A stretch of 64,000 bases of DNA from a virus, in the IMG/VR virus record IMGVR_UViG_3300015371_000003, positions 1 to 64,000 of that record; one strand, given 5' to 3'. Position numbers and translations under genes: made by a program. Shown piece by piece: positions 1-64,000 of the stretch (positions are counted from its first letter, which is position 1; each line of letters starts with the position of its first letter). Under the pieces are notes generated by a model, which worked only from the letters and a program-made list of their open reading frames with translations, had not been told where the DNA came from and searched no databases.

Positions 1-2
1 AT

Positions 3-257
3 CAGGCGGAGGCGGTGACGCAGGCGCTTGCCAAGGCCAAGGGTGAACTGCACACCGAGTACGATACCGTCGCGCTCGAAAACATCTGCGCCGGGTATCT
101 CGGAGGCACCTCAGTCGTTCACAAGCCGTTCGATCTGGACGAAGTGATCCAGACGACGGGCTTCGAACCCCTCCTGAACCGGGTGGCGCAGTTGTTCCCG
201 GCGTACGACATCGAAGTCAAGCCTGCGGGTGGCGAAGAAGCGGCGTCCGAAGCCTGA
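3..257 (+). CDS. Hypothetical protein, 5'-truncated
   Basis: An open frame enters from the left edge and ends in TGA. About 84 residues are visible and its start lies outside the window; a GTG at 15 is in frame but has no convincing ribosome binding site. The visible part is soluble and mixed in charge, with an acidic, Ala/Glu-rich tail, and I recognise no family. A strong hairpin follows directly, so it is probably the last gene of an operon. Confidence 0.6.
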   Translation, partial: QAEAVTQALAKAKGELHTEYDTVALENICAGYLGGTSVVHKPFDLDEVIQTTGFEPLLNRVAQLFPAYDIEVKPAGGEEAASEA

Positions 258-264
258 TGAACGG

Positions 265-294
265 GGGCAGGGTGAACAGCCCTGCCCTTCATTT
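265..294 (+). terminator. Rho-independent terminator
   Basis: A perfect 8-bp GC-rich stem (GGGCAGGG/CCCTGCCC) with a 7-base loop is followed by TTCATTT. It sits just after the truncated first gene. The U tract is modest, so termination may be partial. Confidence 0.7.
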
Positions 295-388
295 CGTTCA
301 AGTCTGAGGGTGTTAGCCGGTGCCGATTAACCATCAGGGTGCTCCGGTGGGTTGTTGGGTAAGCCATCGGCTGACCCCTCAGCAATTT

Positions 389-402
389 TGCACTTGATTG
401 CA
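389..402. repeat. 14-bp palindrome site 1
   Basis: TGCACTTGATTGCA. It overlaps the -35 hexamer (TTGATT) of the promoter serving the gene at 452. Confidence 0.75.
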
Positions 403-422
403 CCATGTCTTCTCGCTACACT
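394..422 (+). promoter_or_regulatory. Promoter with -35 inside a 14-bp palindrome
   Basis: TTGATT (394-399), a 17-bp spacer, then TACACT (417-422). The -35 is embedded in palindrome site 1, the arrangement expected of an operator that blocks or modulates polymerase binding. It should drive the genes from 452. Confidence 0.6.
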
Positions 423-451
423 GTGCCCATTCGTCATAGGAGAGTGTTGCC

Positions 452-634
452 ATGTCCGACACGCCGAACCCCCCGACTCCTCCCACGAATCCTCCGCCGA
501 CTCAGCCTCCGCCACCGAAGCCGAAACCCGGCACCGGCCAAGGCGTGCTCCCCGGACAGATGATCGAGAAAGAAGTCCCCGGCATGACCGGTGGGACTTC
601 GGGCAACACCTCCACCGAGGAACACAAACCGTAA
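452..634 (+). CDS. Proline-rich disordered small protein
   Basis: 60 aa. The first 28 residues are mostly Pro, Thr, Asn and Lys; the rest is Gly/Thr-rich with a Lys-Pro end. No fold is expected. AGGAG lies just upstream of the ATG. It resembles the disordered 47-aa product at 3115, which also follows a 14-bp palindrome. Function unknown. Confidence 0.6.
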   Translation: MSDTPNPPTPPTNPPPTQPPPPKPKPGTGQGVLPGQMIEKEVPGMTGGTSGNTSTEEHKP

Positions 635-661
635 TCTTCGCGGCGGCAGCGGGAGGCAGTC

Positions 662-1090
662 ATGGGGAAGAAGAAAAAACCCTCACGTCATCTCACAGAC
701 GAATTAGAGCAGGAGGCACGAGACAGCGCCCTCCCGAATCTCGTGAGAATGGAATCGGAGGAGCTATCCCGTCCGGATGATTATCGGTTTCTGGATTCCG
801 AAACGGCGGGAGCCGAACCCGTGGTGATGGTCCTCATCTTCCCCGATGTTCTCCGCTGTCAGTGCGAGTGGCCGGATCAAACGGTCAACACCTTCGGACC
901 CCGGCCCCTCATTCGCTGTGAACAAGCCCCTACGGTTGTGGCCTTCCAGAAGCAGGAACCGGGAGACACCACCCCGACAGGAGCCATCAGTCTCTGTGCC
1001 GATCATCAAATCCTGATCGAGCACATGTACCCCGGCCAGTGTTATTTCCGAGAAATTACGGCGGAGAAGAAAATCGGAGGCATCGTGTGA
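662..1090 (+). CDS. Hypothetical phage protein with a Cys pattern
   Basis: 142 aa starting at an ATG after GGGAGG. It has a basic N-terminus (GKKKKPSRH), an acidic segment, then a beta-rich core with Cys/His residues (RCQCEW, RCEQAP, LCADH) that could bind a metal. No family recognised. Its stop codon abuts the cold-shock gene, so the two are probably co-translated. Confidence 0.6.
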   Translation: MGKKKKPSRHLTDELEQEARDSALPNLVRMESEELSRPDDYRFLDSETAGAEPVVMVLIFPDVLRCQCEWPDQTVNTFGPRPLIRCEQAPTVVAFQKQEPGDTTPTGAISLCADHQILIEHMYPGQCYFREITAEKKIGGIV

Positions 1091-1092
1091 CT

Positions 1093-1332
1093 ATGGCGGC
1101 GATGAAATTCGCGGAGAGCGGCGGGCACGGCAGACTCCAAGGCAAGATCGTCCGATGGCTTCCCGATAAAGGTTTCGGCTTCGTCCAAGACCAAGCGGGC
1201 ATCCAGTACTTCTTCCATCGGTCGGCGGTGGACGGCAATCCGGATGATGTGAAGGTGGCGGCATCGGTCACGTTCACACCCGTCACGTCTCCAAAAGGTC
1301 CACGCGCCGAATCGGTCACATTAGGCGACTAA
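1093..1332 (+). CDS. Cold-shock-domain (CspA-like) protein
   Basis: 79 aa. The core reads GKIVRWLPDKGFGFVQD...YFFHRSAV, with the RNP1 (GFGFV) and RNP2-like (YFFHRS) motifs of the cold-shock OB fold. It therefore probably binds single-stranded RNA or DNA. A slightly shorter loop precedes the last strands (VTFTPVTSPKGPRAESV), as in ordinary Csp proteins. Phages use such proteins as RNA chaperones or antiterminators; which applies here cannot be told. A GTG at 1087 is an alternative start. Confidence 0.85.
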   Translation: MAAMKFAESGGHGRLQGKIVRWLPDKGFGFVQDQAGIQYFFHRSAVDGNPDDVKVAASVTFTPVTSPKGPRAESVTLGD

Positions 1333-1385
1333 ATCGGCGGCGGCAGCAGGAGAGAGCATGGAGGCTGGTACATCTAACAGGGGAG

Positions 1386-1415
1386 TTGTGTCTCTATATC
1401 CCCCTGTGATAGACT
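1386..1415 (+). promoter_or_regulatory. Putative promoter
   Basis: TTGTGT (1386-1391), 18 bp, TAGACT (1410-1415). The -35 is weaker than in other promoters here, but the -10 matches the local xAxACT type. The predicted transcript would begin only a few bases before the ATG at 1426. Confidence 0.45.
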
Positions 1416-1425
1416 CCCCGGCTCC

Positions 1426-1656
1426 ATGCCCACCTGTGAAGACTGCACCTATTGGAAGAAAGATTGGGGCATTTGGGCGCATAATCGTTGGACCCGTGCC
1501 CACACCGACAAAGGCTTTTGTGGCCTGCAACCTCTCAATCCACCCCTTCCCATGCGGGGCGGCAGTATTATCTGTCATCACTTCCAACAAAAAGGTACCA
1601 GTCCCATCGTCTTTTATTCCCCCGCTCGCACCAGACCCCCAGACCCACCGGGTTAA
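1426..1656 (+). CDS. Small Cys-rich (zinc-binding) phage protein
   Basis: 76 aa. CEDC near the N-terminus, then GFCG and IICHHF, form a four-Cys/His arrangement typical of small phage zinc-binding proteins, followed by a Pro-rich tail. The ATG lies very close to a putative promoter. Function unknown. Confidence 0.6.
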   Translation: MPTCEDCTYWKKDWGIWAHNRWTRAHTDKGFCGLQPLNPPLPMRGGSIICHHFQQKGTSPIVFYSPARTRPPDPPG

Positions 1657-1735
1657 CACACGAACACGTGCGGCTAACACGACCTCCACAAGAGGGGCCA
1701 TAAGAAAGTTTATGGTCGTTTATGGACACTGCCCC

Positions 1736-1924
1736 ATGCCCCAAGAACCCAGACTCACCAAACTCATTGACTCGTTACGTCTCGGAGAAGCCTCCCCACA
1801 GGACCAACATGAGGCCGCAGCCCGCTTAGAAACCATGCAATCCAGACTCAACCGCTTCGAAGCCCTCCTCCAGATGGCGGCGACGAAGTTGGGGGAGTCG
1901 GTTGAATCGATCATCTCTCAATGA
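1736..1924 (+). CDS. Hypothetical coiled-coil protein
   Basis: 62 aa (a longer form from the ATG at 1712 is possible). It is mostly helical and charged (EAAARLETMQSRLNRFEALLQMAATKL). Its stop overlaps the ATG of the methylase gene, so the two are translationally coupled. No clear ribosome binding site, so the start is uncertain. Confidence 0.5.
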   Translation: MPQEPRLTKLIDSLRLGEASPQDQHEAAARLETMQSRLNRFEALLQMAATKLGESVESIISQ

Positions 1925-2496
1925 AGCGGGCCACGCGGGATCGCTTCGTCATTGCCACGCAGAAGGACATCAATGCAGGCAACGCCTGTCTTGAAACGCC
2001 TCCTCAGGTGTTTCACAAGCTGGAAGATGACTTCGGCCCCTTCGAGATTGATTTGACGGCCAATGCTCAGAACCATCTCTGTCTCGTGTGGTTTGGTCCC
2101 GGCGGGATTGCGGAAGATGCGCTGACCGCATCGTGGCATGTGTGTGGAGCCACCGGCTATTCGAATCCTCCGTATGGGCCATTCGTTTCCAAGATTCTCA
2201 AGAAGGCCAAGCAGGAAGCGGCGATGGGCTTCACGAGCACGCTGCTCCTTCCAGTGAGGATGAAACGCGCCATCCACCAGCACGTGCTCCAAGGTGCCTC
2301 AGAACTGTGGTTTTGCGACAAGCGGATCGCGTTTTGGGAGGGTGGGGCACCGAAATTGGATCCCAAAACCCAAAAGCCCACCGGGGCACTGTTCGACAGT
2401 ATGATCGTCAGATACCTTCCCGGTATGCACTTTTCGGCCCCCAGAGCACGAAGTTGGAAAGTGCCGCCGCATAACGGCCCGATGGGATGGGGGTAG
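1921..2496 (+). CDS. dam: Phage Dam-type DNA N6-adenine methyltransferase
   Basis: 191 aa. It matches phage DNA N6-adenine methyltransferases: an N-terminal segment with ETPPQVFHKLEDDFGPFEIDLTAN, the catalytic NPPY motif (SNPPYGPF, about residue 80), and a C-terminal LWFCDKRIAFW...GALFDSMIVRY block. It would transfer a methyl group from S-adenosylmethionine to adenine, most likely in GATC, protecting phage DNA from restriction. GATC is frequent in the window. Target site and host restriction partner are not visible. Confidence 0.85.
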   Translation: MKRATRDRFVIATQKDINAGNACLETPPQVFHKLEDDFGPFEIDLTANAQNHLCLVWFGPGGIAEDALTASWHVCGATGYSNPPYGPFVSKILKKAKQEAAMGFTSTLLLPVRMKRAIHQHVLQGASELWFCDKRIAFWEGGAPKLDPKTQKPTGALFDSMIVRYLPGMHFSAPRARSWKVPPHNGPMGWG

Positions 2497-2825
2497 GTGT
2501 GGCTGTGGTTCCTATTCGCTGTCAAAAGTGCGGAGAGTATCATTTTCATCAGTATCCCTGCAAAGAAGCCGGGTATAGGGATGAAGATGGGATATTTATT
2601 CTTCGACTACCGGGAGAACCTTTCCAGTCAAGCATAAATCCTCCAGTTAAGCATAAAATGGAGGTTTCAGTTAAGCATCAGGATGGCGGTCGGCACGTGT
2701 TGACTCCTGATGAACGGCAACGAGGTGGGCAAACTGGTGGGAAAACACGCGCCATGCTCTTATCTAAGGCTGAGCGATCTGAGATAGCGAGGAAAGGGGC
2801 CGCAGCACGCTGGCATAAAAGCTAG
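2487..2825 (+). CDS. Zinc-finger protein with basic C-terminal tail
   Basis: 112 aa starting 10 bp before the methylase stop. The N-terminus has CQKCGEYHFHQYPC, a likely zinc-binding cluster. The C-terminus (RGGQTGGKTRAMLLSKAERSEIARKGAAARW, read in segments) resembles the basic DNA-associated tails seen in many phage and plasmid proteins. The coding DNA is more AT-rich than its neighbours and contains three direct repeats at 2624-2681, so it may be a recent arrival. Likely nucleic-acid binding; role unknown. Confidence 0.6.
   Translation: MGVGVAVVPIRCQKCGEYHFHQYPCKEAGYRDEDGIFILRLPGEPFQSSINPPVKHKMEVSVKHQDGGRHVLTPDERQRGGQTGGKTRAMLLSKAERSEIARKGAAARWHKS
2624..2681 (+). repeat. Three direct repeats of CAGTYAAGCATMA
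   Basis: Copies begin near 2625, 2644 and 2668, spaced 19 and 24 bp. The first lies in a different reading frame from the other two, which argues for a DNA-level origin rather than a peptide repeat. Iteron-like, but no replication gene adjoins it. Confidence 0.5.
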
Positions 2826-2881
2826 TGATAAAGAGTTGGTATCTATCCTGCACATCTCCCGCCCCGGAGGAGGTGGTGTGT

Positions 2882-3019
2882 ATGGGTGGAGAACAGAAAG
2901 TCGAACTGGTCAAGAAGAACGATCCGAGTCAGAAGAAACAAATCTCGCAGCAGGAATGGGAACAGCAGAAGCAGCAGCTTCAATCGCAAGGCTGGTCCCG
3001 CGCCGATGGTCAGCAGTAA
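2882..3019 (+). CDS. Small charged, Gln-rich protein
   Basis: 45 aa. Lys/Glu-rich start then a Gln-rich helix (QQEWEQQKQQLQSQGW). GGAGG lies upstream of the ATG. No family recognised. Confidence 0.5.
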   Translation: MGGEQKVELVKKNDPSQKKQISQQEWEQQKQQLQSQGWSRADGQQ

Positions 3020-3046
3020 CTGACAGTCGGTGTCGTAGACACGAAC

Positions 3047-3077
3047 ACACCCGGTGAGAACCCACCTTGCCGGGTGT
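3047..3077 (+). terminator. Possible terminator hairpin
   Basis: An 8-bp stem ACACCCGG/CCGGGTGT with a 15-base loop is followed by only a short pyrimidine stretch (CCTT). It may attenuate transcription between the genes at 2882 and 3115. Confidence 0.35.
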
Positions 3078-3087
3078 CCTTACGGTG

Positions 3088-3101
3088 TGCAATCGATTGC
3101 A
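3088..3101. repeat. 14-bp palindrome site 2 (perfect)
   Basis: TGCAATCGATTGCA, a perfect palindrome, immediately upstream of the GGAGG and ATG of the gene at 3115. Confidence 0.8.
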
Positions 3102-3114
3102 CTGGAGGCGCAGA

Positions 3115-3258
3115 ATGCCCGGAGACAAAGGCGGCAAGCCGGAAGGGACCACGCCAAGTCCCAAACCCGAGTCGTTACCCAAGGAATTCGACAAGCCCAC
3201 GGACAAAGGGACTGGCCCCGGACCCATTCCCGGCGAACGGACCATCCCCCAGAAGTAG
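3115..3258 (+). CDS. Disordered Pro/Gly/Lys-rich small protein
   Basis: 47 aa rich in Pro, Gly, Lys and Thr, with no predicted fold. A strong GGAGG lies 9 bases upstream and a perfect palindrome site precedes it. Similar in style to the product at 452. Unknown function. Confidence 0.55.
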   Translation: MPGDKGGKPEGTTPSPKPESLPKEFDKPTDKGTGPGPIPGERTIPQK

Positions 3259-3309
3259 CGGCGACGGGCGGGATGTGATCGTCATATCTCGCCCCCTTTG
3301 ATCTTGAGG

Positions 3310-3315
3310 TATACT
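3310..3315 (+). promoter_or_regulatory. Isolated -10 box upstream of the terminase operon
   Basis: TATACTGG, as in the other promoters, but without a recognisable -35 at 17-18 bp. It is followed by the shared leader CTCAAGGGAGTGGGG and then the ATG at 3338. It may need an activator. Confidence 0.35.
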
Positions 3316-3337
3316 GGCCGCTCAAGGGAGTGGGGTC

Positions 3338-3976
3338 ATGGCCTTCGAACGCTTCGTCTCTCTCGGTGAAGAACGCTTTGATAAAATCATCAATGCCCTG
3401 ACGCGGGGCACGCCTGCCCTTCGACTTGCGAGGGAAATTCAGCAGCAACCACCCGAAGGGTGGGGGTTGTTTCAGGACGTAGCCGAATCGTCGCTGATGG
3501 TGCAACTCTGCCGCCTCCGTACGGCGATTGCCGAAGGCGTCTTCAGCAAACGCATCGCAAAGCAGTTGGCCGCAGGGACCAATACCCCCAAGTTGGGGAC
3601 GCTGCAACGAGTGTCCGTCCAAGTCTTGAGTCGTATGGAGGATCTGGCGGATCAGCACAAACAGCGCGTTGAGAATTTTCTGCTCAAAGAGAAAACCCAA
3701 CCCCTCCCATCCAGAACGATGACGGAAGCGATGACCGAATATCGGGAGACGTTGGAACGCATCCAGAAGATTCGGTTCGAACTAGGGTTGGACGAATACA
3801 AAGGCCCAACAGGGAGCAGCACCACCATCCGAGGCGCTTCGCAGACCACGATGTTTCCGGACGGCATGAGCGTACAGAAACAGGTGTTCGAAGCGGTACA
3901 GACCGTGGAGAAGATTCTGGATGCCCGGAAGATTCCTCGCCGCCCGGATCGTCTTGGCTTGAATCCGACCGAATAG
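3338..3976 (+). CDS. Putative terminase small subunit
   Basis: 212 aa, immediately upstream of TerL and one base from it. It is helical: N-terminal helices with a possible DNA-binding segment, a long charged central helix pair (residues 85-145), and a C-terminal tail with PRRPDRLG. Position and helical design fit a small terminase or packaging adaptor, but no diagnostic motif is visible, so the call is positional. The ribosome binding site is the shared GGGAG leader. Confidence 0.5.
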   Translation: MAFERFVSLGEERFDKIINALTRGTPALRLAREIQQQPPEGWGLFQDVAESSLMVQLCRLRTAIAEGVFSKRIAKQLAAGTNTPKLGTLQRVSVQVLSRMEDLADQHKQRVENFLLKEKTQPLPSRTMTEAMTEYRETLERIQKIRFELGLDEYKGPTGSSTTIRGASQTTMFPDGMSVQKQVFEAVQTVEKILDARKIPRRPDRLGLNPTE

Positions 3977-5977
3977 ATGCTCATTTTCAAGCGGGGGGAA
4001 TCGTGGGTCGAGCAGACCAATCAAGCCCATCTTGATTTGGTCAATGAGCGGGCGTACGCCTACCTCAAGGAATATCTGGGCTACCAAGAAGCCGAGAAGA
4101 TTTGGTTTCAAGGCCAAAGGATCCATGATCTGCACGAGCGGTCGATGTTTTATGCGAATGCCGTGCTGCATGTCGAGGAGCGGTTGCAAGGGCACGAGTC
4201 TACCGCGATCCAAGATTGGGGGCAGTATCGGTGGAAGCCTGTGGGGATCCGAGAATTCATTTGCAGTTCCCACTATCTCAATAAAGAACAGGAAATCTAT
4301 CCCGGCGTGCTGGAAGCGGCGGAAGAACTGAATAACGGCCAGTACGTCGAAGCCATCATGACCGGGGGTATCGGATCGGGGAAGACCACGCTGGCGCTCT
4401 ACACAAATGCTTACCAGTTGTATCTCCTTTCGTGTATGCGCTCCCCCCACAAGCAGTTTGGGCTGGACCCTAGTTCAGAAATCCTGCTGGTCTTCCAGAG
4501 CATGACGCTCCAACTCGCCAAAGGCGTTGATTATCAACGCTTCCGGAGCATGATTGAGGGAAGTGCGTACTTTCCGAAGTATTATCCTTTCGACAAGCAT
4601 CTCACGAGCAAGCTGGTGTTCCCGAACCGGGTAGAAGTCGTGCCTGTGGCCGGAACGGAAACTGCCGCAATTGGTCAGAACGTCATGGGCGGGTTGATCG
4701 ATGAGTTGAACTACATGGCCGTTGTCTCCAAGTCCAAAGTGGCGGTGGACAAGGGGACGTATGATCAAGCGGTTCTCCTCTACAATTCGATTGCCCGCCG
4801 CCGCAAAAGCCGGTTCATGGAGAACGGCAAACTCCCCGGCATTCTCTGTCTCGTGTCTTCGAAGAAGTATCCCGGCCAGTTTACCGATCAGAAGGTGCTG
4901 GAAGCCCAACGCGACAAAACCATCTTCGTCTACGACAAGCGGGTGTGGGATACCAAGCCCGATGACTTCGGGAACCAAGGCTGGTTCTCGGTCTTTGCGG
5001 GGGATCTGACCCGCAAGCCCCGCATTCTGGATGACGAGGAGGTGGTGCAGGATGATGACCGCTCCCTCGTGGTGGCCGTGCCGGAGGAGTTTCGACTCGA
5101 ATTTGAGAAGGATGTGATCAACGCCCTGCGAGAGATTGCGGGCGTCTCTACTCTTGCGAGACATCCCTTCTTCCTTGAAGTCAACAAGGTGCATCTGGCG
5201 TTCACGCCGAGGGAATCCATTTTCTCGCAACCGGTGGTGGATTTTGTCGATCAACGACTCACCCTCCTGAAGCGCAATTTTTGGAATCCGGAAATCCCCC
5301 GCTTCGCCCATTGTGACTTAGCCCTGACGGGCGATAGCGCAGGACTCGCCATCGGCACCGTGAGTGGCTTCAAGAGCGTATCGAGCGATCCGAAGCAGCC
5401 CGCGTATATGCCGAAGATTCACGTGGATGGGGTGCTCGAAATCCGGCCTCCCAAGAACTGTGAAATCCTCTTGGGGAAAATTCGAGAGGTCATCATTGTC
5501 CTGAAGCGCATGGGCCTGAACATCATCTGGGTGACGTTCGATCAGTTTCAATCCAGTGATAGTCAACAGATTTTGCGGCAGCAGGGGTTGATCACTGGTC
5601 ATCAAAGCATGGATGAAATCCCGAATCGCCCCTACGATTTTACCAAGACCGCTGTCTACGAAGGCCGCATGGACATTCCCATCGCTCCCAAATTGCAGAT
5701 GGAAATGTTGATGCTGGAGAAGGATGTAAAGACAGGCCGAGTCGATCATCCTCCCGGTGCGAGCAAGGACTTATCAGACGCCTTAGCGGGGATTACGTTT
5801 GGCTTGACGATGCGGCGGGAGCTATGGGGACTCTACAGAATCCCGGTTCTCATGATTCCGCAGTCTGTCTATGCCTCTGCCGATAAGTTGAAGAAGCCGG
5901 AGTCTCAACCCACCTACCAGAGCGAAGCGGAGTTGAGTCTGGTGATGCAGGACGGCGCACGCGAAACGCCGCTCTAA
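3977..5977 (+). CDS. terL: Terminase large subunit (packaging ATPase/nuclease)
   Basis: 666 aa. Walker A is GGIGSGKT (residues 130-137, Lys136), Walker B is GGLIDE near residue 236, and a C-terminal RNase H-like nuclease is suggested by FAHCDLALTGDSAGLAIG near residue 440 and DLSDALAG near 595. It would power DNA translocation into the procapsid and cut the concatemer. Length is normal. It starts directly after the putative small subunit and ends before a strong terminator. The portal is about 48 kb downstream rather than adjacent, which is unusual. Confidence 0.93.
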   Translation: MLIFKRGESWVEQTNQAHLDLVNERAYAYLKEYLGYQEAEKIWFQGQRIHDLHERSMFYANAVLHVEERLQGHESTAIQDWGQYRWKPVGIREFICSSHYLNKEQEIYPGVLEAAEELNNGQYVEAIMTGGIGSGKTTLALYTNAYQLYLLSCMRSPHKQFGLDPSSEILLVFQSMTLQLAKGVDYQRFRSMIEGSAYFPKYYPFDKHLTSKLVFPNRVEVVPVAGTETAAIGQNVMGGLIDELNYMAVVSKSKVAVDKGTYDQAVLLYNSIARRRKSRFMENGKLPGILCLVSSKKYPGQFTDQKVLEAQRDKTIFVYDKRVWDTKPDDFGNQGWFSVFAGDLTRKPRILDDEEVVQDDDRSLVVAVPEEFRLEFEKDVINALREIAGVSTLARHPFFLEVNKVHLAFTPRESIFSQPVVDFVDQRLTLLKRNFWNPEIPRFAHCDLALTGDSAGLAIGTVSGFKSVSSDPKQPAYMPKIHVDGVLEIRPPKNCEILLGKIREVIIVLKRMGLNIIWVTFDQFQSSDSQQILRQQGLITGHQSMDEIPNRPYDFTKTAVYEGRMDIPIAPKLQMEMLMLEKDVKTGRVDHPPGASKDLSDALAGITFGLTMRRELWGLYRIPVLMIPQSVYASADKLKKPESQPTYQSEAELSLVMQDGARETPL

Positions 5978-6016
5978 ACGCTGCCTTCTGCCGTTTCAGT
6001 GGCGGCAGGAGCGGGG

Positions 6017-6059
6017 GAGCCTGTCTGTGACCGGGGAAGCCGCAGACAGGCTCTTTTAT
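6017..6059. terminator. Strong bidirectional terminator
   Basis: An 11-bp perfect stem (GAGCCTGTCTG/CAGACAGGCTC) with a 15-base loop, followed on the + strand by TTTTAT. It separates convergent transcripts: TerL from the left and the minus-strand gene from the right. Confidence 0.85.
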
Positions 6060-6379
6060 CAGGAACATTCCTCCGTTAAGGCGGGGCCGTAGCTGGCCGG
6101 TAGACCCTCCTGAGGCTCGGTACAGACCACCACGGCACGATTACAGGTATGGCAGAAGGCATTCCATCTCCCGGCGGGATCATTGGTGCGACGGTGCCAC
6201 GGCATCAGATCATGGCCGAGAGCACGGGCTTTTGCCGCCGCCGCCTTCTTCCGACCGGGTAGCTCCCTGAAGTCATCAATGGCGTAGTCCTGCACGATAC
6301 GACGGGGCTTGTCCACCTTCAGGAGAATGGACTTGCGCGGGATGCGCCGTTTGACGGGCGCTTTCGAAAACTTGAGCAT
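6059..6379 (-). CDS. Minus-strand hypothetical phage protein
   Basis: 106 aa, with AGGAGG upstream of the ATG (6377-6379 on the + strand). It has a Lys/Arg-rich N-terminus, a central KAAAAKARALGHDLMPWHRR and a C-terminal NAFCHTCNRAVVVC...C pattern with paired cysteines. Proteins with this helix plus W..FC..C layout recur in phages and actinobacteria without a known role. It is one of very few minus-strand genes here and has its own promoter in a divergent control region. Confidence 0.7.
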   Translation of the reverse strand: MLKFSKAPVKRRIPRKSILLKVDKPRRIVQDYAIDDFRELPGRKKAAAAKARALGHDLMPWHRRTNDPAGRWNAFCHTCNRAVVVCTEPQEGLPASYGPALTEECS

Positions 6380-6431
6380 ACGGAAAGGTTTCCTCCTAGA
6401 AACCACGCGAATGAACGTCGATGCTCCAATG

Positions 6432-6460
6432 ATTGTATCACAACGCAAAACATTTGTCAA
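6432..6460 (-). promoter_or_regulatory. Minus-strand promoter, divergent from 6473
   Basis: On the minus strand: TTGACA (complement of 6455-6460), 17 bp, TACAAT (complement of 6432-6437). It would drive the minus-strand gene ending at 6059. Confidence 0.6.
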
Positions 6461-6472
6461 ATCCCTTGGCAT

Positions 6473-6502
6473 TTGACAAACCCTCTAGAGTTGTGCTACA
6501 CT
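6473..6502 (+). promoter_or_regulatory. Promoter for the endonuclease VII gene
   Basis: TTGACA (6473-6478), 18 bp, TACACT (6497-6502). The ATG at 6508 coincides with the predicted start of transcription, so the mRNA may be leaderless. The TTTGACAAA here and the inverted copy at 6454-6462 form an inverted repeat shared with the divergent promoter. Confidence 0.75.
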
Positions 6503-6507
6503 TTCTT

Positions 6508-6840
6508 ATGGCCCGCATTATTAAGGGTGTGAACAGGTGGGGTAAGCCACACACGTGCAAGTGGGGTAATCCAGAAGGTGGGCCTCGTTTTTATCAGTAT
6601 GGTTTGAAACGGTCTGAGTTTGAGGCGTTGCTCAAAAAGCAAGAAAACAGGTGTGCTATTTGTCGGTGCGAGTTTGATTCGAGTGTGTCTCGGGCACGAC
6701 CGCATGTGGATCATGACCATTCAACCAAACAGGTGCGCGGACTGCTTTGTCACAGATGTAATGTAGGACTAGGGTTTTTTGGGGACAGCGTTGAGTTTTT
6801 GAAGAAGGCCGCTGAATATTTGCAATCAAGTGCCATTTGA
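6508..6840 (+). CDS. Recombination endonuclease VII-like HNH nuclease
   Basis: 110 aa. The CAIC...HVDHDHSTKQVRGLLCHRCNVGLG core has the two CxxC pairs and the HxDHDH/RGLLC signature of the endonuclease VII family, which cuts branched DNA before packaging or acts as a mobile nuclease. The DNA is AT-richer than its neighbours. The start falls at the predicted transcription start, with no Shine-Dalgarno sequence. Its TGA overlaps the TTGACA of the next promoter and palindrome site 3 lies in its last codons. Confidence 0.85.
   Translation: MARIIKGVNRWGKPHTCKWGNPEGGPRFYQYGLKRSEFEALLKKQENRCAICRCEFDSSVSRARPHVDHDHSTKQVRGLLCHRCNVGLGFFGDSVEFLKKAAEYLQSSAI
6821..6834. repeat. 14-bp palindrome site 3
   Basis: TGCAATCAAGTGCC, one mismatch from the TGCA ends, 2 bp upstream of the next -35 and within the 3' end of the endonuclease VII gene. 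Confidence 0.65.
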
Positions 6841-6865
6841 CAAACGCGGTGGGTGGTGCTATACT
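6837..6865 (+). promoter_or_regulatory. Promoter
   Basis: TTGACA (6837-6842), 17 bp, TATACT (6860-6865). It is followed by a CTCAGGGAGGAGC leader also found at 21509. Drives the gene at 6894. Confidence 0.85.
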
Positions 6866-6893
6866 GTATGAAGCTCAGGGAGGAGCACAACGA

Positions 6894-7145
6894 ATGGCTG
6901 TCAGGTTCCCCGTCAAGTTCGACAAGAAGACCCGTAACGCGGTGGCGAAGGCCAGCGACGGTGGTCCATCGCTTGGCACGTGGCTGAGCCGCATCGAAGC
7001 GATTCAGAACCCGGTGCTCGGGCAGGCCATTGATGGCATCTGGTGTGGCCGGTCGGGAGAAGCCCGTCTGGATCTGCCGGAGAGCAATTCACTGCTGTGC
7101 GTCGGGTGGTATCACGGGCGTGTGGAGTGGTCCTACATTTCCTGA
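6894..7145 (+). CDS. Hypothetical protein
   Basis: 83 aa with a good GGGAGGAG leader. A basic N-terminus is followed by a mixed alpha/beta domain ending in WYHGRVEWSYIS. No family recognised. First gene of a group leading to the two LamG-like proteins. Confidence 0.6.
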   Translation: MAVRFPVKFDKKTRNAVAKASDGGPSLGTWLSRIEAIQNPVLGQAIDGIWCGRSGEARLDLPESNSLLCVGWYHGRVEWSYIS

Positions 7146-7156
7146 AGGGAGTGACG

Positions 7157-7327
7157 ATGGAACGGCTGGATGTCGAACACTATCTGGTGGAATTCTGGGA
7201 TGAGGATCGGTGGGCACTTGACACGAGCACGGGGAATCTGGAGGAAGCCCGTGCCGCGTATAAGAAGTTGCGGGCGCTCAAGCGACGGGCGCGTCTGACG
7301 AAGGTGCTGGAAATGGGGTGGGAGTGA
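7157..7327 (+). CDS. Small charged helical protein
   Basis: 56 aa with GGGAG upstream. Acidic first half then a strongly basic helix (KKLRALKRRARLTK). The ATG of the next gene overlaps its stop. Unknown. Confidence 0.55.
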   Translation: MERLDVEHYLVEFWDEDRWALDTSTGNLEEARAAYKKLRALKRRARLTKVLEMGWE

Positions 7328-7461
7328 TGATGAAGATCCTCTGCCCCGAGTGCCATCAGCACATCTGTCCGAGTGTGATCATTTCCCACTTGTACTGGAA
7401 ACATCGGTGGACCCGGACCAAGGCGAAACTGTTCAAATGGCGGATGCTGGTAGGCGATTGA
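7327..7461 (+). CDS. Small zinc-finger-like protein
   Basis: 44 aa with CPECHQHIC near the start and a later HLYWKH, a C2H2-like arrangement, then a basic tail. Its TGA lies inside the TTGACA of the next promoter. Likely a small nucleic-acid-binding protein; role unknown. Confidence 0.55.
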   Translation: MMKILCPECHQHICPSVIISHLYWKHRWTRTKAKLFKWRMLVGD

Positions 7462-7486
7462 CAGGGGGCAGGCGGTCCATTACACT
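7458..7486 (+). promoter_or_regulatory. Promoter for the tandem LamG-like genes
   Basis: TTGACA (7458-7463), 17 bp, TACACT (7481-7486). The predicted transcript starts about 2 bases before the ATG at 7495. Confidence 0.75.
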
Positions 7487-7494
7487 GCGAGGTC

Positions 7495-8625
7495 ATGGCC
7501 CTCCTGTTCATGGATTCGTTCGATCACTACGCCACCGCTGATATCCTCTCCAAGTGGTCAGGATTGAGTACGGGGGGCGGGGCGTCGGCGGGGACGATAG
7601 CCTCAGGCGGGCGGCACAGTTCGAACGCGCTCTCTCTCCAATCCGGGAATAATTCCGCCCAAGCAGGAGCGTACTACTACACTCAACTTCCGGTGAGTGG
7701 GACCACCATGATTTGTGGCGTGGCGGTCAATCCGGGGGACTTCAGTGGGTTCACCACCGGTTCCAATCCCGAAAGCGGATCGTTCGATGCGTTCAGCCGC
7801 AATAGCTGCACGATTGCGGTGGCGATTCGGCAGGCGGGGCAGACGCAAGCCTTCCTTCGACTCAATTCAGACGGCACCGTGAGTGCCTTTGTCGGGAATG
7901 CCACCTTCGGGGAGAACGGGGTGTTGCTCGGCACGTCGTCCGCGACGTTGACGGCGAATGCGTTTAATTTCCTCGAAGTGAAGATTACCGTCCACAACAC
8001 GGCGGGCGTGTTCATTGTTCGTTTGAATGGGAATCCGACGCCCATCATCAACCTCTCAGGAGTGGATACCCAAGCGACGGGCACAGCCGCATGGGATAGT
8101 TTCCGGCTCGGGCGCACCTCGACTAATGCGTCGGTGAATCGCGTGTGTCTCTACGACGATCTGTATGTGCTGGATGGCTCCGGCTCAGGACCGTGGAATG
8201 ATTTCTTGGGAGATTGCCGCGTTGATACTCGTGTGCCGACAGGTGCAGGGGCTACGACGCAGTGGACGCCTTCCGGTGGAGCGAATTACGCCGCCGTGGA
8301 TGAAATTCCCCCCAACGGAGACACCGATTACGTGTCCGCGTTGACGGCTCCGGCCACGGATACCTACGTGGTGCAAGACGCCGCAGTTCCGGCCATCATC
8401 TATGGCGTGCAACAGTGTCTCAATGCGAAAAAGACGGATGCGGGCGCGTGTTCACTGGCTCCGGTGGTGCGAGTGGGAGGGGTGGATTACGTGGGGGCGG
8501 ATTTCTTTCCGGCCACGGGGTACGGGTACGGGTATCAAATTCTGGCTCAGAATCCCGCCACCGCTGCTCAATGGGTGTTAAGTGAATTCAACGCCGCAGA
8601 GTTTGGCGTGAAGCGCACGCTGTAA
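7495..8625 (+). CDS. LamG-like virion/tail protein, copy 1
   Basis: 376 aa. It opens MALLFMDSFDHYATADI, a start shared by a family of phage structural proteins. Residues 15-230 look like a concanavalin/LamG beta-sandwich (FLEVKITVHNTAGVFIVRLNGN, LYDDLYVLDGSG). The C-terminal part (DTRVPTGAGATTQWTP ... EFNAAEFGVKRTL) is conserved in copy 2. It is probably an exposed carbohydrate-binding decoration or tail component. The next gene is a close paralogue, so the pair arose by tandem duplication. Confidence 0.7.
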   Translation: MALLFMDSFDHYATADILSKWSGLSTGGGASAGTIASGGRHSSNALSLQSGNNSAQAGAYYYTQLPVSGTTMICGVAVNPGDFSGFTTGSNPESGSFDAFSRNSCTIAVAIRQAGQTQAFLRLNSDGTVSAFVGNATFGENGVLLGTSSATLTANAFNFLEVKITVHNTAGVFIVRLNGNPTPIINLSGVDTQATGTAAWDSFRLGRTSTNASVNRVCLYDDLYVLDGSGSGPWNDFLGDCRVDTRVPTGAGATTQWTPSGGANYAAVDEIPPNGDTDYVSALTAPATDTYVVQDAAVPAIIYGVQQCLNAKKTDAGACSLAPVVRVGGVDYVGADFFPATGYGYGYQILAQNPATAAQWVLSEFNAAEFGVKRTL

Positions 8626-8631
8626 GGACAC

Positions 8632-9750
8632 ATGGCCCTCCTCTTTGCTGATTCCTTCGATCACTACGTTACCGCTGATTTAGCGTCGAAGTGGACTTCC
8701 AATGTGGCGGGGGATATTGGGACCGCTTCGATTAGTGCGAGCAATGGACGGCATAGCTCGGCAGCGTTGCAGATCCAATCGTCCAATAGCACCGGGTGGG
8801 CCGGGGCGTACATGCTCAAGACGCTCACTCCCGGTGATTCTACGATTATCTGTGGCGTGGCGTTCAATCCGGGCAATTTTGTCTTTGCCACGGGCACGGA
8901 TCCGGATTTCACGGGCAACTCAGGGGCAGGGGCGTGTACGTGTGCGATGGCCGTGCGGCTCAATACGTTCGTGCAAGCCTTCCTTCGCGTCAATCCAAGT
9001 GGGACGGTGAGTGCCTACCGGGGCAATGCCTCAAGTGGGGGCGGCACGTTGTTAGGATCGTCATCGCTGCCGTTAATGGCAAACGTTTTCAACTACCTTG
9101 AAATCAAAATCACGATTGACAACAGCGCAGGCGTGTTTATCGTGCGGCTCAACGGCAATCCGACACCGATCCTGAATCTCACTGGGCAGGATACGCAATC
9201 GCAAGCGACTTCTGCATGGAACGGATTACAGGTGGGGCGTGTGTCGTCAGGGGGAGGAACGCAGACGTGCCGGTGGGATGATCTGTATGTGCTCGATGGG
9301 ACGGGATCGGCCCCGTGGAATACGTTCCTCGGAGATGTGCGAGTCGATGCGCGACTCCCCACCGGAGCCGGGACCACGACGGGATGGACGCCTTCGACGG
9401 GATCGAATTACGCGGCGGTGGATGATGCGGCCCCCAACAGCGATACCGATTACGTGGCGGCGACTTCAACCCCTCTGACGGATACGTATGTGTTTCAAGA
9501 TGTGCCCGTGGCGGGATCGACAGTGTTGGGGGTGCAGCATTGCATCTATGCGAAGAAGATCGACGGCGGCACGTGTGCGATTGCGCCTGTGGTCAGGCAC
9601 AGCAGCACGGATTACGTGGGGAGTGATTTGTTTCCCGGCACGAGCTATGGGTACGGGCTGCTGATGCAACCCACCAATCCCGGCACGAGTGCTCAGTGGA
9701 CGGAGAGCGATTTCAACGCGGCGGAATTCGGGGTGAAGCGCACAGCCTGA
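8632..9750 (+). CDS. LamG-like virion/tail protein, copy 2
   Basis: 372 aa, paralogous over its full length to the preceding protein. It has the same MALLF.DSFDHY start, beta-sandwich segment (YLEIKITIDNSAGVFIVRLNGN), WDDLYVLDGTGSAPWN and EFGVKRT end. Divergence is spread throughout, which suggests an old duplication with different ligands. Only 6 bases separate the genes, so they share a transcript. Confidence 0.7.
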   Translation: MALLFADSFDHYVTADLASKWTSNVAGDIGTASISASNGRHSSAALQIQSSNSTGWAGAYMLKTLTPGDSTIICGVAFNPGNFVFATGTDPDFTGNSGAGACTCAMAVRLNTFVQAFLRVNPSGTVSAYRGNASSGGGTLLGSSSLPLMANVFNYLEIKITIDNSAGVFIVRLNGNPTPILNLTGQDTQSQATSAWNGLQVGRVSSGGGTQTCRWDDLYVLDGTGSAPWNTFLGDVRVDARLPTGAGTTTGWTPSTGSNYAAVDDAAPNSDTDYVAATSTPLTDTYVFQDVPVAGSTVLGVQHCIYAKKIDGGTCAIAPVVRHSSTDYVGSDLFPGTSYGYGLLMQPTNPGTSAQWTESDFNAAEFGVKRTA

Positions 9751-9756
9751 ATTCGT

Positions 9757-9770
9757 TGCAACCAATTGCA
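9757..9770. repeat. 14-bp palindrome site 4
   Basis: TGCAACCAATTGCA, 5 bp upstream of the next -35. Confidence 0.8.
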
Positions 9771-9775
9771 CCGAG

Positions 9776-9804
9776 TTGACAAACGTTTTCAGTCGTGTTA
9801 GACT
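9776..9804 (+). promoter_or_regulatory. Promoter
   Basis: TTGACA (9776-9781), 17 bp, TAGACT (9799-9804), with palindrome site 4 just upstream. Leader CCAAGGAGTGGGGC. Drives the group from 9844. Confidence 0.85.
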
Positions 9805-9843
9805 GGTTCTCACATGCCCCAAGGAGTGGGGCGGGAGGAATCT

Positions 9844-10053
9844 GTGGCTCGATACCGCAAGCACAATCATTACTGCGCGGCCAAAGGCTGCAAGAACGTC
9901 ATTGCGACGTGCTCGGCTCCGCAGGACGACGGCTCCCCGCATTGCTGCGAGGATGAGGAGCATTTTCACTGGACGCTCTGCGACGACTGTGAAGAAGTGC
10001 GGTCGGCGGCGGAGGAGGCGGATCGGCATCAGGATCTGATCGAGGCCGCATAA
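9844..10053 (+). CDS. Cys/His-rich zinc-binding protein
   Basis: 69 aa from a GTG preceded by GGGAGGAA. Cys and His are spread through the protein (HYCAAKGC, HCCEDEEHFHW, LCDDC), typical of a two-site zinc protein. The tail is acidic and helical. Unknown role. Confidence 0.6.
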   Translation: MARYRKHNHYCAAKGCKNVIATCSAPQDDGSPHCCEDEEHFHWTLCDDCEEVRSAAEEADRHQDLIEAA

Positions 10054-10232
10054 TGCCCATGCTGTTCCAAACGCCGAAGAAACCTAAGCCGTTTCTGTGG
10101 TTGTATTACGAGACGGCGGGGGACGGCATGTACGATCTGAAGCTGTTCAAGTCAGAGGAGTCTGCCGAAGCCCACAAGAAGAAAATCGCCAACGGCTACG
10201 GGAAGGTGGAGAAGATCGAGGTGAACGACTAA
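10053..10232 (+). CDS. Small basic hypothetical protein
   Basis: 59 aa. Pro/Lys-rich start (TPKKPKPF) followed by a small alpha/beta unit. Its start and stop overlap the flanking genes, so it is translationally coupled. Not recognised. Confidence 0.55.
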   Translation: MPMLFQTPKKPKPFLWLYYETAGDGMYDLKLFKSEESAEAHKKKIANGYGKVEKIEVND

Positions 10233-10648
10233 TGCCCATTCGAACACGAGTGGCCGTGCTCCGGAACAGCTACAACGGCGAATATCTGACCATGACAGGC
10301 CGATGGACGATGACTCGGGAACGAGCGATGCGGTTCCAAGTCTCTGATGGGGTGTTCGTGCAGGCCCAACTCCGCTCCCGCAATTTCGAGAGTCCCTACA
10401 AGGGCTTGACCCTCGAATGGTTGCCCAAGCGTCCACGGCATACGTATGCCTCTGCCGCAGACGTGGCGGCGTTTTTGGACGCGATTGTGCTTCGGGGGCT
10501 GGAAGCAGAACGGGATCGGTATCTCAGGCTGGTGGAGGCGTGTCAACAGCAGGCCATACATGCTCGCACGCGGGCTGAGGAAATGGCTCAAAAAGCCAAA
10601 GCGATTCAGATGCGGTTGGCGTCCATGTCACTTGACAAATCCAAGTGA
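10232..10648 (+). CDS. Hypothetical protein with C-terminal coiled coil
   Basis: 138 aa. A beta-rich N-terminal half (residues 1-70) is followed by a long helix (75-130) rich in Ala, Arg and Glu. The last residues (SLDKSK) are encoded by the TTGACA of the next promoter. Not recognised. Confidence 0.6.
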   Translation: MPIRTRVAVLRNSYNGEYLTMTGRWTMTRERAMRFQVSDGVFVQAQLRSRNFESPYKGLTLEWLPKRPRHTYASAADVAAFLDAIVLRGLEAERDRYLRLVEACQQQAIHARTRAEEMAQKAKAIQMRLASMSLDKSK

Positions 10649-10660
10649 TTGTGTCATACT
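10632..10660 (+). promoter_or_regulatory. Promoter (leaderless type)
   Basis: TTGACA (10632-10637), 17 bp, CATACT (10655-10660). The ATG at 10667 sits at the predicted transcription start. The -35 overlaps the 3' end of the upstream gene. Confidence 0.8.
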
Positions 10661-10666
10661 GACATC

Positions 10667-10891
10667 ATGAATCCTCAAGCATGGCGGGAGTCGTTCACCA
10701 ACAATGCGGCGGATCTGCTCCAAATCTATCGATGGGCGGATGCGATGACGGATGAGGAATTCAAGCATCTGTTGCTGGTAATCTTCAAGCGGAGCATCAA
10801 GCGCAAAGCCCTCAAAATCAACGAACGAACCGTGCAATGGGCACTGGCGGCACGGGAACAGGTCAAGACTGAGCTACGGGGAGACGCATGA
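10667..10891 (+). CDS. Small helical hypothetical protein
   Basis: 74 aa, all-helical, with an acidic first half and a basic KRSIKRKALK stretch. No Shine-Dalgarno sequence; the ATG lies at the predicted transcription start, so the message may be leaderless. Overlaps the next gene by 4 bases. Confidence 0.6.
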   Translation: MNPQAWRESFTNNAADLLQIYRWADAMTDEEFKHLLLVIFKRSIKRKALKINERTVQWALAAREQVKTELRGDA

Positions 10892-11052
10892 GCGACCGGT
10901 TGACCAAACGACTCGATCACTTCATGGATATGTGGCTGTCGAAAGCCGCACAGAAAGAATTCGTCAAGCTGGTGGAGGCGGTGCATCACCAAGCCCGAAA
11001 AGAGACGGAAGACTGGATTGCAGAGCGGCGGAAGGAATTAGGGGTGCGGTGA
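10888..11052 (+). CDS. Small charged helical protein
   Basis: 54 aa, highly charged and helical (KEFVKLVEAVHHQARKETEDW). GGGGAG precedes the ATG, which overlaps the previous stop. Unknown. Confidence 0.55.
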   Translation: MSDRLTKRLDHFMDMWLSKAAQKEFVKLVEAVHHQARKETEDWIAERRKELGVR

Positions 11053-11064
11053 GGGGGTGAAGTC

Positions 11065-11097
11065 TTGACACCGTTGGGGAAATCTGTCTGATAAAAT
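11065..11097 (+). promoter_or_regulatory. Putative promoter
   Basis: TTGACA (11065-11070) with an AT-rich -10 region (TGATAAAAT, 11089-11097). The -10 departs from the local xAxACT type. Could drive the gene near 11170 or the small ATG frame at 11099. Confidence 0.45.
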
Positions 11098-11169
11098 TAT
11101 GAGATTCGTCCCTATCGCTTTCAACCAGATCGGTCGGCACGGCTCCCCCTGCCGTATCTCGTACGTCAA

Positions 11170-11421
11170 TTGTTGCCTGACGGACGTGGGTGGGTGGTCC
11201 ATCGTGCGCCTTCCATTGGGTGTGCGCTGAGTTGGGCACACGCCTTTCAGGAGAAGATGCCACCTCTCTGGATTGAATACCGGGACAAGCCTGCCTACCG
11301 CAATACGGTGGAAATGAAGGCTCGACTACGCCGATTGCAGCGTAAACACGCCAATCGTGCGGACATTATCCGCTTATTGGAGAAGGAGTTACAGGGGCTT
11401 GACAAATCACCCACGGGGTGA
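11170..11421 (+). CDS. Hypothetical basic protein, start uncertain
   Basis: About 83 aa from a TTG; there is no in-frame ATG near the promoter. The open frame runs back to about 11095. It shows DGRGWVVHRAPSIGCALSWAHAF, then a basic helix (MKARLRRLQRKHANRADIIRLLEKEL). The last residues (LDKSPTG) are encoded by the next promoter's -35. Not recognised. Confidence 0.45.
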   Translation: MLPDGRGWVVHRAPSIGCALSWAHAFQEKMPPLWIEYRDKPAYRNTVEMKARLRRLQRKHANRADIIRLLEKELQGLDKSPTG

Positions 11422-11427
11422 TAGACT
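11399..11427 (+). promoter_or_regulatory. Promoter
   Basis: TTGACA (11399-11404), 17 bp, TAGACT (11422-11427). Followed by a CTCATGGAGGAGAC leader to the ATG at 11471. Confidence 0.85.
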
Positions 11428-11470
11428 GGTTCTTGTCAGTTCAACCCGGCTCATGGAGGAGACAGCACAG

Positions 11471-11962
11471 ATGACCACGAAGGAACATGCGGCGGCGATT
11501 CGGCAGGCGTACAAAGCCAAGGGCTGGACGGCCCGCGATATCTCCGTCCGGATCCATCTCTACTCGATGGGATCGTCCATCTACGTCGTGATCAAGAACC
11601 CGGACGTGCCCTTCAAGGTGGTGGAAGACATCGCCAACGGCGCGGAGTCGATTCGTCGGTGCGAGTATTCCGGGGAAATCCTCTCTGGCGGCAACCGCTA
11701 CGTCCACGTCAACTACTCCTCTGAAGCCCGCGCTACCATTCACGCCAATTACGCGGGGGTGCTGACGGATGCGGCCCGTGCTCTGGGAGCCAATCCCAAC
11801 GACAACAGTCTCCACGAGATTGGGGACACCGGTTTCCTGCTTGGCAAGGGCACCAACGGCTACGGCTTCAGTTTGTGGAAAGACAGCCACATTCAGGCGG
11901 CGAACGAAGCGATTCATCTGGCGACCACGTTGCACACCCGTCTGCAATCAGTTGCCAAGTGA
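11471..11962 (+). CDS. Hypothetical phage protein with two alpha/beta units
   Basis: 163 aa. The N-terminal half (IRQAYKAKGW...VRIHLYSMGSSIYVVIKNPDVP) looks like the small associated domain of large phage polyvalent proteins that reads as a basic helix, then an SVR...GSSI.V strand. The middle EYSGEILSGGNRYVHVNYS could be a zinc-less ribbon. Resemblance only. Palindrome site 5 forms its last codons. Confidence 0.55.
   Translation: MTTKEHAAAIRQAYKAKGWTARDISVRIHLYSMGSSIYVVIKNPDVPFKVVEDIANGAESIRRCEYSGEILSGGNRYVHVNYSSEARATIHANYAGVLTDAARALGANPNDNSLHEIGDTGFLLGKGTNGYGFSLWKDSHIQAANEAIHLATTLHTRLQSVAK
11943..11956. repeat. 14-bp palindrome site 5
   Basis: TGCAATCAGTTGCC, at the very 3' end of the gene at 11471, read as Leu-Gln-Ser-Val-Ala. 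Confidence 0.6.
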
Positions 11963-11965
11963 CCC

Positions 11966-12838
11966 ATGCCTTGCACCCATCCGAAGCGACTGCACGAGAC
12001 GCGAGAGGCGGCGTTAGAGCACGTCAAGTCGCTACTCTGGCGCAATCAGGTGGAGGGACACCCGGAACGCTCCTATCGTCTGGGTGTCTACCCCTGCGAT
12101 CAATCACCGGGCTGGCACGTGGGGCATGCTCATGGGACGCCACCCGTCTACCACTACACCTTCGGCTCTAAGCTGGATGCGATTCTGGCGGCGGATAAAT
12201 TGCGAGTCCCCTCGGATGCGCGACGAACGAAGCGTCAGCGGCAGATCGAACCGGAACCCCTCTTGTGGTTCTCCCGCAACCCGGAGTGGGAATTCTCCGT
12301 GTTCAAGGCCAGAAAAGAGATGTTTGGGCACCGGTATACGTGGCGGACCTTGAATGAAATCGTGGCGCAGGGGCTGGTCCGCTTTGCGGTTCCGGCAGTG
12401 TATGCCAAGCTGCGCTGGCCGGATTACGTGGAACGCAATCGAGTCCCCTCGATTGAACGGGATGCGATGGCTCTCTATGGCAATCCGACTGAGTGGTTAG
12501 CCACCGATGAGGATGTGCCGTTGGACGTGTGTTGTCGAGCAGGCGATAGCGGCGTCCAAGTGTTCTACCGAGGGGAATGGGTGAACGTGGCGGATGTCGA
12601 TGAGGCGGCGTATGATGCCTATCTCAAGGATCGTCCGGATGCCTACGCCAAGGCCGAAGCCTCTCTCTGGAAGAAGGTGGAGGCCGCAGAAGCAGCCAAC
12701 ACAAGCAAGATGATGTTGACCACGGATGAAATGCTCATCGCGGCGGATGTCGATCACGAGTGTCGGCGGGATGAGGGGATGGAGGTGTTGAAAAAGCGGC
12801 TGAAGGCCCAACGGCAGAAGGCATTTGACAAACTCTGA
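11966..12838 (+). CDS. Hypothetical protein, possibly ADP-ribosyltransferase-like fold
   Basis: 290 aa. Residues 50-125 read VYHYTFGSKLDAILAADKLR...PLLWFSRNPEWEFSV, a pattern (HYT..., then a helix, then WFS) reminiscent of the phage ART-like fold. A second part contains a WLATDEDVPLDV turn and a C-terminal Lys-rich helix. No catalytic Glu can be assigned, so enzyme function is speculative. The final FDKL is encoded by the next promoter. Confidence 0.5.
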   Translation: MPCTHPKRLHETREAALEHVKSLLWRNQVEGHPERSYRLGVYPCDQSPGWHVGHAHGTPPVYHYTFGSKLDAILAADKLRVPSDARRTKRQRQIEPEPLLWFSRNPEWEFSVFKARKEMFGHRYTWRTLNEIVAQGLVRFAVPAVYAKLRWPDYVERNRVPSIERDAMALYGNPTEWLATDEDVPLDVCCRAGDSGVQVFYRGEWVNVADVDEAAYDAYLKDRPDAYAKAEASLWKKVEAAEAANTSKMMLTTDEMLIAADVDHECRRDEGMEVLKKRLKAQRQKAFDKL

Positions 12839-12853
12839 GGATTGTGTCATACT
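12825..12853 (+). promoter_or_regulatory. Promoter (leaderless type)
   Basis: TTGACA (12825-12830), 17 bp, CATACT (12848-12853). The ATG at 12860 falls on the predicted transcription start. The stop codon of the upstream gene lies in the spacer. Confidence 0.8.
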
Positions 12854-12859
12854 AGGGGT

Positions 12860-13072
12860 ATGTTGATCACCTTGAAGATTCGGTTGGAAGCGTTCCACAA
12901 GCCCACGGAGACGTGGCACGTCCACGAGGCGCAGCACGGGGTCCGTGCGGTGTCGCGCAAGCACGCGATTAGTAAAGGGCTGAAGGTGCTCGAAAGCTGG
13001 CCGGGGTATGCGGATCGGCAGGACCATCCGGAGTGGACGGTGGGCGGCGACGTGACCATCGTGAACGACTGA
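12860..13072 (+). CDS. Small hypothetical protein
   Basis: 70 aa, alpha/beta and basic (LITLKIRLEAFHK, then VSRKHAISKGLKVLESW). No ribosome binding site; probably read from a leaderless transcript. Not recognised. Confidence 0.6.
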   Translation: MLITLKIRLEAFHKPTETWHVHEAQHGVRAVSRKHAISKGLKVLESWPGYADRQDHPEWTVGGDVTIVND

Positions 13073-13074
13073 CG

Positions 13075-13088
13075 TGCAATCGTGTGCA
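13075..13088. repeat. 14-bp palindrome site 6
   Basis: TGCAATCGTGTGCA, 1 bp upstream of the next -35. Site, spacing and promoter are duplicated at 25880. Confidence 0.8.
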
Positions 13089-13089
13089 G

Positions 13090-13118
13090 TTGACAAATCC
13101 CACGGCGGGTGCTATACT
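13090..13118 (+). promoter_or_regulatory. Promoter
   Basis: TTGACA (13090-13095), 17 bp, TATACT (13113-13118). The leader (TTGTCAGTCGG...CCCATAGGAGGGGC) closely matches the leader of the related gene at 27886. Confidence 0.85.
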
Positions 13119-13159
13119 AGTCTTGTCAGTCGGTGATGTGCCCATAGGAGGGGCCAGCA

Positions 13160-14017
13160 GTGAACAAAAAGCCAACCGTCCACAACCCCACCAACTTCGA
13201 TCCGGCGAGCTACGAAGTCGAGAACTATCTCGACAACAAGCGGCCCGGTTACTACGGCCAACCCGTCGAAGTGTTCACCGACGAGGTGAAATTCTGGGAG
13301 GCGGAGATGGCGTCCACCTTCGGCGCGGAGTGGCGCAAGAAGATCGGCCACTGCGTGCATTGCGGCAACGGGCGCGTCCGCTGGATCACCGCTGTCAGGC
13401 ACCTTCCGACCAACGACGTGGTGGTCTTCGGCAGCGACTGCACTCACCGTCTGGGCTTCGCCAACAAGCACGAGTGGAAGCTGGCCGTGCTCAAGTCGAA
13501 GGCGGAGGCGGGCCACGCCAAGATGAAGGTGTGGAAGGCGCGGGTGGCCTTCCTCGAAGCTAACCCCAACGTGGCGCAGGCGGTCGAGCAAGCGAAGAAC
13601 CCCGTCCACGCGAAGAACGCCTTCGTCCACGACGTGCTTTCGAAGCTGAACCAGTACGGCAACCTCACGGAGCGTCAGGTGGCGGCGGTGATTACCTCCC
13701 TTCAGCGGGACATCGATGCGGTGGCTCGCAAGGCGGTGGAGGCGGTGGAGGTCAAGGGACCGGCCCCGGAGGGGCGGCAGACCGTGACCGGCGAAGTCCT
13801 CTCCCTGAAGACGCAGGAAGTCTTCTATGGCCCCCAGACGAAGATGCTGGTCAAGCTGGCGAATAACAGCCGGGTGTGGGTGACGGCTCCCTCGAAGGCC
13901 ACGCTGAGCAAGGGTGACGTGATTACCTTCTCGGCCACCTTCGAAGTGAGCAAGGATGACCCCTCCTTCGGCTTCGGCAAGCGGCCCACGCTGGTGGGCG
14001 TCAAGGCGGCGGCGTGA
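13160..14017 (+). CDS. Zinc-finger phage protein (paralogue of 27886)
   Basis: 285 aa from a GTG after AGGAGGGG. A treble-clef-like segment (HCVHCGNGRVRW...VVFGSDCTHRLGF, residues 68-105) resembles the C..C...GxxC phage zinc domain. It is followed by helices and a C-terminal OB-like beta domain (VTGEVLSLKTQEVFYGPQ ... VITFSATFEVSKDD). The gene at 27886 shares the zinc segment type and the promoter leader. Probably nucleic-acid binding. Confidence 0.65.
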   Translation: MNKKPTVHNPTNFDPASYEVENYLDNKRPGYYGQPVEVFTDEVKFWEAEMASTFGAEWRKKIGHCVHCGNGRVRWITAVRHLPTNDVVVFGSDCTHRLGFANKHEWKLAVLKSKAEAGHAKMKVWKARVAFLEANPNVAQAVEQAKNPVHAKNAFVHDVLSKLNQYGNLTERQVAAVITSLQRDIDAVARKAVEAVEVKGPAPEGRQTVTGEVLSLKTQEVFYGPQTKMLVKLANNSRVWVTAPSKATLSKGDVITFSATFEVSKDDPSFGFGKRPTLVGVKAAA

Positions 14018-14042
14018 TACGGGCGGGGGGCAGGATGCCCCC

Positions 14043-14056
14043 TGCACTCAATTGCA
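14043..14056. repeat. 14-bp palindrome site 7
   Basis: TGCACTCAATTGCA, directly abutting the GGAG of the gene at 14067. The same 14 bases recur inside a coding region at 44981. Confidence 0.8.
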
Positions 14057-14066
14057 GGAGCAGAAC

Positions 14067-14267
14067 ATGAACGAACATGACATCAGAGTCGAGATTCACC
14101 ATATTCTCGATTCACACGCCGAAGTGCTGCAATCCATGCGGGCGGCGAGAGCGGCGATGGATAGTGCGTTCAAAGCAGGTGACGATGCGCTGGTGAGTGC
14201 CATCGAAGCGAATCGTGCGGCCCTTCGCTTGTTGAATCGATTGCTCGATGAGGGCATTGAGGATTGA
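14067..14267 (+). CDS. Small helical protein
   Basis: 66 aa, Ala-rich and helical (VLQSMRAARAAMDSAFKAGDDALVSAI), a probable coiled coil. GGAG precedes the ATG, and a palindrome site abuts it. Not recognised. Confidence 0.55.
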   Translation: MNEHDIRVEIHHILDSHAEVLQSMRAARAAMDSAFKAGDDALVSAIEANRAALRLLNRLLDEGIED

Positions 14268-14292
14268 CAAACCCTCCCCGGTTTGCTACACT
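14264..14292 (+). promoter_or_regulatory. Promoter
   Basis: TTGACA (14264-14269), 17 bp, TACACT (14287-14292). Overlaps the upstream stop; leader CTCAAGGAGTGAGAGC precedes the ATG at 14327. Confidence 0.85.
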
Positions 14293-14326
14293 AGGGGAGT
14301 CGAATTTCTCAAGGAGTGAGAGCACA

Positions 14327-14746
14327 ATGACTGTTGTCACGGTTCTGAGCGGGCACACCTCACAGGAGACGGCGTATCTGGTCGAGGATTATCCGTATGG
14401 CTTCCGCCTGCGGTGCCAGATTCGTTTCTGGATCGAGACGAACAAGAACGGCTCTCGGGTGGTGTCGCAAACGTCGAACCCCAAGAAGCCGGGGCTGGTG
14501 TGGAACAAGCCCAAGGCGTCCACCTACACGCCCCTGCGGGTGCTGTTCATTGATGAGAACGGCCACGTCGTCAATGAGGCGTTGTCGTTCTATGCGGACT
14601 CTGCCAAGATTGCGGCGTTCGAAGCCGCTTTCGGAGAGGCGCTGACGAGCGACCGGGACCAGAAGGTACTGACGCTGATGAAGGTGATGGCGGCGAAGTC
14701 GGAAGCGCGGGAGGCCGCACGGAAGGCGGCGGAGGCCACGCAGTGA
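14327..14746 (+). CDS. Conserved phage hypothetical protein
   Basis: 140 aa. The N-terminal part (ETAYLVEDYPYGFRLRCQIRFWIE, then VSQTSNPKKPGLVWNKPKASTY) matches a hypothetical protein common in large phages; its role is unknown. The C-terminal third is a long helix rich in Ala, Glu and Lys. Good GGAG. Starts the long operon 14327-16700. Confidence 0.7.
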   Translation: MTVVTVLSGHTSQETAYLVEDYPYGFRLRCQIRFWIETNKNGSRVVSQTSNPKKPGLVWNKPKASTYTPLRVLFIDENGHVVNEALSFYADSAKIAAFEAAFGEALTSDRDQKVLTLMKVMAAKSEAREAARKAAEATQ

Positions 14747-15279
14747 GCGATCCTCGACTGAAGGCGGACATCTTCGCCCAGAAAGTGCCGTGTGACGATT
14801 GCCCCTTCCGCAAAAAGGGCGGCGTCAGGCACACCCCTGAAATGCTGGCGAGCTACATCAGCTATTTCATCAACGCACCGGGGGCCACGTTCCCCTGTCA
14901 CAAGTCGGTGAACAAGACCGATGATCGGGAGGGGTGGTCGGAGTGGAAAGACGGCCAAGTGCTCTGTGCCGGGGGGCTGATCTTTGCGGCGAAGCTGCAA
15001 CGGGAGAACGGCGTCACCCGTCTCGGTAAGGCCAAGGGTTGGTATGATCCGGCCCAACACACGGCGGAGGAGAAGGCTCTTGTCTTTGATTCAGTGCGGG
15101 ATATGCTCAAATACCAGTATCGCCCGGTGATGGACAAGAAACCGGACGAGATGACCATTCGAGAGCGGGCGGAGTTTCTGGCCCACGAGATTTTCGAAGA
15201 CGTGATGGCTCCGGAAGAAGAAATTGCGGACGCTATCGAAGTGGAGATTCGGCGGTTTGCGCGGCGGGAGGTCAAATGA
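14743..15279 (+). CDS. CxxCPFRK/CAGG Cys-cluster protein
   Basis: 178 aa from a GTG overlapping the previous stop. CDDCPFRK, FPCHKS and LCAGG form the four-cysteine pattern of a widespread phage and bacterial family (DUF6283-like as I recall it) that probably holds a metal or Fe-S centre. The C-terminal half is an acidic helical extension. Function unknown. Confidence 0.7.
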   Translation: MSDPRLKADIFAQKVPCDDCPFRKKGGVRHTPEMLASYISYFINAPGATFPCHKSVNKTDDREGWSEWKDGQVLCAGGLIFAAKLQRENGVTRLGKAKGWYDPAQHTAEEKALVFDSVRDMLKYQYRPVMDKKPDEMTIRERAEFLAHEIFEDVMAPEEEIADAIEVEIRRFARREVK

Positions 15280-15449
15280 AATTCGACACACCTGAGGATT
15301 GGCTGCGCTGGCTCAATACGCTCCCCCAAGACCAACGGGATCGTATCGTCGCGCAAACTTATCTCTTGGTGGAAGCCGGGTGGAACGGCTGCGAGGCCGC
15401 AAATTTCATCGGGATCGGAGTGGAGCCGCAACAGGAACGGGTGCATTGA
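15276..15449 (+). CDS. Small hypothetical protein
   Basis: 57 aa, helical (PEDWLRWLNTLPQDQRDRIVAQTYLLVEAGW). Overlaps both neighbours by a few bases. Not recognised. Confidence 0.55.
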   Translation: MKFDTPEDWLRWLNTLPQDQRDRIVAQTYLLVEAGWNGCEAANFIGIGVEPQQERVH

Positions 15450-15586
15450 TGACCAAGTTCCTCGCAATTCTGTCGGCGGTGCTCTACCTAGTTCTACTCG
15501 GGGCGGCTCTCGTGACGGGGGAGTATGTCGGATTCGTGTTCATGCTGGTGATTCTGTTCCTAGCGGCGGCGATGGTGGCGTCATGA
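15449..15586 (+). CDS. Small membrane protein, two TM segments
   Basis: 45 aa, nearly all hydrophobic (residues 4-24 and 26-45) with a short Gly-Glu turn, so a hairpin membrane protein. A holin-like role is possible, but no lysis enzyme adjoins it. Start overlaps the previous stop. Confidence 0.6.
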   Translation: MTKFLAILSAVLYLVLLGAALVTGEYVGFVFMLVILFLAAAMVAS

Positions 15587-15762
15587 CGAAAAAACTGTGT
15601 CATTCATGCGAAGATGGACGAAACATTACGCTCCGAGCGGCCATCGAAGTGGACGCCAAGGGGCTGATCAAGATTCGGTGTCAGGAATGTTATCGGCTGA
15701 CGTTGGTGGGGCCGCAGACGGATCGGCTGTTCAATCAGGCATGGCGGGAGGCGACGTGGTGA
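15583..15762 (+). CDS. Zinc-ribbon small protein
   Basis: 59 aa. CHSC near the start and CQEC near residue 33 form a zinc ribbon. ATGA overlap with the previous gene and GTGA overlap with the next. Unknown role. Confidence 0.6.
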   Translation: MTKKLCHSCEDGRNITLRAAIEVDAKGLIKIRCQECYRLTLVGPQTDRLFNQAWREATW

Positions 15763-16073
15763 AGGCAGACAATCCCGGCGTCGGTGACAAGTGTGTGTGT
15801 CGTGAGCCTTCGTCAGATTCAGGCAGTGGACGGTTAGGCCGCTACTGTCCTCATTGTGGAAGGGATTTGATGGGCGGCTCCCTCGAACAGACTCGTCACG
15901 ACAAACTCATGGATGATGCTCTTGTGGCCCTTGAAACCTATAAAGAGCGGATTCAGGCGTTGGAAGCCGAGAACACCACGCTCCGATCCCAACTGGTGTG
16001 TCAACGATGCCGGATGAACCCCGCGTGTGTTTGTGTTGGTTGCGCGACGTTTGCGGAGGATTTGAAGCGATGA
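15759..16073 (+). CDS. Double zinc-finger/coiled-coil protein
   Basis: 104 aa from a GTG. CVC...YCPHCGRD at the N-terminus, a central leucine-rich coiled coil (KERIQALEAENTTLRSQL), and a second Cys cluster (CQRCRMNPACVCVGC). Looks like a dimeric nucleic-acid-binding or adaptor protein. Confidence 0.6.
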   Translation: MKADNPGVGDKCVCREPSSDSGSGRLGRYCPHCGRDLMGGSLEQTRHDKLMDDALVALETYKERIQALEAENTTLRSQLVCQRCRMNPACVCVGCATFAEDLKR

Positions 16074-16080
16074 AGGCAAC

Positions 16081-16353
16081 ATGAGCAAGGCACTTGAACA
16101 GTTGTTGAACTGGCCCAAGGGCAGCACGGTCCACCGACTCGCTTCAGAAGTCGAAGCCGAGATACAGCAGCTACAAACACAGGCGAGAGCAGACGCTTTA
16201 CAAACCCTCCGTGAAATACTCTGGTTGATTCGTCTCGGGATGAAGGGACAGACCGATGGATTGGTTGCAGGAACTACCGTTGAGTCCAGCGGCAGCGGCA
16301 GAGCGACAGAAGCTGACCCCGGAGGAATTCCAGAGCGTCCAGACGGCGCTTGA
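16081..16353 (+). CDS. Hypothetical protein, overlaps next gene
   Basis: 90 aa. The first 55 residues are helical; the last 35 are Gly/Thr/Ser-rich and low in structure where the frame overlaps the gene at 16256 by 98 bases. Start and helical half look real; the overlap is unusually long. Confidence 0.45.
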   Translation: MSKALEQLLNWPKGSTVHRLASEVEAEIQQLQTQARADALQTLREILWLIRLGMKGQTDGLVAGTTVESSGSGRATEADPGGIPERPDGA

Positions 16354-16492
16354 ACATCTCGCCCTCGTCTCCGAAATCCCCGTGATCGAATTGGCGGAAG
16401 CCCTCATCGGTGCGCTGGTGTCCATGTCGGACAAGAACGATATCGATCCGTTCATGATGTTGCTGGAAAGGATCATTCAAGAAAATGAGTAG
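16256..16492 (+). CDS. Acidic helical hypothetical protein
   Basis: 78 aa, helical and acidic (TPEEFQSVQTALEHLALVSEIPVIELAEALIGAL). Overlaps the previous frame by 98 bases and the next by 8. The coding pattern looks better than that of the overlapping tail of the previous frame. Confidence 0.55.
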   Translation: MDWLQELPLSPAAAAERQKLTPEEFQSVQTALEHLALVSEIPVIELAEALIGALVSMSDKNDIDPFMMLLERIIQENE

Positions 16493-16700
16493 CTTCGAAA
16501 GCATGGCAAAACTGGATGAATTTGAAAAAGAGTTGGCTGCGCTGATCAACAAGCACAGCTTGGAGAACGACTCCAACACCCCCGACTTCATCTTGGCGCA
16601 TTATCTGCGTCGGTGCTTGGAATCTTTCAACAATACCTCCGTGACACGGGAGAAGTGGTACGGGAAATCGTTGCGAATTGGTGATGGGGAGAAGGACTAA
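16485..16700 (+). CDS. Conserved phage protein (SNTPDFILAHYL family)
   Basis: 71 aa. The signature ALINKHSLENDSNTPDFILA, then RCLESFN and WYGK, is seen in a small protein family common to many phages; its role is unknown. Last gene of the operon starting at 14327. Confidence 0.7.
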   Translation: MSSFESMAKLDEFEKELAALINKHSLENDSNTPDFILAHYLRRCLESFNNTSVTREKWYGKSLRIGDGEKD

Positions 16701-16719
16701 TCCGGTGTAAGCTAGACGC

Positions 16720-16733
16720 TGCAATCAAGTGCA
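16720..16733. repeat. 14-bp palindrome site 8
   Basis: TGCAATCAAGTGCA in the short gap before the giant spike gene. A TTGACG follows at 16738 but without a -10 box. The same 14 bases occur at 38749. Confidence 0.75.
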
Positions 16734-16756
16734 ACGCTTGACGCGGGAGGCCGAGG

Positions 16757-19700
16757 GTGGCGAAGAAGAAATCGACGCCAGTCGTTCGATTGACCGTTCC
16801 GACCGGCGGCGGCATTGTGGGCGTCCCCTATACGGTCAAACTCTCCATCTCCGATAAAGACAACGACCTGAAATCCGGCTCCCTCTTTTGGGGCGACGGT
16901 GTGGCGGATACATGGCAAGAAGTTCCACCCACTGAACTGACCCACGTCTACACCACCGCGAAAACCTTCACCCTCCGGGTCACGGCCCTCGACAAACAAG
17001 GCGGACAAGGTGTCGCCACTGCTGATATCGTGGTGAAGCTGGCGGAGCCGATTCCTGAACCTCCAGAACCCATCACGGGCGCACGGCTGTATCTCACCCC
17101 CTCAGTCGAAGCCGCCGTGACGAAGAAGCGGCAGGCCGGGGATTCGGACTGGCAGCAGTGCCAGCGGGCGGCGGATGTCTATCAGTTGAAACTCCCTCCG
17201 TGGGTGCGTGTCATTAGCGCCACGAATTCGAATCCGGTGCGGCTGCAAACCGATGCCCCGTTGCCGTGGAAACCCGGCACCACCACGATTTGTTACATCG
17301 TCGGGGCCACGGGATCATGGGCAGCGATCAACAACAATCCCCCCAAAGGCGCGTGGACAGCAACGGCTAGTGCTGATGGAACGGCGTCGTTTACGATTCC
17401 GGTAGACGCGACGACGTTTGGCCCCCTGCAAGGCACGCTGACGGTCTGGGTGTACGGCAATCTGTCGAGTGAGTATCTGGATTACGGCCAGTCGGCAGAC
17501 CAGTGGTGGGATGCGGCGTTCACGCTTTCGCTGTGCTATCGGCAAACGACCCTCGTGCCCTATCAAGCTGCTGTCATGCGCTTCTTCGATTGGTGGTGTG
17601 CGCTTGGTGTGGCGGGGCTGGATGCCCCCGTGTCACAGGACTCTGGGCGGGGTAGCTTCGGTGTGCAACCGGCAGTCACGACGGTGTATGACTGGCTGTA
17701 TGCCCAACTCTCAGAGGCACAGCGCACAGCCGCAGTGACGGCTCTGAACCGTTGGAATGCGTGGACAGACAAGAACGGCGAGAGTCGGCATTCGGCCACG
17801 AGCAATTATTGGGAGGGGCATCAACTGGCCTTCCTCCAAACCGGTTATGCCACGCAGGACGAAAACTCGCAGGCGGAGGCGTGGCTGACGCTGGCGGAGC
17901 AGGACTGGCAGAGTGATTTTGTCCCCTTCTTCCTCCCCCCGCAACCCGGACAACAGATTTACGGCAGCAATGAGGGCTTCTACTACAGCGGGACCGCTGT
18001 TTCTGGCTTCAACTACGGGGGCAATGATATCGCCCGTCACGTGCAGCGGATGTTCCTGATCAAGAGTGCGACCGGGGGAGACACCCCAGACGGGATCGAC
18101 TACGCCACTCGGTGGGTCCGCAATCTGTTCTACCAACTCCGTCCAGATCGCTGGAAGGCTCCTACCCACGGGCAGTGGACCGGCGACATGACCGGTGTGA
18201 TGAAATACAACGACGCCATTTTCCTCTCCGCGTATTTGGCGGGGCAGCAGGAGGGGAAGTGGGTGCAGTGGTATCTCCAACACAGCGGTGTGAATGCTCC
18301 CAACATTCCTCCCGGCGCGAAGGCGTTTGCAGACGGGTCCACCGAATACAAGTGGCGGTTGCTGTTCTACGATCCGGATCGTCCTGCGGAAGATTACACC
18401 CAGACCCTTCCCCCGTACTTCTTCGCGGATGGCGGAGAACCGGCGGTGCATTGGCGCACGGGGTGGGATGAGAAGGCCATCTCCTTGATCTTCCGCTGTG
18501 GTCCCGGTCTGTACAACGGTTCTCTCAGTAAGCAGGGCGGGCACGTCGATATTTACCGGGGCACCGATTACCTGTTGGTGCAGAGCAACTATTTCAAGGG
18601 CACCACGGATGGTCTAAGTGGGGTGCCGCATTCCGGGGATCTATCGAATGCGCTGGCAAACACCCTCGACTTCTACGATGACGCGACGATTTGTTATCCC
18701 CGCAATTATCCCTATGTGGGCTGTCAGATGTTGGGCGGCAAGTATCGGACGCCTCTGGTCCGTCTCACACGAGAGTCGATGTACGCCGAGAACGAGTTTG
18801 CCTCTGCCTACGATAGTCAAGGCGCTTCCAAGAATCGCACGCTCAAGTACTGGTTCCGCACGACGGTTTCCTTCGGGCAGGAAACGGTCATCTGGGATCG
18901 CGTGAAGTCCACGAAGCCCACGCATCGCAAAGTGTTGCCGTGGCATCTGCCGGGAACCACGCCCACGGAGGTGAGTGCGGCGGCGGTAGACACGAGCATC
19001 GGAGCCTCACGACTGCGGGTGGTGCCGATTACCTCCCACGGAGCCGTCCGAGCGATTCAGCGCAATCAAGTGCAGGGCGTAGATGGGAACTGGCGGGTGG
19101 AGATTACGGATCAAAATCCGCACGAGGAATTTACTTGTCTCACGGCAATGCTGGCGCAAGCCACGGGAGCCGTAGACATTCCGGTGATGGTGCTGGATTC
19201 CGATCCGACTGTCGTGGCGGTGCAAGTGGGGCAGCGGGTGATCGTGTTGCCGGTTGGCGCGACCGAGCTACCAGATGGGACGTTCGAATCCCTCCGGGTG
19301 GAGACGGTGGCGTTTACGAGCACGCACGGAGGAGACGCCACGTATCTGATCGGCGGACTCAAACCGGGCCACTACGTCATCCAAGGCGCATTGAATCAGG
19401 AAATCGATGTGCCTGCGGATGGCGTGGCAACGTTCACGGCGAAGGCCGGATCGTTTGTCATCGGCACCGGAGCAGGCCCAATCCCTCCGGATCCGGAACC
19501 CCCGAATGGGGATGTGGACTGGACCAGTGATCTGGTGCTGGCCTACGGACAGACGTTCGAACTGATCGGCACCCCTACGGCCCGCAAAGTGCTCAAAGCC
19601 AATGGGCATCATATCGCGGTGGACGGGGGCGGGAGTTGGAATGGGATCCTGCAACTGGATCACGCGGACATCTACGATCTGGGGTCCACCAGTTACTTCG

Positions 19701-21289
19701 CCATTAGCGACAACTCCGGGTGGAGTTACGCCTATCTGAACGGCGCGACGGTCAAGATTCGGGACTGCCGCTTCTTTAAATGCGGGCGGTTCAATCTCTA
19801 CTCCGTCAACAATGCGGTCGTGGCGTTTGATCGCAACGAGTATGGCGACACGAATCTCTGCAAGGCGGAAGGTCCAGCAGACAAGGCCGAAGCCTTCTTT
19901 ACAGAGCAGGGGAATTCCACCGCCGCCAAATCCTTCACCGGTAATCGGGTGACACGAGGGACGGCGATTCTTGGCTCCCCCAATTGGACGGTCGGCGGAA
20001 AAGGTCAATCGAACTACACCGCAGGGCGTCGGGTGGGCATTTCCGTTCTTGGAGACGGGAGTGTCGTCAGCTACAACTATTCTCGTGTGACCACGGATGT
20101 CACACCACAGGAAGGGTACTGGTCCCAAGTCGGCAACTACGGCCCCTTCGGTCCCAAGGTCAAGGTGTTCCGGAACATCATTCGCGGCGGGCATTGGCCG
20201 GTGAGTGGGCTGGACGGCGAGCTATACGAGAACGTCATCAGCGAAGCGCAGGGGCACGATTGGATCCGCATTGGCAAGGGCGGCAAGAATCACCACAATC
20301 TCCTGATCAAGCCCTATGCAGCGTTCGCGCAGTATGGCGAACCCTACGGGCTGGCGTCGGCCATCGGGCTGTATCAGGACGGCAACGAACTGGCGAGTTG
20401 GAACCTCACGATTGACGCGAGAGGTAAGGACGGTCCGTCACAGGCGTTAGCGGTGGTCAAGGGAGCCAAGGCGTTGAGTTGGCGCAACATCGTGGTCTAT
20501 CGTCTCAGACTCGGCAACAACGGCTGTCCACAGGGGGCGGGCTGTACGAGTGCGGTCGGCGGATCGGATGAAGGCTCCATGAATCCTCCACCGGAACGTC
20601 TCGACTATGCTGATTACAACTGCCACTACTTCGAACCGGGGTCTGACCGCACGGTGGTCTACAACTTGGCCGTACCGGGGAAGACACTCGGTCAACCGGG
20701 GTATGGCGGGCACGATCTGGGCACGCTCAATGGTCCCGGTCCCGATCCCCGATTTCGGGGACCACTGCCCATTGGGACCGGACAGGCGGGCGTGCCGAGT
20801 CCCAATGACGGAGGATTCCCGTTCAACGAAGACGACATTCTCAATGGCACGTATTCGGTGGCGGATCTGTGTGATTACTTCTTCGGCATCTACGCTCCGG
20901 CTCCGGATTCTCCGCTGAAGGGGAAGCAGGATCCGCAGGATGGGGCGGGGGATATCGGAGCGTCACAGTTGTCGAAGCTGCCCCCCACGGTTCCGGCGAT
21001 TATCACCACGAACAAGCCGCCGATGGTCTATGCGGGTCCGTCGTTCACACTGCCGAAGGGCACCATCTGCTATCTGACCGGGTGGGCAGCAGACGACGGA
21101 CTGCCCAACAACCTGTTGTCGGTGGCGTGGAACAAAGTGTCCGGGCCGGGGACGGTGACGTTTGCAGATGCACAACGCGCCAACACCACCGCCACGTTCA
21201 GTGCTCCGGGGGAATATGTGCTCCGGTTGACGGCGGATGACGGGGATCTGGCTCGCATGAGTGATTGCCGCATCAACGTGTTAGCATAG
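16757..21289 (+). CDS. Giant tail spike: PKD, heparinase-II/III-like lyase, beta-helix, PKD
   Basis: 1510 aa from a GTG after GGGAGG. Residues 5-96 form a PKD/Ig-like domain (FWGDG...HVYTTAKTFTLRVTALD). Residues 110-700 read as a helical toroid (SATSNYWEGHQLAF) and then a beta domain with WRTGWDEKAISLIFRCG...SKQGGHVDIYRGTDYLLV, as in heparinase II/III-type polysaccharide lyases. Residues 915-1400 look like a right-handed beta-helix (DGGGSWNGILQLDHADIYDLG, NRVTRGTAIL). Residues 1418-1510 are a second PKD/REJ domain. Probably an exopolysaccharide depolymerase on the tail; two catalytic modules in one chain would be unusual. A separate palindrome site (9) lies inside. Confidence 0.75.
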   Translation: MAKKKSTPVVRLTVPTGGGIVGVPYTVKLSISDKDNDLKSGSLFWGDGVADTWQEVPPTELTHVYTTAKTFTLRVTALDKQGGQGVATADIVVKLAEPIPEPPEPITGARLYLTPSVEAAVTKKRQAGDSDWQQCQRAADVYQLKLPPWVRVISATNSNPVRLQTDAPLPWKPGTTTICYIVGATGSWAAINNNPPKGAWTATASADGTASFTIPVDATTFGPLQGTLTVWVYGNLSSEYLDYGQSADQWWDAAFTLSLCYRQTTLVPYQAAVMRFFDWWCALGVAGLDAPVSQDSGRGSFGVQPAVTTVYDWLYAQLSEAQRTAAVTALNRWNAWTDKNGESRHSATSNYWEGHQLAFLQTGYATQDENSQAEAWLTLAEQDWQSDFVPFFLPPQPGQQIYGSNEGFYYSGTAVSGFNYGGNDIARHVQRMFLIKSATGGDTPDGIDYATRWVRNLFYQLRPDRWKAPTHGQWTGDMTGVMKYNDAIFLSAYLAGQQEGKWVQWYLQHSGVNAPNIPPGAKAFADGSTEYKWRLLFYDPDRPAEDYTQTLPPYFFADGGEPAVHWRTGWDEKAISLIFRCGPGLYNGSLSKQGGHVDIYRGTDYLLVQSNYFKGTTDGLSGVPHSGDLSNALANTLDFYDDATICYPRNYPYVGCQMLGGKYRTPLVRLTRESMYAENEFASAYDSQGASKNRTLKYWFRTTVSFGQETVIWDRVKSTKPTHRKVLPWHLPGTTPTEVSAAAVDTSIGASRLRVVPITSHGAVRAIQRNQVQGVDGNWRVEITDQNPHEEFTCLTAMLAQATGAVDIPVMVLDSDPTVVAVQVGQRVIVLPVGATELPDGTFESLRVETVAFTSTHGGDATYLIGGLKPGHYVIQGALNQEIDVPADGVATFTAKAGSFVIGTGAGPIPPDPEPPNGDVDWTSDLVLAYGQTFELIGTPTARKVLKANGHHIAVDGGGSWNGILQLDHADIYDLGSTSYFAISDNSGWSYAYLNGATVKIRDCRFFKCGRFNLYSVNNAVVAFDRNEYGDTNLCKAEGPADKAEAFFTEQGNSTAAKSFTGNRVTRGTAILGSPNWTVGGKGQSNYTAGRRVGISVLGDGSVVSYNYSRVTTDVTPQEGYWSQVGNYGPFGPKVKVFRNIIRGGHWPVSGLDGELYENVISEAQGHDWIRIGKGGKNHHNLLIKPYAAFAQYGEPYGLASAIGLYQDGNELASWNLTIDARGKDGPSQALAVVKGAKALSWRNIVVYRLRLGNNGCPQGAGCTSAVGGSDEGSMNPPPERLDYADYNCHYFEPGSDRTVVYNLAVPGKTLGQPGYGGHDLGTLNGPGPDPRFRGPLPIGTGQAGVPSPNDGGFPFNEDDILNGTYSVADLCDYFFGIYAPAPDSPLKGKQDPQDGAGDIGASQLSKLPPTVPAIITTNKPPMVYAGPSFTLPKGTICYLTGWAADDGLPNNLLSVAWNKVSGPGTVTFADAQRANTTATFSAPGEYVLRLTADDGDLARMSDCRINVLA
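19061..19074. repeat. 14-bp palindrome site 9
   Basis: CGCAATCAAGTGCA, one mismatch, inside the spike gene and read as Arg-Asn-Gln-Val-Gln, a different frame from sites 5 and 20. Confidence 0.55.
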
Positions 21290-21293
21290 ATCG

Positions 21294-21449
21294 ATGTTGC
21301 CCGAAGAATGGATTCTTCTGAGTTTCGGGTTAGGAGCCGGGTTTTTCTTCGGATTCGTGGTAGGGTGGTTGACGCATCGGTGGTGGCGGCGTCGGCAACG
21401 CGCCAAGTATGGGATGCCGTCTGACTCTCTCGGACGGCGCTATCAGTAG
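21294..21449 (+). CDS. Small membrane protein
   Basis: 51 aa: one hydrophobic Gly/Phe-rich segment (residues 6-26) followed by a strongly basic tail (HRWWRRRQRAK). Topology fits a single-pass inner-membrane protein. It follows the spike gene by 4 bases. Holin or accessory role cannot be distinguished. Confidence 0.55.
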   Translation: MLPEEWILLSFGLGAGFFFGFVVGWLTHRWWRRRQRAKYGMPSDSLGRRYQ

Positions 21450-21453
21450 ATGC

Positions 21454-21467
21454 TGCAACCAATTGCA
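21454..21467. repeat. 14-bp palindrome site 10
   Basis: TGCAACCAATTGCA, 4 bp upstream of the next -35; same sequence as site 4, with nearly the same spacing. Confidence 0.8.
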
Positions 21468-21471
21468 GGGG

Positions 21472-21500
21472 TTGACAAACCCTTAGGGCTGTGCTAGACT
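21472..21500 (+). promoter_or_regulatory. Promoter
   Basis: TTGACA (21472-21477), 17 bp, TAGACT (21495-21500), then the CTCAGGGAGGAGC leader. Drives the operon 21525-24316. Confidence 0.85.
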
Positions 21501-21524
21501 AAGGAAAGCTCAGGGAGGAGCCGA

Positions 21525-21755
21525 ATGAACACCAAGCAGATGAATTCTGCCCAAGCTGTAGGCGCACCGATCTGGAAGGTGACACGGTTTTGTTGTACCT
21601 CCGGTCAGTGCGTGGACTGCAAGCAGCGGGGCAACCTGTACGGGGATCGGTCCAAGCGCAAGCGCATCACGCATGCGGATAACCTCAATAAAGCCGTGGC
21701 CGATACGATGGCGCGGAACTGGCGGTCGTATGACGCCGAAGCGGAGTTGATGTGA
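21525..21755 (+). CDS. Small Cys-containing basic protein
   Basis: 76 aa. CCTSGQCVDC gives a compact Cys cluster, followed by a basic segment (DRSKRKRITH). Likely metal-dependent nucleic-acid binding. First gene of a 13-gene operon. Confidence 0.6.
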   Translation: MNTKQMNSAQAVGAPIWKVTRFCCTSGQCVDCKQRGNLYGDRSKRKRITHADNLNKAVADTMARNWRSYDAEAELM

Positions 21756-22039
21756 GTCCCCGCGAAGCCCTACAGGAGCGGATTGCCGACTGGTTACAGG
21801 TGCGGAGTCGCACGTTTACGGCCCCCTACGGTATTCTGACGGGGCTGCACACTATCGGCAAGGCCAAGGTGCGGACGATTACCTTCGGCATTGCCCGGAC
21901 ACTCGACGCTGAACTGCTGATCTGGGGCGAGAAGCGGCTGGATCTGCGGACTTCACGTGGCAATGAGCGGTTTCGGTCGGAGCGGGAATTTTACGACTAT
22001 GCGGTGCGCTTCTATGGCGCTCCGGCGGAGGTCGCGTGA
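21752..22039 (+). CDS. Hypothetical protein
   Basis: 95 aa from a GTG overlapping the previous stop. Alpha/beta (RTITFGIARTLDAELLIWGEKRLDLRTSRG). Not recognised. Confidence 0.55.
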   Translation: MSPREALQERIADWLQVRSRTFTAPYGILTGLHTIGKAKVRTITFGIARTLDAELLIWGEKRLDLRTSRGNERFRSEREFYDYAVRFYGAPAEVA

Positions 22040-22389
22040 TGTTGCAGCACATCAAAACGGAGAAGCGGGATTACTGGCGAAAAATGCCCACGTATAATCG
22101 GCGGCAGCGGCAACAATTCCGGATCCAGATGGCCGAGGAACGGGTGTTCAACGCAAAGCTGGCAGAGATGCGACAGCAAGTTCCCCGGAACCTGTATGCC
22201 GAAGCGAAAATCTTCGGAGAGTTTCAGGCGAAGCGGGAGTTGAAGTCGCTTGGCGTCCAGTACTGGACGGCGTGGTACGCGGCACGGCAGGCGGCAGGCG
22301 CATTGCTCACGGAAGCCGAAGCGATGGGCCTGACGGCGGAACAAATCGAACGACTAAGGGCCAAGGCCGCTGATGTGGCCTACGACTGA
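22039..22389 (+). CDS. Basic helical hypothetical protein
   Basis: 116 aa, helical and very basic in the first half (YNRRQRQQFRIQMAEERVFNAKL). The last part has an Ala/Glu helix (TAEQIERLRAKAADVA). Not recognised; its pattern resembles small phage structural or DNA-binding proteins. Confidence 0.55.
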   Translation: MLQHIKTEKRDYWRKMPTYNRRQRQQFRIQMAEERVFNAKLAEMRQQVPRNLYAEAKIFGEFQAKRELKSLGVQYWTAWYAARQAAGALLTEAEAMGLTAEQIERLRAKAADVAYD

Positions 22390-22397
22390 GGTAATCC

Positions 22398-22607
22398 ATG
22401 ACGACGCATGAACTAGCGCGACAACTACTCGCAGGCCCGGATGAACCGGTCTACGTCGTCAACGAGGATGATGTGGCTCCGGAACCGGTGCAGAAGCTGG
22501 AATCTCTCGCGGCGGGCGAGTGGACGCACCACTATACGAATCAACCACTGGACAACGACGCCAGCGGCAATCCTCTACCAGAGCACTACACGGTTGTGCT
22601 GGCATGA
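22398..22607 (+). CDS. Small acidic phage protein
   Basis: 69 aa. THELARQLLAGPDEPVYV at the N-terminus is a pattern recurring in small phage proteins of unknown role. Good AGG/ATG spacing. Confidence 0.6.
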   Translation: MTTHELARQLLAGPDEPVYVVNEDDVAPEPVQKLESLAAGEWTHHYTNQPLDNDASGNPLPEHYTVVLA

Positions 22608-22795
22608 CGAGAGAACAATTGGTTGCTGAAGTGCGGCGTCTGGTCCAACAGAAAGTCCGCACGCCAGAGGATTGTGATCCGGTCACAGACCGCATCGTCA
22701 GTTTGCTGGATGACTACGTGGCTGAAGCTATTGAAGCCACGTGTGCGGCGGTTGTGTCGGAAGCTGAGAAGCTGATGACCCAGAAGCTGGCATGA
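22604..22795 (+). CDS. Small helical protein
   Basis: 63 aa, helical (LVAEVRRLVQQKV ... EAIEATCAAVVSEAEKLM). ATGA overlap with the previous gene. Unknown. Confidence 0.5.
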   Translation: MTREQLVAEVRRLVQQKVRTPEDCDPVTDRIVSLLDDYVAEAIEATCAAVVSEAEKLMTQKLA

Positions 22796-22798
22796 TTG

Positions 22799-23002
22799 AT
22801 GGTCCTTCGCAAACGGTCATTGACGTTTCTGCCGTTGCGGTGCTCCGTCTGTGGGCATGAGTGGAACATTCCGTTCTATCTCCCGCAAGCCACGGATGAA
22901 GTGCTGACGATCATGAAATCGGCGCTCAAAACCGGGTGTCCGCAGTGCGGAGCGACGGGCGAAGAAATCGGACTTGGGTCACGGGAGACGGAATCCAAAT
23001 GA
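22799..23002 (+). CDS. Zinc-ribbon protein
   Basis: 67 aa. CSVCGHEW and CPQCGATG make a classic zinc ribbon around a helical insert. Overlaps the next small gene. Possible transcription or replication accessory factor; no specific family. Confidence 0.6.
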   Translation: MVLRKRSLTFLPLRCSVCGHEWNIPFYLPQATDEVLTIMKSALKTGCPQCGATGEEIGLGSRETESK

Positions 23003-23100
23003 GTGTCAGGAACCGCCGCGTCATACGTCTCTGGAATAGTGGGGGACAGGTCAAACGGCGCGTGTTGGTGACGCGACGGAGAAAACGACGGTGCCACTGA
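22999..23100 (+). CDS. Very small arginine-rich peptide
   Basis: 33 aa with 13 Arg/Lys residues and a RRRKRR tail, so probably nucleic-acid binding if translated. It overlaps both neighbours (ATGA style) in a tightly packed operon, which is the main support. Confidence 0.4.
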   Translation: MSVRNRRVIRLWNSGGQVKRRVLVTRRRKRRCH

Positions 23101-23213
23101 CCGAAGAACAATTGATTGCGTTGGGGTATCGGCCCCGCACGCTGCCCGGTTGGATCTTTTGGTTGTGGTATTGGAGTCCTCTGGCTCGGTGGTGGAAGGA
23201 GAAGCGGCGATGA
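23091..23213 (+). CDS. Small single-pass membrane protein
   Basis: 40 aa from a GTG. Trp-rich hydrophobic stretch (GWIFWLWYWSPLARWW) then a basic end. Could sit in the inner membrane. Overlaps its neighbours. Confidence 0.45.
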   Translation: MPLTEEQLIALGYRPRTLPGWIFWLWYWSPLARWWKEKRR

Positions 23214-23419
23214 CGAAGGGACGGTGTTTCGTGTGTCTGGGGGAAGGCAATCACGTCAGCGAGATGACGGATGGTCTGACCAATCATCTCGTGTGTGATG
23301 GGTGCCGGGAACTGGTCACGCCGTTCTTCTACATCTACGGCAGTCTGTCGAAAGCGGTGTCCGAAGCGGCACAGGCGAAGCGCGGCCCTGATGCCGTGAT
23401 CAAGGGAGAACTGGTATGA
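23210..23419 (+). CDS. Small zinc-binding protein
   Basis: 69 aa. CFVCLGEG and CDGC form a four-Cys site, followed by a helix (KAVSEAAQAKRG). Unknown role. Confidence 0.6.
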   Translation: MTKGRCFVCLGEGNHVSEMTDGLTNHLVCDGCRELVTPFFYIYGSLSKAVSEAAQAKRGPDAVIKGELV

Positions 23420-23628
23420 CGATGCCCCCGGAGAATCCAGCCAAGGTGACGGTTCTACCCGAAGACGATAAGCAGGCCATTGAAGCCCTGAAAGGGGCGT
23501 TGAAAGAAATGGCCGAGAAGGTGCAATTTCTCGTGGATCTGCTGGACAACAAAGGGTTGTTGGAGGAGCACGCCTTCGAATTTCCAGACGGCGATATCTG
23601 GAAGTCCAAGGATGTAGAACCAGTATGA
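23416..23628 (+). CDS. Hypothetical acidic coiled-coil protein
   Basis: 70 aa, with a central helix (KQAIEALKGALKEMAEKVQFLVDLLD). ATGA overlaps on both sides. Unknown. Confidence 0.55.
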   Translation: MTMPPENPAKVTVLPEDDKQAIEALKGALKEMAEKVQFLVDLLDNKGLLEEHAFEFPDGDIWKSKDVEPV

Positions 23629-24092
23629 AACTCGATGACATGCACCTGTTGGACGAGTGCTTTACCCACATTCCCGATGATGGCGGGCCGCACGTGACTT
23701 ACAACGTCACGAAGCTGGTCACGCACATCGAAGCCCACCGGGATCAGGTGCAACTGGTGAGCGTGCCGGTGGATGAGGAACATGCTCGCTACTGCTTGGA
23801 GAATAGGGGGATCGAGCAGGATCGGATTCGGATTTTACTGGCCCACCCTGATTACCTCAAACAGCCGGTGGTGTTTCTCCACAAGGCGGAGGAGGATTCG
23901 CATTTGCTGGTGGATGGTTCTCACCGCTATGTGATTTACTGGCACCTCAAGATGTCGATTATCCCGGCCTACATTGTGCCGTGGGAGATGGCGCAGCCGT
24001 TTATCATCGAAGATGCTCCTCAAACGGATGAGAAGGTCATCATGTCGTGGTCGGGGTTGTCGGCGCTCCGGCAGTTTCGGGATCGGAACTGA
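23625..24092 (+). CDS. ParB/Srx-fold-like protein
   Basis: 155 aa. LLVDGSHRYVIYWHLKMSIIPAYIVPW matches the DGxHR...A core of ParB/sulfiredoxin-fold proteins, after a beta-rich N-terminus. Such proteins bind nucleotides and act in partitioning or as nucleases; the helix-turn-helix of true ParB is missing, so a partition role is not implied. A related GRHR segment occurs in the protein at 62595. Confidence 0.6.
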   Translation: MKLDDMHLLDECFTHIPDDGGPHVTYNVTKLVTHIEAHRDQVQLVSVPVDEEHARYCLENRGIEQDRIRILLAHPDYLKQPVVFLHKAEEDSHLLVDGSHRYVIYWHLKMSIIPAYIVPWEMAQPFIIEDAPQTDEKVIMSWSGLSALRQFRDRN

Positions 24093-24316
24093 TGAAAACC
24101 TCCTTCGAAATGCTCGAAAAGCAAGCCAAAGAGTTGACTGATAGAGTGGTAGGCATGCTTGCGATTGCTAAATCTGATGATCAAGATATCAGGGATATTG
24201 CCCGCAACTTTGCGGAGGTGATCATTCTCGGGGTGCTGGTGGAGGTTTTCTTCGACGGCAAACGAGAAGGCGTAGAGCACGTGCAGCTTCAGCTTCTGCC
24301 CAAGGATGTTCATTGA
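24092..24316 (+). CDS. Small helical protein
   Basis: 74 aa, helical throughout with an amphipathic C-terminal half. Last gene of the operon from 21525. Unknown. Confidence 0.55.
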   Translation: MKTSFEMLEKQAKELTDRVVGMLAIAKSDDQDIRDIARNFAEVIILGVLVEVFFDGKREGVEHVQLQLLPKDVH

Positions 24317-24319
24317 TTT

Positions 24320-24333
24320 GGCAATTGATTGCA
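24320..24333. repeat. 14-bp palindrome site 11
   Basis: GGCAATTGATTGCA, one mismatch, 17 bp upstream of the -35 at 24351. Confidence 0.6.
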
Positions 24334-24350
24334 GCGACAACTAAATTTAC

Positions 24351-24380
24351 TTGACGGTGATCTAACCCCTTCCATATTGT
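24351..24380 (+). promoter_or_regulatory. Promoter for the PEP-CTERM genes
   Basis: TTGACG (24351-24356), 18 bp, TATTGT (24375-24380). Weaker than the standard promoters here and with a different -10. The leader is AT-rich (AAAATTTTTTGGGAGGG). Confidence 0.55.
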
Positions 24381-24422
24381 GATATGGTGTGCGCGGGGCA
24401 AAATTTTTTGGGAGGGTGGTGT

Positions 24423-25112
24423 ATGAGACGAACACGACTCGGCGTGGCGCTTGGATTGTTGATGATGATGCTGGTTCCTCTGACGGCGCGAGCCGCGTCG
24501 GTGACGTTCGTGCTGAATCTCGAATTCAGCGGAGGCGGCACGCCTTCAGGGTTCCCGTCCGTGACGCTGACCGATATCTCACTGGGTACGGTGCAGATGA
24601 CGGCTACGTCGAATCTGTCGGGAACCGAATTCATCGATGACTTGTTCCTGAACAGCACCATTCTGCCCACGAGCGTGACCTACAACTCGGGCGCACAGGC
24701 GAACAGCGTGTCGGTGACGGCTGACAGCTTCAAGGCTGATGGGGATGGCTTCTTCGACATTCTGTTGGACTATCCGCCGCCGCCCGGAAATTCTCCGAAT
24801 CAGTTTGGGGCGGGTGTGGTGTCGGTCTATACATTCAGCGCAGTCGGATTGACTTCCGGGGCGTTCAACGTCGCCAGTTCCTGCGGGCAGGGTTGTGGCA
24901 ACGGGGGCTATTTTGCCGCCGCCCACGTGCAGAGCATTGCGATTCCCGGTCAGGCTGACAGCGGCTGGATTGGTGATGGCAACGGCGGCACGGGGGATTG
25001 CGTCGGCTGCACGCCTAATCCGACCGGCACGACGGTTCCTGAACCGGCGAGTCTCGTGCTGCTTGGCAGCGGGTTGGTAGCGATGGTGCGTCAGGTGAAG
25101 CGGCGGAAGTAA
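24423..25112 (+). CDS. Exported PEP-CTERM protein 1
   Basis: 229 aa. A signal peptide (basic RRTR, hydrophobic residues 7-21, cleavage after ARA) precedes a Ser/Thr/Gly-rich beta domain. The C-terminus carries VPEPASLVLLGSGLVAMV then RQVKRRK: the PEP box, membrane helix and basic tail that exosortases recognise. In hosts such proteins are sorted to the surface with exopolysaccharide. Finding it between phage genes, beside a second copy, is unusual; no exosortase is visible, so host sorting would be required. Confidence 0.85.
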   Translation: MRRTRLGVALGLLMMMLVPLTARAASVTFVLNLEFSGGGTPSGFPSVTLTDISLGTVQMTATSNLSGTEFIDDLFLNSTILPTSVTYNSGAQANSVSVTADSFKADGDGFFDILLDYPPPPGNSPNQFGAGVVSVYTFSAVGLTSGAFNVASSCGQGCGNGGYFAAAHVQSIAIPGQADSGWIGDGNGGTGDCVGCTPNPTGTTVPEPASLVLLGSGLVAMVRQVKRRK

Positions 25113-25175
25113 CAGAGTTGCTGGTGGGGCAACCGTGGCGGCGACGGTGACGCCGTAGAGGAGAGGGAAGTATTT

Positions 25176-25829
25176 ATGCGACGAGTCTTGTGCGCGGTGA
25201 TGGTAGCAGCAGCGATGCTGGCGGCTCAGGCGGCTTCGGCCAACACGATTCTGGTCTTCGGACAGAACGGCGGCGGCAACATCTTCTTCGGAGATGAGAC
25301 GGCGGGCATTACGCATCTGCAAGCCACAAACATCCCGCTGACGATCACGACGCTGAACGAGACAGCCGTCTCGCTGAATGCGTTCCTGAATCTGGCGGCA
25401 AACAGTACGGCGGCGGTGAATTGTATCGCCACCCTGTGTACGCAGCCTTACAGTGGGAATTTCCAGATCACGTCCGCGCAGAACGGGGGAGGGACCAATT
25501 ACCTGTCAGGCGTGTTTAGTGGGACCGATCTGGGCATCCTCGGAGGGACGCAGTACGTGCTCGGTGCGACACAGCCGCCGGGATCCCTGTCGTTCACGTC
25601 GAGTGTGCCGGGACTGCCCACCAGCATTCCGACTGCGATGTCTCTCGGGCTGACGAACGTGTCTCCGGGCGTGGGGATTTCGAACAATTCGTTTGCCGAT
25701 TTCAATTCCAACGTGGCAGGCACGTTCTCGGCGTTTCCGGCTTCGACAGTGCCGGAACCGGCGAGTCTGTTGCTCCTCGGCACTGGATTGGCGGCAGCAG
25801 CACGGAAGTTGCGGAAGCGTCGGCAGTAA
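25176..25829 (+). CDS. Exported PEP-CTERM protein 2
   Basis: 217 aa. Signal peptide (RRVLCAVMVAAAMLAAQAASA), a Thr/Ser/Asn-rich beta body, and a C-terminal VPEPASLLLLGTGLAAAARK with KLRKRRQ tail: a full PEP-CTERM signal. The body differs from copy 1, but the sorting signal is nearly the same. AGGAGAGGG precedes the ATG, and a terminator follows, closing a two-gene operon. Confidence 0.85.
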   Translation: MRRVLCAVMVAAAMLAAQAASANTILVFGQNGGGNIFFGDETAGITHLQATNIPLTITTLNETAVSLNAFLNLAANSTAAVNCIATLCTQPYSGNFQITSAQNGGGTNYLSGVFSGTDLGILGGTQYVLGATQPPGSLSFTSSVPGLPTSIPTAMSLGLTNVSPGVGISNNSFADFNSNVAGTFSAFPASTVPEPASLLLLGTGLAAAARKLRKRRQ

Positions 25830-25836
25830 CTGGACG

Positions 25837-25863
25837 GGGTGGGAGCAATCCCACCCTCGTTTT
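25837..25863 (+). terminator. Rho-independent terminator
   Basis: Perfect 8-bp stem GGGTGGGA/TCCCACCC with a 4-base loop, then TCGTTTTC. Ends the PEP-CTERM operon. Confidence 0.8.
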
Positions 25864-25879
25864 CTCCCAAGGAGTGGGG

Positions 25880-25893
25880 TGCAATCGTGTGCA
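25880..25893. repeat. 14-bp palindrome site 12
   Basis: TGCAATCGTGTGCA, identical to site 6 and again 1 bp upstream of the -35. Confidence 0.8.
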
Positions 25894-25894
25894 G

Positions 25895-25924
25895 TTGACA
25901 AATCACTGTTTAATGTGCCATACT
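25895..25924 (+). promoter_or_regulatory. Promoter (leaderless type)
   Basis: TTGACA (25895-25900), 18 bp, CATACT (25919-25924). The ATG at 25932 lies at the predicted transcription start. Confidence 0.8.
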
Positions 25925-25931
25925 GAAGGGT

Positions 25932-26090
25932 ATGGATCTGACCACGGCATTGCTGGCGGCGGGGCTGGTGCGAGTTGTCGCGCAGGATGGATCGGTCTGG
26001 TGGACTCGTCCGCAGCATGCGGCGTCCATCGCGGCGTCCACAGGGGCACAGGTACTCCCGGCTGATCGGCCCCATGTTGACAAATCCTGA
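25932..26090 (+). CDS. Small protein, probably leaderless
   Basis: 52 aa, short and Ala-rich, with VWWTRPQHAASIAASTGAQV, possibly a small DNA-binding or metal site. No Shine-Dalgarno sequence. The last residues (HVDKS) are encoded by the -35 of the next promoter. Supported mainly by promoter placement. Confidence 0.5.
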   Translation: MDLTTALLAAGLVRVVAQDGSVWWTRPQHAASIAASTGAQVLPADRPHVDKS

Positions 26091-26105
26091 GGAACGTGCG
26101 ATACT
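26077..26105 (+). promoter_or_regulatory. Promoter
   Basis: TTGACA (26077-26082), 17 bp, GATACT (26100-26105). It is followed by GGAGGTGAGCCGATGAGACGTTAG, which allows only a 3-codon ORF, and then by about 270 bases with no convincing gene. Confidence 0.7.
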
Positions 26106-26111
26106 ATTTGA

Positions 26112-26377
26112 ACTGGAGGTGAGCCGATGAGACGTTAGACGGGCGCTCCGATTGACCGTGATTCGATCCTGTTGTGGGGTCACGGGATGAGAGCCAAACA
26201 AGCGCAACGGGCCGGTGCTTCTGCTTTCCCTACGGGCGGCGGGTGAGGCATCGGGTGAAGAACCGCCCTCGACAACCAGTCCGTGACGGCCACCCATACG
26301 GACGGGCGATTAGCAGAGTGGCGGCTGAACAGGGGGACAGCTTGATATTCCCCCGCAACCAATGGAGTGGCAAGGCG
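26112..26377 (+). other. Transcribed stretch without a clear gene
   Basis: Between the promoter at 26077 and the gene at 26378 I see only frames of 3-20 codons (for example at 26127, 26188 and 26282). It could be a long 5' leader, a leader-peptide attenuator or a small RNA. No terminator-like stem with a U tract was found. Confidence 0.4.
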
Positions 26378-26590
26378 ATGAACGACGGTGATGCACGGTG
26401 CCCCAAATGCGGGAGCACGTTCACGATTGACCCAGACGCCGAGACGGACGTGATGATGGTTCCGACCTACATCACCAAGAGCAATCCTCCGTATACCGTG
26501 CGGCAGCGGGCGGGCGTCGTGGCGTTCTGCAATGGGTGTGAGTTTGTGCATCCTATCGATCCAGCCTACCTGAAAGGCAAGGCGGCATGA
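26378..26590 (+). CDS. Zinc-ribbon protein
   Basis: 70 aa. CPKCGSTF at the start and FCNGCEF near residue 50 make a zinc ribbon. AATGGAGTGG leader precedes the ATG. Unknown role. Confidence 0.6.
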   Translation: MNDGDARCPKCGSTFTIDPDAETDVMMVPTYITKSNPPYTVRQRAGVVAFCNGCEFVHPIDPAYLKGKAA

Positions 26591-26754
26591 AGGCGAAGTC
26601 TGGGCCTCCTTCGCGTCCGTTGACGTGGGGGATCGTGTGGCGGATGGCGATTATCTGCGGGTGGTGGTCCGCTATTGTCGTGGCGGTTTGGTGGTGGCTT
26701 CGCTTCTTCTCGCAGACAGCGGTGGGAGAGTTGCTCCTGAGTATCTGGCGATGA
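26587..26754 (+). CDS. Small Trp-rich membrane protein
   Basis: 55 aa. The central IVWRMAIICGWWSAIVVAVWWW is a hydrophobic membrane segment. ATGA overlaps at both ends. Next to an exported protein, so perhaps envelope-related. Confidence 0.5.
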   Translation: MKAKSGPPSRPLTWGIVWRMAIICGWWSAIVVAVWWWLRFFSQTAVGELLLSIWR

Positions 26755-27230
26755 TGAAGCGCATTATCGCAGGGGTACTGGTCGTGCTGGTCGCTGGAAG
26801 TGGTATCCCGGCATCGGCACAGGACACGGGTTCAAGTCAGGATACGTGTGCGTGGACCAAGGAACATCATCTGGTGGATTTGCTCGGGGTGTGCCCCGTG
26901 CCACCGCCACCTCCACCGCCACCGGAGTACAAGTTCTTCAGTCCCACCCTTCAAGGCGTGGGCGTGGTGTCCATCCTCGTCGGTGGGGCGCTTATCATCG
27001 GACAGGGGCAGACTTACAGCATTCTCGGGGACAAATACTGCGTGACGGAGTACGCGGTGGATTACGGGTCTTGTTACGATCCGACATTGGCAAGGATTGG
27101 GTTGTATACCATCTCAGCCGGGGTTATGATGATCTTAATCGGGCATCATCGTGTGTTGGTGACGCCCACGGTGAGTCAGGCCCAGAAAAGCGTGACGGCC
27201 ACCGTACGGTGGGGCGGGAAACGGAAGTGA
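26751..27230 (+). CDS. Exported or membrane protein with polyproline linker
   Basis: 159 aa. Signal peptide (KRIIAGVLVVLVAGSGIPASA, likely cut before QDTG). The short mature N-terminus contains two Cys and a run of eight prolines, followed by two hydrophobic segments (about residues 75-95 and 120-140) and a basic C-terminus. Possibly a periplasm-spanning envelope protein. Not recognised. Confidence 0.55.
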   Translation: MMKRIIAGVLVVLVAGSGIPASAQDTGSSQDTCAWTKEHHLVDLLGVCPVPPPPPPPPEYKFFSPTLQGVGVVSILVGGALIIGQGQTYSILGDKYCVTEYAVDYGSCYDPTLARIGLYTISAGVMMILIGHHRVLVTPTVSQAQKSVTATVRWGGKRK

Positions 27231-27446
27231 GTGGTGATCAGCGAGAAACGGCTTGATCAAATGATCGTGGCGGCGTCGGCCCTCGGGTGGAGTCCGCCCG
27301 TGCCGGAGGCGTTGTGGCCGGAGACGTTTGAACGAGACGGACGGACGTGGACGAAAGAAAGCCTGACTGTGGCAGAGCGGATCAACGAGGTGCAGTGCGG
27401 AGAGTATTGCTCCGGCGACGATTGGCTCATTGTCTATAACGAGTGA
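27231..27446 (+). CDS. Small hypothetical protein
   Basis: 71 aa starting at tandem GTG codons directly after the previous stop. RLDQMIVAASALGWSPP and an acidic end. A conserved Trp/Thr/Lys segment (TFERDGRTWTKESL). Unknown. Confidence 0.5.
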   Translation: MVISEKRLDQMIVAASALGWSPPVPEALWPETFERDGRTWTKESLTVAERINEVQCGEYCSGDDWLIVYNE

Positions 27447-27451
27447 TCTGG

Positions 27452-27465
27452 TGCAATTGATTGCC
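27452..27465. repeat. 14-bp palindrome site 13
   Basis: TGCAATTGATTGCC, one mismatch, just upstream of the GGAGGG and ATG at 27481. Confidence 0.65.
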
Positions 27466-27480
27466 ACGGAGGGCAGACAG

Positions 27481-27825
27481 ATGGCGCTTCAGAAAATTGT
27501 CAGTTTCGGCTTCAAGCATGACGATGATCCGGACGATGCCCCCGGCGTGGTGGTGATTGACGTGCGACGGCTGTTCCGCAACCCCCATCGGGATCGGTCC
27601 CTGCGGTATAAGACGGGGCTGGATCCAGCGGTGCAGGCGGACGTGCGAAAGACGCCGGAATTCCACGCCAAGTATCGGCACGTGCGGGATCAGGTCATGT
27701 CCCCCGGTGTCGAGGTGGCGTACATCGGTTGCACGGGCGGGCATCACCGGAGTGTGTTTTTGGCCCAGAAACTGGCCGAAGAACTAGGGGTTTTGGTGGA
27801 ACATCGGGATGTTGACAAACCCTGA
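27481..27825 (+). CDS. RapZ C-terminal-domain-like protein
   Basis: 114 aa. FGFKHDDDPDDAPGVVVIDVRRLFRNPHRDRSLRYKTGLD (read in segments) and a YIGCTGGHHRSVFLAQKLAEEL loop match the C-terminal domain of RapZ/YvcJ, which binds the small RNA GlmZ and glucosamine-6-phosphate in E. coli. The kinase-like N-terminal domain is absent, so it is a free-standing C-domain. It could bind RNA or a metabolite signal. Its loop resembles the CX5R loops of the phosphatases at 42956 and 44675. The final VDKP is encoded by the next promoter. Confidence 0.7.
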   Translation: MALQKIVSFGFKHDDDPDDAPGVVVIDVRRLFRNPHRDRSLRYKTGLDPAVQADVRKTPEFHAKYRHVRDQVMSPGVEVAYIGCTGGHHRSVFLAQKLAEELGVLVEHRDVDKP

Positions 27826-27840
27826 GATTGGTGCTATACT
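27812..27840 (+). promoter_or_regulatory. Promoter
   Basis: TTGACA (27812-27817), 17 bp, TATACT (27835-27840). The leader (TTGTAAGTCGG...CCCATAGGAGGGGC) is a near copy of that at 13118-13160. Confidence 0.85.
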
Positions 27841-27885
27841 GGTATTGTAAGTCGGAATTGTGAAGCCCATAGGAGGGGCACCCAG

Positions 27886-28920
27886 ATGGCACTTCTCGAA
27901 TCGGTCAGCAAACTTCAGTCGCTTCTTTCGGTGCTCGGTGCGTCGGACGCCAAATTCGCGGCGGACCTCATTGCCTCGTTCAAGAAGTACGGCAACCTGA
28001 CCCCGAAGCAGGCTCCGTGGATCGACAAGCTGATCGCCCGTGCGGAGGCTCCGAAGCCTCAGGCGGCGGCTCCGGTGAACGTCGGCGGCTTCGCGGGCGT
28101 CCTTGCCCTGTTCAACGCGGCGAAGGCCCATCTCAAGTTCCCGAAGGTTCGTCTGGTGGTCGGCGGCGTCAAGGTGACGCTCTCCCTGAACGGCCCGAAG
28201 TCGAAGAACCCCGGTTTTGTCTCCATCTCCGGCGAAGGCGTCTATCCGAATCGCAGCTACTACGGGCGCGTCTCTCCTGAGGGGACGTTCACACCCGCCC
28301 AAGCGACCTACGGGGCGTTTCTGACGGCCCTGACGACGGTTCTAACGGACCTGTCGAGCAATCCCGCCCGTGTCGCCAAAGAGCACGGCAAGCTGACCGG
28401 CAATTGCTGCTTTTGCAATAAGGTGCTCGGTCTGGGCAAGGAACAGCGGTCGGTTCTCGTGGGCTTCGGCCCGGATTGCGCGGAGCACTACGGCCTGAAG
28501 GCGGAGTGGCTGGCGGCGGCGGAGAAGGCGGAGGCGAAAGCCTCCGTCGCCCCTTCAGTGACGACGGTGACTCCGAAGTCTCAGGCACAGGTGATGATCG
28601 ACACGGCGGCGGCAACTCTGCCGGTGACTTCGCAGGCGGTGATGGCCGCAAAGCTGGCGGCGAATCCTTCGGAGAACCCCTACTCAGCCGATGAGCAGGC
28701 GGTGTCTCCGGTGCAGGCGGTGGCGGACGCGAAGCTGGCGGAGAAGGCTCAGGTGGAGGCACTGGCGGCGGAGCTACAGGAGTTTGGGGAGCCGGTGCTG
28801 TCGGACGCCCAGATTGCGGCGGGTCCGGAGACGTGCTTCTTTTGTGAGGCGTCTACGTTCTTTTTCAAGAAGCTGAACGACTACGTGGTGTGCGCCGAGT
28901 GCGCCAAGCAATTGGCGTGA
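27886..28920 (+). CDS. Zinc-finger phage protein (paralogue of 13160)
   Basis: 344 aa. Helical N-terminus (KYGNLTPKQAPWIDKLIARAEAP), an OB/beta segment, then CCFCNKVLGLGKEQRSVLVGFGPDCAEHYGL, the treble-clef zinc motif of a phage family with C..C...GxxC ends (DUF6011-like as I recall it). It has a long Ala/Glu-rich linker and a second Cys ribbon at the C-terminus (CFFCEAS...CAECAKQL). Probably single-stranded DNA or RNA binding. Confidence 0.7.
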   Translation: MALLESVSKLQSLLSVLGASDAKFAADLIASFKKYGNLTPKQAPWIDKLIARAEAPKPQAAAPVNVGGFAGVLALFNAAKAHLKFPKVRLVVGGVKVTLSLNGPKSKNPGFVSISGEGVYPNRSYYGRVSPEGTFTPAQATYGAFLTALTTVLTDLSSNPARVAKEHGKLTGNCCFCNKVLGLGKEQRSVLVGFGPDCAEHYGLKAEWLAAAEKAEAKASVAPSVTTVTPKSQAQVMIDTAAATLPVTSQAVMAAKLAANPSENPYSADEQAVSPVQAVADAKLAEKAQVEALAAELQEFGEPVLSDAQIAAGPETCFFCEASTFFFKKLNDYVVCAECAKQLA

Positions 28921-28928
28921 AGGGAGGG

Positions 28929-29123
28929 ATGATGGGAGACAAGGTGACGTTGCGTGTATCGCTACACGCAACCGCCCTTGAATTGTGGCTGAACGGCCAG
29001 TGCGTGGGGCGTATTCCTGCACAGCGGGTGCCCCCGGAGCATGATAAGGTAGTGCCGGAGGTATCACGTGACGAAATATCTGCTGGCAATAGTGGTGGTG
29101 ATCGGGGTGAGTATGCCCCGTGA
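28929..29123 (+). CDS. Small hypothetical protein
   Basis: 64 aa with AGGGAGGG upstream. Beta-rich start (KVTLRVSLHATALELWLNGQCVG), then charged and overlapping the next gene's 5' end by 56 bases, so the C-terminal part may be unstructured. Confidence 0.45.
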   Translation: MMGDKVTLRVSLHATALELWLNGQCVGRIPAQRVPPEHDKVVPEVSRDEISAGNSGGDRGEYAP

Positions 29124-29601
29124 GGCAGCGGCTCAGGCAAGTGTGACGAACGTGCAGATCGGCTATCAGTTTCTGCATTACTCAGGGATCGACGGTGGCG
29201 ACGGAGCCAGCTTCCCTCTTGGCTTCGCCCTGACCGGGGCAGTGCCGGTGAGCGGCCAGTGGAGTGGCGTGGCGGATCTAACGTGGGGACGGCATTCAGA
29301 AGATACCCCCTTCGGGGATTTCCACGTTTCAGAAACGACGCTGACCGGCGGCGTCCGCTGGACGGAGATGAAGAACTGGTGGGCGGCTCAGCTACTCCTC
29401 GGCTTGAACCACGAAGGCGTCAGTGATTGCAACGACTGTGGCTCCAACGATTTCGTGTTCATGCCGGGGATCTTGGCGCGGCGACCGCTGAACAGTGCGT
29501 GGAACGTCTACGGACGATTTGATTATCGGCATGTCTTTTTCGAAGGGGAGGGCGTGAATGGCTTCGCACTCATCGTCGGAGTCGAACGCCCGCTCAAGTG
29601 A
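29068..29601 (+). CDS. Outer-membrane beta-barrel-like protein
   Basis: 177 aa from a GTG. Signal peptide (KYLLAIVVVIGVSMPREAAA). The mature part alternates aromatic and small residues in strands typical of 8-stranded barrels (NVQIGYQFLHYSG, GFALTGAVPVSGQWSGVADLTWG, WAAQLLLGLNHEG, WNVYGRFDYRHVFF, NGFALIVGVERPLK). A GVSDCNDCGSND loop could be a disulfide loop at the surface. It may alter the host surface, for example in superinfection exclusion. The last residue is not aromatic, so barrel assembly is not certain. Confidence 0.6.
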   Translation: MTKYLLAIVVVIGVSMPREAAAQASVTNVQIGYQFLHYSGIDGGDGASFPLGFALTGAVPVSGQWSGVADLTWGRHSEDTPFGDFHVSETTLTGGVRWTEMKNWWAAQLLLGLNHEGVSDCNDCGSNDFVFMPGILARRPLNSAWNVYGRFDYRHVFFEGEGVNGFALIVGVERPLK

Positions 29602-29788
29602 CCGCAACGTCATCAAGCACGGCATCGGCTACGATTTGGTGATCAAAGAAACACGGGCACAGGTGGTCGTGGGCATCCGCTGTCAGACGTGTCAGCGGGT
29701 GTCCTACAACCCCTATGACATCAACGAACGCTATTGCGGCCATTGCCAGAAATTCCACGAAGCCAATCTGATGAGTCACGAGGGCTGA
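29558..29788 (+). CDS. Zinc-ribbon small protein
   Basis: 76 aa; starts 44 bases before the previous stop. A Ser/Arg-rich start, then CQTCQRVSYN and YCGHCQKFH form a zinc ribbon. Next gene starts directly after the stop. Unknown role. Confidence 0.6.
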   Translation: MASHSSSESNARSSDRNVIKHGIGYDLVIKETRAQVVVGIRCQTCQRVSYNPYDINERYCGHCQKFHEANLMSHEG

Positions 29789-30196
29789 ATGTTTCACGTA
29801 CCGGAGTCCGGACGCATGAGTCCGCTGGATCACCCTACGCTTGGCACTGATGCGAGCTACGGCAACAACGGAGCCTTCCGCATCATGTCCCCAGAGCACG
29901 GGTGGTGGCTGTACCTGATTTGCAGTGACGGCTTGGAAGATGATGCCGTGGGGGAGTTGAAGGATTGGGAGCACGTCAGTGTCTGTGCTCGCACCCAAAC
30001 CGGACGCTCCCGGCCCCGTATTCCGTCGTGGCGGGAGATGTGCGCCGTCAAGGATCGGTGTTGGGATCCGGAGGATGTGGTGGTGCAGTTTCATCCCCGG
30101 CGCTCCGAGTATGTAAATCTCCACCCGGATGTCCTTCACTTGTGGCGGTGGAAGAAGGGGGAGTTTCCGACTCCCCCCAAGATTGCGGTGGGCTAA
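29789..30196 (+). CDS. Conserved phage protein (WEHVSV ... PSWREM ... HPDVLHLW)
   Basis: 135 aa. WEHVSVCAR, RIPSWREMCAVKDRCWDPEDVVVQFHP and YVNLHPDVLHLWRW make up the signature of a small protein frequent in phage genomes; the role is unknown. Its high Trp/His content suggests a globular fold, possibly an enzyme. Confidence 0.75.
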   Translation: MFHVPESGRMSPLDHPTLGTDASYGNNGAFRIMSPEHGWWLYLICSDGLEDDAVGELKDWEHVSVCARTQTGRSRPRIPSWREMCAVKDRCWDPEDVVVQFHPRRSEYVNLHPDVLHLWRWKKGEFPTPPKIAVG

Positions 30197-30375
30197 TGCC
30201 GATGAGTGGCCGGGACGTGTTGGTGGATCTTCGGGATGAACTGGATCGGCTGGCGATGGAACAGCCGCATCAGCACGGGCATTTCGTGGAGCGAGCACGG
30301 TTGGAACGGTGGGCGCGGACGTTGCGGGAATATCTGCTCAGCGAAACGGCAGCGGCCCGCCCGCCAACCAGCTAA
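30196..30375 (+). CDS. Small helical protein
   Basis: 59 aa, helical and charged (VLVDLRDELDRLAMEQ ... RLERWARTLREYLL). Starts at the previous stop. Unknown. Confidence 0.5.
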   Translation: MPMSGRDVLVDLRDELDRLAMEQPHQHGHFVERARLERWARTLREYLLSETAAARPPTS

Positions 30376-30445
30376 TACCAGCGGCGACGGCAATGAGGAT
30401 CATGACGAGAAGCACAAAGGCACTGATCAGATCCATCCGAGTCAT
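30338..30445 (-). CDS. Possible minus-strand small membrane protein
   Basis: 35 aa on the minus strand: short polar start then a hydrophobic helix (LISAFVLLVMILIAVAAGISWL). GGAGG lies 5 bases upstream of its ATG, which is rare for a chance frame. It overlaps the 3' end of the + strand gene at 30196. Weakly supported because the region is otherwise + strand. Confidence 0.3.
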   Translation of the reverse strand: MTRMDLISAFVLLVMILIAVAAGISWLAGGPLPFR

Positions 30446-30472
30446 CGGACCTCCGCACGAAAGGAGTAAGGT

Positions 30473-30628
30473 ATGGGCATCGTTCTTATCGGACTGTTGA
30501 TCATCGGCACGATGTACACCATTCGGCTGTGGTTGAATGGGAACGCTCAACAGGACCGGGATGATCAAATGTCAATGGCATGGCGGCGGGATCACGTCTA
30601 TCGATCCGGCGTCACGAAAGTGGACTAG
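30473..30628 (+). CDS. Small membrane protein
   Basis: 51 aa with AAGGAG upstream. N-terminal TM helix (IVLIGLLIIGTMYTI), then a charged cytoplasmic or periplasmic tail. Unknown. Confidence 0.55.
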   Translation: MGIVLIGLLIIGTMYTIRLWLNGNAQQDRDDQMSMAWRRDHVYRSGVTKVD

Positions 30629-30636
30629 AGTGTATC

Positions 30637-30879
30637 ATGGGGGCCAGAATGGATGGGCAGGCGAACGATTTCACGATAGATGAGCACGGCAATCTTGTGC
30701 CGGTGGCTCCTGAAGTCGAGGATGGCGCGGATTATACCGACTCCCAAGCCTTGATTGTCTTGTCCCACAAAGCCTCCGGCGCGGTGACGATGGAGATATT
30801 CGGGGCACCCACTCCGGCCCTCATGCAAGTCCTGCAAGCCGTGATCAAAGCCGTGACGACGGAGTTTCCCGAACAGTAA
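30637..30879 (+). CDS. Small acidic hypothetical protein
   Basis: 80 aa (an ATG at 30649 is an alternative start). Acidic first half, then LMQVLQAVIKAVTTEF. Ends just before palindrome site 14. Not recognised. Confidence 0.5.
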   Translation: MGARMDGQANDFTIDEHGNLVPVAPEVEDGADYTDSQALIVLSHKASGAVTMEIFGAPTPALMQVLQAVIKAVTTEFPEQ

Positions 30880-30880
30880 T

Positions 30881-30894
30881 TGCAATTGATTGCC
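30881..30894. repeat. 14-bp palindrome site 14
   Basis: TGCAATTGATTGCC, one mismatch, immediately after the stop of the gene at 30637. Confidence 0.65.
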
Positions 30895-30952
30895 ACGCCG
30901 AAACGCGGTATCCTCCAACGGTAGATGGGCGCGGGCGGGAGTAGGTACCGTC

Positions 30953-31123
30953 GTGAGAGACTGGCTGCACAACGAAGAAATCGGCCTCACGAGCCTCCTC
31001 TACACCTCCGTGGCCTACGGTACCATTGGAGGACTGGCATGGTCGATGAGATGTGCTCCGGGTGTGGCGCAATGGCCCCAAGCCACCCGTGGGTGGGCGT
31101 CACCCGTGATGAAGACGGGCTGA
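30953..31123 (+). CDS. Possible small membrane protein
   Basis: 56 aa from a GTG with GGGAG upstream. LTSLLYTSVAYGTIGGLAW looks like a membrane segment, but the tail overlaps the better supported gene at 31039 by 85 bases. Confidence 0.3.
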   Translation: MRDWLHNEEIGLTSLLYTSVAYGTIGGLAWSMRCAPGVAQWPQATRGWASPVMKTG

Positions 31124-31278
31124 TGGCGGCGTTCCCCATCTGCCAGAAATGCTGGCAGGATCCTTCCCACCGTCAGCGGGTGCTCAAGATGCACTTCTTT
31201 CCCAAGCAGCAGGCACCTGAAGCGGTCACGGCGGCAGAACGAAACATTCTGGTCGAACCGCCCGATGGATCCGAATAG
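31039..31278 (+). CDS. Zinc-binding small protein
   Basis: 79 aa. CSGCGAMAPSHPWVGV, then ICQKCW, forms a zinc ribbon with an internal loop, followed by a basic helix. Unknown. Confidence 0.6.
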   Translation: MVDEMCSGCGAMAPSHPWVGVTRDEDGLMAAFPICQKCWQDPSHRQRVLKMHFFPKQQAPEAVTAAERNILVEPPDGSE

Positions 31279-31663
31279 CGCCCATCAGCGGTGGTCCTTC
31301 TGGGAGTATCGCATCTTCCCTGATGCGGTGCATCGTCCTGCCTTGGCGGATGTGAAGCTGAACGCCGCCCGGTTTGGGCGGAAGATTTTCGGCAGTGCCT
31401 CCGAAATGCGGATCATCTGTGCCACGGACGAATATGCACGAGTGTATTGGGATATCGCGGTCTTGTCGGAAGGCCATCCGGTTCATGATACGAAGTATGT
31501 CGAGTGGGTGCATGGTCAGTGGACCCGCTTTTTCAAGAACGGTTTCGGCAAGCACTGTGAAGTTCGTACGCATGCGCGTTTGGAAGCGGGGGACCGAGAA
31601 GATGGCAAGCCCGCCGATCAACTCATCATCCTGCCACCACTCAAGATGGGAGATACCCAATGA
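31265..31663 (+). CDS. Hypothetical protein, tail region
   Basis: 132 aa. Alpha/beta with several Trp (FWEYRIF, WDIAVL, EWVHGQWTRFF). Overlaps its neighbours by 14 and 4 bases, opening the tail-fibre operon. Unknown. Confidence 0.55.
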   Translation: MDPNSAHQRWSFWEYRIFPDAVHRPALADVKLNAARFGRKIFGSASEMRIICATDEYARVYWDIAVLSEGHPVHDTKYVEWVHGQWTRFFKNGFGKHCEVRTHARLEAGDREDGKPADQLIILPPLKMGDTQ

Positions 31664-32118
31664 TTTGGCCTGATCGGAACAATCCGTCGTGTGCCGGTGC
31701 GGTGCCGGATGCTGCCAATGCGTTGTACAACACGTTCAAGCAGGATCTGCTCAACAAGGTGTTCGACATGGACACTGACATCATCAAAGCCTCGTTGATC
31801 GACAGCGCGGACTACACGTTCAGCGCCGCCCACGATGAATATAGCGGTGGCGCGAGGGACGTTCCGCTTGTCGCCATCGTTGCGGAGTCGCCCACGCTGA
31901 CTTCACCGACTATCGTCAACGGGGTGTTCGACACAGCGGATTTCACGTGGACGGCGGCGACCGGCGACCAGTCGGAAGCGATCATCCTGTGGGATGACAC
32001 GCTAACGAACGACCGGCTGTGCGCGTTCTACGACACCGGGATGACCGGCATGCCCGTTACGCCGAATGGCGGGAACATCAACGTCACCGTACATGCTTCT
32101 GGCTGGTTTTCCCTCTAG
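31660..32118 (+). CDS. Small virion structural protein
   Basis: 152 aa. Residues 10-60 are helical (AANALYNTFKQDLLNKVFD); the rest is a beta sandwich ending GNINVTVHASGWFSL. This layout recurs in small phage tail proteins encoded beside fibres. Likely a structural or decoration protein. Confidence 0.6.
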   Translation: MIWPDRNNPSCAGAVPDAANALYNTFKQDLLNKVFDMDTDIIKASLIDSADYTFSAAHDEYSGGARDVPLVAIVAESPTLTSPTIVNGVFDTADFTWTAATGDQSEAIILWDDTLTNDRLCAFYDTGMTGMPVTPNGGNINVTVHASGWFSL

Positions 32119-32141
32119 ATTTCATTGCTTTGAGGTAGGTC

Positions 32142-33845
32142 ATGCCGGATAAACGGGTCACGGAACTGACGGCGATTGACGCCGTGTCGGGGTCCGACCT
32201 TGTAATGGTCGTGGATGATCCGGCAGGCACCCCCGTCAATAAGAAGGCTACTCAGACGCAAGTCTTGGCTCCGGCGGCGAAGTTAGCCGGTGGCAATGAT
32301 TTCGTGGGCGACCAGACGATTGACGGGGATCTGACCGTGAGCGGCACCATTACGCCCTCACGTCGAGAAGAACAGCAACCGAAGATCGATCAACTCATCC
32401 CCAAAGATACGCAGGGCGTGCGAACGTTGCTCTCCAAGTCCCTCGTGTCTGGGCTGGCGCTCCGGCATGATGAAGTGGCGGGGAACGCCCGCATCACGGT
32501 GGGCAACTACGATACGCAGGTGTACGAACCGCTGCTCACCGAAGCGCAGAGCCTGCAAATCAAAACGGGTACGTATCCACCGGGGCTGGCGGAACACGTC
32601 CGGGTGCATCCCTCTGGAGGGGTGACGGTTGGAGATGGGGCCGATCATGACACGGCACCGGGCGTCGGCGTTGTCGTCGCACGTGGACTCGTTGCGGCCA
32701 GTGCGAGCATCGGCAGTCTCGGCAATACGCCGTTGGATGCCACGAAGATTCAAGGGATGCCGGGAGATGCCTCCAAGTTTCTGAATGGCACAGGAGGATG
32801 GACGGCTCCGGCAGGCGGTGGTGGAGGAACAGGCGGTGTGCAGGGACCAGCGGGGGCTGTAGAGGGCAACATCACCGCATTCGCGGATGCGACGGGCCAA
32901 TTCATCGGTGATTCGAATGTGCCGGTGACACAGGTGGCGCGGAAGGATCAGCAGAATGATTTTGTGACCCCGCAGGTGATTCATGGCACCACACCCCGAT
33001 TGCGGTTGACCGATGAGTCACAACCTGTCGGGAGTCAAGTGATTGAAGCGTGCAATTACAACCAGCAGTTCTATGTCCATGCGGCGGATGCCGCGAAGTT
33101 GATGTTTACGGTGAATCGCGTCGGCACGCTGGCCGTTGAGGGCGATGTGAATGCCAAGGGCAACGTCGTTCCGACCGGGCAAGTCTATCCGGGGCGTGTG
33201 GATACGCCGGGGGCACAAGGTTCGTGGTATCTCGGGTCACATGGCGCGTACGGCCTCTACACGAACACCGGCTTTTACATCAACGGCAGCGTGACGACGC
33301 CGGGGACCGTGACCGCAGGCGTAGTCGATGTGAACGGCGGACTGCTCTATGCCCGCCAAGGCTTGCGTGTTGGGTTGGATCCGCCGAATGGTACGGGCCT
33401 CTCGACGTGGCTGCTCGAATCGTCCAACCACATTCGGGCGCAGGGCGGCGTGTATGACTACGGGCGCAGCGTGCCGATGGGTGCTTGGACCGATTTTTCT
33501 CCTGCCTTTTATACCGCTGAAGGTGCGCCATGTGGCATTGTCCGATGGTTCTCCTCTCGTTATCAGATCGTTGGCAACACGATGACGATCATGTTGTTTC
33601 TGACCGTGAACATTCCCGCGCAGACAGGGTTCCTCTACTTCTACATGCCTGTCGGTCAATCAAACGTGCAGAGCGGAGGACCGCTTGTGACGGGATACAG
33701 CGGGGCAGGATTTGCAGCAGCTTGCTATTCGGTGACAGCCAATAACCCCACGATTTATTTGACGCGAGAGTTTGACGGCGGGGCATGGGGGCCGGGACCG
33801 GGCGAGCAATATCTCGTCGGTACTCTGATCCTTAGCATCGGCTGA
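32142..33845 (+). CDS. Tail fibre/receptor-binding protein
   Basis: 567 aa with GAGGT upstream. The N-terminus (PDKRVTELTAIDAVSGSDLVMVVDDP) is the common attachment start of phage fibre proteins. It is followed by repeated short beta segments, a Gly-rich GVQGPAGAVEG linker near residue 235, and a C-terminal domain (from about 440) rich in Tyr and Gly that probably forms the trimeric tip. Likely contacts the host surface. Confidence 0.7.
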   Translation: MPDKRVTELTAIDAVSGSDLVMVVDDPAGTPVNKKATQTQVLAPAAKLAGGNDFVGDQTIDGDLTVSGTITPSRREEQQPKIDQLIPKDTQGVRTLLSKSLVSGLALRHDEVAGNARITVGNYDTQVYEPLLTEAQSLQIKTGTYPPGLAEHVRVHPSGGVTVGDGADHDTAPGVGVVVARGLVAASASIGSLGNTPLDATKIQGMPGDASKFLNGTGGWTAPAGGGGGTGGVQGPAGAVEGNITAFADATGQFIGDSNVPVTQVARKDQQNDFVTPQVIHGTTPRLRLTDESQPVGSQVIEACNYNQQFYVHAADAAKLMFTVNRVGTLAVEGDVNAKGNVVPTGQVYPGRVDTPGAQGSWYLGSHGAYGLYTNTGFYINGSVTTPGTVTAGVVDVNGGLLYARQGLRVGLDPPNGTGLSTWLLESSNHIRAQGGVYDYGRSVPMGAWTDFSPAFYTAEGAPCGIVRWFSSRYQIVGNTMTIMLFLTVNIPAQTGFLYFYMPVGQSNVQSGGPLVTGYSGAGFAAACYSVTANNPTIYLTREFDGGAWGPGPGEQYLVGTLILSIG

Positions 33846-33852
33846 TTGCCTG

Positions 33853-34038
33853 ATGGCTGAGAGCACCCATCCACTGCGCGAGCGTCCGGATTTGACGCTA
33901 GAGCAGCAGGTACAGGTTTACCGCGAAGTCTGTGCCCGCTTGATGGACTTTGTGTGGTGGCGCGTCAAGCTCACGGAGGAGCAACGGCAAGCCTATCGTG
34001 ATGAAGGGTTCTCCGACATCGAGTTGGACGAACTGTAA
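33853..34038 (+). CDS. Small acidic helical protein
   Basis: 61 aa, helical (LEQQVQVYREVCARLMDFVWWRVKLTEEQRQAY). Sits between two fibre genes, so a possible fibre chaperone by position only. Confidence 0.5.
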   Translation: MAESTHPLRERPDLTLEQQVQVYREVCARLMDFVWWRVKLTEEQRQAYRDEGFSDIELDEL

Positions 34039-34052
34039 TGGCGACCAAAACT

Positions 34053-34490
34053 TCACGCCACACCGCGTTTGTTCCAAGGCGTTTTGCCACGCACCGCCGT
34101 CGCATGGTGAGCGACGTGTTCAGGGGTTTGCTTGTGACCCTTGAGCGCGGCGGCAATCGCCGCACGATGCGCGGGGCTTTTCGGAACACCCTTTCCGCCA
34201 CGTCCCATGCGTCGATACCCCTCGCGGATTGCGTCAGCGTGGAACTTGCGAAGATGTTCGCTGTGAGACGAACAGAGGGCCAGATTCTCCAGTCGGTTGT
34301 CGGTCTTGTTCTCGTTCAGGTGATGAACGCAGTTCCCATGTGGAATGGGTCCGTGGACGGCTTCCCAAATCACTCGATGCTCCAACTTCCATCGGTGCGA
34401 CCCGGCAATTTTGACCTCGATGTAGCCCTCTGGGTGCTCCCGCCGTGTGCCAACGGGCTTCGCGTTCCACGACGGGCTTTTGCCTGCCAT
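34053..34490 (-). CDS. HNH homing endonuclease (minus strand)
   Basis: 145 aa on the minus strand. EHRVIWEAVHGPIPHGNCVHHLNENKTDNRLENL (read in segments) is the HNH core of the phage endonuclease family in which the His is followed by NENKTDNR. A C-terminal KSPAHRAAIAAALKGHKQ repeat segment is typical of the family's DNA-binding module. It is inserted between fibre genes and reads against them, as mobile endonucleases often do. Confidence 0.8.
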   Translation of the reverse strand: MAGKSPSWNAKPVGTRREHPEGYIEVKIAGSHRWKLEHRVIWEAVHGPIPHGNCVHHLNENKTDNRLENLALCSSHSEHLRKFHADAIREGYRRMGRGGKGVPKSPAHRAAIAAALKGHKQTPEHVAHHATAVRGKTPWNKRGVA

Positions 34491-34516
34491 CTCTCTAGTA
34501 TATCGTCAGGTAAAAC

Positions 34517-37500
34517 GTGGCGGTAAAAACTTTCTATCTCACAGCGACAGTCAGTAGCGGGGCCGGTCTTGATCAAGGCTGGCGCACGCTGTCGGAAACG
34601 GCGCAGACGGCGGCGAACAACAGCGATGGGTGGGTGGTTGGCACGGGTGCGTCCAACGACTCGGAGTATAACGTCAATACGATACGGGCGTCCACGACGT
34701 TTGTCGGGACTACGGTGCCGGATGGCACGCTCGATCAGAGTCTGAAAGACGCCTTCCGCAGTACGAATCCCCTCAATGGCGCGTTTGTCACGGCGAATTG
34801 GACGTTCAATTTTGTGGTGCGCGGCTCGACGCAGGCAGGCACACAGGCGGGCCGTATTCGGTTCCGCGTCATCCGGGCCAATGCGGATGGGTCCGGGGGG
34901 ACGGAAATTACCAGCGGTATTCAGACGGCTTCGACGGTCACGATCACCAGCACGGGCACGGATTTCACGTCCTCACTCACTGTGTCGGTTCCGGGGGCGA
35001 GTTACGCCAACCAGTATCTGTTCATTCAGTTAGCATGGGAACGAACGGCAGCAGGCGGCATGACCACGACGGATGTGGTGTGGCGCACAGGCTCCTCCTC
35101 CTCTCTCGGCACGCGGATCGTGACCGCCGATTTCACGGCGGCTCAGTTACTCACGGGGTCAAGCGTCGGCGTCATGGACGACTACAGCGGGCCTGCGGGT
35201 GTCACGCTGCCCGATACCACGAATCAAGTTAGTAGCACGCTTTCGGCGGGCCAGACGTTCACGGGCAACGGTCAAGCCGTGCAATCAGTTGCCTTCTTCA
35301 TCTATCGGGATGGGTTGGCGACCGGCAATGTTCGCTTTGCCATTTACGCGACGAGTAGCGGGTTGCCCACAGGGACGGCGCTTGATTCTGTGACGATGAG
35401 TGTCAGTCCGTTCCAACCGGGGGGCTTGTCGGCCTCGGAATGGGTGACGGGGCGGCTCTCGGGCACGGTGGTGTTGACGAATGGCGTGACGTACGCGGCG
35501 GTGGTGGAGAGTGTGACACTCAGCGGTGGGTCTGTGTTTCTCGGCACCCTCGCAGCCGGGGCGCATGCGGGCAAGGCGGTGAGTTTCAACGGCTCCACAT
35601 GGTCCAATCCCGGCGGAGGGGCGCAGGATACGTTGTTTGTGGCGGGGTTCCGCACGACCAGTCTGAATGCGCCAACGATCACGCCACCGGTTGCTACGGT
35701 TACGACGGCGACGATTGCGAGTGGCAACACGCGGTTTGCGCCGACTATGGCCGGGGCTGGTGGTGGCGGGGGTGGGACAGCCACTGTTCTGAAAGTCCAA
35801 GTCAAGACGATTGGGCAGTCGTCTGACACCACGACGATCACGCTCGACTCGACACCCACGGTGGGGAATCTCCTGTGGGCGTACGTGCATTACTTCCCCG
35901 ATGTGAATTACCACTCGACGCCTCCCGCCGGGTGGACGACGGAGCGTGACACGCGCACGGGACCGGCCAGCTATCTGGCCGTCTACAGCCGTGTGGTGCA
36001 GAGCGGCGACGGCACGAGCTATACGTGGAATTTTGACTATCTGGGCAGTCCGAACGCGCAGGGGAACATCATCATCCTCTACGAATTTTCAGGAGCCGAT
36101 CCCACAACACCGCTCGACGGTGGGAGCGTCACTGGCTTCACCTCTGATACGACACCGGATGGCACGTCAGTCACACCCTCGAAGGCAGGCTGTAAGCCGA
36201 TCAGCGTCATCCAGACGGATGGCTGGCAGACCACTTCGCTTGCCAGTAGCGACGGCACGACGTTCACGAAGGATGTAGACCAAGGCGCGGGCGGCGATTT
36301 GGGGGCCGCTCTTGGTACGTTGTCCACCACCGCTGCAATCAATTGCCACTGGAATATCGATGTGGCCCTGTCAGGCAAGGTGACGGTTGATCTGATTCGT
36401 CCAGCGACTACCGGAGCCGCTGATCAAGCGGTCACAGGTGCGAATTGTTCGTCAGGTGTGACGGTGTACACCCCCACTGTTGCATTGGCGAGTGGTTCGC
36501 AGAGCGTCACCAGTGGCACGGTGGCGTCGTCAACGGTGCTGTACGGGCCAACTGTCTCCATCGTCTGGAAGTTTCTCGGCCATGTCACGGTGCAGGGTGA
36601 CGGAGGTACAACGCCTTCACTCGACACGACCGGGGCCGATTTGATCGTCGTTCACGGGGCATACAAGCACGGCACGTATCTCCTGATCACCGACAACAAG
36701 GGCAACACGTGGTTCCCCACCTCAGCGCAATTTGTGACGAGCACGATTGCCACGGCGTTTCGGTGGTGTCAGCCGACTGGCAGTGGGCGAGGGGCGGGAC
36801 ACACCTTCTCGGTGGAGAGTCCGGGCGGCGGGCCGGTCATCCATGTGTTCGCGTTCAAAGGGGCTGCAACAACCCCGTGGAAAACGTTCACGGATCTGCG
36901 GACACATCCCTCGTTTGGAAACTTGGTCGCATCGGCGTCACATCCCTTCAGTTCCGCTGATGTCGGCAATGTCATTCACATCACAGGCGGCTCGGGGTGG
37001 ACGCCCGGCTACTGGACGATCAACGGCACGTCCTCAGTTGGCGGCGTCATCTACGTCACGCTTGGCAACATCATTGGTGGTGGCGGGGATCCCGCGAGTG
37101 CCGGAGTCACTGGCGGCATCGGGGAATTGGGTGCAGTGTTTGAATCGACAGGTGGTGCCAGCGGGTCAAGCATCACGTCGTTGCCCGTGCCGTGGCTGAC
37201 ACCCCGCGATGTCAATGGCCTGATTCTCGGCGGGTACGCGAAGGGCACGTCGTCTGGTGATGTCACCGGCAGCGGCGGATTTCCAGCCGCGAACACGTTT
37301 ACCACGCCGTACTCCGCGACCGCGCCCGACATGGGCGGAGGTGCTGGTTACGTCATCGATCCCGCCCGCACGACCATTGAAACACAGTGGGATTTCACAG
37401 CCGCAGCGACCGTTGCAGGCATCAACGTCGCGTTCCGGTCAGAATCACAGTTCAGCGTCACGACCGGTACGATTGGCCGCGCAGCAGGCGAATCGCTGCT

Positions 37501-38821
37501 TGAAGATGGCGATAACGTGCTGCTTGAAGATGGCAGCGTACTCCTGCTTGAATTGTGGGGAGGTGTCGCCCAAGTTTTTGCCCCGAGTGTCACCACTTCC
37601 GATGCCGTCATTACCGGCACGATTGTCAGCGGCTCCACGCCAAATGCCCCCACGATTACTGTTGGTGCGGTCGCTGTTACTGGAGCCACACGCGCTTCTA
37701 CGCTGCAATTGTTTGCGCCCTCTGTCGCCCCCGGAGCGGTCACGATTGCGGGGGCCACCCGTCCGACCACCCTTCAACTCTTTGCGCCGGTCCTTACGGG
37801 TCTGGTCACAGGGGCTACGATTCCGACCGGCAACCAGCGGTTTGCCCCCACTGTTGTTCAGAACGTCACCAACGGCACGATTACCTCGACGGTTCAGATT
37901 GCGGCTCCGACCGTTGGGCAAACCGTCAGCACGAGTCATCGTCCGAGTGGGCTGCAATTGAATGCACCCTCGTTGTCGGTGGGAGCGGTGTCGATCACTC
38001 TCCCGACGATTGCGAGTAGCCACCAGCTATTTGCGTTGTCGGTGAGTGCGGGGGCCGTCACGGTGGTCGGTGGTCCCATCGTGGCTGGTACGACACTGTT
38101 CCCACCCACGATTACGGGGGTATCGGTTGGGGGCATCGGCGGCGGGACGGTGGCGACCACGAGTCAGGTATTCCAACCCTCCATCGTCGGTGGGCTGCTC
38201 ATCATCGTTACGCCCACAATTGCCTCTGCGAGCACGGTGACACCTCCGAATGTCGCGCCGGGTGCGGTAACGGTCATTGGAGGTACCAGACCTTCCACCC
38301 TGCAAGTGTTTGCCCCCCTCGTGACACCGGGTGCGGTGGAGGTGTTGGGGAGCACGTGTCCCACGACGGAGCAATTGCATGCGCCTACGCTGACGGCCAC
38401 GTTGGTAGGGGGCACGATTGCGAGTGGCAGCGGAACAGACGCTCCGTCCGTCAGTCCGGTGGTGATGCTCCCGCTGATGAGCGTCTTTACGCGCATCTAT
38501 GCCCCAACTGTCATACCACCGGTTGTGTTGGTGGTGGAGGTAAGCACGATTCCCTCCGAAGCCGTGATGAACGGTCCCGAGTTGGAAGTCGGGGCGATCA
38601 CGATTTCTGGCGGGACGATTGCGGGGACAGAACTATTCCCGCCGATTATCTCCGGAGGCATTACACCGGGCACGTGCCTCACCGGGTGTCTGAAGGTGCG
38701 CTTTCTGATGATGAGTGGTGGGTTGACGTGCCGGACGCTGGTAGATGGTGCAATCAAGTGCAGACCACTCGTGAAAGCTGATATGCTCACCATTAGCTGT
38801 CGTAAAATGGAGCCGGTATGA
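34517..38821 (+). CDS. Long repetitive tail fibre protein
   Basis: 1434 aa from a GTG. Residues 1-390 form beta-sandwich domains (SFNGSTWSN) and residues 410-1010 include two further virion-type domains. From about residue 1015 to 1400 it consists of some 15 imperfect repeats of about 23 residues built on FAPxVxxGAVTIxGxTxxSTxQ. The repeats would form an extended stalk. A C-terminal Cys-containing piece (CLTGCLKVR, CRTLV, CRPLV) follows. Palindrome sites 15-18 lie inside. Likely the long side or tail fibre. Confidence 0.7.
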   Translation: MAVKTFYLTATVSSGAGLDQGWRTLSETAQTAANNSDGWVVGTGASNDSEYNVNTIRASTTFVGTTVPDGTLDQSLKDAFRSTNPLNGAFVTANWTFNFVVRGSTQAGTQAGRIRFRVIRANADGSGGTEITSGIQTASTVTITSTGTDFTSSLTVSVPGASYANQYLFIQLAWERTAAGGMTTTDVVWRTGSSSSLGTRIVTADFTAAQLLTGSSVGVMDDYSGPAGVTLPDTTNQVSSTLSAGQTFTGNGQAVQSVAFFIYRDGLATGNVRFAIYATSSGLPTGTALDSVTMSVSPFQPGGLSASEWVTGRLSGTVVLTNGVTYAAVVESVTLSGGSVFLGTLAAGAHAGKAVSFNGSTWSNPGGGAQDTLFVAGFRTTSLNAPTITPPVATVTTATIASGNTRFAPTMAGAGGGGGGTATVLKVQVKTIGQSSDTTTITLDSTPTVGNLLWAYVHYFPDVNYHSTPPAGWTTERDTRTGPASYLAVYSRVVQSGDGTSYTWNFDYLGSPNAQGNIIILYEFSGADPTTPLDGGSVTGFTSDTTPDGTSVTPSKAGCKPISVIQTDGWQTTSLASSDGTTFTKDVDQGAGGDLGAALGTLSTTAAINCHWNIDVALSGKVTVDLIRPATTGAADQAVTGANCSSGVTVYTPTVALASGSQSVTSGTVASSTVLYGPTVSIVWKFLGHVTVQGDGGTTPSLDTTGADLIVVHGAYKHGTYLLITDNKGNTWFPTSAQFVTSTIATAFRWCQPTGSGRGAGHTFSVESPGGGPVIHVFAFKGAATTPWKTFTDLRTHPSFGNLVASASHPFSSADVGNVIHITGGSGWTPGYWTINGTSSVGGVIYVTLGNIIGGGGDPASAGVTGGIGELGAVFESTGGASGSSITSLPVPWLTPRDVNGLILGGYAKGTSSGDVTGSGGFPAANTFTTPYSATAPDMGGGAGYVIDPARTTIETQWDFTAAATVAGINVAFRSESQFSVTTGTIGRAAGESLLEDGDNVLLEDGSVLLLELWGGVAQVFAPSVTTSDAVITGTIVSGSTPNAPTITVGAVAVTGATRASTLQLFAPSVAPGAVTIAGATRPTTLQLFAPVLTGLVTGATIPTGNQRFAPTVVQNVTNGTITSTVQIAAPTVGQTVSTSHRPSGLQLNAPSLSVGAVSITLPTIASSHQLFALSVSAGAVTVVGGPIVAGTTLFPPTITGVSVGGIGGGTVATTSQVFQPSIVGGLLIIVTPTIASASTVTPPNVAPGAVTVIGGTRPSTLQVFAPLVTPGAVEVLGSTCPTTEQLHAPTLTATLVGGTIASGSGTDAPSVSPVVMLPLMSVFTRIYAPTVIPPVVLVVEVSTIPSEAVMNGPELEVGAITISGGTIAGTELFPPIISGGITPGTCLTGCLKVRFLMMSGGLTCRTLVDGAIKCRPLVKADMLTISCRKMEPV
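35280..35293. repeat. 14-bp palindrome site 15
   Basis: TGCAATCAGTTGCC, one mismatch, in the fibre gene; identical to site 5. Confidence 0.55.
36334..36347. repeat. 14-bp palindrome site 16
   Basis: TGCAATCAATTGCC, one mismatch, in the fibre gene, read as Ala-Ala-Ile-Asn-Cys. Confidence 0.6.
37953..37966. repeat. 14-bp palindrome site 17
   Basis: TGCAATTGAATGCA in the repeat region of the fibre gene. Confidence 0.65.
38749..38762. repeat. 14-bp palindrome site 18
   Basis: TGCAATCAAGTGCA near the 3' end of the fibre gene; identical to site 8. Confidence 0.75.
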
Positions 38822-39123
38822 GACTGGTGTTGAAACGCGGCACGGATCAAATCGTGACGTTGACGGGGTTGCGAGCGACCGATACCCAAAGCTATTTGAA
38901 TACCGCAACGGTCAAGGGGACGCTGTTGGATCGGGGCCAACCGATCCCGGCGCTCAAAGATATCCCGATGACCTACGTGCCGGAGAGCAATGGCGATTAT
39001 GAGTGGCTGATTCTCGCGTCCCAATCGATGCTCCAAAAAAACGTGGAGTATTCACTGGTGGTGGTTGCACAGCAGGGGAGCTTGAACTACCGGACCACGA
39101 GTCCGGTGACGGTGGAGGACTGA
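38818..39123 (+). CDS. Small beta-sandwich tail-associated protein
   Basis: 101 aa, ATGA overlap with the fibre gene. Beta-rich (LKRGTDQIVTLTGLRATD...YSLVVVAQQGSLNYRTTSPVTVED), an Ig-like pattern common in tail accessory proteins. Confidence 0.55.
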   Translation: MRLVLKRGTDQIVTLTGLRATDTQSYLNTATVKGTLLDRGQPIPALKDIPMTYVPESNGDYEWLILASQSMLQKNVEYSLVVVAQQGSLNYRTTSPVTVED

Positions 39124-39290
39124 TGAGTACCAAGCCTTCCATCCCACCACGCAAGAAAAAGAAGTCCAAGTTCATTGACGTGCTGAGGGCCACGCGTTTT
39201 CCCAAGCACGGGTTGCGGGGCGGGCAAGAAGTCCCAATGGATATTGACAAGATCAACGCTTCTCTCGACGCGGCGAATAAAAAGGAGTAG
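39123..39290 (+). CDS. Small basic protein
   Basis: 55 aa, starts at the previous stop. PRKKKKSK basic patch, then a short helical end. Unknown; co-transcribed with tail genes. Confidence 0.5.
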   Translation: MSTKPSIPPRKKKKSKFIDVLRATRFPKHGLRGGQEVPMDIDKINASLDAANKKE

Positions 39291-39293
39291 GTG

Positions 39294-39659
39294 ATGCCTG
39301 CATACGGAACAGCGACTCCACAAACGCAGACGGCGGGCTGGCCGCAGGTCGTGTGGAACGATGAAGCGGTGGCGGCGTCGGGAAAGAGTCTCGCCATCGG
39401 CATGCGACGGAATTCGAATATGCCGAATTGCCTCTCCGTGGAAGTGATCTTTGCGTCCAGTCCGGGGACGTTTGGGGTGGATCTGGAAACCGCCGATACG
39501 GATCAAGACAAGTACTACACGGTCAAAGCCTCGTTGAGCACGGTGAACGCACAGTTTGCGGGGCGCATCGAGGCCGCCAATGTGGTGGCGAAATTTGCTC
39601 GACTCAAGATGACCTCGATCACGAATGCGTCCGTGCATGTGACCGCTCGGATCTTCTGA
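39294..39659 (+). CDS. Small virion protein
   Basis: 121 aa. Beta-rich (LSVEVIFASSPGTFGVDLETADTD ... SVHVTARIF), resembling small head- or tail-decoration proteins. Ends one base before the next gene. Function inferred from fold pattern and neighbours. Confidence 0.55.
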   Translation: MPAYGTATPQTQTAGWPQVVWNDEAVAASGKSLAIGMRRNSNMPNCLSVEVIFASSPGTFGVDLETADTDQDKYYTVKASLSTVNAQFAGRIEAANVVAKFARLKMTSITNASVHVTARIF

Positions 39660-40192
39660 TGTTCGCAGCCGTCCTAAAGTTTGACCCGGCACAGCCCCGC
39701 GATGCCAAAGGGCGGTGGGTTGATGAGGAGGGCACGACACACGTCGGTGCGTTTGTCGAGTTGTATCATGGGACCAGTAAACTGCGGGCCAACAAGATTC
39801 TCAAGAAGGGGTTGAAAATTCGAGCGGTGGCGAAGCAGACGATGGGTGGGGATCCGGAGTCGAGTCGTGATTACATCTGGCTTGCCAAACGCATGGAGTC
39901 AGCCAGACGATACTCGGAGATGCACATCAATCCAACGGTACTAAAGGTGCTTTTGCCGGTGACGGAGTACGAGGAGTTGCGACGGCTTCAGACGGGGCCA
40001 GATTCTGTCTGGACGAAGCAATCTATTCCGGCTAAGCATATCAGTTTGTTCAATCTGCAAGCAATTGCACAAAAAGGAGCGGATATGGCGTTGAAAATCC
40101 TGAAAAAAGCGGAGGCTCCGGCCCCCACTGTGAAAGCCGAGAAGCCTCCGGATTACGTGCGAATCCTGAAAGGCAAAAAAGGAGCCTCTTGA
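39660..40192 (+). CDS. ADP-ribosyltransferase-like protein with PRD...GRW peptide
   Basis: 177 aa. Residues 6-23 read LKFDPAQPRDAKGRW, a member of the short peptide family repeated in the proteins at 55856-62595. It is followed by FVELYHGTSKLRANKILKKGLKI and YIWLAKRMESARRYSEMH, the H-Y-x style start and helix pattern of the ART/RNA 2'-phosphotransferase fold. It could modify a host protein or nucleic acid after delivery with the virion. No catalytic Glu was pinned down. The last codons (GAS) run into a promoter and site 19 is inside. Confidence 0.55.
40056..40069. repeat. 14-bp palindrome site 19
   Basis: TGCAAGCAATTGCA inside the ART-like gene, read as Leu-Gln-Ala-Ile-Ala. Confidence 0.75.
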
Positions 40193-40218
40193 CAAACGCC
40201 CCACGCTCATGCTACTGT
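40189..40218 (+). promoter_or_regulatory. Putative promoter, first of two in tandem
   Basis: TTGACAAA (40189) with a poor -10 (TACTGT, 40213-40218, 18-bp spacer). It overlaps the stop of the ART-like gene and lies 76 bp upstream of a better promoter. Confidence 0.45.
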
Positions 40219-40264
40219 GGTGAACAGGCGACAGGAGTGTCGAGCACAACCGGCGCAAGGTAAG

Positions 40265-40293
40265 TTGACAAACTTCCGGATAGGTGCTACACT
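40265..40293 (+). promoter_or_regulatory. Promoter for the PPDK-like gene
   Basis: TTGACA (40265-40270), 17 bp, TACACT (40288-40293), then leader TCAATGGAGTGAGAGC and the ATG at 40333. Confidence 0.85.
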
Positions 40294-40332
40294 CGTTGTT
40301 GGTTGCAGTTCAACTCAATGGAGTGAGAGCAC

Positions 40333-42312
40333 ATGGAGTTTGTTTCCTTCGGATTCACGAACGATGAGGCGGCTGGTTCCCCGGAACTATTGGGGGGCAA
40401 GGGCGCGGGCCTCTTGTGGCTGTCACGGCAAGGGGTGCCGGTGCCACCCGGATTCGTGATTCCTACGTCCGTCTGGGCGGAGTACGACAAAAAGCCGAAG
40501 TCCACGATGAAGGCGATTGCCAAGGCATTGCCGGTCTATCTGAAGCAACTCGACGCCTACTTCGGGTACCGTCCGCTTCTTTCCGTCCGCTCGGGTGCCC
40601 GTGTCTCGTGCCCCGGCATGATGGATACGATCCTCAACGTGGGGATCGACGGCGATACCACGGCGGAATGGCTCAAGCGGTTGGGTCCGACGTGCTTCGG
40701 GGATAGCTTCAAGCGGCTGGTCCAGATGTACGGGTCCGTCGTCAAGGGGCTTCGCAAGGAAATCTTCGACGGGGATCTGAAGACGGCCCTCGACGTGTAT
40801 CAGGCCAAAACGGAGCAGGCGTTTCCGGACGCTGAAGCCCAACTCCTTGGAGCCATCGAAGCGGTGTTCAAGTCGTGGGATAACGACCGGGCGGAGGAGT
40901 ACCGCAAGATGCACGGGTACGACCGGGCGTGGGGAACGGCGGTCACGGTGCAAGCGATGGTCTTCGGGAATCTGAACGACCAGAGCGGAACCGGCGTGCT
41001 GTTCACGCGCAACCCGAATACCGGCGACAACGAAGTCACGGGCGAATATCTCCGCAACGCGCAGGGGGAAGATATCGTGGCCGGGATCCGGACCCCGGAG
41101 CAGTTGCACGAGTTGCCGTTTGATTTCGGCGTGCCCTTGCATTCGGATCTTCTGGATCTGGTCAAGAAACTCGAAACGCTCAAGCGGGAAATGCTCGACA
41201 TCGAATTCACGATTCAGAACGGCAAGCTGTATCTCTTGCAGGTTCGCAGTGGCAAGCGCACGGCTATTGCCGCCCTGAAGATTGCGGTGGATCTGACGAA
41301 GCAGGGGTTGATCGATGCTCAAACAGCGGTGAGCCGGGTATCGCCCCGTGAATTCGATTTGGCGCAGGAAACGATACTGGATCCGGCGTTTACGACGGTC
41401 CCGGCATTTCAGGGGATCGGAGCCAGCAACGGGATCGTCAGCGGCGTGCCGGTGTTCACGAAGGAAGACGCCATCGAAAGCAAGGTGCCCTGCATCCTCG
41501 TGCGAGAAGAAACGACGCCGGAGGATATCAAGGGAATGAATGCGGCGGCGGGCGTGCTGACGATGAAGGGGGGCTTCACGTCGCATGCGGCGGTGGTGGC
41601 CCGTCAGATGAATCGGGCGTGCGTCGTCGGGCTGGAGCAGTCGGTGGAAGCGTTTACGAATGTCGAAGTCATCAGCCTTGACGGAGCCACGGGCCGGGTG
41701 TGGACCGAAAAGGTGCCGGTCATCAGCGGGCAGACCAACGGCGTGGTCAAGGATTTCACGGCAATGGTCTACTCGACACTGAACGGGGTCATCCCGATTG
41801 TGTTCGACGTGCCCACGGTGCCGGTCAACGAAGCGTTGCTCTATCTGGGGGATCAGATTCTGCATCCGGAGCAGGCGATTCAGACGGTGTTGCTCTCGTT
41901 GTCAAAGGTGCAGCGGCTGTATCTGGATCTGGTCCCAAGCGAGGAGGAATCACGGTTCCTCAAGCTGGTGGCGGCTCACAAGGTGACGGAGCGGTTTCTG
42001 GAAGCCTTGTCTCAGGTGCTGCCGAAGCATCACCCGCTGTTTTCTCGGTTGGTGGTGGTGGTCAAGCCGGGAGTGACCGTGGCGTTCTCGCACATGGTGG
42101 CGGGCGCGGATCTGCGGTCCCTCGTGCTGTCGGATACGGAAGTGATTCTGGACGGCGTGGATACGCTGGACCCGGCGATTCAGCGGGTGCTGGCGTGGAA
42201 GCTGGCGCAGGGGCTGTCGGCGGTGTCTATCGGCGCGTATGTGCCGGAGGCCAAGTCCATGTTGAGCGTGTCTCAAGCGTTGCAATTGATTGCCAACGGG
42301 AAGGGGGCATGA
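40333..42312 (+). CDS. PPDK-like PEP-utilising phosphotransferase without the PEP/pyruvate barrel
   Basis: 659 aa. Residues 20-330 match the nucleotide-binding domain of pyruvate phosphate dikinase (LLGGKGAGLLWLSRQGVPVPPGF, LSVRSGARVSCPGMMDTILNVG, VLFTRNPNTG, LLQVRSGKR). Residues 360-455 are the phosphohistidine domain, with GGFTSHAAVVAR (His418) and the following MNRACVVG. The next 200 residues do not look like the TIM barrel that binds PEP in dikinases (normal length about 870 aa). It could pass phosphate from ATP to another acceptor. Site 20 lies in its last codons. Confidence 0.75.
   Translation: MEFVSFGFTNDEAAGSPELLGGKGAGLLWLSRQGVPVPPGFVIPTSVWAEYDKKPKSTMKAIAKALPVYLKQLDAYFGYRPLLSVRSGARVSCPGMMDTILNVGIDGDTTAEWLKRLGPTCFGDSFKRLVQMYGSVVKGLRKEIFDGDLKTALDVYQAKTEQAFPDAEAQLLGAIEAVFKSWDNDRAEEYRKMHGYDRAWGTAVTVQAMVFGNLNDQSGTGVLFTRNPNTGDNEVTGEYLRNAQGEDIVAGIRTPEQLHELPFDFGVPLHSDLLDLVKKLETLKREMLDIEFTIQNGKLYLLQVRSGKRTAIAALKIAVDLTKQGLIDAQTAVSRVSPREFDLAQETILDPAFTTVPAFQGIGASNGIVSGVPVFTKEDAIESKVPCILVREETTPEDIKGMNAAAGVLTMKGGFTSHAAVVARQMNRACVVGLEQSVEAFTNVEVISLDGATGRVWTEKVPVISGQTNGVVKDFTAMVYSTLNGVIPIVFDVPTVPVNEALLYLGDQILHPEQAIQTVLLSLSKVQRLYLDLVPSEEESRFLKLVAAHKVTERFLEALSQVLPKHHPLFSRLVVVVKPGVTVAFSHMVAGADLRSLVLSDTEVILDGVDTLDPAIQRVLAWKLAQGLSAVSIGAYVPEAKSMLSVSQALQLIANGKGA
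42281..42294. repeat. 14-bp palindrome site 20
   Basis: TGCAATTGATTGCC, one mismatch, near the 3' end of the PPDK-like gene, read as Leu-Gln-Leu-Ile-Ala. Confidence 0.6.
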
Positions 42313-42572
42313 TGGCTCTAAGCATTGGGGTGTCAGTCGGGAGTAAGATAGATATTGGCGGGCATGTTCTTCAGGTGAAATCACTCGCCCCACCGAATAT
42401 CGTGGTCATCACGATAGATCGTGGGGAGGAGATTGTCATCAGTGAGGGCAAGTCGGTGGAAATTCTGCCGGGGGTCAAGGTGCAATCAGGCTCCGGCGGC
42501 AACCGGCTGGCCTTCCATGCAGCGAAGTCGATTCGGATTTCACGGATGGGGGAAGCCTTTCAAAAGGGTTGA
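42312..42572 (+). CDS. Small beta-rich protein, CsrA-like pattern
   Basis: 86 aa, ATG next to the PPDK-like stop. VGSKIDIGGHVLQVKSL...VVITIDRGEEIVISEG...VEILPGVKVQ...SIRIS has the strand pattern and G/V/I spacing of CsrA-type RNA-binding proteins but is longer, and the match is not strict. It could be a translational regulator. Only suggestive. Confidence 0.45.
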   Translation: MALSIGVSVGSKIDIGGHVLQVKSLAPPNIVVITIDRGEEIVISEGKSVEILPGVKVQSGSGGNRLAFHAAKSIRISRMGEAFQKG

Positions 42573-42576
42573 ACAG

Positions 42577-42903
42577 ATGCAGATCAGTCCTAAAGTCATG
42601 CGCGTGCTCCAAGCGGAGAAGATTCCTGCTGAGGAACTGTACCGCATGCTGGATGACGTGGCGTTCACGTCGATTCGTGGATGCAACCGGCGGTACTTCC
42701 AGTGGTTGTTTCTCGTGAAGGATAATGTCCTTCAGGATATGCAGCGGCTGGATCTGGTGCAAGTCGGGAAAGGCCAGAACCGCATGCTGGAGGAGCACGA
42801 AGCATGCGACGGCGAAGGCTGTCGGGAGTGCGGGTGGGTAGGCAGTATTTCACGGGCCGTAAACGACGTGACGGCCACGATGATCCAGTCCGCAGGGTTT
42901 TGA
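42577..42903 (+). CDS. Zinc-knuckle hypothetical protein
   Basis: 108 aa, 4 bases after the previous gene. Helical N-terminus (VMRVLQAEKIPAEELYRML), then CDGEGCRECGW near residue 85, a zinc-knuckle pattern as in DnaJ-like CxxC sites. Its TGA sits in the next promoter's TTGACA. Confidence 0.55.
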   Translation: MQISPKVMRVLQAEKIPAEELYRMLDDVAFTSIRGCNRRYFQWLFLVKDNVLQDMQRLDLVQVGKGQNRMLEEHEACDGEGCRECGWVGSISRAVNDVTATMIQSAGF

Positions 42904-42929
42904 CAAACGACCAGTAGTTGTGCGATACT
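42900..42929 (+). promoter_or_regulatory. Promoter for phosphatase 1
   Basis: TTGACA (42900-42905), 18 bp, GATACT (42924-42929), then leader CTCAAAGGAGTGAGGCTC and the ATG at 42956. Confidence 0.85.
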
Positions 42930-42955
42930 AGATACCTCAAAGGAGTGAGGCTCAG

Positions 42956-43489
42956 ATGGCTTTAGGGCAGTTACGGCTACCAGTGAACAAGCGGCAGTAC
43001 TTCGTGGTGACGGGAGGCCCGTTCCACGAGTGTCCGCCCAACATGCAGGGCGTCAAGATGGCGAAGGAAATCAAGCAGGCGTGTGCCGTGGACATTCCCA
43101 CGGCTGATTTCCAGACGCCGGATCGGTTGGTGCTCTATCGTGGGCTGCACAAAGCCCTCGATTTGGTGCTGGCCGGGGAACCCCTGTATGTGGGGTGCAT
43201 GGGCGGCAAGGGGCGGACGGGGCTGTTTCTGGCCGTGCTGGTCAAAGCCTTCGGGGTCAAGAAACCGGTGGAATTCGTGCGGGCGAACTACTATGCCCAT
43301 GCGGTGGAGACGGATGAGCAAATGGCGTTCGTCCGGAAGTTCACCATTACGCCCCCGATGCGGCGGAAGATCAAGCGGCTTCGGCGGTGGTCGTGGCTCC
43401 GGTTCTGGAAGCGGAACCTGACCCGTCTCCCGGCTCCGGAAGGGGAGAAGCAGGCACCGGCCATGCGGAAGGTGGCCGGAGGCCGGTGA
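42956..43489 (+). CDS. Dual-specificity/tyrosine phosphatase-like protein 1
   Basis: 177 aa. The loop VGCMGGKGRTGLFLAVLV (Cys81, Arg87) is a CX5R phosphatase active site, followed by a helix as in the PTP fold. Residues 30-75 supply the preceding strands (LVLYRGLHKALDLVLAG). It could dephosphorylate host proteins or nucleotides. The C-terminal 50 residues are strongly basic (RRKIKRLRRW), perhaps for nucleic-acid binding. The general-acid Asp is not obvious. A second phosphatase lies 1.2 kb downstream. Confidence 0.7.
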   Translation: MALGQLRLPVNKRQYFVVTGGPFHECPPNMQGVKMAKEIKQACAVDIPTADFQTPDRLVLYRGLHKALDLVLAGEPLYVGCMGGKGRTGLFLAVLVKAFGVKKPVEFVRANYYAHAVETDEQMAFVRKFTITPPMRRKIKRLRRWSWLRFWKRNLTRLPAPEGEKQAPAMRKVAGGR

Positions 43490-43490
43490 T

Positions 43491-43520
43491 TTGACAAACG
43501 CCCACGGTTGGGTGTATACT
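43491..43520 (+). promoter_or_regulatory. Promoter
   Basis: TTGACA (43491-43496), 18 bp, TATACT (43515-43520), then leader CTCAAGGGAGTGAGC and the ATG at 43560. Confidence 0.85.
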
Positions 43521-43559
43521 GGTTGAGTCAGTGGGGAGTCTCAAGGGAGTGAGCAGATC

Positions 43560-44675
43560 ATGAAGTTTCGTCCGACCAACACATTGGCGTATTTCAATGC
43601 CGCGCCCCAGACGCATCTGCATGATCTGTCGGATCTGCCGATTGCGGTGCTGGCGGAGGCCACGAAGAAGTACCGGGAGACGTGCGGCACTGTCTCGCCC
43701 AATGACGGCGCGGTGACGTTCTACACGCTGAACCATTGTGCGTCGATTGTGCGAAAGCTGTTCACGCCCCATGAAACGCTGCCGGAGTGGGCGCGGGTCA
43801 TCATGCAGACCTATACGACCGTTTGCATGGATCAGGGTGAGCGGATGCTGCACTACATCCTGAGTATCACCACACGGGAAATGCGTCATGTGTCCTCCTC
43901 GAAAGAGGCGCTGTGGAACGGCATGACGAAAGAGGCCGGAGCAGCGGTCGCACAGTTCATCAAGGGGAACTGCGCCAACGGGGAAGATTCGGCGGTGTCG
44001 AAGTACATGAACAATCCGCCGAATGCGACGGTGGGGCAGTACATCGGCGGCATGGCGTACGGGTTCTGGAATGGGTGGGGGAAGTACACCCCGGAGACAA
44101 TGGAGAATTGGAGCGGCGGCTACGGTGGCCCGACGTGGGCACTTGTGGCGGAAGCGGCTCGGGCCATGCTGACGGGCACCACGTCAATGGAAATGCTGGT
44201 GGACACGGGCTATACGCTGGCCCACAACGGTGGTCCCATTTTCAACAAGGGGATGATGTACACCCACTACGACAGTCATTTCCTGACGATTCTGGATTTA
44301 CAGCGGGCGGGTCAGATGCTGGATCTGCTGACCGGGACCAATTTGCATGGGATCAAGAAGACGCCTGAAGCGGTGGCGGCGGTGGCAGCGATTCAGCAAC
44401 CCGAGGCACAGCAGGCGATTGAAACGTTTCTGCCGGGAGAGGTGATTTTCAAGGGGTACATCGATTGGAAGCTGGTGGATGATCTTCGCCCGGATAAGTC
44501 GAAGAACCCCGGCAAGTATCACGCGCAGATTCACGCGCAGGCGCAGCCTACGGCGACGGTGAAGCCGAAGCCGAAGACGATCAAGTTTCACGGGAAGAAG
44601 GCCAAGGCAGTCGGGGAATTTCTGGTCTATCCCAAGCAGACGGTCAAGATTATCGAACGGACGGGGGGCAAGTGA
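43560..44675 (+). CDS. Large hypothetical protein between two phosphatases
   Basis: 371 aa. Helical domain to about residue 130, then ENWSGGYGGPTWALVAEAARAML, DTGYTLAHNGGPIFNKGMMY and HYDSHFLTILDLQRAGQML (residues 180-260), a well-conserved-looking block that could be enzymatic. Pro/Lys-rich tail (KPKPKTIKFHGKKAK). I do not recognise the family. Its stop overlaps the start of phosphatase 2, so a shared pathway is likely. Confidence 0.6.
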   Translation: MKFRPTNTLAYFNAAPQTHLHDLSDLPIAVLAEATKKYRETCGTVSPNDGAVTFYTLNHCASIVRKLFTPHETLPEWARVIMQTYTTVCMDQGERMLHYILSITTREMRHVSSSKEALWNGMTKEAGAAVAQFIKGNCANGEDSAVSKYMNNPPNATVGQYIGGMAYGFWNGWGKYTPETMENWSGGYGGPTWALVAEAARAMLTGTTSMEMLVDTGYTLAHNGGPIFNKGMMYTHYDSHFLTILDLQRAGQMLDLLTGTNLHGIKKTPEAVAAVAAIQQPEAQQAIETFLPGEVIFKGYIDWKLVDDLRPDKSKNPGKYHAQIHAQAQPTATVKPKPKTIKFHGKKAKAVGEFLVYPKQTVKIIERTGGK

Positions 44676-45406
44676 TGGCGTGGGAAGACTGGAAGTCCAA
44701 GAAGCAGTCGGCGGACACGGCGTTCGCAGGCACGGCGTACTCGGTGCGGTGTTACGAGTCACACCCCGTGCTCAAGATCGGCAAGGGCAGGCTCTATGGG
44801 GGTAGTGCTCGCAACCCGGTGAAGGAGATGGACGTGTATGTGGTCCTTCAGAACGGGGATCAGGGCGGGCGGCAGTCGGATCCGTGGGACAAGCAGGCAG
44901 TCACGGAAATCTACTACGGCATCAACGACATGCACGCGCCGTCCAACGTGGCCCGGTTCAAGAAGCTGGTGACGTGGATTTGCACTCAATTGCAGGCGGG
45001 CAAGAAGGTCCACGTCGGCTGTATCGGTGGGCATGGACGAACCGGCACGGTGCTCTCCGCCATCATCGCGGAGGCGTTGAAGGAGAAGGATGCGATCCAG
45101 TGGGTGCGGAAGCACTACTGCAAGAAGGCGGTGGAGTCCAAGGATCAAGTCGCGTTCCTGATGAAGCATTACGGGGTGACGCAGGCCAAGGCGACGAAGG
45201 ATTACACGGGGTTGCTCCGGCGAGACAGCATTGAACCGGTCAGGACGGCGGGTCAAATGCCGTTGCTCCAACCGTCGTGGGTGAACACCCCGGTGGGTCA
45301 GGTGAAGTCAGGGACCACGAAGCGGGCGGTGCCGGAGAAGGCCACGAAGTCGTATGGCCCCATGGCGTCCGTCCGGAGTCTGTGGAAGCCCAAGCGGGGG
45401 ATTTGA
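44675..45406 (+). CDS. Dual-specificity/tyrosine phosphatase-like protein 2
   Basis: 243 aa, overlapping the previous stop. Residues 114-125 read VGCIGGHGRTGT (Cys116, Arg122), a CX5R active site, followed by LSAIIAEALKEKDAIQWVRKHYCKKAV. The N-terminal 100 residues include a basic start and YYGINDMHAPSNVARFKKLVTWI, matching strands and helix of the PTP fold. The C-terminus is basic. Related in its loop to the proteins at 42956 and 27481. Site 21 is inside. Confidence 0.7.
   Translation: MAWEDWKSKKQSADTAFAGTAYSVRCYESHPVLKIGKGRLYGGSARNPVKEMDVYVVLQNGDQGGRQSDPWDKQAVTEIYYGINDMHAPSNVARFKKLVTWICTQLQAGKKVHVGCIGGHGRTGTVLSAIIAEALKEKDAIQWVRKHYCKKAVESKDQVAFLMKHYGVTQAKATKDYTGLLRRDSIEPVRTAGQMPLLQPSWVNTPVGQVKSGTTKRAVPEKATKSYGPMASVRSLWKPKRGI
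44981..44994. repeat. 14-bp palindrome site 21
   Basis: TGCACTCAATTGCA inside phosphatase 2, identical to the intergenic site 7 and read as Cys-Thr-Gln-Leu-Gln. Confidence 0.75.
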
Positions 45407-45431
45407 CAAATCCCTAGCCCGGTGCTATACT
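45403..45431 (+). promoter_or_regulatory. Promoter
   Basis: TTGACA (45403-45408) overlapping the upstream TGA, 17 bp, TATACT (45426-45431), then leader CTCAAGGGAGTGGGC and the ATG at 45475. Confidence 0.85.
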
Positions 45432-45474
45432 GGATGCCGGTCGAGTAAACTTTAGCTCAAGGGAGTGGGCAGCA

Positions 45475-46434
45475 ATGGCAGTGAAACTTAGTTCCGAAGC
45501 ACAGTTGGTGTTCTTCAACCAAATCTTCGGGTCAACCCATCCGGTGGTCGGACAGGCCAAAGCCCTGTTGCAGTCCGGGGTCACGTTCGAAGTCGGTCTG
45601 TACGAGATACAGGCGCATGTCGGCGGCAAGCTGTTGACCAGTCTCAAGCTGACCTATGGGACCACGCCACTGATGAAGGGGCAGGCCAATTCGGTGGTGC
45701 TCGGTCACAACAAAGCCCTCATCGAAGGGTGGGTGGAGGGGGTGTTCAAGAAGCAGGGATCCCCGGCGGTGTATGCGGCGGCGGTGGCTCCGAAGGCTCT
45801 GGTATCGGTGGTGCTCACGGGCGTCTCGGCTCTCGTGGGATCGGTGCTCCCGCTGATCAAGGTGGTTAATGAAGCAATGGGAACCACGGGCACCCTCAAG
45901 GATGCCAAAGCTGCCGTGGACAAGGCCAAGGATGGCATTGCGTCGGTCATCGGTTCGTTTTCGCCCGCTGATGCGGCAACGTTGGCGGCGGCACTGCAAG
46001 CCAAAGGTGGACAGGTGACGGTTGGGGGTGTGGCACCGAAGCCGGTGTTTGCTCCGCAACAGCCGGTGGCCTACAACGCGGCGAAGGTGGATGCCGTGAT
46101 CGATTTGAAAGCGGCGGCGGCACTCGGCCAGAAGGTGCATGGGACCAGTACGGGCAGCGTCTACTACTGCATTGCGATGACGGAGCACGTCAAGGTGGCG
46201 GCACGGCTGACCGCCGGAGGTTCTGTCTCCATTCGCGTGGAGTGGACGGACAATCCGAAGGATGATCTGAAGAAGCTGACGGAGGCCGGGGTCATCATGA
46301 AGCAGGGGTATGGCTCCATCCATTTCGATGCCGAGAACGTGCCCATGCCGCGAGTCGTCGGCGCGTTTCTTCTGGGCACCGGCATCAACTGGAAGCAGAT
46401 CGTCACCAACGGTGCGGAACTGGTGGTGGCGTGA
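45475..46434 (+). CDS. Hypothetical protein upstream of the polymerase
   Basis: 319 aa. Hydrophobic-helical centre (residues 95-170, Ala/Val-rich, VSVVLTGVSALVGSVLPLIKVV), then a C-terminal alpha/beta unit with SVSIRVEWTDNPKDDLKKL, similar in pattern to the small associated domain noted at 11471. No family recognised. Starts the polymerase operon. Confidence 0.6.
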   Translation: MAVKLSSEAQLVFFNQIFGSTHPVVGQAKALLQSGVTFEVGLYEIQAHVGGKLLTSLKLTYGTTPLMKGQANSVVLGHNKALIEGWVEGVFKKQGSPAVYAAAVAPKALVSVVLTGVSALVGSVLPLIKVVNEAMGTTGTLKDAKAAVDKAKDGIASVIGSFSPADAATLAAALQAKGGQVTVGGVAPKPVFAPQQPVAYNAAKVDAVIDLKAAAALGQKVHGTSTGSVYYCIAMTEHVKVAARLTAGGSVSIRVEWTDNPKDDLKKLTEAGVIMKQGYGSIHFDAENVPMPRVVGAFLLGTGINWKQIVTNGAELVVA

Positions 46435-46691
46435 TGATCTGCCGGGATGCGATCCGATTGGAGTCGGCGGCGGCACAGCACGAACTGAAGCTGCTCGAAT
46501 CGATGCAGGTCGGGGGCACCCGGCGAGGGGTGCTTCTTCCGGCCCTCTCCGTGGGGGTGGAGTGGACCCTGATGACGGCCAAGCCGGGGTACTGGGAATT
46601 CGACGGCACGTTTTTCGGTCAGCCGTTCTACCGGCTGGTCATTCGCACGGATGCGGGGTTGCTGACGCTCGAAGTGCAGGAGGCCAAGTAA
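46434..46691 (+). CDS. Small hypothetical protein
   Basis: 85 aa. Helical start then beta-rich (WTLMTAKPGYWEFDGTFFGQPFYRLVIRTD). Overlaps flanking genes by single bases. Unknown. Confidence 0.55.
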   Translation: MICRDAIRLESAAAQHELKLLESMQVGGTRRGVLLPALSVGVEWTLMTAKPGYWEFDGTFFGQPFYRLVIRTDAGLLTLEVQEAK

Positions 46692-47185
46692 TGGATCTGG
46701 CGTATTTCGCGGCGGATACCCTTGGGGTGACGCTCTACCAAATTGGGGACACGTTGACGGCCAACGAGGTGCGCCAGACGGCACTCGGGCCATGGACGCT
46801 GGATCTGCCGATGGATGTGGAGTCCGATATCCTCTCCGGCACTGAGCTAGGCTTCTGGGTCACGCTTGGCAAGCAATTGCACCTCTACGTGGTCGTGCGG
46901 GAGAAGGAGAACTGGCTGTTCGTCCTGAACCACACGAAGCTGGCGGACTGCGAGCAACAGACCCTGTTCGAAGCCCAGACCATCATCGGACGGCTGAAGG
47001 AATTCAAACCGGCTATTGTGGGCGTGTTTGAGTGGGGTGACAACGAGTGGACCCAAGTCAAGTATGATGGGGGCGGGAGCGAGCATGCTGACGATCTGGA
47101 CGAAGGGTCTTCCGAACAAGGTACTGCAAGCGTTCTCCCCGGTGCTGCGTTCGGTACCGCATCTGCCCGTCCACGTCGTCAGTGA
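46691..47185 (+). CDS. Hypothetical protein overlapping the polymerase start
   Basis: 164 aa. Beta-rich N-terminal 120 residues (GFWVTLGKQLHLYVVVREKENWLFVLNH), then a disordered Gly/Ser/Ala tail that overlaps the polymerase gene by 101 bases. The tail probably results from the overlap. Site 22 is inside. Confidence 0.55.
   Translation: MDLAYFAADTLGVTLYQIGDTLTANEVRQTALGPWTLDLPMDVESDILSGTELGFWVTLGKQLHLYVVVREKENWLFVLNHTKLADCEQQTLFEAQTIIGRLKEFKPAIVGVFEWGDNEWTQVKYDGGGSEHADDLDEGSSEQGTASVLPGAAFGTASARPRRQ
46868..46881. repeat. 14-bp palindrome site 22
   Basis: GGCAAGCAATTGCA, one mismatch, inside the gene at 46691. Confidence 0.55.
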
Positions 47186-50100
47186 TTTTACCGTCCCCGC
47201 TGGCACCAAGACCATCTTGGCGCTTGGCGGGGATTCTCTCAAGCAACTCCAAACCGAAAAGGTGATCGCCAAGAACCGGACGATCACCGCCTACCGGACC
47301 CTCCCGCAAATGCGGGGCGGCGTGCCGGTGCTCATCAGCTACGATTCGAGCATCGGAGAGATTGATTACGGCTACCACGTCGATCTGTTGACGGACGTGA
47401 CGCTGGCGATTCGGTTTTGTCTGACCGGCAACTGGAAACCCGCCTACGGCAAGTATCGCTACGTCCCTGACTTCGCGGAGCTATGCACGTCGATTGAGCA
47501 GCAGCACAAGGCGACCGGCAAACCGGTGGACGTGGCGAAGGATCTGGAAACGTTGGGGCTGGATCCGTATGCCCTCCCCTCCCTGAATCCTCTCTACCCC
47601 GGTGCCTACATCGTGACCATGCAGGCCACGCACCAAGCGGGCACCGCAGATGTAGTGCGCTTCAGTAATCGGGAACACGAGACGGAACGTTTACAAGATC
47701 AGACACTTCGTGAGCAGATTGAGTTTCTGTTGCGCTGTCCCTACGTGCGGCTGAAGGGGGCGAATTTCAAATACGATTTGCATTGGCTGTGGAAGCGGGG
47801 CGGCTTTACCTGTTCCACGTTCTGTTTTGATACCACTATCGTTGGCTCGCTGCTGGATGAGAACCGGTCCAACTCCCTCGACACGCACACCAAGATTTAC
47901 GTGCCGTCGTTGGGTGGGTATGCAGACGTGTTCAACGCGACGGTGGACAAGAGTCGCATGGATCAAGTTCCACCGGATCAACTTCTCCCGTATGCGGGCG
48001 GCGACGTGGATGCGGATCTACAGGTGGCGGCAGCACAGAAGTCGGAACTACTCCGAGACAAGCAACTCACCTCGTTCTACGTGAACATCCTCCACCCGGC
48101 AGCACGGGCCTTCGAATGGGTGGAGCAAGGGGGTGTCCTTGTCGATCTGCCTGCCTTTCAGGAACTGAAGGCAGATTTGGAGCAGGAGCACCAACGGCTG
48201 GTCAAAGAGGCGTGCAAGATCATGGGCGGGCGCATCGTGGCGAAGCACGGTTACATGGTGGACCCCGGTGGTTTCAATCTCACCAAGGCGTCCATGCTCT
48301 GTGACTTCATGTTCAGTCCGATGGGGCTGAATCTGAAACCGCAGATGTATACGGCGAAGCCCGATAAGGATGGGATCAAACGCCCCTCGACGGCAATGGA
48401 ACACCTTGAGATGTTTGCGGAGGTGCCGGAGGCCAAAGCCTTCGTGGAGATTATCCGTGAAGACTCTGGGGTGATGAAGACGTATAACACCTATGTGGTA
48501 GGGTTCTTGGAACATCTCAGGTCGGACGGACGCTTTCACCCCACGTATTATTTGTTCGTAGGCAACCGGGATGACGGGGAAGGCGGGGCCAAGACGGGGC
48601 GGCTCTCCTGTAAAGCTCCGGCCTTCCAGTGTTGCGTGGGCGAGACAGAAGTGGTCACGAATCAGGGGTCACGATGTATTGATTGGTTGGTGGAGCAACG
48701 GGGAGCAGGACTCCATGTGCTGAGCCATACCGGGCAGTGGCAACCGATTGTAGACGTGCATCGAAATGGCGTCCAGCCAGTGTTTCGTGTGAGCACGGTT
48801 AGTGGTCGTGCAATTGACTGCACGGCAAACCATCCGTTGTTGACGCCTGTTGGGTGGGTAAGAACAGATCAGTTGGTGGTGGGGGATCGCTGTTATGTCA
48901 CTCGGACACCGCACGCAACATTACACGAGTCCGACGTATTACTCGTGGAGCGCGATGAAGAATCGTTGCTTGTCGAAGACATCGAAAGATTGGTCCAAGT
49001 ATGGGGGGCGTGGGATCAAAGTGTGCCCTCAGTGGATGACCTTCGAAGGCTTCTTGAACAACATGGGCGAGAAGCCGGGGAAGGGATGGTCTATCGAGCG
49101 GAAAGACGTAAACGGGAATTACGAACCGGGCAATTGTTACTGGGCGACATTGAAGGAGCAGGGCAGCAATCGTCGGAATACCAAATGGATTACATTCGAG
49201 AACAAGACGCAGACCGAGGCGCAGTGGGCGCGGGAGTACGGGATTTCCAGAGGCCGGTTGCATTACCGGCTCTCGATTGGCCTTCCGATGGAGCAAGCAC
49301 TGATGAAGACTACCCGCCCGACCGGAGTGTCTTCCAAGAAGACTGCATCGTTTCTATCGAACCAGTAGGTGAGCGAGAGACGTTTGATTTGACCATTGAA
49401 GGCAGTCATTCGTTCATAGCGAACGGGATTGCGGTCCACAACACGGTGCCCAAGCACACCAAGTACGCACAGCGAATCCGGCGTTGTTATCCGGCTCCAC
49501 CCGGATACGTGGTTGTGGAGCGGGATTACGGACAAGGGGAGCTACGGGTCATTGCGTGCGTAGCCCACGAGACGGGCATGCTGGCGGTGTTCAAAGCAGG
49601 CCGGGACATTCACGCAGACACCGCAGCCCCCTTCTCCGGCTTCACGTATGAGAAGCTGATGGCGTTGGAGGCGACGGATCCCCACACCTTCGAAGAAACG
49701 CGGCAGCTTGGCAAGGCAGGCAATTTTGGGTTGTGCTTCGGCATGAAGGAAGATGGGTTTGTCATCTACGCACGGGTGAACTACGGGGTGAACCTCTCGT
49801 GGGATGAGGCGCACGATTTTCGAAACGGGTTCTTCAAGAAGTACCCGCAACTGCTGGTCTATCACGAGTGGGCCAAGTCGTATGCGCGGCAACACAAATT
49901 CATTCGAACCCCCCTTGGACGGCTGAGACACCTCCCCCTGATCAAGAGTCCCAATCGAGAAGTGGCGGCAAAGGCGGAGCGGCAGGCCATCAACAGTCCG
50001 ATTCAAGGGTGCCTCACGGATATGGGCCTGTGGACGATAGCGTTGGAGCAACAGTCCGGGTTGGCAGAGATTGCGCCATGCTTCGGAGCCTGCCATGATT

Positions 50101-50276
50101 CCCTCATGAACTACGTGCCGGAGGATCGGGTGGATGAGATTGTGACGCGCCAACTGGACCAAATGGAATCGTTACCCTTTGAGAAAGTAGGTTGGCAACC
50201 TCAATTGACGTTTGTTGCGGATGCAAGAGTAGGAAAAAATTGGGGGGATATGACGAAATTCAAGAGGAAGAAATGA
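47085..50276 (+). CDS. polA: Family A DNA polymerase with an intein
   Basis: 1063 aa before splicing, about 792 after. Start chosen at an ATG 6 bases after GGGAG. The 3'-5' exonuclease is visible: KDLETLGLDPY (ExoI), GANFKYDLHWLW (ExoII) and YAGGDVDADLQ (ExoIII). Polymerase motifs are GRLSCKAPAFQ, then after the intein TVPKH (the LQNIP region), motif A VVERDYGQGELRV, motif B RQLGKAGNFGLCFG and motif C GACHDSLMNY. In motif C the usual HDE is HDS. No 5' nuclease domain. It would replicate phage DNA. Residues 516-786 are an intein. Confidence 0.9.
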   Translation: MLTIWTKGLPNKVLQAFSPVLRSVPHLPVHVVSDFTVPAGTKTILALGGDSLKQLQTEKVIAKNRTITAYRTLPQMRGGVPVLISYDSSIGEIDYGYHVDLLTDVTLAIRFCLTGNWKPAYGKYRYVPDFAELCTSIEQQHKATGKPVDVAKDLETLGLDPYALPSLNPLYPGAYIVTMQATHQAGTADVVRFSNREHETERLQDQTLREQIEFLLRCPYVRLKGANFKYDLHWLWKRGGFTCSTFCFDTTIVGSLLDENRSNSLDTHTKIYVPSLGGYADVFNATVDKSRMDQVPPDQLLPYAGGDVDADLQVAAAQKSELLRDKQLTSFYVNILHPAARAFEWVEQGGVLVDLPAFQELKADLEQEHQRLVKEACKIMGGRIVAKHGYMVDPGGFNLTKASMLCDFMFSPMGLNLKPQMYTAKPDKDGIKRPSTAMEHLEMFAEVPEAKAFVEIIREDSGVMKTYNTYVVGFLEHLRSDGRFHPTYYLFVGNRDDGEGGAKTGRLSCKAPAFQCCVGETEVVTNQGSRCIDWLVEQRGAGLHVLSHTGQWQPIVDVHRNGVQPVFRVSTVSGRAIDCTANHPLLTPVGWVRTDQLVVGDRCYVTRTPHATLHESDVLLVERDEESLLVEDIERLVQVWGAWDQSVPSVDDLRRLLEQHGREAGEGMVYRAERRKRELRTGQLLLGDIEGAGQQSSEYQMDYIREQDADRGAVGAGVRDFQRPVALPALDWPSDGASTDEDYPPDRSVFQEDCIVSIEPVGERETFDLTIEGSHSFIANGIAVHNTVPKHTKYAQRIRRCYPAPPGYVVVERDYGQGELRVIACVAHETGMLAVFKAGRDIHADTAAPFSGFTYEKLMALEATDPHTFEETRQLGKAGNFGLCFGMKEDGFVIYARVNYGVNLSWDEAHDFRNGFFKKYPQLLVYHEWAKSYARQHKFIRTPLGRLRHLPLIKSPNREVAAKAERQAINSPIQGCLTDMGLWTIALEQQSGLAEIAPCFGACHDSLMNYVPEDRVDEIVTRQLDQMESLPFEKVGWQPQLTFVADARVGKNWGDMTKFKRKK
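48809..48822. repeat. 14-bp palindrome site 23
   Basis: TGCAATTGACTGCA in the intein's block B region, read as Arg-Ala-Ile-Asp-Cys-Thr. Confidence 0.7.
48895..49368 (+). CDS. HNH homing endonuclease nested out of frame in the intein
   Basis: 157 aa, wholly inside the intein but in the +1 frame relative to the polymerase, with its own ATG (GGTGGGGGAT upstream) and TAG. It matches a free-standing phage endonuclease family: SPTYYSWSAMKNRC, YGGRGIKVCPQW, NNMGEKPGKGWSIERKDVNGNYEPGNCYWAT, EQGSNRR and AQWAREYGISRGRLHYRL (read in segments). It would cut intein-less polymerase genes to spread the intein. Family members usually occur as separate genes. Confidence 0.85.
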   Translation: MSLGHRTQHYTSPTYYSWSAMKNRCLSKTSKDWSKYGGRGIKVCPQWMTFEGFLNNMGEKPGKGWSIERKDVNGNYEPGNCYWATLKEQGSNRRNTKWITFENKTQTEAQWAREYGISRGRLHYRLSIGLPMEQALMKTTRPTGVSSKKTASFLSNQ

Positions 50277-50662
50277 AGGGCATCCACAGCATGACCTTGG
50301 CAGAGCGAATCATAGCTAAGACTAAAGTGAACGAGAACGGGTGTCGGCTGTGGCAGGAGTCCTTACTGAAGGACGGCTATGCGCTGATTCGGTACAAAGG
50401 GAAAAAAATTACCGTGCATCGGGCGGCGTGGATGGCTTTCAAAGGTCCAATTCCAGACGGCATGTCGGTGTTGCATTCGTGTGATATTCGACATTGCACG
50501 GCTGAGGAGCATTTGTTTTTAGGAACCTATGCTGATAACTCGAAAGATGCTGTGACGAAAGGGAGACAAAAGAATTTATTTCCGAGTGGTGATCTGCATC
50601 CGAATAGGATTAAAAAACTCAAGAAATTGCAGCGGTTGACAAGACTGAGAGAGTTGGGTTAG
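50273..50662 (+). CDS. Free-standing HNH endonuclease
   Basis: 129 aa, ATGA overlap with the polymerase stop. NENGCRLWQ...YALIRYKGKKITVHRAAWMAFKG and VLHSCDIRHCTAEEHLFLGTYADN (read in segments) match the common phage HNH family with the GT..DN..D...GR ending. The DNA is AT-richer than the polymerase. Its TAG forms part of the next promoter's -10. Confidence 0.8.
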   Translation: MKGIHSMTLAERIIAKTKVNENGCRLWQESLLKDGYALIRYKGKKITVHRAAWMAFKGPIPDGMSVLHSCDIRHCTAEEHLFLGTYADNSKDAVTKGRQKNLFPSGDLHPNRIKKLKKLQRLTRLRELG

Positions 50663-50665
50663 ACT
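50636..50665 (+). promoter_or_regulatory. Promoter
   Basis: TTGACA (50636-50641), 18 bp, TAGACT (50660-50665). The -10 contains the stop codon of the HNH gene. Leader TCAATGGAG. Confidence 0.8.
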
Positions 50666-50688
50666 AGGTTCCTGTCAATGGAGTGATG

Positions 50689-52707
50689 ATGAAGATACCT
50701 GACGGATTCCGGCCAGTTACGCTTGGTGGAATGCTCTCTCATTTTGAGAAGGCGTCTCCGCAATTGGGGCAAATGCTGGCGGACCATCTCAAGCGGCCTA
50801 TCGAAGATGCCTCTGCCACGATTACGCGGCTTGAGGCAATGGGGTTGGTGCAGTTTGCCATTTCCTCCTCCAATGAACCGTCCATCTTCGTCGCGGCTCC
50901 GGAGCGATTTGTGTCAGCGGAGGATCAAGCCTTCGCGGATGCTCTCGTGACGTTCTGGGATGTGACCGGCAAGTTTGACGACAGGGAGGGGCGGATATCC
51001 TCCATTGAAGCGGCGGGGGGTGAGACACGGATTCTGACACCTGACGGCCCGGTGTCCATTGCCCCTCGTGTGGCTCTGAAGCTGTGGAAGATGGGGCTGC
51101 TTACGGAGGACGCAACCGGACAACTGCGAGCCAAGTCGAAGGCACAGTTGTATGCCGCCACCGAAGAAGTGGGTATTTGCGATTTCTGTTCTGATCCGAA
51201 TCCCACGCACACGGTGCTCCTCCCGAGTTTCGAACTAGTACAGGGCCATCGGAGTGAAGGGGGCTGGCGAGCCTGCGAGACGTGCTACCAGATGGTTCAG
51301 CACGATCAACGCACGGATCTGTTGCGGCGGGCGATTGATTCTCAAGGCGGAGGTCGGTGGGTAGCGGCGTCGATCCAAGGGCTGCACAGGCGGTTCTGGA
51401 AGCAGATGGAACTGAAGGTGGAAGCCGCAGGGATTGGATCGGCCCTACTGACTTTCATTAAGGGGGACATCCAACCGGCCCAACCGTTCATTGATCCCAA
51501 AATGCAGCAACAGGAGGCCCGCAAGGAGGCCATCCGGCGCATGACGGGGTTGTCACAGGACGAAATGACGGCGCTTGAACGAGGCGACGTACTTCACAAG
51601 GAGATTGCTCAGAAGCTGGATACATGGCGGCGGCGGTGGTTGCCCGAGAAGGATGACGGCAATGAGGGCCAGCGAGCACAGGCCATTGCGGAGATGCTGA
51701 ATGCCGCAGGGCGTCCACTCCCCCCGAACCTGCAACCCCATTGGCAGATTGCCTTGGACCGCAAGGTGGAGGCGATGGGGCGGCTGGATAAGCTGGTCAA
51801 GGCGGATGGCGGAGTGTTGCAGTTGGGGCACGGGTTGCTCCATGACATGGAAGAAGACTTGTCGGTTCTGAAGCTGGCCGATGTCTATTCCTTCAACGCC
51901 GACACCATGCACGCGATTCAGGAGGGGGCCAAGACGATTTCCCATGAATCCACCTTGAAGTCGGTGGAGATTCCGACCGTGCGGGCGGGGTGGTTTTGGT
52001 TTGCGGATCCGTTCCCGGTAGCGTCGTCTCCGAATTCATCGGATAACACCCATGCCATGCTCTGGTCGTGGGGTAGGGATTTCAAGGTGCCGACGTTGCG
52101 ATTCTCGTGCTACGTGGTGACGGAGAAGGTGCCCTACAACAGCGACCTTCGCAATACCATCTACCCGTCTACTATCTGGTTGTGGCCGATGGATTTGAAT
52201 TTCCATGAGATGCTGGCGTTCAATCGGCAACTGTACAAGGATAGCTACGGGCCGGGAAGCCCGGATTCTCCCGGTAAGGAGGCCGCAGTCGGGGAGGAAC
52301 CGACGCTGTTGGTGGTGGCGGAGATGAGCCTGTTCTTCCTGATGGCCTGTCTCTGGTTCCGACAGACGGTGCCGGGGAATCCTAAGAAGAAGATCGAACC
52401 TAAGCTCACCCAGACACCCGGTCACATTGAACGGCATGCGCGGAAGCGGTATGAGAAGGCGTTCAAGACCACGCCCACCGTGCATGTGATTGCGCTCCGG
52501 AAGTCGGCGGTGGAGCGGGTGGAGTCGGGAGAGGGGACTGGTAGCAAGCTGAAGGTCCGGTTTGTGGTGCGAGGCCACGCGAAGCTGCAACCGTGTGGTC
52601 CGGGGAGAGCCGATAGAAAGTTGATTTGGATTGATCCGTTCGTCAAGGGGCCGGAGGATGCGCCGTTCAAGGAGTCGGGACCACGGGTATTCGCGGTGAT
52701 CAGATGA
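50689..52707 (+). CDS. Conserved large phage protein, unknown function
   Basis: 672 aa (GTG 50683 and ATG 50686 are alternative starts). The N-terminal 60 residues could be a winged helix (LGQMLADHLKRPIEDASATITRLEAMGLV). A Cys ribbon (CDFC...CETC) lies near residues 160-200. A long helical middle follows, and the C-terminal end reads VRFVVRGH...CGPGRADRKLIWIDPFVKGPEDAPF, a strongly conserved phage motif of unknown role. It follows the polymerase and may act in replication or host takeover. Confidence 0.65.
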   Translation: MKIPDGFRPVTLGGMLSHFEKASPQLGQMLADHLKRPIEDASATITRLEAMGLVQFAISSSNEPSIFVAAPERFVSAEDQAFADALVTFWDVTGKFDDREGRISSIEAAGGETRILTPDGPVSIAPRVALKLWKMGLLTEDATGQLRAKSKAQLYAATEEVGICDFCSDPNPTHTVLLPSFELVQGHRSEGGWRACETCYQMVQHDQRTDLLRRAIDSQGGGRWVAASIQGLHRRFWKQMELKVEAAGIGSALLTFIKGDIQPAQPFIDPKMQQQEARKEAIRRMTGLSQDEMTALERGDVLHKEIAQKLDTWRRRWLPEKDDGNEGQRAQAIAEMLNAAGRPLPPNLQPHWQIALDRKVEAMGRLDKLVKADGGVLQLGHGLLHDMEEDLSVLKLADVYSFNADTMHAIQEGAKTISHESTLKSVEIPTVRAGWFWFADPFPVASSPNSSDNTHAMLWSWGRDFKVPTLRFSCYVVTEKVPYNSDLRNTIYPSTIWLWPMDLNFHEMLAFNRQLYKDSYGPGSPDSPGKEAAVGEEPTLLVVAEMSLFFLMACLWFRQTVPGNPKKKIEPKLTQTPGHIERHARKRYEKAFKTTPTVHVIALRKSAVERVESGEGTGSKLKVRFVVRGHAKLQPCGPGRADRKLIWIDPFVKGPEDAPFKESGPRVFAVIR

Positions 52708-53000
52708 TGCTTGTGCTCGAAGTGGCAGCAGGCGTATTTCTGGCGTTACTGGCGTGGCGCATACGCCTCTTGTTACTGGTCTTCGTTATGACGGCAGCAG
52801 GGTTGACTTGCTTGGGAGCAACTTTTTGGGCAGTGTTCTTGGCTGAGGGTCAGTGGACCGGATACGCTAAATTGGGGTGGTGGGTGATTTTTTGTGTAGG
52901 GATGTGGTTGATCGGTCCATTCGCGTCGTGCATAGGGGCATGGTGTTATGGGGGATCCCCCCTCAGTGAGTTATATAACGAGAGTAAGTGGGGAGATTGA
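52704..53000 (+). CDS. Membrane protein with three TM helices
   Basis: 98 aa. Hydrophobic segments at about residues 3-20, 21-45 and 58-82, with a short polar end. ATGA overlap with the previous gene. Size fits a holin, but no endolysin is nearby. Confidence 0.6.
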   Translation: MMLVLEVAAGVFLALLAWRIRLLLLVFVMTAAGLTCLGATFWAVFLAEGQWTGYAKLGWWVIFCVGMWLIGPFASCIGAWCYGGSPLSELYNESKWGD

Positions 53001-53001
53001 T

Positions 53002-53265
53002 ATGATTGCTCAGGAGTATCTGAAAACGTTCCCGCTGGCGTGTACGTTCTATCCCCATCTGAACGACGCGGCTCCCTGCGGGCAACCAGCCGTGGCGATC
53101 TACGTCACGGATGATGAGCGGCGGCGAGCCTGTTTCGTCTGCCGGTCGTGCGCGGAGAAGGCGGAGCAGGATGGAGACGGCCCGGTGTTCTGGATGAAGG
53201 AGCGGCCAGCGGAGGCGGAAGCCGGGGACGGGATGGACATGCGGTTGTTCTTGGGAGAGGGGTAG
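53002..53265 (+). CDS. Cys-pair hypothetical protein
   Basis: 87 aa. CTFYPHLNDAAPCG and CFVCRSC provide a possible zinc site, with an acidic C-terminus. Unknown. Confidence 0.55.
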   Translation: MIAQEYLKTFPLACTFYPHLNDAAPCGQPAVAIYVTDDERRRACFVCRSCAEKAEQDGDGPVFWMKERPAEAEAGDGMDMRLFLGEG

Positions 53266-53267
53266 GT

Positions 53268-53462
53268 ATGACACACTACGTGGATTACGATGTGCAAGTG
53301 CCACGTAAAACGATTGTGCAAGCCCTCTGCGGGGAATACGTCAGACGGGATGAAGGTGTGGGTGCTCCAACCTGTCCGAAGTGCCAACGGTTGCTGAAGA
53401 TCCGCGAAGACGAGGATGCGGAAACAGCCCGGAAGTTGGGAGTGATCGATGACCACTCGTGA
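53268..53462 (+). CDS. Zinc-finger-like small protein
   Basis: 64 aa. CGEYVRR...CPKCQRLL gives a ribbon with an acidic tail. Unknown. Confidence 0.55.
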   Translation: MTHYVDYDVQVPRKTIVQALCGEYVRRDEGVGAPTCPKCQRLLKIREDEDAETARKLGVIDDHS

Positions 53463-53535
53463 AATTGTCATCATGGTGATCGGCTTTTTCATCGGGTATT
53501 TTATCGGGTGGCGGTTTCTGCGGATCATTCGGTAG
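53449..53535 (+). CDS. Tiny membrane peptide
   Basis: 28 aa: TREIVIMVIGFFIGYFIGWRFLRIIR, a single membrane helix with basic end. Overlaps the previous stop by 14 bases. Packing and hydrophobicity are the support. Confidence 0.45.
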   Translation: MTTREIVIMVIGFFIGYFIGWRFLRIIR

Positions 53536-53545
53536 GAGGCGGCGA

Positions 53546-53719
53546 ATGGGGTGGCGCATTCGGAGCATGACCAAACGCGATTTCCACGGACGCTCCAAGT
53601 ACTGGTCCTTCAGCGTAGGCTGGACGTGGTTGGAACATGCGGACGTGTTCACGAACTATGATCGGGAGCACATGCTGTTGCCGCCCGATGGCGTGTGGGA
53701 GGAAGTGCAGGACTACTAG
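53546..53719 (+). CDS. Small hypothetical protein
   Basis: 57 aa with GGAGG upstream. Aromatic-rich (WSFSVGWTWLEHADVF). Last gene before a strong terminator. Unknown. Confidence 0.5.
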   Translation: MGWRIRSMTKRDFHGRSKYWSFSVGWTWLEHADVFTNYDREHMLLPPDGVWEEVQDY

Positions 53720-53727
53720 TTTATCAA

Positions 53728-53759
53728 GAGGCCACTGATGATAGTGGCCTATCTTTTTT
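53728..53759 (+). terminator. Rho-independent terminator
   Basis: Perfect 8-bp stem AGGCCACT/AGTGGCCT, 6-base loop, then ATCTTTTTT. Isolates the portal operon from upstream transcription. Confidence 0.9.
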
Positions 53760-53784
53760 CTCAGACCCACCCCCCAACTCTCCG

Positions 53785-53814
53785 TTGCAATTGAGTGCAG
53801 CAGTCCCGTATACT
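53785..53814 (+). promoter_or_regulatory. Portal-operon promoter inside a palindrome
   Basis: TTGCAA (53785-53790), 18 bp, TATACT (53809-53814). The -35 is degenerate and buried in site 24, as at 394, so the late operon may depend on the palindrome-binding factor. A TTGACA at 53844 has no matching -10. Confidence 0.55.
53786..53799. repeat. 14-bp palindrome site 24
   Basis: TGCAATTGAGTGCA overlapping the -35 of the portal promoter. Confidence 0.8.
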
Positions 53815-53859
53815 GGTGTCCGTCTGAACTACAACCGATTGATTTGACAAGAGGGCCGT

Positions 53860-55854
53860 ATGCTCAAGTTGACGGACGGCACGCCCCCCAAAGACACTCC
53901 TGAATCCAAGATTACCTTCATCCAGAAGGTGATCAAGGGTGAAACGTGGATGGTGATGGCGCACTCCGCCGTCGAATTAGAGGATGAGTTTTCCAGCCTC
54001 TATTACACGGCAGGGCAGCAGAACAACCTGTTCCTGATGCCCCCGTTCGAACCCAACGTCCTCCTGAACCTCGTCCAGACCAACAACATCCTCAACCAGT
54101 GCATCGAAGCGATGGAAGTGAACATCGATGGCACCGGGCATGAGTTTATTCCGGCGAAGGATAAAGCCTCCGACAAGTCCGCAGGAAAGCCGGGAGCCGA
54201 GGACAACGCTCCGGCACAGTCAGGCATTCCTCCGCCGACATCTTTTGGCAGCATCCGCAAACAGGATGCGACGGCGGATGACATCGATGAGGAGGAGAAG
54301 AAAGTAGCGGAGGGATTCTTCAAAGAACCCTATCCGAACACCTCGTTTGTGTCGATACGCCGGAGAATGCGGCGGCAGATGGAATCGGTGGGCTATGCGT
54401 TCCTCGAAGTACTCCGCAATGTGGCCGGGGACGTAGTAGCTATCCGGAACATTGAAACGCAGCATGTTCGCATGGTGAAGCTGGATGCCCCCATTCAGGT
54501 GAAGAAGAAGATTGAGCGGGACGGGAAAGTCGTGGAACTGGTGCTCTGGGAGCGGGAGCGACGATTTGCACAGACGGTGGCCCTGAAGCAGCAGGTGTAC
54601 TACCGGGAGTATGGGTCCACCCGTGAAATCAACCGGGAAACGGGGGATTGGGAGACGGACACCGAGAAGGTACCGCCGGAGAAGCGGGGATCAGAACTGC
54701 TGATGTTTGGGATCAATCCGGACGTGACCACCCCGTACTTCCTCCCCCGGTGGATCAACGAGTTACCCTCCGTCATCGGTTCCCGAGCGGCGGAGGAACA
54801 GAACCTGCAATTTCTGGATGCGGGTGGTCTGCCTCCGGCCATCGTATTTATCCAAGGCGGCACACTCATCAAGGACACCTCCGACCAACTCCGCATGTAT
54901 TTGTCTGGCCTGAACAAGAACAAGAACCGGGCGGTGGTCGTGGAGGTGCAATCCTCCAGTGGATCACTGGATGCGGCGGGCAAGGTGGATGTGAAAGTCG
55001 AGCGATTCGGTTCTGCCCAATCCCAAGACGCGATGTTCACCAACTACGATGAATCCACCGAGGAGCACGTGCGGATCGGCTTCCGGTTGCCCAAGATTTT
55101 TCTGGGGCGGGAGGAATCCTACAACTTTGCGACGGCACAAGTGGCCTACATGATTGCGGAGGCCCAAGTCTTTGGTCCGGAGCGGGAGGAGTTTGACAAG
55201 ATCATCAACAAGACGATCATCAAGGAACTGAAGCTCAAGACACTGGAATTCAAGTCCAAGCCCATTACCTTGAAGGATGTCACGTCGATTCTGACGGCTC
55301 TGGAATTGTCGGCACCGATGGCAACGCGGGAATCCTTCCTGAAGGAAGTGAATACGTCGGTGGGCACGTCGTTGGAACTGGCGGAAGTCCCGGCCCCGAA
55401 TGTGGCCCCCGGTCAAACGCCGTTGCCGAATACGCGGACCATCGATGAGATGCACCACGGTGAACTGCCCGCGTCTACCCAAACTCCGCAGATGACGGCT
55501 CCGCAACAGGAACCCAAGCCCGAGCCACCACCGAAGGAGACACACGTCATCCTGAAACCGGGGGATGAGATGCACCCAGTGCCCGCCAAGGATGAGACGA
55601 TTCGGGCTAAGCCGAAGGAGAAGAAGGCGGCGAGTGACATCCTGACGCTAGCGCAGGATTACGCCATCTATCAGGGGTTGATGCCCCAACTGGCGATCAA
55701 GCAGGAGTTGACCAAAGAGCGAGCGGATGCTATCAACGAGGAGCTAGACACGCTCCACCCGGATGATGTGCGTGTGTTCAACAGCCTGCTGGCGATGATG
55801 GTGTTTGGATCGGATGACGCGGATCTGTCCTCCGTGATTGCCGCCACCCGGTAA
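53860..55854 (+). CDS. Portal protein
   Basis: 664 aa. The central part is typical of HK97/PBSX-type portals: RRRMRRQMESVGYAFLEVLRN, RNIETQHVRMVKL, LPRWINELPSVIGSRAAEEQNLQFLDAGGLPPAIVFIQGG (read in segments), and the crown/stem segment KIFLGREESYNFATAQVAYMIAEAQV. A Pro/Glu-rich C-terminal extension (residues 520-600) precedes a final helix. It forms the dodecameric vertex pore. The start has the nearby AAGAGG. Confidence 0.85.
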   Translation: MLKLTDGTPPKDTPESKITFIQKVIKGETWMVMAHSAVELEDEFSSLYYTAGQQNNLFLMPPFEPNVLLNLVQTNNILNQCIEAMEVNIDGTGHEFIPAKDKASDKSAGKPGAEDNAPAQSGIPPPTSFGSIRKQDATADDIDEEEKKVAEGFFKEPYPNTSFVSIRRRMRRQMESVGYAFLEVLRNVAGDVVAIRNIETQHVRMVKLDAPIQVKKKIERDGKVVELVLWERERRFAQTVALKQQVYYREYGSTREINRETGDWETDTEKVPPEKRGSELLMFGINPDVTTPYFLPRWINELPSVIGSRAAEEQNLQFLDAGGLPPAIVFIQGGTLIKDTSDQLRMYLSGLNKNKNRAVVVEVQSSSGSLDAAGKVDVKVERFGSAQSQDAMFTNYDESTEEHVRIGFRLPKIFLGREESYNFATAQVAYMIAEAQVFGPEREEFDKIINKTIIKELKLKTLEFKSKPITLKDVTSILTALELSAPMATRESFLKEVNTSVGTSLELAEVPAPNVAPGQTPLPNTRTIDEMHHGELPASTQTPQMTAPQQEPKPEPPPKETHVILKPGDEMHPVPAKDETIRAKPKEKKAASDILTLAQDYAIYQGLMPQLAIKQELTKERADAINEELDTLHPDDVRVFNSLLAMMVFGSDDADLSSVIAATR

Positions 55855-55855
55855 G

Positions 55856-57373
55856 ATGCCGACGCTCGATCTGCGGACGTATGTGCTGTTGGAGCGGGCC
55901 TTTGTCCGGAGGCTCCAACGGTCATGGCGGCAGCAGTCGGCTCCGCTGTACGCGAAGATTGCCCAAGCCTGCAACGACCACAAATGGGATGAAGCCCGCC
56001 GTCTTGTCACCGATCTGGACATGACGGAGGTCGGCACCGAGAACCGCGAGTGGATCACGTACATGCTCCGGTCGTGTGCCGTCTTCGGAGCCGGTACCGT
56101 CTCCAAGAAGAAACCGAGTTTCGTGGGCGTGGGCAGCTTCGATACCTTCCTGAAGCAGACCACGAACAATTTCCTGCAATACCTCGAATTGACCGCCACC
56201 GCTCAGATCCAAGCGGAAGCGTTGCAATCAATTGCCGAAGATGAGGCTAAGACCAAAGCCGCGATGTTGAAGGCGGCATGGGATGAATCCCAACACCCCC
56301 GTGACAAGGAAGGACAGTTCACGGAGGCCGGGGCCGGAACGGAGGCCAAGTCGGGGGATCCCGAAGGCAGTGGCCCCGCCCGTGTGGAATGGAACAAGCG
56401 CAACAAGGCGGTGATGGAAGCGACTGATGTCTATATTGACACCAGAGAAGCCCATCGAGCTTTAGTGGAGCGATTGAACGCTGAATATCAGGCGGAAACC
56501 CCGATGGGGTATCCAGAGGCCGGGTATGCGGCGTACAAGAAATCCCAAGCCACATTGGAGCAGGCCAACCAAGCGTTGGCACAGGCCGAAACTGCGCTGA
56601 AGCAACAAGAACCGCTGATGCGGAAGGAAATCGTCCAGAATCTGGCGACAGACGTAGCCAGTGATTTGGGCGTTGATCCACGTTTGATTGACGTGGTGGA
56701 CGAAGCTCCGCATCCGTTTACGGTTGGAGATAAGCAATTTACCGAGGCGGGGCACTACGATCCGACTACCAAACGCATTCAGTTGAATTCCAACAATATC
56801 TCGTATGCGAATGCCCCCGGAGTCAAGGGGGTGGTAGCCCATGAAATTTCTCATGCGATCTATCACCAGTTGAAGATTGCGGCGGAGGAGGAATTTCAAC
56901 GGTATCTCGTCAAAGCTACGACCGAGGATGCCTATACCCCGTGGTTTCATGAGCGGTTTACCACCGATCCCCATAAAATTGGCCGTCAGGTGAAGCCCGA
57001 GTACGCCAAGGAAATGGCCGAGGAATTTCCGGCGTCTACCGTGCTGGCCCGGTTGAGTGGGGGAGATATTTTCTCCGGTATCACTGATGAGATGATTGCT
57101 GAAAATGGGCATAGTCGGTATGCCAAATCGTACTGGGCCGCTGAAGCCGAGAAACGGATAGGGCTGCGGAATTACCGTAACGCCATCAATGAAACGATAG
57201 CCGAGATTACGCGGTGGTTGGCCTACCCCCGGTCATGGGAGGAGGAGAAGCCACCGGATCTGGATTCTCCGTGGGTCAAGTTGACAGAATCCATGTTGGG
57301 ATGGCATCAACGACAGCAAGCTGAACAGGCGAGGCAGTTTGCCGCGTCTTTGGCGTCGGGGTTCCGAGCATGA
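55856..57373 (+). CDS. MuF-like head protein fused to a zinc metallopeptidase
   Basis: 505 aa. Residues 1-130 resemble the minor-head (gp7/MuF) helical domain that follows portals. WDESQHPRDKEGQF begins at Trp142. A linker and coiled coil follow, then VVAHEISHAIYHQL (HExxH at His329-His333) in a metallopeptidase-like domain. The MuF-plus-enzyme layout fits a protein carried in the capsid and injected. The third zinc ligand is not identified. Palindrome site 25 lies at 56223. Confidence 0.7.
   Translation: MPTLDLRTYVLLERAFVRRLQRSWRQQSAPLYAKIAQACNDHKWDEARRLVTDLDMTEVGTENREWITYMLRSCAVFGAGTVSKKKPSFVGVGSFDTFLKQTTNNFLQYLELTATAQIQAEALQSIAEDEAKTKAAMLKAAWDESQHPRDKEGQFTEAGAGTEAKSGDPEGSGPARVEWNKRNKAVMEATDVYIDTREAHRALVERLNAEYQAETPMGYPEAGYAAYKKSQATLEQANQALAQAETALKQQEPLMRKEIVQNLATDVASDLGVDPRLIDVVDEAPHPFTVGDKQFTEAGHYDPTTKRIQLNSNNISYANAPGVKGVVAHEISHAIYHQLKIAAEEEFQRYLVKATTEDAYTPWFHERFTTDPHKIGRQVKPEYAKEMAEEFPASTVLARLSGGDIFSGITDEMIAENGHSRYAKSYWAAEAEKRIGLRNYRNAINETIAEITRWLAYPRSWEEEKPPDLDSPWVKLTESMLGWHQRQQAEQARQFAASLASGFRA
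56223..56236. repeat. 14-bp palindrome site 25
   Basis: TGCAATCAATTGCC, one mismatch, inside the MuF-like gene, read as Leu-Gln-Ser-Ile-Ala. Confidence 0.6.
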
Positions 57374-59055
57374 TCCTGCCTGAACCTATCACCCTCAACG
57401 GTCGGACGGGTACCGTCGCCTATCTGGACGCGCAGTGGCATCCAGTCCCGGCGGATCAGGCGACGATGGCGCGAGTCCTGTTCGATGATGGGGGGACTGG
57501 TTTCTTTCAGGTGCAACCGATTGCCAAATCCACTGAAGATGCGGTAAAATGGGATGAGTCCAAACACCCCCGCGATAAAGAGGGGCAATTTACCGAAGGA
57601 GTCGGAGATGGACGAAGTGGTAAGACAACCCCGGAATCTGACAGAGGAGCAGGAGGCAGCGGAGGAGTTGGCGTATCGACGCCCCCCAAAGGGGTGGAAG
57701 CCGCAGGTCAAAAACGCCCCCCCGCCGTCCCCGAAGTCCAAGCCGTAGCGCGGGCGTATAACGCGCAGCACGGACTGCCCCCGGTCGAGCACGGCTATGC
57801 GACGGTGAATGAGGCCCGAGCAGGGGCCATTGCCGATGCCTATGACGCGCTTCCGGTGGATGATACGGATAATCCAGCGGTGCGGGAGGCGTATGCGGCC
57901 CTGAGTCGAGAGATTCAGGAGCAGTGGGATTTCATCACCTCTCACGGGGTGACGTTCGAACCGTGGACTGGAGAGGGACAGCCGTATCAGAATTCGCCGG
58001 AGATGGTGGCGGACATTCAGAAGAACCACCACCTGTATTTCTTCACGGGTGGGGAGCCGCATCCGTTGTTGGGGGCGATTGATCCGGCGACGGGGCTGTC
58101 CATGAACGACAAACTGCGAGCAGTCCATGACTACTTTGGGCATGCCGCAGGCGGCTATGGATTCGGAGCGAGAGGCGAGGAGAATGCGTGGCGGGCGCAT
58201 TCCCAGATGTTCAGCGCCCAAGCGAGACGGGCGATGACGACGGAGACACGCGGGCAGAATTCGTGGGTGAATTTCGGGCGACAGAACTACACGCCTGAGG
58301 GCATCTACAAGAATATTCCCGCCGCCGAGCGTCCGTATGCGGTGCAGAAGGTGGCGATTCTCCCCGATGTGTACGTGGTCTTGGAGCATGGTGGAGTCCT
58401 GAAATGGGAGGAGTCACAGCATCCACGGGTGCCGGGAGGGGAGCATGGCGGAGAGTTTACGCGAGTCGCCATTACGAGTCAGCGACCGGCGGATGACCCC
58501 GGCCATCAGACCAATCGGGAAGTGTTTGAGCACATGCGCGTGTTTGCAGGCCGATTGGCAGCCATCCCCGGCGTGACCAACGTGTCGGTGAAGCCCGGAG
58601 TCGGGGGGTGGGACGGCGGAGCCGAATCGATGTGGCAAGTGTTCTATCGGGGGAATGGTGAAGCTACGCGGTTGGTGGCGATGACGGCCAAGCACTTCAA
58701 TCAGGATGCGGTGTTGATCCTTAAGAAGTGTCAGGGTGGAGCGGATTGTCAGCCCGCTACGGAATTGCATTTCTCCAAGGGGATTGGCGGGAAGGTTCGT
58801 GTGGGCGTCGAGAAAGTACTGGTTGAGCATAAGATTAAGGGCTGGACGTGGATGAAGCGCGACGGACGGACCATTCTTCGAATGGTGGCGATTCCCGAAG
58901 AAGGGGATGATCCGGTCACGCATCAGCAGACGACAGCGGTGATTAGTCAGCAGTTGCGGGATAAGGGCTTGATGAACAAACGGCACGTGCAAAAGGTGGC
59001 CGTGAGTATGATGCGGCGTGAAGGACCAAACAGTTATGACCGAATCCTTGGATAA
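57370..59055 (+). CDS. Putative virion effector with HDxxGH/ETRGQNSW domain
   Basis: 561 aa. KWDESKHPRDKEGQF begins at Trp61, and a second copy, KWEESQHPRVPGGEHGGEF, at Trp346. Between them is a domain with HDYFGHAAGG (His253, His258), GEENAWRAHSQMF and ETRGQNSWVNFG (from Glu292), spaced like a metal-dependent enzyme; similar segments occur in large phage multidomain proteins but I cannot name the activity. The last 180 residues are a separate alpha/beta domain. The GTGA overlap with its neighbours makes one operon. Confidence 0.6.
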   Translation: MILPEPITLNGRTGTVAYLDAQWHPVPADQATMARVLFDDGGTGFFQVQPIAKSTEDAVKWDESKHPRDKEGQFTEGVGDGRSGKTTPESDRGAGGSGGVGVSTPPKGVEAAGQKRPPAVPEVQAVARAYNAQHGLPPVEHGYATVNEARAGAIADAYDALPVDDTDNPAVREAYAALSREIQEQWDFITSHGVTFEPWTGEGQPYQNSPEMVADIQKNHHLYFFTGGEPHPLLGAIDPATGLSMNDKLRAVHDYFGHAAGGYGFGARGEENAWRAHSQMFSAQARRAMTTETRGQNSWVNFGRQNYTPEGIYKNIPAAERPYAVQKVAILPDVYVVLEHGGVLKWEESQHPRVPGGEHGGEFTRVAITSQRPADDPGHQTNREVFEHMRVFAGRLAAIPGVTNVSVKPGVGGWDGGAESMWQVFYRGNGEATRLVAMTAKHFNQDAVLILKKCQGGADCQPATELHFSKGIGGKVRVGVEKVLVEHKIKGWTWMKRDGRTILRMVAIPEEGDDPVTHQQTTAVISQQLRDKGLMNKRHVQKVAVSMMRREGPNSYDRILG

Positions 59056-60232
59056 GGCGTTACAGGAATTGGAACAGCTTGTGGCAGAAGAAGCCGCGTC
59101 ATCGGACACGGGTGAAGATTTGCCAGAGTATGATCCGCTGCCTGAAGACGATGACGATGTGTCAGTCACGTTTCTGGCTGGTCCTGCGGTGAAATGGGAT
59201 CCATCCAAGCACCCGCGTGACAAAGAGGGGCAGTTCACGGACACCGTAGGCACCATCCGAGGAGTGGTTCGCACCACCGCTGAACAGGCCCGCCGGGATC
59301 TGGTCGCACTCGGGAAGAAGGTGGAGCAGTTAGACCACCGTCATGCGAAAGCCGCCGAGGAATCGCGGGTAGCGTGGGCGGCGTTCATGAAAGACGCACG
59401 GGAGCGGAAACGTCCCCTGAAGATTGACGGGGCGGCGGCGAAGAAATTGCCGTCCTACAAAGCCGCGCAAGCCGCCGATGCCAAGGTCATCGCCATTTCC
59501 GAGGAGACATCCCGAGTCGCCAGAGAAGTCAACAAAGAAGCGTTACGACAACTCGTGGTGCCGGAACGGGAGCGGTCCCTTGTGGAGTTTCTGGTTCCCG
59601 AGGGGCAATTGAATCCGGATCCACGGATTGAAGCTGGAATTGGCGACCACGCGAAGCGAGCGTTGGATGTCTTCCGCAAGTACGATGGGTCCGGGGAGTT
59701 GATGGGCGTCCCCATTCCACCGGGGAAAGAAGAACAGTTCAAAGAGATTTTTGGGGACGTGGAGTTTGAACATCTGCCGGATGGAAGTACGTGGGTGACG
59801 AAGAAGCTCCGGTTGACGCGGGCACCGGCTGGTGCGCGGGCCAATGCGTCGGCGTTTGGGGTACAAATTGGTGGGACTCGTGAGTTGGAGCGGACCATCT
59901 ATCACGAGGTGGCGCACCATGTGGAGTTTGCCAACTCGGACATTTATCAGGCCGCTGTGGATCTGCGGGCTTCGCTTGCCAGCGAGTCTACGCCCAAGTC
60001 CTTGAATGACTTGAAGGGCGTGGGTGGGTATGGACCCGAAGAAATTGCGCTGCCGGGAAAATTTCTCGATTCGTATGTGGGCAAGGTCTATCCGGAGGAT
60101 GCACGGGCCACAGAAATGTTGTCCACCGGGATGGAGTACTATCTGACGGACCCGATTCGATTTGCCCGAGAAGCCCCCGAGCATTTCAAGTTTGTGTGGA
60201 ACGTGATGCACGGGAAGTATCGGAGGAAGTAA
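59036..60232 (+). CDS. Putative virion effector, zinc metallopeptidase
   Basis: 398 aa (GTG 59018 is an alternative start). Acidic N-terminal 45 residues, KWDPSKHPRDKEGQF from Trp54, then a coiled coil and beta domain, and RTIYHEVAHHVEF (HExxH, His290-His294). The C-terminal EYYLTDPIRFAREAPEHF may supply further ligands. Its metallopeptidase differs in sequence from that at 55856 apart from the HExxH, so the two probably have different targets. Confidence 0.65.
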   Translation: MTESLDKALQELEQLVAEEAASSDTGEDLPEYDPLPEDDDDVSVTFLAGPAVKWDPSKHPRDKEGQFTDTVGTIRGVVRTTAEQARRDLVALGKKVEQLDHRHAKAAEESRVAWAAFMKDARERKRPLKIDGAAAKKLPSYKAAQAADAKVIAISEETSRVAREVNKEALRQLVVPERERSLVEFLVPEGQLNPDPRIEAGIGDHAKRALDVFRKYDGSGELMGVPIPPGKEEQFKEIFGDVEFEHLPDGSTWVTKKLRLTRAPAGARANASAFGVQIGGTRELERTIYHEVAHHVEFANSDIYQAAVDLRASLASESTPKSLNDLKGVGGYGPEEIALPGKFLDSYVGKVYPEDARATEMLSTGMEYYLTDPIRFAREAPEHFKFVWNVMHGKYRRK

Positions 60233-60459
60233 TGGTGGAAGTCGAAGTGTACGGCGAACGAGCACGGTGCCAAAACGGGGTGTGGACGGCGGAGAGTCAG
60301 GCGCTGACGGATCTGCTGAACGCTCCGTGGAATCAGCCGGATGCCTTCCGGTATCGGCTGGATCCGGATATCGATGCGGCGGAGCACGTCGTGAAGACGA
60401 TGGGCGCACAGGTGATTTCCACCGAACCCCCGCCCACTGAACCCGGCGTGGTGTACTGA
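60232..60459 (+). CDS. Small acidic protein
   Basis: 75 aa starting at the previous stop. Beta-rich start (VEVEVYGERARCQNGVW), then Asp/Glu/Pro-rich. Could be an immunity or chaperone partner by position only. Unknown. Confidence 0.5.
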   Translation: MVEVEVYGERARCQNGVWTAESQALTDLLNAPWNQPDAFRYRLDPDIDAAEHVVKTMGAQVISTEPPPTEPGVVY

Positions 60460-60474
60460 CGAAACCTTAGGAGT

Positions 60475-60488
60475 TGCACTTGAGTGCA
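60475..60488. repeat. 14-bp palindrome site 26
   Basis: TGCACTTGAGTGCA upstream of the GGAG of the kinase-like gene. Confidence 0.75.
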
Positions 60489-60502
60489 ACGGAGCAACGC
60501 CG

Positions 60503-62311
60503 ATGCGGTCGTACCGAGACATTCTCCGGGGGGCATTGCGTTACGTCCACATCCTCAAGTGGGATGAGTCTAAAATTCACCGTAATCCTGCCGGGAGTCC
60601 GGGTAGTTCCGGGGGGCAGTTTGCGAAGATGGGGATGCGGGGGAGTGCGTATGGCACGGCTCCGGTGCCCTCCTCTGAAGCTATTGCCCGTATGCCAAGT
60701 GGGGCACCGGAAGCGATGGCCCACATGCGACGGGCGGGCCTGATCGCACAGCAGGATCGGGAGAAGTATCAGGAATTAGCCGCAGCGGAATCCCAAGCGG
60801 TGCGTCAAGGCGGCGGCGTGGCCGGATGGCGGTCGAGGGATAAAGCCGCAGAGCGGTACAAGGATGTGCTGATCAACCGCCCCCGTGCGGAGAATTTCGA
60901 ACCACCTCCTCCCCCACCCCCAGAACCCACACCAGTACTCACGTCTGGCAGTGCCACCAGTGTCGTGAAGAAATTGGGCGGCAGTTCGAATGCCTGCTAC
61001 GTCGTCCAGATGGAGGATGGTTCCAAAGCCTTCTTCAAACCGGAAGCCGGGGAGACGTGGGAAGCCGGGTTCTGCAACAACGACATTTCCACCTACATCA
61101 CCAATAAAGACTTTTCACTGGCGGAGCGGGAAGCCACCGCACATGAAGTGTCTATCGCGTTGGGGTTTGGGGAGTTGGTGCCGGAAACCCATCTCCGTGA
61201 ACACTTCGACGTGCCGGGGATCGATCTAGCCACCGATGATGAATCCGGCGGCGGTTACGATGAAGACTACGTGCGGAGCCTCTACAACCAGTACCATGAA
61301 AAAGCCCAAGAAAAGGCTTTTGATGAGGCTGGTGAGGAGATGGCGAATCAGTACTATGATGCTCAGCAGGAGCATTTGAGGGATGTCAAGAATCGCGCCG
61401 AGGAAATGACGGATATCTGGAATGAGGTAATTAAGGAATTTCCAGATGGTCCGGACTACGGATCACAGTCGGCGTTGCAAGAACATCCTCGTCTCCCGCT
61501 TGGGTCACAGCACTTCAGCCGCCCCCCGCAGGTCGGGGTGGTTGATCCACTGGACGTGTTGAAAGAAGCGGATGTGGACATCTCGGCGGCGATGAACAAT
61601 GAGGAGCGAGAACGGGTTGCGGACGTGTTCCGTGATCGGTTGAAAGCCGGTCATCAGGAACTAGGCGATGTGGACGAGGAAGCCGCCAAAGACGATCTGG
61701 ATCGGGATCAGTGGTACGAGGATCACCAAAATACCGAGGCACGGTTAATCGAAAGCAAAATTCAGTCGTTTGATTCGTGGCGGCATAGTCAGGGTTACGA
61801 CAGCGGCGATCAAGGAGGGGGCGGCAACGTCTTCAAGAATTCCGAGGCTCCTCATCCTCACGGCGGATCCCTGCAACGGTGGTTAAACAGCGGAGGCCGC
61901 GATGGGGATATGACCCATGAGGAGGCCACGCAATTTGCGGTGCTCGATTATGTGTTGGGCACGATGGATCGGCACGGCAACAACATCATGTTCTCCGGTG
62001 GGAAAGCCTACGCCATTGATAACGGTTATGCCTTCCCCGGCCCGGATACGCCCGATGGGTTTACTTACCGGTCAGATGCCGTACGGGAGTGGATGGGGGA
62101 TGACCAACACCGCGAAGTCCCCGAAAGCACCCGGAATGAAATCTTGGGAGCGATGAATCGGACGGACTGGAAAGCCTTGGTAGACCGTCACCCGAGCATG
62201 AGCCGGGAAGAACGGCAGTCGTTTCTGGACCGGGTGGACAAGATGAAAGAAGCCCTGTCCTACGCCGAGGGGTTGTCCACCCTCTGGCATGACCAGCAAT
62301 TGATGTATTGA
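60503..62311 (+). CDS. Putative virion effector, PI3/4-kinase-like
   Basis: 602 aa. Short helix, then LKWDESKIHRNPAGSPGSSGGQF from Trp20, an extended form of the shared peptide. From about residue 155 it has the small-lobe start GSSNACYVVQMEDGSKAFFKP, a long acidic insert (240-400), and the catalytic TMDRHGNNIMF (Asp489, Asn494) and AYAIDNGYAFP (Asp506). These are the hallmarks of bacterial PI3/4-kinase-like or HipA-type kinases. It may phosphorylate a host protein or lipid. The terminal helix is basic and polar. Confidence 0.7.
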   Translation: MRSYRDILRGALRYVHILKWDESKIHRNPAGSPGSSGGQFAKMGMRGSAYGTAPVPSSEAIARMPSGAPEAMAHMRRAGLIAQQDREKYQELAAAESQAVRQGGGVAGWRSRDKAAERYKDVLINRPRAENFEPPPPPPPEPTPVLTSGSATSVVKKLGGSSNACYVVQMEDGSKAFFKPEAGETWEAGFCNNDISTYITNKDFSLAEREATAHEVSIALGFGELVPETHLREHFDVPGIDLATDDESGGGYDEDYVRSLYNQYHEKAQEKAFDEAGEEMANQYYDAQQEHLRDVKNRAEEMTDIWNEVIKEFPDGPDYGSQSALQEHPRLPLGSQHFSRPPQVGVVDPLDVLKEADVDISAAMNNEERERVADVFRDRLKAGHQELGDVDEEAAKDDLDRDQWYEDHQNTEARLIESKIQSFDSWRHSQGYDSGDQGGGGNVFKNSEAPHPHGGSLQRWLNSGGRDGDMTHEEATQFAVLDYVLGTMDRHGNNIMFSGGKAYAIDNGYAFPGPDTPDGFTYRSDAVREWMGDDQHREVPESTRNEILGAMNRTDWKALVDRHPSMSREERQSFLDRVDKMKEALSYAEGLSTLWHDQQLMY

Positions 62312-62314
62312 AAC

Positions 62315-62343
62315 TTGACATATCCACCATTTGGTGGTAAACT
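62315..62343 (+). promoter_or_regulatory. Promoter with spacer palindrome
   Basis: TTGACA (62315-62320), 17 bp, TAAACT (62338-62343). The spacer holds CCACC-ATTT-GGTGG (62324-62337), an inverted repeat placed where a repressor could block polymerase. Drives the gene at 62364. Confidence 0.65.
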
Positions 62344-62363
62344 TACTACATGGGGGGTGTGTG

Positions 62364-62588
62364 ATGCACGTGGAATTGCTGGATGTTTCGTCAGGAAATG
62401 AGGAAGTGTACGGCACCGTCCGGATGGACAACGGACAGGTGGTAGTCGAAGGGGACGTGCCCGCCCGTGTCAAACGAGATATCGAATTCGAGCGGCGGCA
62501 CACCGATGTCGGGGACGAAGCGTTTCTTCTGCGCCTTGAACAGCGGGTGTTCACAGGCCGGTATCTGCGGGCGCGATTCGTGAAATAA
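62364..62588 (+). CDS. Small beta-rich protein with its own promoter
   Basis: 74 aa. Alternating beta pattern (VYGTVRMDNGQVVVEGDVP), then RVKRDIEFERRH and a helical end. GGGGGG stands upstream. Unknown; its private promoter within a structural operon suggests separate timing, for example a regulator or antitoxin. Confidence 0.55.
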   Translation: MHVELLDVSSGNEEVYGTVRMDNGQVVVEGDVPARVKRDIEFERRHTDVGDEAFLLRLEQRVFTGRYLRARFVK

Positions 62589-62594
62589 TCCCCC

Positions 62595-64000
62595 ATGCTC
62601 CGTATCCACCCGCCGAAGGTGCAACCCATTGCACCCTCCCTTCTTGAAGTCCTGAAGTTTGATCCGAGTGAACCTCGTGATCCTCACGGACGATGGACGA
62701 CTTTCGGCGCGTCCATTCGAGTTGGGGACCGAGAGATTGCCGTAGTCAAACCAGCCCGCGCCAGAGACGATCAACTGGTCCCCCTGAACGTCGTCGCATT
62801 TGATACCGAATTTCAGCGGGAGCAGGGGTTTTATCTGGGCGTCGGTGGAATTGGGGGGATCGGCACCCGCTACCAACGTTTCGGGGACTTCATTGCCTCT
62901 CATGACAGCATCGAAGCGGCGGAAGTGTCCGTGCAGGAGAACGGGCGCGTGGGTTTCACCAACGGACGCCACCGGTATGCGTGGCTCCGTGATCAAGGAT
63001 TGACCACCATTCCCGTAGCCATGACCCCGGAGTCAGTCAGGAACGCCAAGAAGCATGGGTATCTGGCGGCGGTCAAGCTGGCGTGGGATGAGAGCCAACC
63101 TCGTGACGCTAAAGGACGGTGGGCAAAAGGATCAGCAGAACCTCCACCAGTCGGTCCACGTATTGGATTTGTGGGGCCGGATGGGAAGGAGCATGTTGGA
63201 CGTAAGACGGGGGGATTAGGAGGGTATTCCGAAGATCACACGGACACGGCTCGCCGGTTACTAGATAAGGAATACTCCACGGCACTGAGTCAGGCGCAAG
63301 CACGTGGTGGGGATTACCCAAATGCCATTCGTTTGATGTTGGAACAAGGAGCCATTCGGTATTGGGTGCGGAACGGGGAGATTGCGCTGCATTTTCAAGC
63401 AGGCCACCCAAAGACCGTCGAACACGTCATTCAATTTCTGCATGACAATTTTCAGGATGGGGATCGCATTTATATCGACATCGAAGGGGCCGAACCGCAT
63501 GTGCATTTTTTCGATAATGTCGGAGCCGCGAATCGTACTATTCGTCAGACAAAGCCACTCAAGAAGGTGGCGCAAGAGCATTCCTACGGCAACACCCAGA
63601 TTCAAATTGCTCCGACCAGTGCCGCCGCACTTTCTCTGAATATGGCCCGTGCTGCCATCCGCGATGAACATTGCATGGCAACCGGCAAGGATGTGGATCC
63701 GAACCATGTGACGGTGCGCTTCGGCCTCCTGAACGATGATCTGGATGGTCTGCGGTCGTTTATTGTCCGTCAACAGTCCTTCGAAGCTGAGGTCGGAGAG
63801 ATTGAACTATTCCCGGCCAGTGAGCACAGCGATGGAGCCGTGCCCGTCGTGGCCCGCATCGTCAGTCCCGAGTTGCATGCCATCGAAGCGGAGATAGGGC
63901 AGTATGCCGACTTCAAGGATAAGAATTTCCCCGAGTACAAACCCCATTGCACCCTTGCCTACGTCCACCCGGACAAAGCGGATTACTACCGTGATCTGTT
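62595..64000 (+). CDS. ParB-like/2H-phosphoesterase multidomain protein, 3'-truncated
   Basis: At least 468 aa; the frame is open to the window's end. LKFDPSEPRDPHGRW begins at Phe22 and LAWDESQPRDAKGRW at Trp164, two variants of the shared peptide. Residues 60-150 form a ParB/Srx-like domain (FDTEFQREQGFYLG, GFTNGRHRYAWL, His126). After a middle alpha/beta domain, HVTVRFG (His371) and PHCTLAYV (His451) form the paired HxT motifs of the 2H phosphoesterase (2'-5' RNA ligase-like) fold. This fold hydrolyses cyclic or oligonucleotide phosphodiesters in known phage counter-defence proteins; here that is only a possibility. Confidence 0.65.
   Translation, partial: MLRIHPPKVQPIAPSLLEVLKFDPSEPRDPHGRWTTFGASIRVGDREIAVVKPARARDDQLVPLNVVAFDTEFQREQGFYLGVGGIGGIGTRYQRFGDFIASHDSIEAAEVSVQENGRVGFTNGRHRYAWLRDQGLTTIPVAMTPESVRNAKKHGYLAAVKLAWDESQPRDAKGRWAKGSAEPPPVGPRIGFVGPDGKEHVGRKTGGLGGYSEDHTDTARRLLDKEYSTALSQAQARGGDYPNAIRLMLEQGAIRYWVRNGEIALHFQAGHPKTVEHVIQFLHDNFQDGDRIYIDIEGAEPHVHFFDNVGAANRTIRQTKPLKKVAQEHSYGNTQIQIAPTSAAALSLNMARAAIRDEHCMATGKDVDPNHVTVRFGLLNDDLDGLRSFIVRQQSFEAEVGEIELFPASEHSDGAVPVVARIVSPELHAIEAEIGQYADFKDKNFPEYKPHCTLAYVHPDKADYYRDL
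62620..62633. repeat. 14-bp palindrome site 27
   Basis: TGCAACCCATTGCA inside the first codons of the gene at 62595. Confidence 0.7.

Follow-up and report, generated by a model that had tools for sequence, protein, structure and literature searches.

A phage genome deposited as an IMG/VR virus record of 116,229 bp (IMGVR_UViG_3300015371_000003) carries two adjacent genes, here called A and B, whose products read as substrates of the PEP-CTERM/exosortase sorting system, and predicted substrates of this kind recur in several phage lineages, which makes the finding larger than was first noted. PEP-CTERM proteins and exosortases are widespread among bacteria from soil, sludge, and aquatic habitats, and most of the substrates have no known function. 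The window analysed here comprises the first 64,000 nucleotides of the record, and the positions given below refer to it unless stated otherwise.

Table 1. Features of the PEP-CTERM gene pair and its flanks in the window.
Feature	Position	Strand	Description
Sigma-70-like promoter upstream of gene A	24351..24380	+	TTGACG, 18 nt, TATTGT; 9/12 consensus matches
Gene A	24423..25112	+	229 aa; signal peptide, beta-rich domain, PEP-CTERM tag
Core motifs of the gene A domain			EFSGG / FKADGDGFFDI / AAHVQ / SGWI
PEP-CTERM sorting tag of gene A	25032..25109	+	VPEPASLVLLGSGLVAMVRQVKRRK
Gene B	25176..25829	+	217 aa; signal peptide, beta-rich domain, PEP-CTERM tag
PEP-CTERM sorting tag of gene B	25746..25826	+	VPEPASLLLLGTGLAAAARKLRKRRQ
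Intrinsic terminator 3' of gene B	25836..25867	+	GGGGTGGGA-GCAA-TCCCACCCT then CGTTTTCTCC
Next promoter-like site	25895..25924	+	TTGACA, 18 nt, CATACT, TG before -10; past the terminator

Both proteins begin with an N-terminal Sec signal peptide, as judged from the sequence and from the N-terminal helix present in both structural models: MRRTRLGVALGLLMMMLVPLTARA followed by ASV in A, and MRRVLCAVMVAAAMLAAQAASA followed by NTI in B, with the cleavage sites placed by eye. Their C-termini, as read from the sequence, consist of VPEPAS, a hydrophobic helix, and a basic tail. The first-pass annotation had described two neighbouring genes with this architecture, and the profile searches confirm it, the C-terminal tags scoring above the curated cut-offs of both Pfam PF07589 (A, 23.9 bits, E 4e-5; B, 30.4 bits, E 4e-7; gathering score 20.7) and NCBIfam TIGR02595 (18.5 and 24.6 bits, respectively; cut-off 16 bits). 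The tags of A and B are the only two PEP-CTERM sites in the whole 116-kb record, so they cannot be put down to a compositional quirk that recurs along the genome. On these sequence grounds, the exosortase-type sorting signals of A and B can be taken as real.

The two genes are predicted to be a self-contained unit, with a sigma-70-like promoter, both reading frames, and a strong terminator. The promoter was assigned by consensus match only, in a region with five promoter-like sites against 1.0 expected, and no convincing sigma-54 -24/-12 element was found upstream of A or B. The terminator hairpin (25836-25857) has a z-score of -2.87, and 4 of 200 shuffled sequences fold equally well. The promoter-like site beyond it would serve the following genes and mark the boundary of the unit. 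This arrangement, combined with the variable presence and place of such genes among relatives described below, is that of a moron, that is, a cargo unit. Two further exported products are encoded near the pair, a proline-rich secreted or membrane protein (26751-27230) and a small outer-membrane beta-barrel-like protein (29068-29601; PF13505, slightly below the cut-off), and their proximity suggests an envelope-modification neighbourhood.

The record that carries the pair encodes a portal (TIGR01540), a major head protein (phrog_1623), a head protease, a primase, a helicase, a UvsX-like recombinase, and an exonuclease; no tyrosine integrase was found in it. The record begins and ends with the same 105 bases (window positions 1-105 and record positions 116125-116229), so the assembly closes on itself, and the genome, which is listed as having no end repeats, is probably complete and either circularly permuted or circularised. 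Compared with the portals of the Stenotrophomonas phages DLP_5, DLP_3, and Summit, its portal shows 43-45% identity over 98% of the length. We describe the phage as Delepquintavirus-like on this basis (44.6% over 98%), the portal being the only protein compared with DLP5, and we do not claim membership of the genus. Two other records, G025 (119.7 kb) and G036 (111.9 kb), are syntenic with it, with about 30-90% protein identity for most genes, and both have PEP-CTERM genes, a tandem pair in G025 and a single gene in G036. These genes do not lie at the place corresponding to 24-26 kb of the window; the homologues that flank them correspond to window genes at 0-0.3 kb on one side and 3.3 kb on the other. 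The product of window gene B shares 35% identity with one G025 protein and 33% with one in G031, and no counterpart of window A was found there. Since both the place and the set of PEP-CTERM genes differ among syntenic relatives, these genes behave as exchangeable cargo in the Delepquintavirus-related group. No PEP-CTERM genes were found in seven partial portal relatives, all of which are fragments.

The first-pass annotation had named as its refutation the possibility that this stretch is host DNA joined to the phage by misassembly, to which a provirus flank may be added. The presence of family A in bacterial genomes is in keeping with such an origin. However, the pair is flanked by phage genes with homologues in the syntenic relatives, the record has terminal repeats and no exosortase, and homologues of B adjoin portal, terminase, and capsid genes elsewhere. 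The occurrence of PEP-CTERM genes in the syntenic relatives, and in about 100 other viral contigs, contradicts misassembly directly. We therefore rejected a misassembly or host flank, on the terminal repeat, synteny, and recurrence, as an exceedingly improbable explanation, and consider A and B to be phage genes, as originally proposed.

Several other features of this genome were noted. A pyruvate phosphate dikinase-like gene (40333-42312) encodes 659 aa, compared with the 865 positions of the dikinase model, and is conserved at 62-66% in relatives. A DNA polymerase I-like gene (47016-50276) contains an intein with N- and C-terminal splicing motifs and is weakly similar to DpoZ aminoadenine polymerases. 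The gene at 45475-46434 has a region resembling the C-terminal domain of ribosomal protein L7/L12 (24.5 bits, cut-off 25.9) and is conserved in relatives. Two tandem genes (7495-8625 and 8632-9750) encode similar proteins that both start with MALLF.DSFDHY and correspond to a single gene in each relative; they are a duplication, possibly of a structural protein.

The phage was expected to rely on the sorting enzyme of its host, and this view holds. An exosortase (EpsH family, PF09721) was found in none of 28 virus records, namely the window's own and 27 others with PEP-CTERM or PDSG-type genes, so that exosortase processing, if it happens, must be carried out by the host enzyme. The pair had also been put forward as a host clue, which it is in a broad sense: it points to a diderm, exosortase-bearing, exopolysaccharide-producing bacterium and to nothing narrower, as the record yielded no tRNA and no host-linked match.

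With a five-member alignment (A3) as the search profile, relatives of B were located in 87 stretches of IMG/VR viral contigs. We fetched 80 of these, nearly all of which match most of the protein; locus L184 matches in the tag only, several of the 80 duplicate earlier loci, and contigs from shared projects are not independent. A portal, terminase, or capsid homologue lies within 6 kb of the family B gene at 53 of the 80 loci. According to PHROGs, the neighbours include portals (phrog_156, phrog_1216, phrog_12), large terminases (phrog_2, phrog_3717, phrog_9), a major head protein (phrog_334), and a DNA methyltransferase. With three portal families plus the Delepquintavirus-like group, family B spans no fewer than four phage lineages. 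At E<=1e-10, the A3 profile found no match in 692 bacterial genomes (398 Pseudomonadota and 294 Planctomycetota), and it matched 10 of 10 viral controls at 2e-36 or better; the idea of B as an ordinary cellular PEP-CTERM family was rejected on these results. We do not call the family virus-only, because Acidobacteriota, Nitrospirota, and other groups were left out of the sample, and its tag dialects are a biased set, because one of the two search patterns fell in the tag.

Family A has a different distribution, with relatives at 20 viral and 18 bacterial loci, the latter in Planctomycetota, Verrucomicrobiota, Myxococcota, Nitrosomonas, and others. The viral entries are a clade of 17 contigs from a group of phages of ~40 kb, window A, and one protein of the virus record G001. 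A tree of the core, from which the tag was excluded, has three changes between virus and cell, as do the bootstrap trees, with the starred branches alone forcing one; phages have thus apparently recruited this family three separate times. Acquisition of the pair from hosts, which had been raised as a question at the outset, is plausible for A, nested as it is among cellular homologues, and is not supported for B, which occurs in viral contigs and in none of the bacterial genomes searched. In the ~40-kb phages, A usually adjoins a third PEP-CTERM family, C, at a site with replication genes (PolA, primase-helicase, helicase) on one side and a tail fibre gene on the other, and 13 of 16 contigs have two PEP-CTERM genes, the other three having one. 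Family C comprises 23 viral loci; of 399 Burkholderiales genomes, 9 have distant cellular homologues of it, whose tag is likewise of the VPEPETYALMLAGL type. These homologues, with the shared tag dialect, suggest a Burkholderiales host, a pointer confined to the A+C phages.

The G001 record, of 76 kb, has a helicase, virion and tail proteins, and a weak portal match. There, the family A core ends in PDAGSTLVLLGGGLVGLGFAGRRLRR, which scores 21.2 bits with the VPDSG-CTERM model (TIGR03778), just below the cut-off of 22, and the gene beside it bears a fainter signal of this kind (14.5 bits); together they form a tandem with VPDSG-CTERM-like tags (L006:5938-7386). One core joined to two sorting dialects is the outcome that would be expected if phages matched the exosortase of their hosts, and a single such case was found.

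Pairwise dN/dS values were 0.13-0.32 for B, 0.19-0.53 for A, and 0.15-0.64 for C, and in family B the rate of change in the last 30 residues mostly does not exceed that of the full-length protein; this purifying selection shows that both the proteins and their tags are maintained. In the AlphaFold model of B (pLDDT 90.6), a beta domain with long strands lies between helices at the N- and C-termini, and the model of A (pLDDT 83.1) follows a similar plan. Sequence profiles found no solved relatives of A or B, and Foldseek at E<=0.001 returned nothing for B (PDB and viral models) or A (PDB), so function cannot be read from the fold. Weak matches of A to chitin- and cellulose-binding modules are hints only.

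We lean, with modest confidence, towards the explanation that A and B are surface-modifying morons that use the host exosortase to coat cells or hold exopolysaccharide. Their products would enter the host Sec pathway through the signal peptides and stay anchored in the inner membrane through the C-terminal helix until the host exosortase cleaved them at the PEP motif, a step that the known system makes very probable. At the outer surface, in the exopolysaccharide layer, the cleaved proteins would be set free or attached, and there they would coat the cell or retain its exopolysaccharide, like their cellular counterparts (PepA, floc-forming bacteria). Sorting is the well-supported part of this account; the benefit to the phage, including the altered biofilm, blocking of other phages, or changed adsorption first suggested, is inferred. 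In cells, PEP-CTERM occurs with an outer membrane and exopolysaccharide genes (PMC1569441), and PepA brings about flocculation through the exopolysaccharide that it retains on cells (PMC9850573; PMC9012009), its overexpression raising the bound and lowering the released fraction (PMC9850573). We infer exopolysaccharide binding by A or B from PEP-CTERM proteins that have the tag, but not the domain, in common with them, and remodelling of the surface or exopolysaccharide is the probable outcome. The infected cell would be shielded from further phages (superinfection exclusion), kept embedded in aggregates, or both; our guess at a ranking of the benefits is superinfection exclusion, then aggregation, then a decoy function. 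Surface proteins block infection in other systems, such as CwpV (PMC4737114) and Ltp (PMC3952083), and we tentatively name superinfection exclusion as a candidate for the main pay-off. Classical exclusion expressed by a lysogen may not apply to most records, because 15 of the 18 tested have no tyrosine integrase.

The surface proteins could instead serve the spread or persistence of infected or lysogenic cells by altering aggregation or membership of flocs and biofilms, with no blocking of phages. The flocculation caused by PepA through retained exopolysaccharide (PMC9850573; PMC9012009) and the lifestyle of the Delepquintavirus relative DLP5, a temperate extrachromosomal phage (PMC5834331), fit this alternative, which we nevertheless hold to be rather unlikely, as the occurrence of family B genes in integrase-less phages and also beside head genes suggests expression in the lytic cycle in some. 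Abundant phage PEP-CTERM proteins might also act as decoys that saturate the host exosortase, so that host PEP-CTERM display is lost and the exopolysaccharide coat loosened before lysis or release; such a role would suit small paired proteins with their own promoter, near-consensus tags, and diverse cores but conserved tags. It is improbable, since the cores too are under purifying selection and the fold of B is modelled with confidence, both needless for a mere decoy. Differences in gene set and location among close relatives, and the apparent host origin of A, are compatible with neutral passengers that have no function for the phage. This reading is very improbable and already largely refuted by selection, with dN/dS at 0.13-0.64 in every comparison, and by recurrence in several phage types; family B was also absent from all 692 bacterial genomes sampled.

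Beyond this pair, we consider it rather probable that the surface-modifying role reflects a general strategy, in which phages of many unrelated kinds make exosortase substrates of their own, drawn in part from virus-borne families that bacterial chromosomes seldom or never carry (B), swap the tag to suit the host (mostly PEP, once of the VPDSG type), and rebuild the exopolysaccharide surface of infected cells. We found no published description of phage-encoded PEP-CTERM proteins in the open-access literature, and, as far as we have checked, the exosortase route had not been linked to phages and adds to the known surface-modifying cargo. If phages repeatedly carry their own substrates, the exosortase system would be a phage-host battleground, and the small phage proteins could be used as tools for testing what exosortase-dependent surface display does. 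They would also extend the surface-modifying genes of phages by a new class with a bearing on flocculation and biofilms, and their tags could help link uncultivated phages to hosts.

Among isolated phages, the closest point of comparison is Delepquintavirus (DLP3, DLP5, Summit), which shares with the window phage a related portal and a pyruvate phosphate dikinase gene. DLP5 is described as a siphovirus that has six moron genes and carries morons with a potential part in modifying membranes (PMC5834331), and its genome of ~96 kb has four tRNAs, whereas that of the window phage is 116 kb with none found. Searches with tblastn returned nothing for A and B in any INPHARED record, Delepquintavirus included; five PEP-CTERM proteins had no match in this collection, and two tag-only queries, a weak test, gave nothing relevant. 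By description, A and B resemble the superinfection-exclusion lipoproteins and other phage morons (Ltp of TP-J34, PMC3952083; reviewed in PMC11436027) in being small, exported, self-contained cargo of variable location that depends on the export machinery of the host, with the difference that Ltp-type lipoproteins are sorted by a lipobox and A and B by an exosortase tag. The signal peptide, variable extracellular domain, PEP motif, helix, and basic tail are the same as in the PEP-CTERM/exosortase (EpsH) system of Gram-negatives (PF07589, TIGR02595; Haft et al. 2006, PMC1569441). In contrast to the cellular proteins, A and B are encoded by a phage without an exosortase, in a two-gene unit with a sigma-70-like promoter, compared with the single-gene operons with sigma-54-type upstream elements of Proteobacteria (PMC1569441). 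Membership of the PepA family of floc proteins (NF033554; PMC9850573, PMC9012009) was rejected, A and B scoring 17.9 and 18.8 bits against a cut-off of 80; the tag class is common to both, and action in the exopolysaccharide layer would be expected.
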